From the NCBI GenBank assembly GCA_013139395.1, contig WTAX01000176.1, forward strand, positions 1-12,699: a DNA stretch of 12,699 nt, given 5' to 3'. This document shows, in pieces, positions 1 to 12,699 of the stretch (the stretch's first letter is position 1; each line of letters opens with the position of its first letter). This DNA is from Gammaproteobacteria bacterium (GTDB lineage Bacteria; Pseudomonadota; Gammaproteobacteria; GRL18). The translations under genes and the position numbers were made by a program. Below the pieces are notes generated by a model. The model saw nothing but the letters and a program-made list of their open reading frames with translations. It did not search any database and was not told the DNA's origin.

Positions 1-1
1 C

Positions 2-2374
2 TATCTGTTATTGCTCATTATTGTTGTTATTTCCCTCTCCCTGTTAAGCGTATTATACAAAGCCCGAACTATTATTGTTAGTTCTCAGGCAATTATTTAT
101 AAAAATTTTTATACACGATTGATACGCCTTATTGTCATGTTTCTTTGCGGGTATATTTTTACCGCAATCTATATCAATCAGTTTTATCCGGCGTTGGATT
201 TAGAAAACAGGGAGGGTAAAAATATCATAGTGAAGGGCTATGTGGAATCAATTCCTCATATAACAAAAAAAAAGCTGAGTTTTCAATTTGTTATTACGGC
301 AATTAAAAAGCCGTATCAGGCCGGTGAAAAAATATGGGATGATTCTTTTAATGGTAAAGTAAGATTAAGCTGGTATAAAACAAAAACAATACTCAGGAAT
401 CACCAGCAATGGCAGTTAACAATTCGTTTGAAAAAGCCAAATGGCTTATTAAATGGTGGTTTTGACTATGAGAAGTGGCTATACCAAAACCGTATTTTAG
501 CAACGGGTTATGTAAGAGAGGGGCATCAGCTTGATTTCTCAACCCCCTCATTATTTAGAAACTCTCTTTCTGGATTGCGTCAGAAGGTTGCTGATAAGTT
601 AGATAAGTCACTTTCAGATTATGCCTATAAAGGTCTTATCAAGGCATTAACTATTGGTATCAGACATGATATTGAACCTCAGCAATGGCAGCAGTTTCTG
701 CGTACTGGAACTAATCATTTAATTGCTATTTCCGGATTGCATATTAGCCTGATGTCCAGTCTTGCCTGGTTATTAGTCAATACTCTATGGCGTACAAATT
801 CTCATTTAAACATGAGATATCCCGCAACACATGCGGCTTCTATAGGTGCTTTGTTTATTGCTATTCTCTATGCCTCTCTGGCTGGCTTTGCGATACCTAC
901 ACAACGAGCATTGATTATGTTGTCGGTTGTGTTTTTAGCTATTATGTTCAGACGTGAGTTCCTTTCCAGCTATATATTATTACTTGCATTATTAGCCGTG
1001 GTTGTTTTTGATCCCCTTAGCCCGTTATCACCGGGTTTTTGGTTATCATTTGGGGCTGTAGCCGTTATTTTTTTTACGATATCATCCCGCCTTTCTCATA
1101 AAACAGATAATAAAAAGAAAAAAGTCTTTAAACTGGCCTGGCTCCAGATTGCTATTTTTATTGGTTTATTACCACCTTTAATGATTTTATTTCATCAGTT
1201 TTCATTGATTTCTCCACTGGCTAATTTTGTTGTGGTTCCCTTAATGAGCTTTATTATTGTTCCAGTCACTTTTTTAGCCACGGGTTTATTATTTGTCTAT
1301 GAACCGTTGGGGCAAATGGTTTTTAACTTATTAATATGGCCCATTGATGGGCTGTTTGGGATATTGGATAATTTAAGTCAGTGGTCATCGAGTTTAATTT
1401 ATATGCCTGAGCCTACCTGGATTATTGTACTTTTGGTGATTATCGGTAGTTTCTGGCTATTGATGCCCAAAGGATGGCCTGGGCGAAGTCTGGGTCTGTT
1501 GTTATTTCTGCCCGCCTTTTTACTGGAAGCAGAAAAAATACCACTAGGTCAAATAAAAATGACAGTCTTAGACGTAGGGCAGGGGCTTGCCATGATAATC
1601 AGAACTCAAAACCATACTTTAGTGTATGATACAGGTGATAAATTCAGTGACAGCTTTAATATGGCTGATATGGTGATTCTTCCTTATATGAGATCCCATG
1701 GAATTAAAATCATTGATAAATTAATTATCAGTCATTCTGATCGAGATCATGCCGGTTCATATAATGAATTAGTCGAACAAGTAAAAATTAAACAAGTCCT
1801 TGCCGGTGAGCCTGAACAGATAAATGTGAATTTATCCTCAAATTTGGATAAAATTGTCATTAATAAAAAACTTTCTATTGTGCAATGTCAGCAGAGCCAA
1901 CAGTGGCAATGGGATGGCGTTACCTTTGAGGTTTTATCCCCTATAGATTTAATGACCGATACCAAAAATAATAATCGTTCTTGTGTTATTCATATCACCA
2001 GTGCCGCAGGTCAGACCTTTTTACTCACAGGTGATATTGAAAAAACAATAGAAAAACAATTAGTTAAAGAATATCCTCAGCTTAGGGCTGATGTGCTGCA
2101 GGTACCTCATCATGGCAGCAGAACATCATCATCTGCTGTTTTTCTGGAGCATATTCAACCTGAAATTGCTTTATTTTCTTTTGGCTATAAAAATCGCTTT
2201 CACCATCCGGCACAAAAGGTTTTGCAAACTTATAAAAATAAGCAGGTGTATTTATACAATACCAATAACGGGGCTATTGAAATTAACAGTAATATAACCA
2301 ATAATTCATTTTCTGTTATAGAATATCGAGTTGAAAAAAAAATGTTTTGGCATCGAGAAGTCAATCAGCTATAG
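2..2374 (+). CDS. comEC: DNA internalization competence protein ComEC/Rec2, 5'-partial
   Basis: Inner-membrane channel protein that carries single-stranded DNA into the cytoplasm during natural transformation. The frame is open to the left edge, so the true start lies outside; a TTG at 11 is the first possible internal start. About 790 residues are visible, near full length for the family. Numbering from 11: an N-terminal membrane segment, an OB-fold-like region (about 60-190), and the polytopic competence domain (about 205-500, with the typical HLIAISGLHISLM motif near 239). The C-terminal metallo-beta-lactamase-like domain starts near 517 (VLDVGQG). It has HSDRDHAG near 575, TGD near 673 and VPHHGS near 699, so the metal-site motifs look intact. 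It lies upstream of exbB in the same direction, as in Pseudomonas. The 210-bp gap to exbB is mostly an inverted-repeat element. Identification is secure; whether the cell is competent cannot be told. Confidence 0.95.
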   Translation, partial: YLLLLIIVVISLSLLSVLYKARTIIVSSQAIIYKNFYTRLIRLIVMFLCGYIFTAIYINQFYPALDLENREGKNIIVKGYVESIPHITKKKLSFQFVITAIKKPYQAGEKIWDDSFNGKVRLSWYKTKTILRNHQQWQLTIRLKKPNGLLNGGFDYEKWLYQNRILATGYVREGHQLDFSTPSLFRNSLSGLRQKVADKLDKSLSDYAYKGLIKALTIGIRHDIEPQQWQQFLRTGTNHLIAISGLHISLMSSLAWLLVNTLWRTNSHLNMRYPATHAASIGALFIAILYASLAGFAIPTQRALIMLSVVFLAIMFRREFLSSYILLLALLAVVVFDPLSPLSPGFWLSFGAVAVIFFTISSRLSHKTDNKKKKVFKLAWLQIAIFIGLLPPLMILFHQFSLISPLANFVVVPLMSFIIVPVTFLATGLLFVYEPLGQMVFNLLIWPIDGLFGILDNLSQWSSSLIYMPEPTWIIVLLVIIGSFWLLMPKGWPGRSLGLLLFLPAFLLEAEKIPLGQIKMTVLDVGQGLAMIIRTQNHTLVYDTGDKFSDSFNMADMVILPYMRSHGIKIIDKLIISHSDRDHAGSYNELVEQVKIKQVLAGEPEQINVNLSSNLDKIVINKKLSIVQCQQSQQWQWDGVTFEVLSPIDLMTDTKNNNRSCVIHITSAAGQTFLLTGDIEKTIEKQLVKEYPQLRADVLQVPHHGSRTSSSAVFLEHIQPEIALFSFGYKNRFHHPAQKVLQTYKNKQVYLYNTNNGAIEINSNITNNSFSVIEYRVEKKMFWHREVNQL

Positions 2375-2388
2375 CTTTTACTATGAAA

Positions 2389-2540
2389 CTAAATAACTGT
2401 TCCTAAATGGTATACACGGAGCATCAGAACCGGTCATTTATTATTGGGCGATTTTATGTCAATATGAGCGCAATAATGCATGATCGGTTCTGATGCGAAT
2501 AGTCAATGAATAATGCTCACGTGTTGGAACACTTATTTAG
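2389..2540. repeat. Imperfect inverted-repeat element (MITE-like) between comEC and exbB
   Basis: Ends are CTAAATAACTGTTCC (2389-2403) and the inverted copy GGAACACTTATTTAG (2526-2540), 14 of 15 paired. Inside, 2421-2446 and 2471-2496 form a second inverted repeat with 23 of 26 positions complementary, around a 24-nt loop. It has no credible ORF. I see no clear target-site duplication. Symmetrical ends plus a long internal stem suggest a small non-autonomous element. In RNA it would fold into a strong hairpin that could attenuate comEC-to-exbB read-through. Confidence 0.6.
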
Positions 2541-2584
2541 AACTCTCGCCTGATAAAAGCAACAACTAAAGCAAAGGAAAATTT

Positions 2585-3205
2585 GTGTTTGAATTAATAT
2601 TAGCCGGTGGCTGGATTATGGCCCCAATTATTATCTGTTCCATTCTGGCTTTGACCATTGTGGTAGAACGTTTCTGGACTTTGCGAGAAAAAAAAATAAC
2701 ACCTCCTAATTTAGTTGATCAAATTATTAAGCTTTATCAGAAAAATCGTATTACTAATGAAGCAATCTCTAAACTCAACAATAACTCTCCCTTAGGGCGT
2801 ATATTAGCGTCAGGTTTGCGTAATATGAATGCCGAACGTGAACTGATGAAAGAAAGTATTGAGGAAGAAGGCCGCCAGGTTGTTCTTGATCTGGAACGTT
2901 TTCTTAATACTTTGGGCACTATTGCTGCAATTACACCTCTTTTAGGCCTGTTAGGTACAGTTATCGGCATGATTAAAGTCTTTGCTGTTATTACCAGTGT
3001 GGGTGTGGGTGATCCAGCAGTATTAGCTGATGGTATTTCACAAGCTCTATTAACGACCGCTGCCGGTTTATCTGTAGCTATTCCGAGTCTGATGTTTTAT
3101 CGTTATTTTCGTGGCCGGGTTGATGAATTATTACTTAAAATGGAAGCTCAGGCCGTCTACTTAGTTGAAGTTGTTCATGGTGATCGCCCCGGGATAAAAA
3201 AATAA
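2585..3205 (+). CDS. exbB: MotA/TolQ/ExbB-family proton channel (ExbB)
   Basis: Inner-membrane subunit of an ExbB-ExbD proton channel, which uses the proton motive force to energise TonB-type transport or a similar envelope process. 206 aa, normal for short ExbB proteins. One membrane helix at about 5-27, a long cytoplasmic stretch, then helices near 110-137 (AITPLLGLLGTVIGMIKVF) and 150-176 (LLTTAAGLSVAIPSLMFY). These carry the family's Gly/Thr/Pro-rich signatures. The start is GTG at 2585, supported by AAAGGA at 2573-2578 with six bases of spacing. exbD begins one base after its stop codon. No tonB follows, so TonB must be encoded elsewhere or the pair serves another role. TolQ is a less likely name because no tolA or tolB is present and lpxK is next, as in the Pseudomonas lpxK cluster. 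Confidence 0.92.
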   Translation: MFELILAGGWIMAPIIICSILALTIVVERFWTLREKKITPPNLVDQIIKLYQKNRITNEAISKLNNNSPLGRILASGLRNMNAERELMKESIEEEGRQVVLDLERFLNTLGTIAAITPLLGLLGTVIGMIKVFAVITSVGVGDPAVLADGISQALLTTAAGLSVAIPSLMFYRYFRGRVDELLLKMEAQAVYLVEVVHGDRPGIKK

Positions 3206-3206
3206 G

Positions 3207-3620
3207 ATGAATTTTCGTCACAGAAAGGCAGAAGAGCTTGATGTCAATATAACACCACTGATTGATGTGGTTTTTTTGCTGTTAATTTTCTTTATGGTAT
3301 CAACCACATTTGATCGCCAGTCTGAGTTGAATATAGAGCTGCCTGAAGCCAGTGGTGAGATCAGTGAATCTGAAAAAGTAGAAGTTGAAATCTTTATTGG
3401 ACCAACAGGCAAGTTTATTATCAATGGCAATGAAGTGATTAATACGCAAATTGACACACTGCTTAGAGCCATGCGTGAAGCTGCGGCTGATGATAGTGAT
3501 CCCAGGATCATTATTTCAGCAGATAAAAATGCCACTCATCAGGCTGTTATGACTGCAATGGATGCTGCGCGTCAATTGGGATTTGTGCATATAACCTTTT
3601 CCGCGGTTAAGCCGGAGTAA
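3207..3620 (+). CDS. exbD: Biopolymer transport protein ExbD/TolR family
   Basis: Partner of the upstream ExbB in the proton channel. 137 aa, typical length. A short cytoplasmic tail is followed by one membrane helix (about 18-38, ITPLIDVVFLLLIFFMVSTT). Asp20 in this helix sits where the essential proton-relaying aspartate of ExbD/TolR lies. The rest is a periplasmic domain of about 95 residues (IIISADKNATHQAVMTAMDA is typical of the fold). ATG at 3207 is one base past the exbB stop, so the two are translationally coupled and co-transcribed. lpxK follows after 43 bp. ExbD and TolR cannot be separated by sequence alone; the ExbB neighbour and lpxK synteny favour ExbD. Confidence 0.93.
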   Translation: MNFRHRKAEELDVNITPLIDVVFLLLIFFMVSTTFDRQSELNIELPEASGEISESEKVEVEIFIGPTGKFIINGNEVINTQIDTLLRAMREAAADDSDPRIIISADKNATHQAVMTAMDAARQLGFVHITFSAVKPE

Positions 3621-3663
3621 GCGCTGTGTTTTTTAGCAGCTTATACTGGCCCAAACTCTCCCA

Positions 3664-4698
3664 ATGAAATCAATTACTCATTACTGGCAAAGCATTAACT
3701 TTGTCAGTATGATGCTTGCCCCCATCAGCTTTCTATTTTGTTCTTTAGTCTTTATCAGACGTCTTTGTTATCGTTTAGGCATATTTAAATCAGTTTCAGA
3801 AAAATTACCGGTCATAGTGGTTGGTAATATCTATATTGGTGGTAGTGGTAAAACTCCATTTGTTATCTGGCTGGTTGAACAGTTAAAAGATGCAGGTTAT
3901 AAGCCTGCAGTGGTCAGTAGGGGCTATGGTGCGCTGAATGAAAAAGAGGCTGACTTACCATGGCCTCGTCTGGTTAATTTACAGCAAGATATTCGCTTGT
4001 TCGGCGATGAACCCTTTATCATCCATCAAGCAACACAATGTCCGGTTGTTGTTGATCCCGATAGAAAACGTGCTGTTAAAAAAATTTCACGCTCTACTGA
4101 TTGTGATGTCATTATTAGTGATGACGGTCTGCAACACTATGCTATGTCACGCTTTATCGAAATTAATATTACCGATGCCAGGCGGCTTTATGGTAACGGA
4201 CTGTGTTTGCCTGCCGGGCCATTGAGAGAGGGCGTTGGGCGACTTAATTCCGTGGACTATATTATTTACAATATCTCCAGGGGCTTTGCGCATAAAACAG
4301 TGCCACAAGAAACAATACAATACCCTGAAAAAACATTTTCTATGGAATATGAATTATTATTAATGAAATCTTTATCAGAGCAAACAGAGCAATCAATGAC
4401 ACTGAAAGATTTTAAAGGTAAAATCGTACATGCTGTGGCTGGTATCGGTGATCCGGAGCAATTTTTCACATTATTAAAGAATTACGGCTTGATCGTAATA
4501 GAGCATCCCTTTAACGATCATTATCAATATAAAAAGAGTGATCTCGTATTTGATGAACCTCATCCTGTTATTATGACAGAAAAGGATGCCGTTAAATGCC
4601 GGCGTTTTTCATTATCAGATTCATGGTATCTGCCTATTAAGGCTAAAATTGATCATAATCTATTAATACAAATTGTAAATCAGCTAAAAACATATTAA
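3664..4698 (+). CDS. lpxK: Tetraacyldisaccharide 4'-kinase LpxK
   Basis: Phosphorylates the 4' position of the lipid A disaccharide precursor (sixth step of the Raetz pathway) at the cytoplasmic face of the inner membrane. 344 aa, usual family length. An N-terminal membrane-anchoring helix lies at about 15-35. The P-loop is GNIYIGGSGKT (54-64), followed by SRGYG near 93. DDGLQHY at 153-159 is the conserved acidic and catalytic motif. GPLREG and MTEKDAVKC, both LpxK hallmarks, come later. The N-terminus aligns from memory with E. coli LpxK from its first residues, so ATG 3664 is kept although no good Shine-Dalgarno precedes it. Translation may rely on coupling with exbD. All key residues are present and the enzyme should be active. 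Confidence 0.95.
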   Translation: MKSITHYWQSINFVSMMLAPISFLFCSLVFIRRLCYRLGIFKSVSEKLPVIVVGNIYIGGSGKTPFVIWLVEQLKDAGYKPAVVSRGYGALNEKEADLPWPRLVNLQQDIRLFGDEPFIIHQATQCPVVVDPDRKRAVKKISRSTDCDVIISDDGLQHYAMSRFIEINITDARRLYGNGLCLPAGPLREGVGRLNSVDYIIYNISRGFAHKTVPQETIQYPEKTFSMEYELLLMKSLSEQTEQSMTLKDFKGKIVHAVAGIGDPEQFFTLLKNYGLIVIEHPFNDHYQYKKSDLVFDEPHPVIMTEKDAVKCRRFSLSDSWYLPIKAKIDHNLLIQIVNQLKTY

Positions 4699-4713
4699 AC
4701 ATGAGGTATAAAA

Positions 4714-4884
4714 GTGGATAAAAAATTACTCGATATTCTGGCCTGTCCAGTCTGTAAGGGCGAATTAAATTACGATAAAGAAAATAATGAGCTTATCTGT
4801 GACAAAGATAAACTGGCTTTTCCAATTCGTGATGACATTCCTGTTATGCTCGAATCAGAAGCCCGTACTTTGGAAACAAAATAA
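4714..4884 (+). CDS. ycaR: YcaR / Trm112-like zinc-ribbon small protein
   Basis: 56-aa protein beginning [16 protein letters not shown] and containing [20 protein letters not shown]. It closely matches E. coli YcaR (UPF0434/Trm112 family), which sits between lpxK and kdsB. Cys11, Cys14 and Cys29 are visible; a fourth zinc-ligand Cys is not, as in YcaR itself. The start is GTG at 4714 with GAGG (4703-4706) upstream. The ATG at 4701 is out of frame and overlaps this ribosome binding site. The gene follows lpxK after 15 bp and ends the cluster. Its molecular role is unproven; Trm112 homologues stabilise methyltransferases. The expected next gene, kdsB, is missing here. Confidence 0.92.
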
Positions 4885-4916
4885 AAACAGGCCAATAGTC
4901 AGTCCTGTTCAAACTG

Positions 4917-4946
4917 GACAGGGAAATAAAAACTGCCCTGTCTTTT
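4917..4946 (+). terminator. Rho-independent terminator after ycaR
   Basis: GACAGGG (4917-4923) pairs perfectly with CCCTGTC (4936-4942) and is followed by TTTT. A competing stem (CAGGGAAA with TTTCCCTG) and a weaker upstream stem (CCTGTTC with GGACAGG) overlap it. It lies 32 bp after the ycaR stop. The structure could also stop the convergent minus-strand gene, which ends at 5002. Confidence 0.7.
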
Positions 4947-5001
4947 CCCTGATAAATTAACAGAAGGCTGAACTCACTGGCTAGCCAATCAGTTAAAGCA
5001 A

Positions 5002-5469
5002 TTAAGGCAGTTGTGCCAACCTTAGAGGATGGGTTATATCCTGAGCATGAAGAGCTATTAAGTCATTGGAAAGTTCTTCGATTTCAGCAGTGACTGCCAA
5101 TAGAGCATCTTTTGCCTGCTCAAGCTCCTGCTTTCTATAACCGGCATAGAGTAAGCCGCCCGGAATCAGGATGGTAATAATGGCGTCACTGGCTTTCAGC
5201 TGTTTGTTTTCCACTTGTTGAATGAGTTTATGCTGGTGACGTATAAAGGCCCCTCTCAGCTTTTCTACGTCCTCTGCCAGCAACACAGGATCAATTTTCT
5301 GTATATCGTATATAAAGTCACTCTGAGTTATAGATTTTGACTTTATAATTTTCTTTTGAACCCCCTGATCGATGACAATTTCTCCAGCAAAGCTTTGTTG
5401 GCAAATGAACAAGCAGAAGAACACTATGTAGAATTGAATCAGGTGACGATACTTTCTGATGCTATACAT
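5002..5469 (-). CDS. Small secreted protein of unknown function, under a c-di-GMP riboswitch
   Basis: 155 aa. I do not recognise the family. The N-terminus is a clear signal peptide: basic MYSIRKYR, a hydrophobic core, and probable cleavage after QQSFA near residue 28. That leaves a periplasmic or exported protein of about 127 residues. The mature part is mostly helical in appearance. A hydrophobic, Gly-containing stretch lies near 95-110 (AIITILIPGGLLYAGY), followed by a likely coiled coil to about 145 (KQELEQAKDALLAVTAEIEE). No cysteines remain after cleavage. The ATG has a strong AAAGGAGA ribosome binding site seven bases upstream. It is a single-gene unit, convergent with ycaR, with a leader of about 300 nt carrying a GEMM-I aptamer. 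Expression is therefore probably set by cyclic di-GMP, which suggests a surface, biofilm or motility role. The role is inference only. Confidence 0.8.
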   Translation of the reverse strand: MYSIRKYRHLIQFYIVFFCLFICQQSFAGEIVIDQGVQKKIIKSKSITQSDFIYDIQKIDPVLLAEDVEKLRGAFIRHQHKLIQQVENKQLKASDAIITILIPGGLLYAGYRKQELEQAKDALLAVTAEIEELSNDLIALHAQDITHPLRLAQLP

Positions 5470-5660
5470 TTAATTCTCCTTTCGGGTTAATTCTGAATAC
5501 TATTTAATTGATCTCATAACAATCCATGTAAATTATTATTGTTATTGTCAATGACAAAAAATTTAACAATACAGATATAAAAAATATATACGAAGGAGGT
5601 TAAATAAATAAAGATTGGAGGAGTTTACGAGAAAATAACAAAGTACACTGATATGTTTCT

Positions 5661-5740
5661 GGTAACCCCGCTATCATAGGTAATCCCCTTAGATCGGAAG
5701 CTTTGCGTATCTGACCTTTCGGATCAGGTAGCCTTTTTCA
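5661..5740 (-). promoter_or_regulatory. Cyclic-di-GMP-I (GEMM-I) riboswitch aptamer
   Basis: Read on the minus strand, the segment matches the GEMM-I consensus in order. It starts with AAGGC. A hairpin CTGATCC-GAAA-GGTCAG with a GNRA tetraloop follows, then ACGCAAAGC, then CCGATCTAA. A second stem ends in TAGCGGGGTTACC, the same 3' block as the Vibrio cholerae Vc2 aptamer (GTAGCGGGGTTACC). The first helix closes as AGGC with GCUU. The GAAA loop and the GC-rich 3' block supply the tetraloop-receptor contact. About 190 nt separate it from the 5469 start codon. That stretch is AT-rich with only weak stems and no obvious intrinsic terminator, so the readout may be translational or use a distal fold. 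Ligand identity follows from the conserved core; on/off polarity cannot be told. Confidence 0.88.
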
Positions 5741-5784
5741 GTTGTTATATAAAGTGTATGGGCAAAAATTATAAATAACAAGAT

Positions 5785-5790
5785 ATTATA
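5785..5790 (-). promoter_or_regulatory. Candidate -10 box for the riboswitch transcript
   Basis: A perfect TATAAT on the minus strand would start RNA about 40 nt before the aptamer. No good -35 lies 16-18 bp upstream. An alternative pair is TTGTTA (5776-5781) and TACACT (5753-5758), with 17-bp spacing. The choice between them is open. Confidence 0.4.
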
Positions 5791-5845
5791 GTTAGAATTG
5801 TGACACCCTTATCGTTATTTCTAAGATGGCAGGCATACCGATACA

Positions 5846-5861
5846 CTGTAAATACGTACAG
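5846..5861. promoter_or_regulatory. LexA (SOS) box
   Basis: CTGTAAATACGTACAG fits the gammaproteobacterial LexA operator CTGT-N8-ACAG, with both half-sites perfect and an AT-rich centre. It covers the -35 position of a rightward promoter whose -10 is TATACT at 5868-5873, the usual place for SOS repression. The first substantial gene to the right is the ABC transporter ATPase at 6234. The leftward riboswitch promoter is about 55 bp away, too far for simple occlusion. Confidence 0.6.
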
Positions 5862-5867
5862 TTGCTC

Positions 5868-5873
5868 TATACT
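5868..5873 (+). promoter_or_regulatory. Candidate rightward -10 box under the LexA site
   Basis: TATACT has one mismatch from TATAAT. At 17-bp spacing the -35 would be ACTGTA, which lies inside the LexA box and is weak by itself, as in many SOS promoters. The transcript would start near 5880 and pass through the tandem repeat and the MITE into the transporter operon. Confidence 0.4.
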
Positions 5874-5886
5874 ATGATTTATAAAG

Positions 5887-5914
5887 GATGACTTATTGAA
5901 GATGACTTATTGAG
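5887..5914 (+). repeat. 14-bp tandem duplication
   Basis: GATGACTTATTGAA is followed at once by GATGACTTATTGAG (13 of 14 identical). Each copy contains the mini-ORF ATG ACT TAT TGA. It lies just downstream of the presumed SOS transcription start. Confidence 0.8.
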
Positions 5915-5969
5915 GATTTGACGGGTCTTAGAAGAGGTGGTAAATTTTTATCTTAATTATTTTCATAAT

Positions 5970-6168
5970 CCTAAATTAATCAATTGAATCGTAGCGAGAG
6001 CGATCACCAAAAGTAGGCTCCATAAGGAGAGGTGCTGGAGATTCAAGGCTTTGCAGGTTATTTTGGATTTATTCGTAGTCATCCTACGGGTGAATTCAAA
6101 ATGCTCTGAAAAGCCTTGAAGATTCAGTGCATTGGACGCTCGCAGTAGGTTCAACTGATTTATTTAGG
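5970..6168. mobile_element. 199-bp MITE-like palindromic element with 5-bp target duplication
   Basis: The terminal inverted repeats begin CCTAAATTAATCAATTGAA on the left. The inverted right end reads CCTAAATAAATCAGTTGAA, 17 of the first 20 positions matching, and similarity continues to GCGAG. ATAAT directly flanks both ends (5965-5969 and 6169-6173) and is a likely target-site duplication. Inside, 6042-6071 pairs with 6091-6120 (24 of 30), and the loop holds a perfect CGTAG/CTACG stem, so the element folds into one long hairpin. It carries no transposase. A 63-codon minus-strand frame across it is best seen as a by-product of the repeat. It sits in the leader of the ABC operon, 65 bp before the start codon, and must have moved with a transposase supplied in trans. 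Confidence 0.72.
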
Positions 6169-6233
6169 ATAATAGCAAGTATCCAGCTGCTGGAACTTTA
6201 TTTGTCTGATTGTTCAGGCACAAGGTGACTCCA

Positions 6234-6938
6234 TTGCAAATTAAGCTCAAGAATATAAGCAAAAATTATCTGCAGGGTGGACAACAACATATTATTCTTG
6301 ATGATATAAATGTCACCTTTGATAAGGGTGAAGTCATTGCTCTGGTGGGTCCAAGTGGTTCGGGAAAAACGACCTTACTGAACCTGATCTCAGGTATTGA
6401 TGAGCCAGATGCTGGTGAGGTGTTAGTGTATGACAATAATGATTTTGTTAGCCTTAGTGCAATGAATGATGAGCAAAAAACGTTATTTCGTCGCCACTCA
6501 ATAGGCTTTATTTTTCAGTTTTTTAATTTAATTCCCACTCTGACTGTTTTAGAAAATATTCAATTTCCTCTGGAATTGTGCGCACAACTGGACAGTTCAG
6601 CAGCAGATAAAATAAGCGATTTACTGCAGAGACTTTCGATTAAAAATAAACAGCATGAATATCCTGAATGTTTATCCGGCGGTGAACAGCAACGGGTGGC
6701 AATTGCCCGGGCCATTATTCATCAACCTCAAATTTTACTGGCTGATGAGCCAACGGGCAATCTTGATGATGAAACCGGGCAGCAGGTCATTAATATACTG
6801 CTGGAGTTGGCCAAAGAGAACCAAATGACGATGCTGATAGTCACTCATAGTCTGGATATTGCCAGCCGGGCCGATCGAATTTTATCTTTAAAAAGCGGGC
6901 ATCTTGTGGAAAAGGTGTCTCTGAAAAATGCAACTTAG
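6234..6938 (+). CDS. ABC transporter ATP-binding protein (AttE/LolD/MacB type)
   Basis: Cytoplasmic ATPase that powers the permease encoded next. About 234 aa from the chosen start. Walker A is GPSGSGKTT (near residue 39), with a Q-loop in FIFQFFNLIPTLTVLENI. The signature is LSGGEQQRVAIARA (near 147), Walker B is ILLADEPTGNLD (near 168), and the switch histidine is in VTHS. All are intact. The Q-loop and signature belong to the LolD/MacB/YbbA branch, which pairs with FtsX-type permeases. The frame is open back to a TTG at 6210, and GTG 6225 has an AGG upstream. TTG 6234 is preferred because AAGGTGA lies directly before it with good spacing. The stop overlaps the permease start by 11 bp, so the two are coupled. 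Expression may come from the LexA-controlled promoter upstream. Confidence 0.9.
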   Translation: MQIKLKNISKNYLQGGQQHIILDDINVTFDKGEVIALVGPSGSGKTTLLNLISGIDEPDAGEVLVYDNNDFVSLSAMNDEQKTLFRRHSIGFIFQFFNLIPTLTVLENIQFPLELCAQLDSSAADKISDLLQRLSIKNKQHEYPECLSGGEQQRVAIARAIIHQPQILLADEPTGNLDDETGQQVINILLELAKENQMTMLIVTHSLDIASRADRILSLKSGHLVEKVSLKNAT

Positions 6939-9576
6939 AAAAAATAATAGAGCACTGTTGTATCGTTCCAGCTGGCGTTATTACTTAAAGCGTCCTCTGC
7001 ATTTATTGTTTTCTGTCTTAGGGGTCGCTCTGGGTGTTGCGCTTGTTGTGGGCATTGATATGGCGAGTGACAGTGCTCGTCAGGGCTTTTCACTATCAAG
7101 CCAGTCAATTACGGGGAAGGCCAGTCATCGAATTATTAGTTCTGAGTATGTGTTGCCGGAATCAATTTATGTGCAATTACGAAATGAGCTTGGCCTGAGA
7201 AAAGTGGCTCCGTTAATAAAACAAACTGTCCAGTTTAATACCCATGATAATACCCGGGTTGATGTCCAGCTCATTGGTCTTGACCCTTTTAGTGAAGCTG
7301 AAATACGAACCTGGCAGCAGGGAATCATGGAGTCACTGCCGAACGGTGGTTTACAACGCTTGTTGACGGAAGCAAATACGATATTGGTGGAAGCTGGTTT
7401 CTTAAAACAATATCATTTGCGCGTGGGCGATCAAATTTCATTGACCCTCACTAAACAAGAGAATGAACAAGAGCACCAATTGTTGATCATTGGCTTTTTT
7501 AATGCACCAGAGACTTTCCAGACACAATTAAAAAACTGGCTGATCAGTGACATCAGTAGCGTTCAGGAATTATTAAACTTACAGGGGGCTGTCAGTCAGA
7601 TTGATTTGCTGCTTGATGCAGATAATGCAGGTAAAATTGAGCAAATCAAACAGTTTTTACCTGAGGGGGTTCAGCTGGTTAAAGTAGATGAACATGCTAA
7701 AGCAATCACTCGATTAAGTCAGTCCTTTGAATTAAATCTGATAGCTTTAAGCTTTTTAGGCCTGCTGGTGGCAATGTTTTTAATCTATAATACGATGATG
7801 TTTTCAGTGGTTCACAGAAGAGATTTGCTGGCACGAATGAGAGTGCTGGGCGTTAGTCGTAAAGAACTGTTTCAATTGGTGCTTGTTGAAGCCTTTTTTA
7901 TTGCGCTTCTTGCAACAGGGGCAGGCTTAATTATGGGAATTGGGCTAGCCCATATTTTATTATATTTTGTGACCCGAACGATTAATGATCTCTATTATGT
8001 TCTGCAAGTAACTCAATTACACTGGAGTTATATCATCCTGTTTAAGGCTTTAGCTCTTGGTGTTGGTGCGACATTGTTATCAGCATTAATGCCAGCATTT
8101 GAAGCAGCTTACACTCGTCCTGTCATGGCTTTACAACGCAGTAATCTTGAAAATAAAATCAATCGATGGAGTCACTGGTTTGTTTTGCCTGGACTATTGG
8201 CTTGTCTGCTGGTTTATTGGCTGCTTAAAGTACAGGTTGACGATCAGAACAGCGGCATGCTTATCGGTTTTGCCTCTGTGTTTATCTCAATTGCGGCGTT
8301 TATTTGTCTGTTACCTTTTATGAGTCGCTATCTGCTGGCGTTATTAGCTATTGTTATGAAACACCTCTTTAAATTACCCGGTAAAATTGCTGTAAATAAT
8401 ATTGTCCGCTCATTTAGTCGCAGTATTGTTGCTATTGCAGCCTTAACCATAGCAGTCTCTTCAGCATTGGGGATCGGGATTATGGTGGAGAGTTTTCGTT
8501 TTACGGTAGATGATTGGTTATCGGGCTATCTTAAAGCAGATTATTTTATTAGTTCTCAGAATAATAATACGTCTTCTCAGGTAACAGCTTTGCTGGAACC
8601 CTTTGATAAACAATTAATATCCAATTTATCCCAGCTGTCCGGACTTGACTATCTCAGTAGTGTTCAGAAAGTACGTTTTTTTATTGATGGTCAATACCAT
8701 CATTTGAATGTGTTTGATATTCCTATGAAAAGCTTTAGTGCCTTTCATTTTAAAGAAGGTAATGCTTCCTCTGCACAAAAAGCCTGGCTTGATGAGGATG
8801 CGGTGATTATTTCAGAGCCCTATGCTTATCGGCATGGTTTATCAGTCGGTGATAATATTTATTTGCCAGTCAACCAAATTGGTAAAAATCCAGAAAAAAA
8901 TATCCTCCATCAGGCATTTAAAGTGGTCGGTATCTATTATCACTATGGTTCTGAACAAGGTGTGATTAATATGAATAGAACGACTTACGATCGACATTGG
9001 ACATCTAAAAAATTGAATACCCTCGGGCTTTATCTGTCGAGTGACATTTTGCATGATCAGCGTAAACGTGAGCAGTTTGAAAAGCAGCTACAGGTACTTA
9101 TTAGTGGCAAGTCATTGCACTTTATTTCTAAACAGAACCTGCATAAAAAATCGCTGATAATTTTTGATCGTACGTTCAAAATCACCAATGTGCTTAAATT
9201 GTTAGTTATTTTAGTATCATTTGTGGGTATTCTTACCGCCTTGATGGCCATTGAACTGGAACGCAGCAGAGAATTTGCCATACTTCGTGCCACCGGGCTT
9301 ACCGGGAAACAATTATCAATACTGGTTTATATCGAAACATTAACGATGGGGATTGTGGCTGCTGTTTTAGCCATGCCCATGGGAATTGTCCTGGCCTATC
9401 TGTTAATTGAAGTTATTAACTACCGCTCATTTGGATGGTCTATTCAATATATTCTTCCCTGGAGTGAATTTGCCATGGCCGGAGGACTGGCGATTCTGGC
9501 TGCTTTGCTGGCTGCTGTCTATCCTGCCTGGCATTTGAGTAGAACCCGACCTGCTTTAGCTTTGAGAGGAGAGTAA
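6928..9576 (+). CDS. Fused FtsX-family ABC permease (AttF-AttG / YbbP-like)
   Basis: 882-aa inner-membrane protein with two FtsX/MacB-type permease modules in one chain. Module 1: TM near 24-45, a periplasmic domain to about 265, then TMs near 268-292, 313-347 and 365-390. Two linking TMs lie near 416-434 and 445-475. Module 2: TM near 499-522, a periplasmic domain to about 750, then TMs near 752-775, 797-830 and 842-868. This ten-helix plan matches E. coli YbbP. In AttEFGH systems the modules can be two genes, so this is an F-G fusion or the single-chain form. Members of this superfamily do not simply import solutes; MacB and LolCDE do mechanical work on periplasmic or lipid substrates. The substrate here is unknown. 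ATG 6928 overlaps the ATPase gene and has AAGGTG upstream. Four bases after its start of coupling with the next gene come only at the 3' end, where attH begins three bases past the stop. Confidence 0.9.
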   Translation: MQLRKNNRALLYRSSWRYYLKRPLHLLFSVLGVALGVALVVGIDMASDSARQGFSLSSQSITGKASHRIISSEYVLPESIYVQLRNELGLRKVAPLIKQTVQFNTHDNTRVDVQLIGLDPFSEAEIRTWQQGIMESLPNGGLQRLLTEANTILVEAGFLKQYHLRVGDQISLTLTKQENEQEHQLLIIGFFNAPETFQTQLKNWLISDISSVQELLNLQGAVSQIDLLLDADNAGKIEQIKQFLPEGVQLVKVDEHAKAITRLSQSFELNLIALSFLGLLVAMFLIYNTMMFSVVHRRDLLARMRVLGVSRKELFQLVLVEAFFIALLATGAGLIMGIGLAHILLYFVTRTINDLYYVLQVTQLHWSYIILFKALALGVGATLLSALMPAFEAAYTRPVMALQRSNLENKINRWSHWFVLPGLLACLLVYWLLKVQVDDQNSGMLIGFASVFISIAAFICLLPFMSRYLLALLAIVMKHLFKLPGKIAVNNIVRSFSRSIVAIAALTIAVSSALGIGIMVESFRFTVDDWLSGYLKADYFISSQNNNTSSQVTALLEPFDKQLISNLSQLSGLDYLSSVQKVRFFIDGQYHHLNVFDIPMKSFSAFHFKEGNASSAQKAWLDEDAVIISEPYAYRHGLSVGDNIYLPVNQIGKNPEKNILHQAFKVVGIYYHYGSEQGVINMNRTTYDRHWTSKKLNTLGLYLSSDILHDQRKREQFEKQLQVLISGKSLHFISKQNLHKKSLIIFDRTFKITNVLKLLVILVSFVGILTALMAIELERSREFAILRATGLTGKQLSILVYIETLTMGIVAAVLAMPMGIVLAYLLIEVINYRSFGWSIQYILPWSEFAMAGGLAILAALLAAVYPAWHLSRTRPALALRGE

Positions 9577-9579
9577 GGA

Positions 9580-10758
9580 ATGAAATTTCAGCGTTTGCAG
9601 TGGTTCGTATTGTTGACTTTTTCTTACTGTGCTTGTGATGCATCGAGTCCCTTGCCTATGAACTCTATTTCGATGAAGAACATATTAGGGGAGCAGGATT
9701 CCGGCCAGGAAAATCATTTTAAACAGGCGCTGAAACCCAGAGCATTTCAGTTCCCTCGTGATCACCTGGCACACCAGGCTTATAAAACGGAATGGTGGTA
9801 CTTGTCAGGTAATATCAACACTGATAGTTCGAATAAATCTGCTAGTACACGAAAATTTGCTTATCAATTTACTTTATTCCGCTTTGCTCTGCATCCAGAA
9901 AAAATATCACTAAATAAGTCTGCCTGGCGCAGCAGTAATATCTATATGGCACATGCTGCATTGACTGATGTAAAAAACCATAAAGTTTATCAACGGGAAC
10001 GATTTAGTCGTGATGGCCTGGCTCTTGCTGGTGCCGGGAAAAATGAGAATGGTTTTTTGCGCTTTTGGCTGAATGACTGGCAGATGCAATCGATGCTTAG
10101 TGATCAGTTGTTTCCTTTGACGTTAGTTATCGAGGATGAGGAATTTTCTTTGAATCTGCAGCTGGAACCTGTTAAACCACTAGTGCTACAAGGTAATCAG
10201 GGTTTAAGTCAAAAAAGCAGCAGGCATGCTTCGTATTATTACTCCTATACACGTCTGGCAAGCAAGGGAAATATAAGGGTAGGGAATAAGACTTATGAAG
10301 TGTCTGGTGACAGCTGGTTTGATCGTGAGTGGTCAACATCCAGCCTTGGTGAAAACCAGCAGGGTTGGGACTGGTTTGCATTGCATCTTGATGATGGCAG
10401 TGATTTGATGATCTATCAGATGCGTAAAAAGGATGGCGTAAAAGACATTTTTTCCAGTGGTATTCTGGTCGATTCGCAGGGAAATCATGAAATGTTACAG
10501 GCACAGGAATTTCAACTTAAGGCCGGTGAATTTTGGCAAAGTCCTGTCAGCGGCATTCGCTATCCAATCAGCTGGGATATTCTCATCCCCAAAAAAAATA
10601 TTAAATTAACCGTTTCGACTCTGGTTAAACAACAGGAATGGAGTAAAGCAGGAGGCTTTTCATTCAATTATTGGGAAGGAAGCATTGAAGTGAATGGTTC
10701 AAAAAATCAACAACCCATATCAGGTTCAGGATATCTGGAAATGACAGGCTATGATTAA
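9580..10758 (+). CDS. AttH/CrtC-family lipocalin-like exported protein
   Basis: 392 aa. The N-terminus (MKFQRLQWFVLLTFSYCACD) is an export signal. Cys near 19 could be lipidated, but the lipobox is weak. The family hallmark EWWYLSGNI lies near residue 71. FAYQFTLFRFAL follows, then HAALTDV and FSRDGLALAG, and the long GDSWFDREWSTS block near 243 with QGWDWFALHLDDGSDLMIYQ. Together these mark the two-lobed AttH/CrtC fold (hydroxyneurosporene-synthase-like). In phototrophs CrtC hydrates carotenoids. Non-phototrophic members beside ABC genes are called AttH and probably handle or carry a lipophilic substrate. A strong AGGAGAGTAAGG precedes ATG 9580, three bases after the permease stop, so this is the last gene of the operon. 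The protein likely works in the periplasm or outer envelope with the permease. The biochemical role is not proven. Confidence 0.88.
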   Translation: MKFQRLQWFVLLTFSYCACDASSPLPMNSISMKNILGEQDSGQENHFKQALKPRAFQFPRDHLAHQAYKTEWWYLSGNINTDSSNKSASTRKFAYQFTLFRFALHPEKISLNKSAWRSSNIYMAHAALTDVKNHKVYQRERFSRDGLALAGAGKNENGFLRFWLNDWQMQSMLSDQLFPLTLVIEDEEFSLNLQLEPVKPLVLQGNQGLSQKSSRHASYYYSYTRLASKGNIRVGNKTYEVSGDSWFDREWSTSSLGENQQGWDWFALHLDDGSDLMIYQMRKKDGVKDIFSSGILVDSQGNHEMLQAQEFQLKAGEFWQSPVSGIRYPISWDILIPKKNIKLTVSTLVKQQEWSKAGGFSFNYWEGSIEVNGSKNQQPISGSGYLEMTGYD

Positions 10759-10762
10759 ATTA

Positions 10763-10927
10763 TTGTAACTATTCAGTGAGTATTTCTAATTACTAGTGTT
10801 AAGCCTATGGTCACTCATTTTTCTAACTTTGACTTTCTGTTACGAGATGTCGCTACGCTCAGACAATCAAAGTCAGAAAAATAAGCAACCACAGGCTTTT
10901 TGTAAATAACATGCTGAATAGTTACAA
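10763..10927. repeat. 165-bp imperfect palindromic element after the ABC operon
   Basis: Ends are TTGTAACTATTCAG (10763-10776) and its exact inverted copy CTGAATAGTTACAA (10914-10927). Further in, AGCCT..GG and ATTTTTCT-ACTTTGA recur inverted (around 10802-10835 and 10869-10898), so the whole unit folds on itself. Outside the terminal GTAAC the flanks read AAATTATT and AAATCATT, a possible but imperfect 8-bp duplication. It has no ORF of note. It starts four bases after the attH stop and could serve as its transcription end. Its ends differ from those of the other two palindromic elements in the window. Confidence 0.65.
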
Positions 10928-11010
10928 ATCATTTAGGTTTTAAAGCAAGCTCAATGGCAATAGTTTTATTTACCTTGATGAACGTTTATAATACGTAAAA
11001 GTTTTCCAAT

Positions 11011-11079
11011 ATGAAATGTTTAAGAATTTTATTAGTCATAAATCTGATTTTTCCTGTGCTATTTTTAGTGTCAAATTAA
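11011..11079 (+). CDS. Possible 22-aa hydrophobic peptide
   Basis: The ATG-initiated frame reads MKCLRILLVINLIFPVLFLV then SN and stop, a basic start plus a single membrane-length helix. A perfect TATAAT (10988-10993) lies upstream, with a poor -35. No Shine-Dalgarno is visible. It could be a small membrane peptide or toxin-like product, or simply chance in AT-rich DNA. Confidence 0.2.
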   Translation: MKCLRILLVINLIFPVLFLVSN

Positions 11080-11099
11080 CTATAATATGTTGAATTAAA

Positions 11100-11143
11100 A
11101 TGAAAAAAATAAAGGTTCTTTTCGTGTGTATGGGCAATATATG
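11100..11143 (+). pseudogene. 5' stub of a low-molecular-weight protein tyrosine phosphatase gene
   Basis: ATG at 11100 gives MKKIKVLFVCMGNI and then a TGA. The string VLFVCMGNI is the conserved N-terminus of low-molecular-weight tyrosine phosphatases, in which the P-loop continues NICRSPTA. Similarity stops exactly inside the Cys codon: AATATATG is kept and the next base diverges. The catalytic Cys10 is present but the P-loop arginine and all the rest are lost, so this is a dead remnant. In Pseudomonas the intact gene follows ycaR-kdsB, so the stub is probably the torn end of the lpxK cluster. An AT-rich stretch with TATAAT at 11081-11086 precedes it. Confidence 0.65.
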
Positions 11144-11174
11144 ACTTTTAAGCCATGTCTAAGTTTGCAGGGTG

Positions 11175-11200
11175 TTTGTGTGTACTTTTGTGTGTACTTT
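11175..11200 (+). repeat. 12-bp tandem repeat resembling integrase arm sites
   Basis: TTTGTGTGTACTTT occurs at 11175-11188 and again at 11187-11200, identical with a 12-bp period. Short tandem blocks of the form GTG-G/T-GTAC-T/A are common near tyrosine-recombinase attachment sites of genomic islands. Here they begin 31 bp after the broken phosphatase stub. No integrase gene is seen in the window, so the site meaning is inference. Confidence 0.45.
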
Positions 11201-11221
11201 GGTTTGTGAAAAGTTAAAAAG

Positions 11222-11419
11222 AGCCTGTTCCTGGTAAAATATCAGCATCTATTTCTTATCAAAGAAACAATCTTGGACGACTTGCTCAAAGACAACGAAT
11301 TCGCGCAATTTATATTTAATTCTTATCACAATGAATTATCCAAAGAATAAGCTCTTCACGAAGTGACCAAATCTTTCAGGGATTATCTGCTGGCAATGGA
11401 AACGTTCATAGACCACTAG
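11222..11419 (+). pseudogene. Degenerate reading frame with an internal stop, family unknown
   Basis: One plus-strand frame reads through ILDDLLKDNEFAQFIFNSYH and NELSKE, hits TAA at 11348-11350, then continues in the same frame as ALHEVTKSFRDYLLAMETFI to a TAG ending at 11419. It has a protein-like mix of residues on both sides of the stop but no start codon with a ribosome binding site. I do not recognise it. It may be a remnant, or chance. Confidence 0.2.
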
Positions 11420-11471
11420 CAGTATGTGTGTAGGCACTATCTGGTTCGGTTGTACCCTAAAATATACTGCA

Positions 11472-11505
11472 TAAATTCAAAGGCTCATAAGAACCTTTGA
11501 ATTTA
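11472..11505. terminator. Perfect 12-bp stem, possible bidirectional terminator
   Basis: TAAATTCAAAGG (11472-11483) and CCTTTGAATTTA (11494-11505) pair without mismatch around a 10-nt loop, which can add TC/GA pairs. The outer stem is A/T-rich and no clean U-tract follows on either strand. It lies 58 bp beyond the stop of the minus-strand SRAP-like gene, where a terminator would be expected. Confidence 0.4.
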
Positions 11506-11562
11506 AGTTACCAATGCAAACTTCGACTCTAAACATCTATTTTTTTGACTTTACCACTGCAA

Positions 11563-11932
11563 TCACTGCCCAATAACCCTCGGCCACCGATCATGAATCT
11601 GTCTTTTTAACTGGTCAGGCTCAACAGTAACCACGTAAATCCTCTTTTCATCATTATAGTGTGCCACCAATCCCTGAATAAACAAACCAGCGTGATTTCT
11701 CCATAAAGGCATCGACAGCAATTTTCACCGGTTGTGGATGAACGTATTCCCACTTTCCAGTATTTATTGAATCCAGTCTTGCCCAGCCACCCAAAGGTAA
11801 ATTCCCTTCCTGTTCTTTTCTTCGTCCCCAGGGTAATAGTGAGATATTGCTATCTTTCATAAGAATGGGTAACTGAGCTTGAGGGTTGGGGAAGTAAACC
11901 TTCACTGTTTTGTATCGAACGCCGCTGCACAT
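11563..11932 (-). pseudogene. Frameshifted SRAP-like (MCSG-type) protein gene
   Basis: ATG at 11932 opens MCSGVRYKTVKVYFPNPQAQ, with LPWGRR near 33 and LPLGGWARLDSI near 45, then PVKIAVDAFMEKSRWF. The frame then breaks and stops after 92 residues. Shifting one base after 11684 restores FIQGLVAHYNDEKRIYVVTV, EPDQL and HDRWPRVIGQ, ending at TGA 11563. From memory, related proteins of about 150-160 aa carry five or six more residues between the WF and the FIQGL, so a small out-of-frame deletion probably caused the break. I place it by resemblance near SRAP (YedK/HMCES) proteins, whose catalytic Cys is residue 2, as here. SRAP proteins crosslink abasic DNA. The subfamily assignment is from memory and uncertain; the frameshift is seen directly. 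Confidence 0.65.
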
Positions 11933-12179
11933 GTTTTGTACCTGAGATTATGGATTATACTTTAGATTTATATTAGGTCAGGAGGCATATTTTTTGATTG
12001 GGTAATACCAACGAGCAGTCAGTCAGAGATACACTGCTGAACGGCAGTTTTGTGGTGAAAGCAGACTCTCAGGATTTATGTGGAACAGGCTCTTCATCAG
12101 CAATTCCTGCCCTTCGCACAACGACAAAAAATCGCGAGGGCAAACCAATAACGTGGTTGTTTAAGTGCTTGCGGATAAG
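11933..12179. other. Stretch without a supportable gene
   Basis: No frame on either strand has both a credible start and a recognisable product. Protein-like fragments appear, such as VEQALHQQFLPFAQRQKIAR followed by ANQ and a stop on the plus strand, but none could be named. It may hold more gene remnants. Base composition rises toward higher GC near 12050. Confidence 0.5.
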
Positions 12180-12699
12180 TTATGCAGTTTTCTTCCGCCT
12201 GTAACCGATCCCGGCCAATCCGAGGCCCATTAGCAAGAGGGTAGTGGGTTCAGGGATCGCGGAAATCTCAATGCCATCAAAGAATCCTCGAACACCCCCT
12301 GTTACCTCGCTGACCTCAAAACTTACTGTGTAAGTACCAGAGATAGGGGCTATCCACGACCAATCAGTCCAAAGGATTGGTCCTGCACACCCAGGAGCGA
12401 TCGCTGTTACTTCGCCAGGAGTGGCGATCACTGTTCCAACGGAATCTCTAACTGTAACGCTAGCAGATTTACTATCCAGACCAAAAAAGCACTGTAATAC
12501 AGAATCTCCTTCTAAGCCTACCCATCCACTTAATATTTGCCCAGCATTTACTACACCTGTTTGTTCGAGTATAGAATTGTTGTCACTGAGCTTTAAAAAG
12601 TAGGATCCATCCTGTGGAGACCATGTAGCTCCTGTCCCAGAGAATCCGGTCAGAACCTCTGCATTTGAGGTATCACCCGACCATCCTGAGAGATCACCC
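12180..12699 (-). CDS. PEP-CTERM sorting-domain protein, N-terminus beyond the window
   Basis: The minus-strand frame is open from the right edge to TAA at 12180, giving 172 visible residues. The visible start reads GDLSGWSGDTSN, as in beta-sandwich exported proteins with GDLxGW openings. The middle is rich in Gly, Ser and Thr (ISGTYTVSFEVSEVTGGVRG). The end is a classic PEP-CTERM signal: IPEPTTLLLMGLGLAGIGYR then RKKTA. This has the Pro-Glu-Pro motif, one membrane helix and a basic tail. Such proteins are sorted by an exosortase (EpsH/XrtA type) and tied to exopolysaccharide production. Two cysteines are visible. GTG at 12431 is only an internal codon. The region is visibly richer in GC than the left 10 kb. 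Ligand and role are unknown. Confidence 0.85.
   Translation of the reverse strand, partial: GDLSGWSGDTSNAEVLTGFSGTGATWSPQDGSYFLKLSDNNSILEQTGVVNAGQILSGWVGLEGDSVLQCFFGLDSKSASVTVRDSVGTVIATPGEVTAIAPGCAGPILWTDWSWIAPISGTYTVSFEVSEVTGGVRGFFDGIEISAIPEPTTLLLMGLGLAGIGYRRKKTA

What the first reader, a model, noticed from the sequence alone, without database searches (positions are those of the whole stretch)
5002..5740. Cyclic-di-GMP-I riboswitch over an unrecognised secreted protein
The minus-strand leader has all the conserved GEMM-I blocks (GAAA tetraloop hairpin, ACGCAAAGC, CTAA, TAGCGGGGTTACC), and the only gene it can serve is a 155-aa exported protein with a coiled-coil tail. GEMM-I targets are often pili, matrix or chemotaxis genes. 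A single-gene unit with an unknown secreted product is a good candidate for a new c-di-GMP effector. A leader of about 190 nt without an obvious terminator suggests an unusual expression platform.
Basis: partly seen in the sequence, partly recalled or inferred. Interest (0 to 1): 0.8.

Follow-up and report, generated by a model that had tools for sequence, protein, structure and literature searches.

The report
c-di-GMP riboswitch before unknown membrane protein
A standard RNA sensor for the bacterial signal cyclic-di-GMP sits in front of a single gene for a small exported, probably membrane-attached protein of a family that has no name yet; the sensor is ordinary, its target is new.

Summary
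The minus strand carries a complete c-di-GMP-I (GEMM-I) aptamer, 5743-5658, Rfam RF01051, 57.3 bits against a cut-off of 35. It lies near the presumed transcript start of one gene, a 155-aa ORF (5469-5002) with a signal peptide and no Pfam or NCBIfam family. The pair is conserved: in the same genus 4 of 6 homologous copies have GEMM-I in their leader, 2 paralogues lack it, and a further leader survives in front of a start interrupted by an IS66 end. None of 19 distinct homologous loci outside the genus has it. The protein looks like an exported helical hairpin with a conserved second hydrophobic segment (PGGLLYA), probably membrane-attached rather than freely secreted. The long linker (188 nt) is the longest of five; relatives have 119-150 nt. 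It holds a candidate anti-Shine-Dalgarno element and one able to pair with the aptamer's 3' strand, so translational control, perhaps OFF with c-di-GMP, is my best guess; folding does not establish the direction. A known riboswitch class with a new, uncharacterised target family.

The parts
5658..5743 (-). c-di-GMP-I (GEMM-I) aptamer, complete
   Evidence: Rfam RF01051 57.3 bits, cut-off 35; also found by the genome search
5753..5781 (-). promoter-like pair TTGTTA-17-TACACT, ends nine bases before the aptamer; kept with small changes in related leaders
   Evidence: upstream sequences and alignment, coordinates; found by eye, 8 of 12 consensus bases, below the threshold of the automatic scan, which does not list it
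5620..5635 (-). linker element TTTTCTCGTAAACTCC able to pair with the aptamer's 3' strand (alternative hairpin, would exclude the ligand-bound fold)
   Evidence: minimum-energy folds; duplex -12.3 kcal/mol, reached by 75 of 1000 shuffles in the window copy: suggestive only
5591..5607 (-). candidate anti-Shine-Dalgarno TTATTTAACCTCCTTCG
   Evidence: duplex with the SD of -10.2 to -13.1 kcal/mol in 4 of 5 leaders, -5.2 in G004; 202 of 1000 shuffled linkers do as well in the window copy
5521..5590 (-). AT-rich stretch (84% A+T) that makes this linker 38 to 69 nt longer than the four related ones; borders approximate
   Evidence: alignment, lengths and composition
5476..5481 (-). Shine-Dalgarno AAGGAG of the 155-aa ORF
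   Evidence: sequence
5002..5469 (-). ORF of 155 aa, exported protein of an unnamed family
5386..5469 (-). signal peptide region (aa 1-28, ends SFA; AxA-like or similar in relatives; judged by eye)
   Evidence: alignment A1, hydropathy
5143..5193 (-). second hydrophobic segment aa 93-109 ASDAIITILIPGGLLYA, the best conserved part of the family
   Evidence: alignments A1 and A4, hydropathy 1.54 over 17 residues

Best explanation
A functional c-di-GMP-I riboswitch controls a single gene for a small exported, membrane-attached helical-hairpin protein. Shown: the aptamer is a full RF01051 member and is found before this gene in four genomes of the genus. Inferred from the class: it binds c-di-GMP (the G corresponding to Vc2 G20 is present; the C corresponding to C92 too, by a mapping that I recall). 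Inferred from the leader: binding stabilises the aptamer's 3' strand, which otherwise can pair with TTTTCTCGTAAACTCC in the linker; the freed pyrimidine-rich linker can then add to occlusion of the Shine-Dalgarno sequence, so that high c-di-GMP lowers translation. Probability that it is a working c-di-GMP switch for this gene about 0.85; that control is on translation about 0.5; that it is an OFF switch about 0.5. The protein most likely acts at the inner membrane or in the periplasm in a c-di-GMP-governed change of lifestyle, as is usual for GEMM-I targets; its biochemical role is not known.
For: RF01051 57.3 bits over the full model. The own genome has 3 GEMM-I elements over the cut-off and 52 GGDEF matches in 3.2 Mb, 51 over the cut-off, so the ligand is very probably made. 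The aptamer is 82-93% identical between the window and four related leaders, against 51-78% of aligned linker positions, with two doubly changed pairs. GEMM-I precedes 4 of 6 copies of the gene in the genus. Position 11 of the aptamer is G, equivalent to Vc2 G20 by the Rfam alignment (G20 as a selectivity factor: passages of PMC9262584; weight of G20 for binding: discussion of PMC4744006). The SD pairs with a linker anti-SD in 4 of 5 leaders, with a change on both sides at one pair in G014. In G004 forcing the aptamer lowers SD accessibility, 0.42 to 0.22. Ten of 30 GEMM-I downstream ORFs of the family given to Pfam are PilJ, rhodanese, phosphonate-binding/PAS, GGDEF, chemoreceptor, peptidoglycan-binding or collagen-repeat proteins.
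Against: Predicted accessibility of the SD does not change between free and aptamer-constrained folds in 3 of 4 leaders tested (window 0.13/0.13, G009 0.21/0.21, G003 0.03/0.03). In single copies neither helix beats shuffled linkers clearly (62 to 225 of 1000 for the SD duplex, 11 to 484 for the alternative pairing, whose best partner site is not the named element in G009 and G014). The anti-SD pairing is weak in G004. The whole leader with the start of the gene folds no better than shuffles (z -0.27). The gene copy is frame-broken in G003 (C316) and interrupted in G014, so it is dispensable in some lineages. In 12 of 15 other genomes of the genus the protein search found nothing, some of these genomes being incomplete. 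Two paralogues lack the riboswitch.
Confidence: 0.8

Rival explanations
1. Riboswitch acting on transcription: the C-rich, G-poor first 80 bases of the linker act as a Rho loading site that is masked by the alternative hairpin without ligand and exposed with ligand.
For: No intrinsic-terminator-like site on the minus strand of 4860-6240; C exceeds G by 9 and 11 in the first two 60-base steps of the linker.
Against: YC density of the linker is hardly above the window's (9.6 against 9.3 per 100); no tool here tests Rho; the anti-SD pairing recurs in 4 of 5 leaders.
Confidence: 0.25
2. ON switch: ligand binding removes the alternative hairpin and, during transcription, lets the leader fold so that the SD is freer.
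For: GEMM-I elements work in either direction; Vc1 of Vibrio cholerae is an ON switch without apparent terminator or anti-SD (PMC4744006, abstract and discussion; PMC6366702, first of three parts of the text).
Against: Constrained folding gives none of 4 leaders in which the SD becomes freer with the aptamer formed.
Confidence: 0.25
3. Aptamer relic: structure kept but no longer regulating this gene.
For: In G014 aptamer and leader persist although the reading frame stops after ten codons beside an IS66 end; in G003 the frame of the C316 copy is broken.
Against: In the window, G009 and G004 aptamer, SD and full reading frame are intact, and the G20-equivalent is kept.
Confidence: 0.08
4. The aptamer senses another cyclic dinucleotide (3',3'-cGAMP), as GEMM-Ib variants do (variant recalled).
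For: Two aptamers of another genus in the family (G022, G023) carry A at the selectivity position.
Against: The window aptamer and the four related leaders carry G there.
Confidence: 0.03

Closest known systems
c-di-GMP-I riboswitch (Rfam RF01051, GEMM-I; Vc1 and Vc2 of Vibrio cholerae)
   Same: Complete aptamer with GNRA tetraloop helix, CGCAAAGC, CTAA and receptor blocks and the G20-equivalent; in the leader of a single gene of surface or envelope type; no intrinsic terminator seen, as reported for Vc1.
   Different: Short third hairpin; target gene of a family that is not named; a candidate anti-SD in the linker, where the authors of the Vc1 paper saw none in Vc1.
PilJ-domain exported protein under GEMM-I in the same genome (L001)
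   Same: Same genome, same riboswitch class, small exported protein without enzyme domain.
   Different: PilJ domain recognised by Pfam; the window protein has no Pfam family.
ESCRT-III Snf7 core and EsxB-type helical hairpins
   Same: The low-confidence model is a helical hairpin of similar shape (best Foldseek E 0.78).
   Different: No match with E of 0.001 or less; exported protein with a hydrophobic hairpin turn; no homology claimed.

Membership tests
c-di-GMP-I riboswitch RF01051 | Covariance model score above the curated cut-off over the full model | tested here: met
   57.3 bits against 35, model 1-87 of 87
c-di-GMP-I riboswitch RF01051 | Helices conserved with compensatory change among relatives | tested here: met
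   95.7% of 115 cells paired in 5 sequences, 2 pairs with double change (49 of 500 shuffles reach that number), slid controls 27-48% paired
c-di-GMP-I riboswitch RF01051 | G at the ligand-selectivity position equivalent to Vc2 G20 | tested here: met
   G at aptamer position 11 in the window and in 4 of 4 related leaders; position mapping made by me from the Rfam alignment and recall of Vc2
c-di-GMP-I riboswitch RF01051 | Location in the 5' leader of a gene on the same strand | tested here: met
   188 nt between aptamer and the ATG of the 155-aa ORF, same strand; transcript start not mapped
c-di-GMP-I riboswitch RF01051 | Binds c-di-GMP | not testable with these tools
   needs in-line probing, SHAPE or ITC
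c-di-GMP-I riboswitch RF01051 | Ligand-dependent expression platform | tested here: inconclusive
   SD accessibility unchanged in 3 of 4 leaders, lowered in 1
PilJ-domain protein (PF13675) as possible identity of the 155-aa product | Match to the Pfam model | tested here: not met
   Only a chance-level match to another family for the window protein; no PilJ match among 9 family members at E up to 1

The most novel reading that the evidence does not exclude
The target defines a new family of small exported helical hairpins with a membrane-inserting PGGLLYA turn, found only in some Gammaproteobacteria, that was put under c-di-GMP control once in this genus; and its leader is a two-input device in which a default SD hairpin keeps translation off in both aptamer states, so that c-di-GMP acts only together with a second factor (Rho, Hfq or a small RNA).
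Probability: 0.12. Interest if true: 0.6.

Novelty: new member of a known kind. Interest (0 to 1): 0.33.

Why it matters
It adds an unnamed envelope protein family to the likely outputs of c-di-GMP in Gammaproteobacteria, one of them a symbiont of the clam Lucinoma, and gives a natural comparison (paralogues with and without the riboswitch in one genome) for finding what the protein does. The riboswitch itself changes nothing in the understanding of the class.

Tried and rejected
Shine-Dalgarno mimic: the aptamer tip AAGGGGAUUA could pair with the anti-SD and free the SD. It fails as a general model: in G003 the duplex is -3.6 kcal/mol, and pairing of the tip with the linker is reached by 163, 157, 43, 456 and 170 of 500 shuffled linkers. 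Kept only as a note.

TAACCC just before the SD pairing with GGGTTA of the aptamer: present in the window only, not in the four related leaders; rejected.

Known family for the protein: Pfam, NCBIfam and a PDB sequence profile search gave chance-level matches only (best PDB profile match E 0.029, HAUS augmin subunit). The match of the signal peptide region to a Shiga-toxin subunit model has 13 bits against a cut-off of 715 and means nothing. The structure model has mean pLDDT 63 and pTM 0.41; Foldseek found nothing with E of 0.001 or less. No tblastn match with E up to 0.01 in 72,556 plasmid records. Phage records, E. coli genomes and viral contigs were not searched.

Conserved gene neighbourhood: by eye none beyond the close pair G021/G023; not tested by computation. 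Literature: the listings (15 of 335 shown; no paper; 12 of 17; 7 of 7; 10 of 14) show no title or abstract start about this gene or about riboswitches of this genus; the first description of GEMM was not held.

Rows left out: the frame-broken G003:C316 copy from protein alignments A1, A4 and A5; L018 and L019 (the G023 and G021 homologues) from A4 and A5. The Rfam scan used the gathering cut-off only.

Full report
What is there. The minus strand of the window holds one listed Rfam match with E up to 1: RF01051, c-di-GMP-I, 5743-5658, 57.3 bits with a cut-off of 35, over the full model. Downstream, after 188 nt, begins a 155-aa ORF (5469-5002) with AAGGAG six bases before its ATG. The recognised neighbours are on the other strand, so it is a one-gene unit. 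A promoter-like pair, TTGTTA-17-TACACT, ends nine bases before the aptamer and is kept, with small changes, in the related leaders; it was found by eye and is not among the sites of the automatic scan.

The genome. The window is contig C124 of a 3.2 Mb draft genome (79% complete, 550 contigs). It has three GEMM-I elements over the cut-off: this one, one before a PilJ-domain exported protein (L001; PF13675, 76 bits), and one whose gene is cut off by a contig end. It has 52 GGDEF matches, 51 over the Pfam cut-off. In the family, 14 of 24 genomes have GEMM-I, 30 matches in all, 27 over the cut-off; in most genomes only part of the first-look candidates was scored, so these are lower bounds. Of the 30 downstream regions, ten ORFs were given to Pfam: PilJ (2), rhodanese (2), phosphonate-binding with PAS (1), GGDEF with PAS (1), chemoreceptor CZB-HAMP (1), peptidoglycan binding (1), collagen repeats (2). 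This is a usual spread of GEMM-I targets.

The gene and its linkage. Searching 57 genomes with the protein found matches in 6, the own genome included. A profile found 12 of 369 genomes of the class at E up to 0.01, 7 of 24 of the family, one of them a weak match of E 0.007 inside a 570-aa frame, and 1 of 398 of a phylum-wide sample, namely the own genome, at E up to 0.001. The family is thus sparse. In the genus there are six copies: window, G000:C448, G009, G004, G003:C242 and G003:C316 (frame broken); 12 of 15 other genomes of the genus show none. GEMM-I lies in the leader of four of the six: window, G009, G004 and G003:C316. The two others, C448 and C242, are like each other, have no GEMM-I, and share with the riboswitch copies little beyond the bases next to the start codon. 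In G014 a fifth leader with aptamer, linker and SD is followed by ten codons resembling this gene, a stop, and the end of an IS66 transposase gene (PF13817, 41.4 bits); no match to the protein was found in G014. Outside the genus I scanned 19 distinct homologous loci, two of which are weak matches (L032, L041), and found no GEMM-I (at the gathering cut-off only; some loci are held under two names). So the riboswitch goes with this gene, in what I searched, only in this genus.

Constraint. Between the window and the four related leaders the aptamer is 82-93% identical and the aligned linker positions 51-78%. Of 115 aptamer cells 95.7% are paired; two pairs have changed on both sides, a number that 49 of 500 shuffles reach, while the covariation score is reached by 5 of 500. 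G stands at the position equivalent to Vc2 G20 in all five; PMC9262584 (two passages seen) calls it a selectivity factor. Two aptamers of another genus of the family carry A there.

Expression platform. Linkers are 188 nt in the window and 126, 133, 119 and 150 nt in G009, G004, G003 and G014; the window excess lies in an 84% A+T stretch. The length is therefore not a shared feature. Three linker blocks recur: TTTTCTCGTAAACT (diverged in G004), which can pair with the aptamer's 3' strand and its AGAAA extension and does so in the local folds of the window, G009, G003 and G014; TTATTTAA(T/C)CTCC, which pairs with AAGGAGAATTAAA at the SD in 4 of 5 leaders (-10.2 to -13.1 kcal/mol; G004 -5.2); and the SD block itself. 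In G014 one pair of the SD duplex has changed on both sides and stays paired. But single copies do not beat shuffled linkers convincingly: the best SD duplex is reached by 202, 83, 225, 62 and 220 of 1000 shuffles for window, G009, G004, G003 and G014 (the best partners in G004 and G014 being other sites), and the best pairing of the aptamer's 3' strand by 75, 36, 244, 11 and 484 (other sites in G009 and G014). Folding with the aptamer forced leaves SD accessibility unchanged in the window, G009 and G003, and lowers it in G004; G014 was not folded in that test. No intrinsic-terminator-like site is seen on the minus strand of 4860-6240. I conclude: translational control is the best guess, OFF is slightly favoured, direction not shown. 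Vc1 is likewise reported to lack an apparent terminator or anti-SD and to act as an ON switch (PMC4744006, abstract and discussion), so direction cannot be borrowed.

The protein. The seven members of alignment A1 begin with a hydrophobic stretch that ends in A-x-A-like or similar residues before a charged stretch (SFA-GE, TLA-EE, ALA-KE, CNA-DE, AHA-DI), fitting a cleaved signal peptide (judged by eye). The invariant columns over nine members centre on PGGL-YA, with one further leucine, in a second hydrophobic stretch (17-residue hydropathy 1.28 to 1.75 in five members). The model (mean pLDDT 63, pTM 0.41, residues 61-140 about 70-81) is a helical hairpin with a break at PGG. This suggests a periplasmic or bitopic protein attached to the inner membrane through this segment, rather than a freely secreted one; topology is inference. 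There is no named family, no significant solved relative and no match in plasmids.

Verdict. A real and conserved c-di-GMP-I riboswitch, ordinary as a riboswitch; the target gene is new and worth a bench test. The claim of an unusual platform is not supported.

Noticed in passing
window 5965-6173: Palindromic MITE-like element with 24-nt terminal inverted repeats (88%); 41 matches in the own genome, counted on both strands so fewer places.
   Followed up: partly
window 10801-10898: Long imperfect hairpin repeat; 64 matches in the own genome, counted on both strands, at least 16 of them at 90% identity or more.
   Followed up: partly
window 2389-2540: Third palindromic repeat family with 15-nt terminal inverted repeats around a 29-nt inner inverted repeat; 40 matches in the own genome, counted on both strands.
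   Followed up: partly
L045 1501-1597, L046 1501-1611: GEMM-I aptamers of another genus with A at the G20-equivalent position, a mark of cGAMP-type variants (recalled); L045 precedes a phosphonate-binding/PAS protein.
   Followed up: no
L054, L061, L064, L066, L067, L068 (G007): One genome of the genus has six GEMM-I-like matches, two of them under the cut-off; the genes behind L061 and L067 have collagen repeats by Pfam, those behind L054 and L068 look alike by eye.
   Followed up: partly
upstream of the promoter in L047, L055, L059 and L060; degenerate at window 5814-5799: Inverted repeat GTGA-N8-TCAC before the presumed promoter; L001 and L043 have a TGTGA-N6-TCACA or similar site like that of CRP (consensus recalled). 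A second, protein-based input is possible.
   Followed up: no
window 12183-12698: End of a PEP-CTERM exported protein gene (PF07589), cut by the contig end.
   Followed up: no
L014 1046-1196: TwoAYGGAY match below its cut-off (38.4 bits, cut-off 43) near a riboswitch-less paralogue.
   Followed up: no
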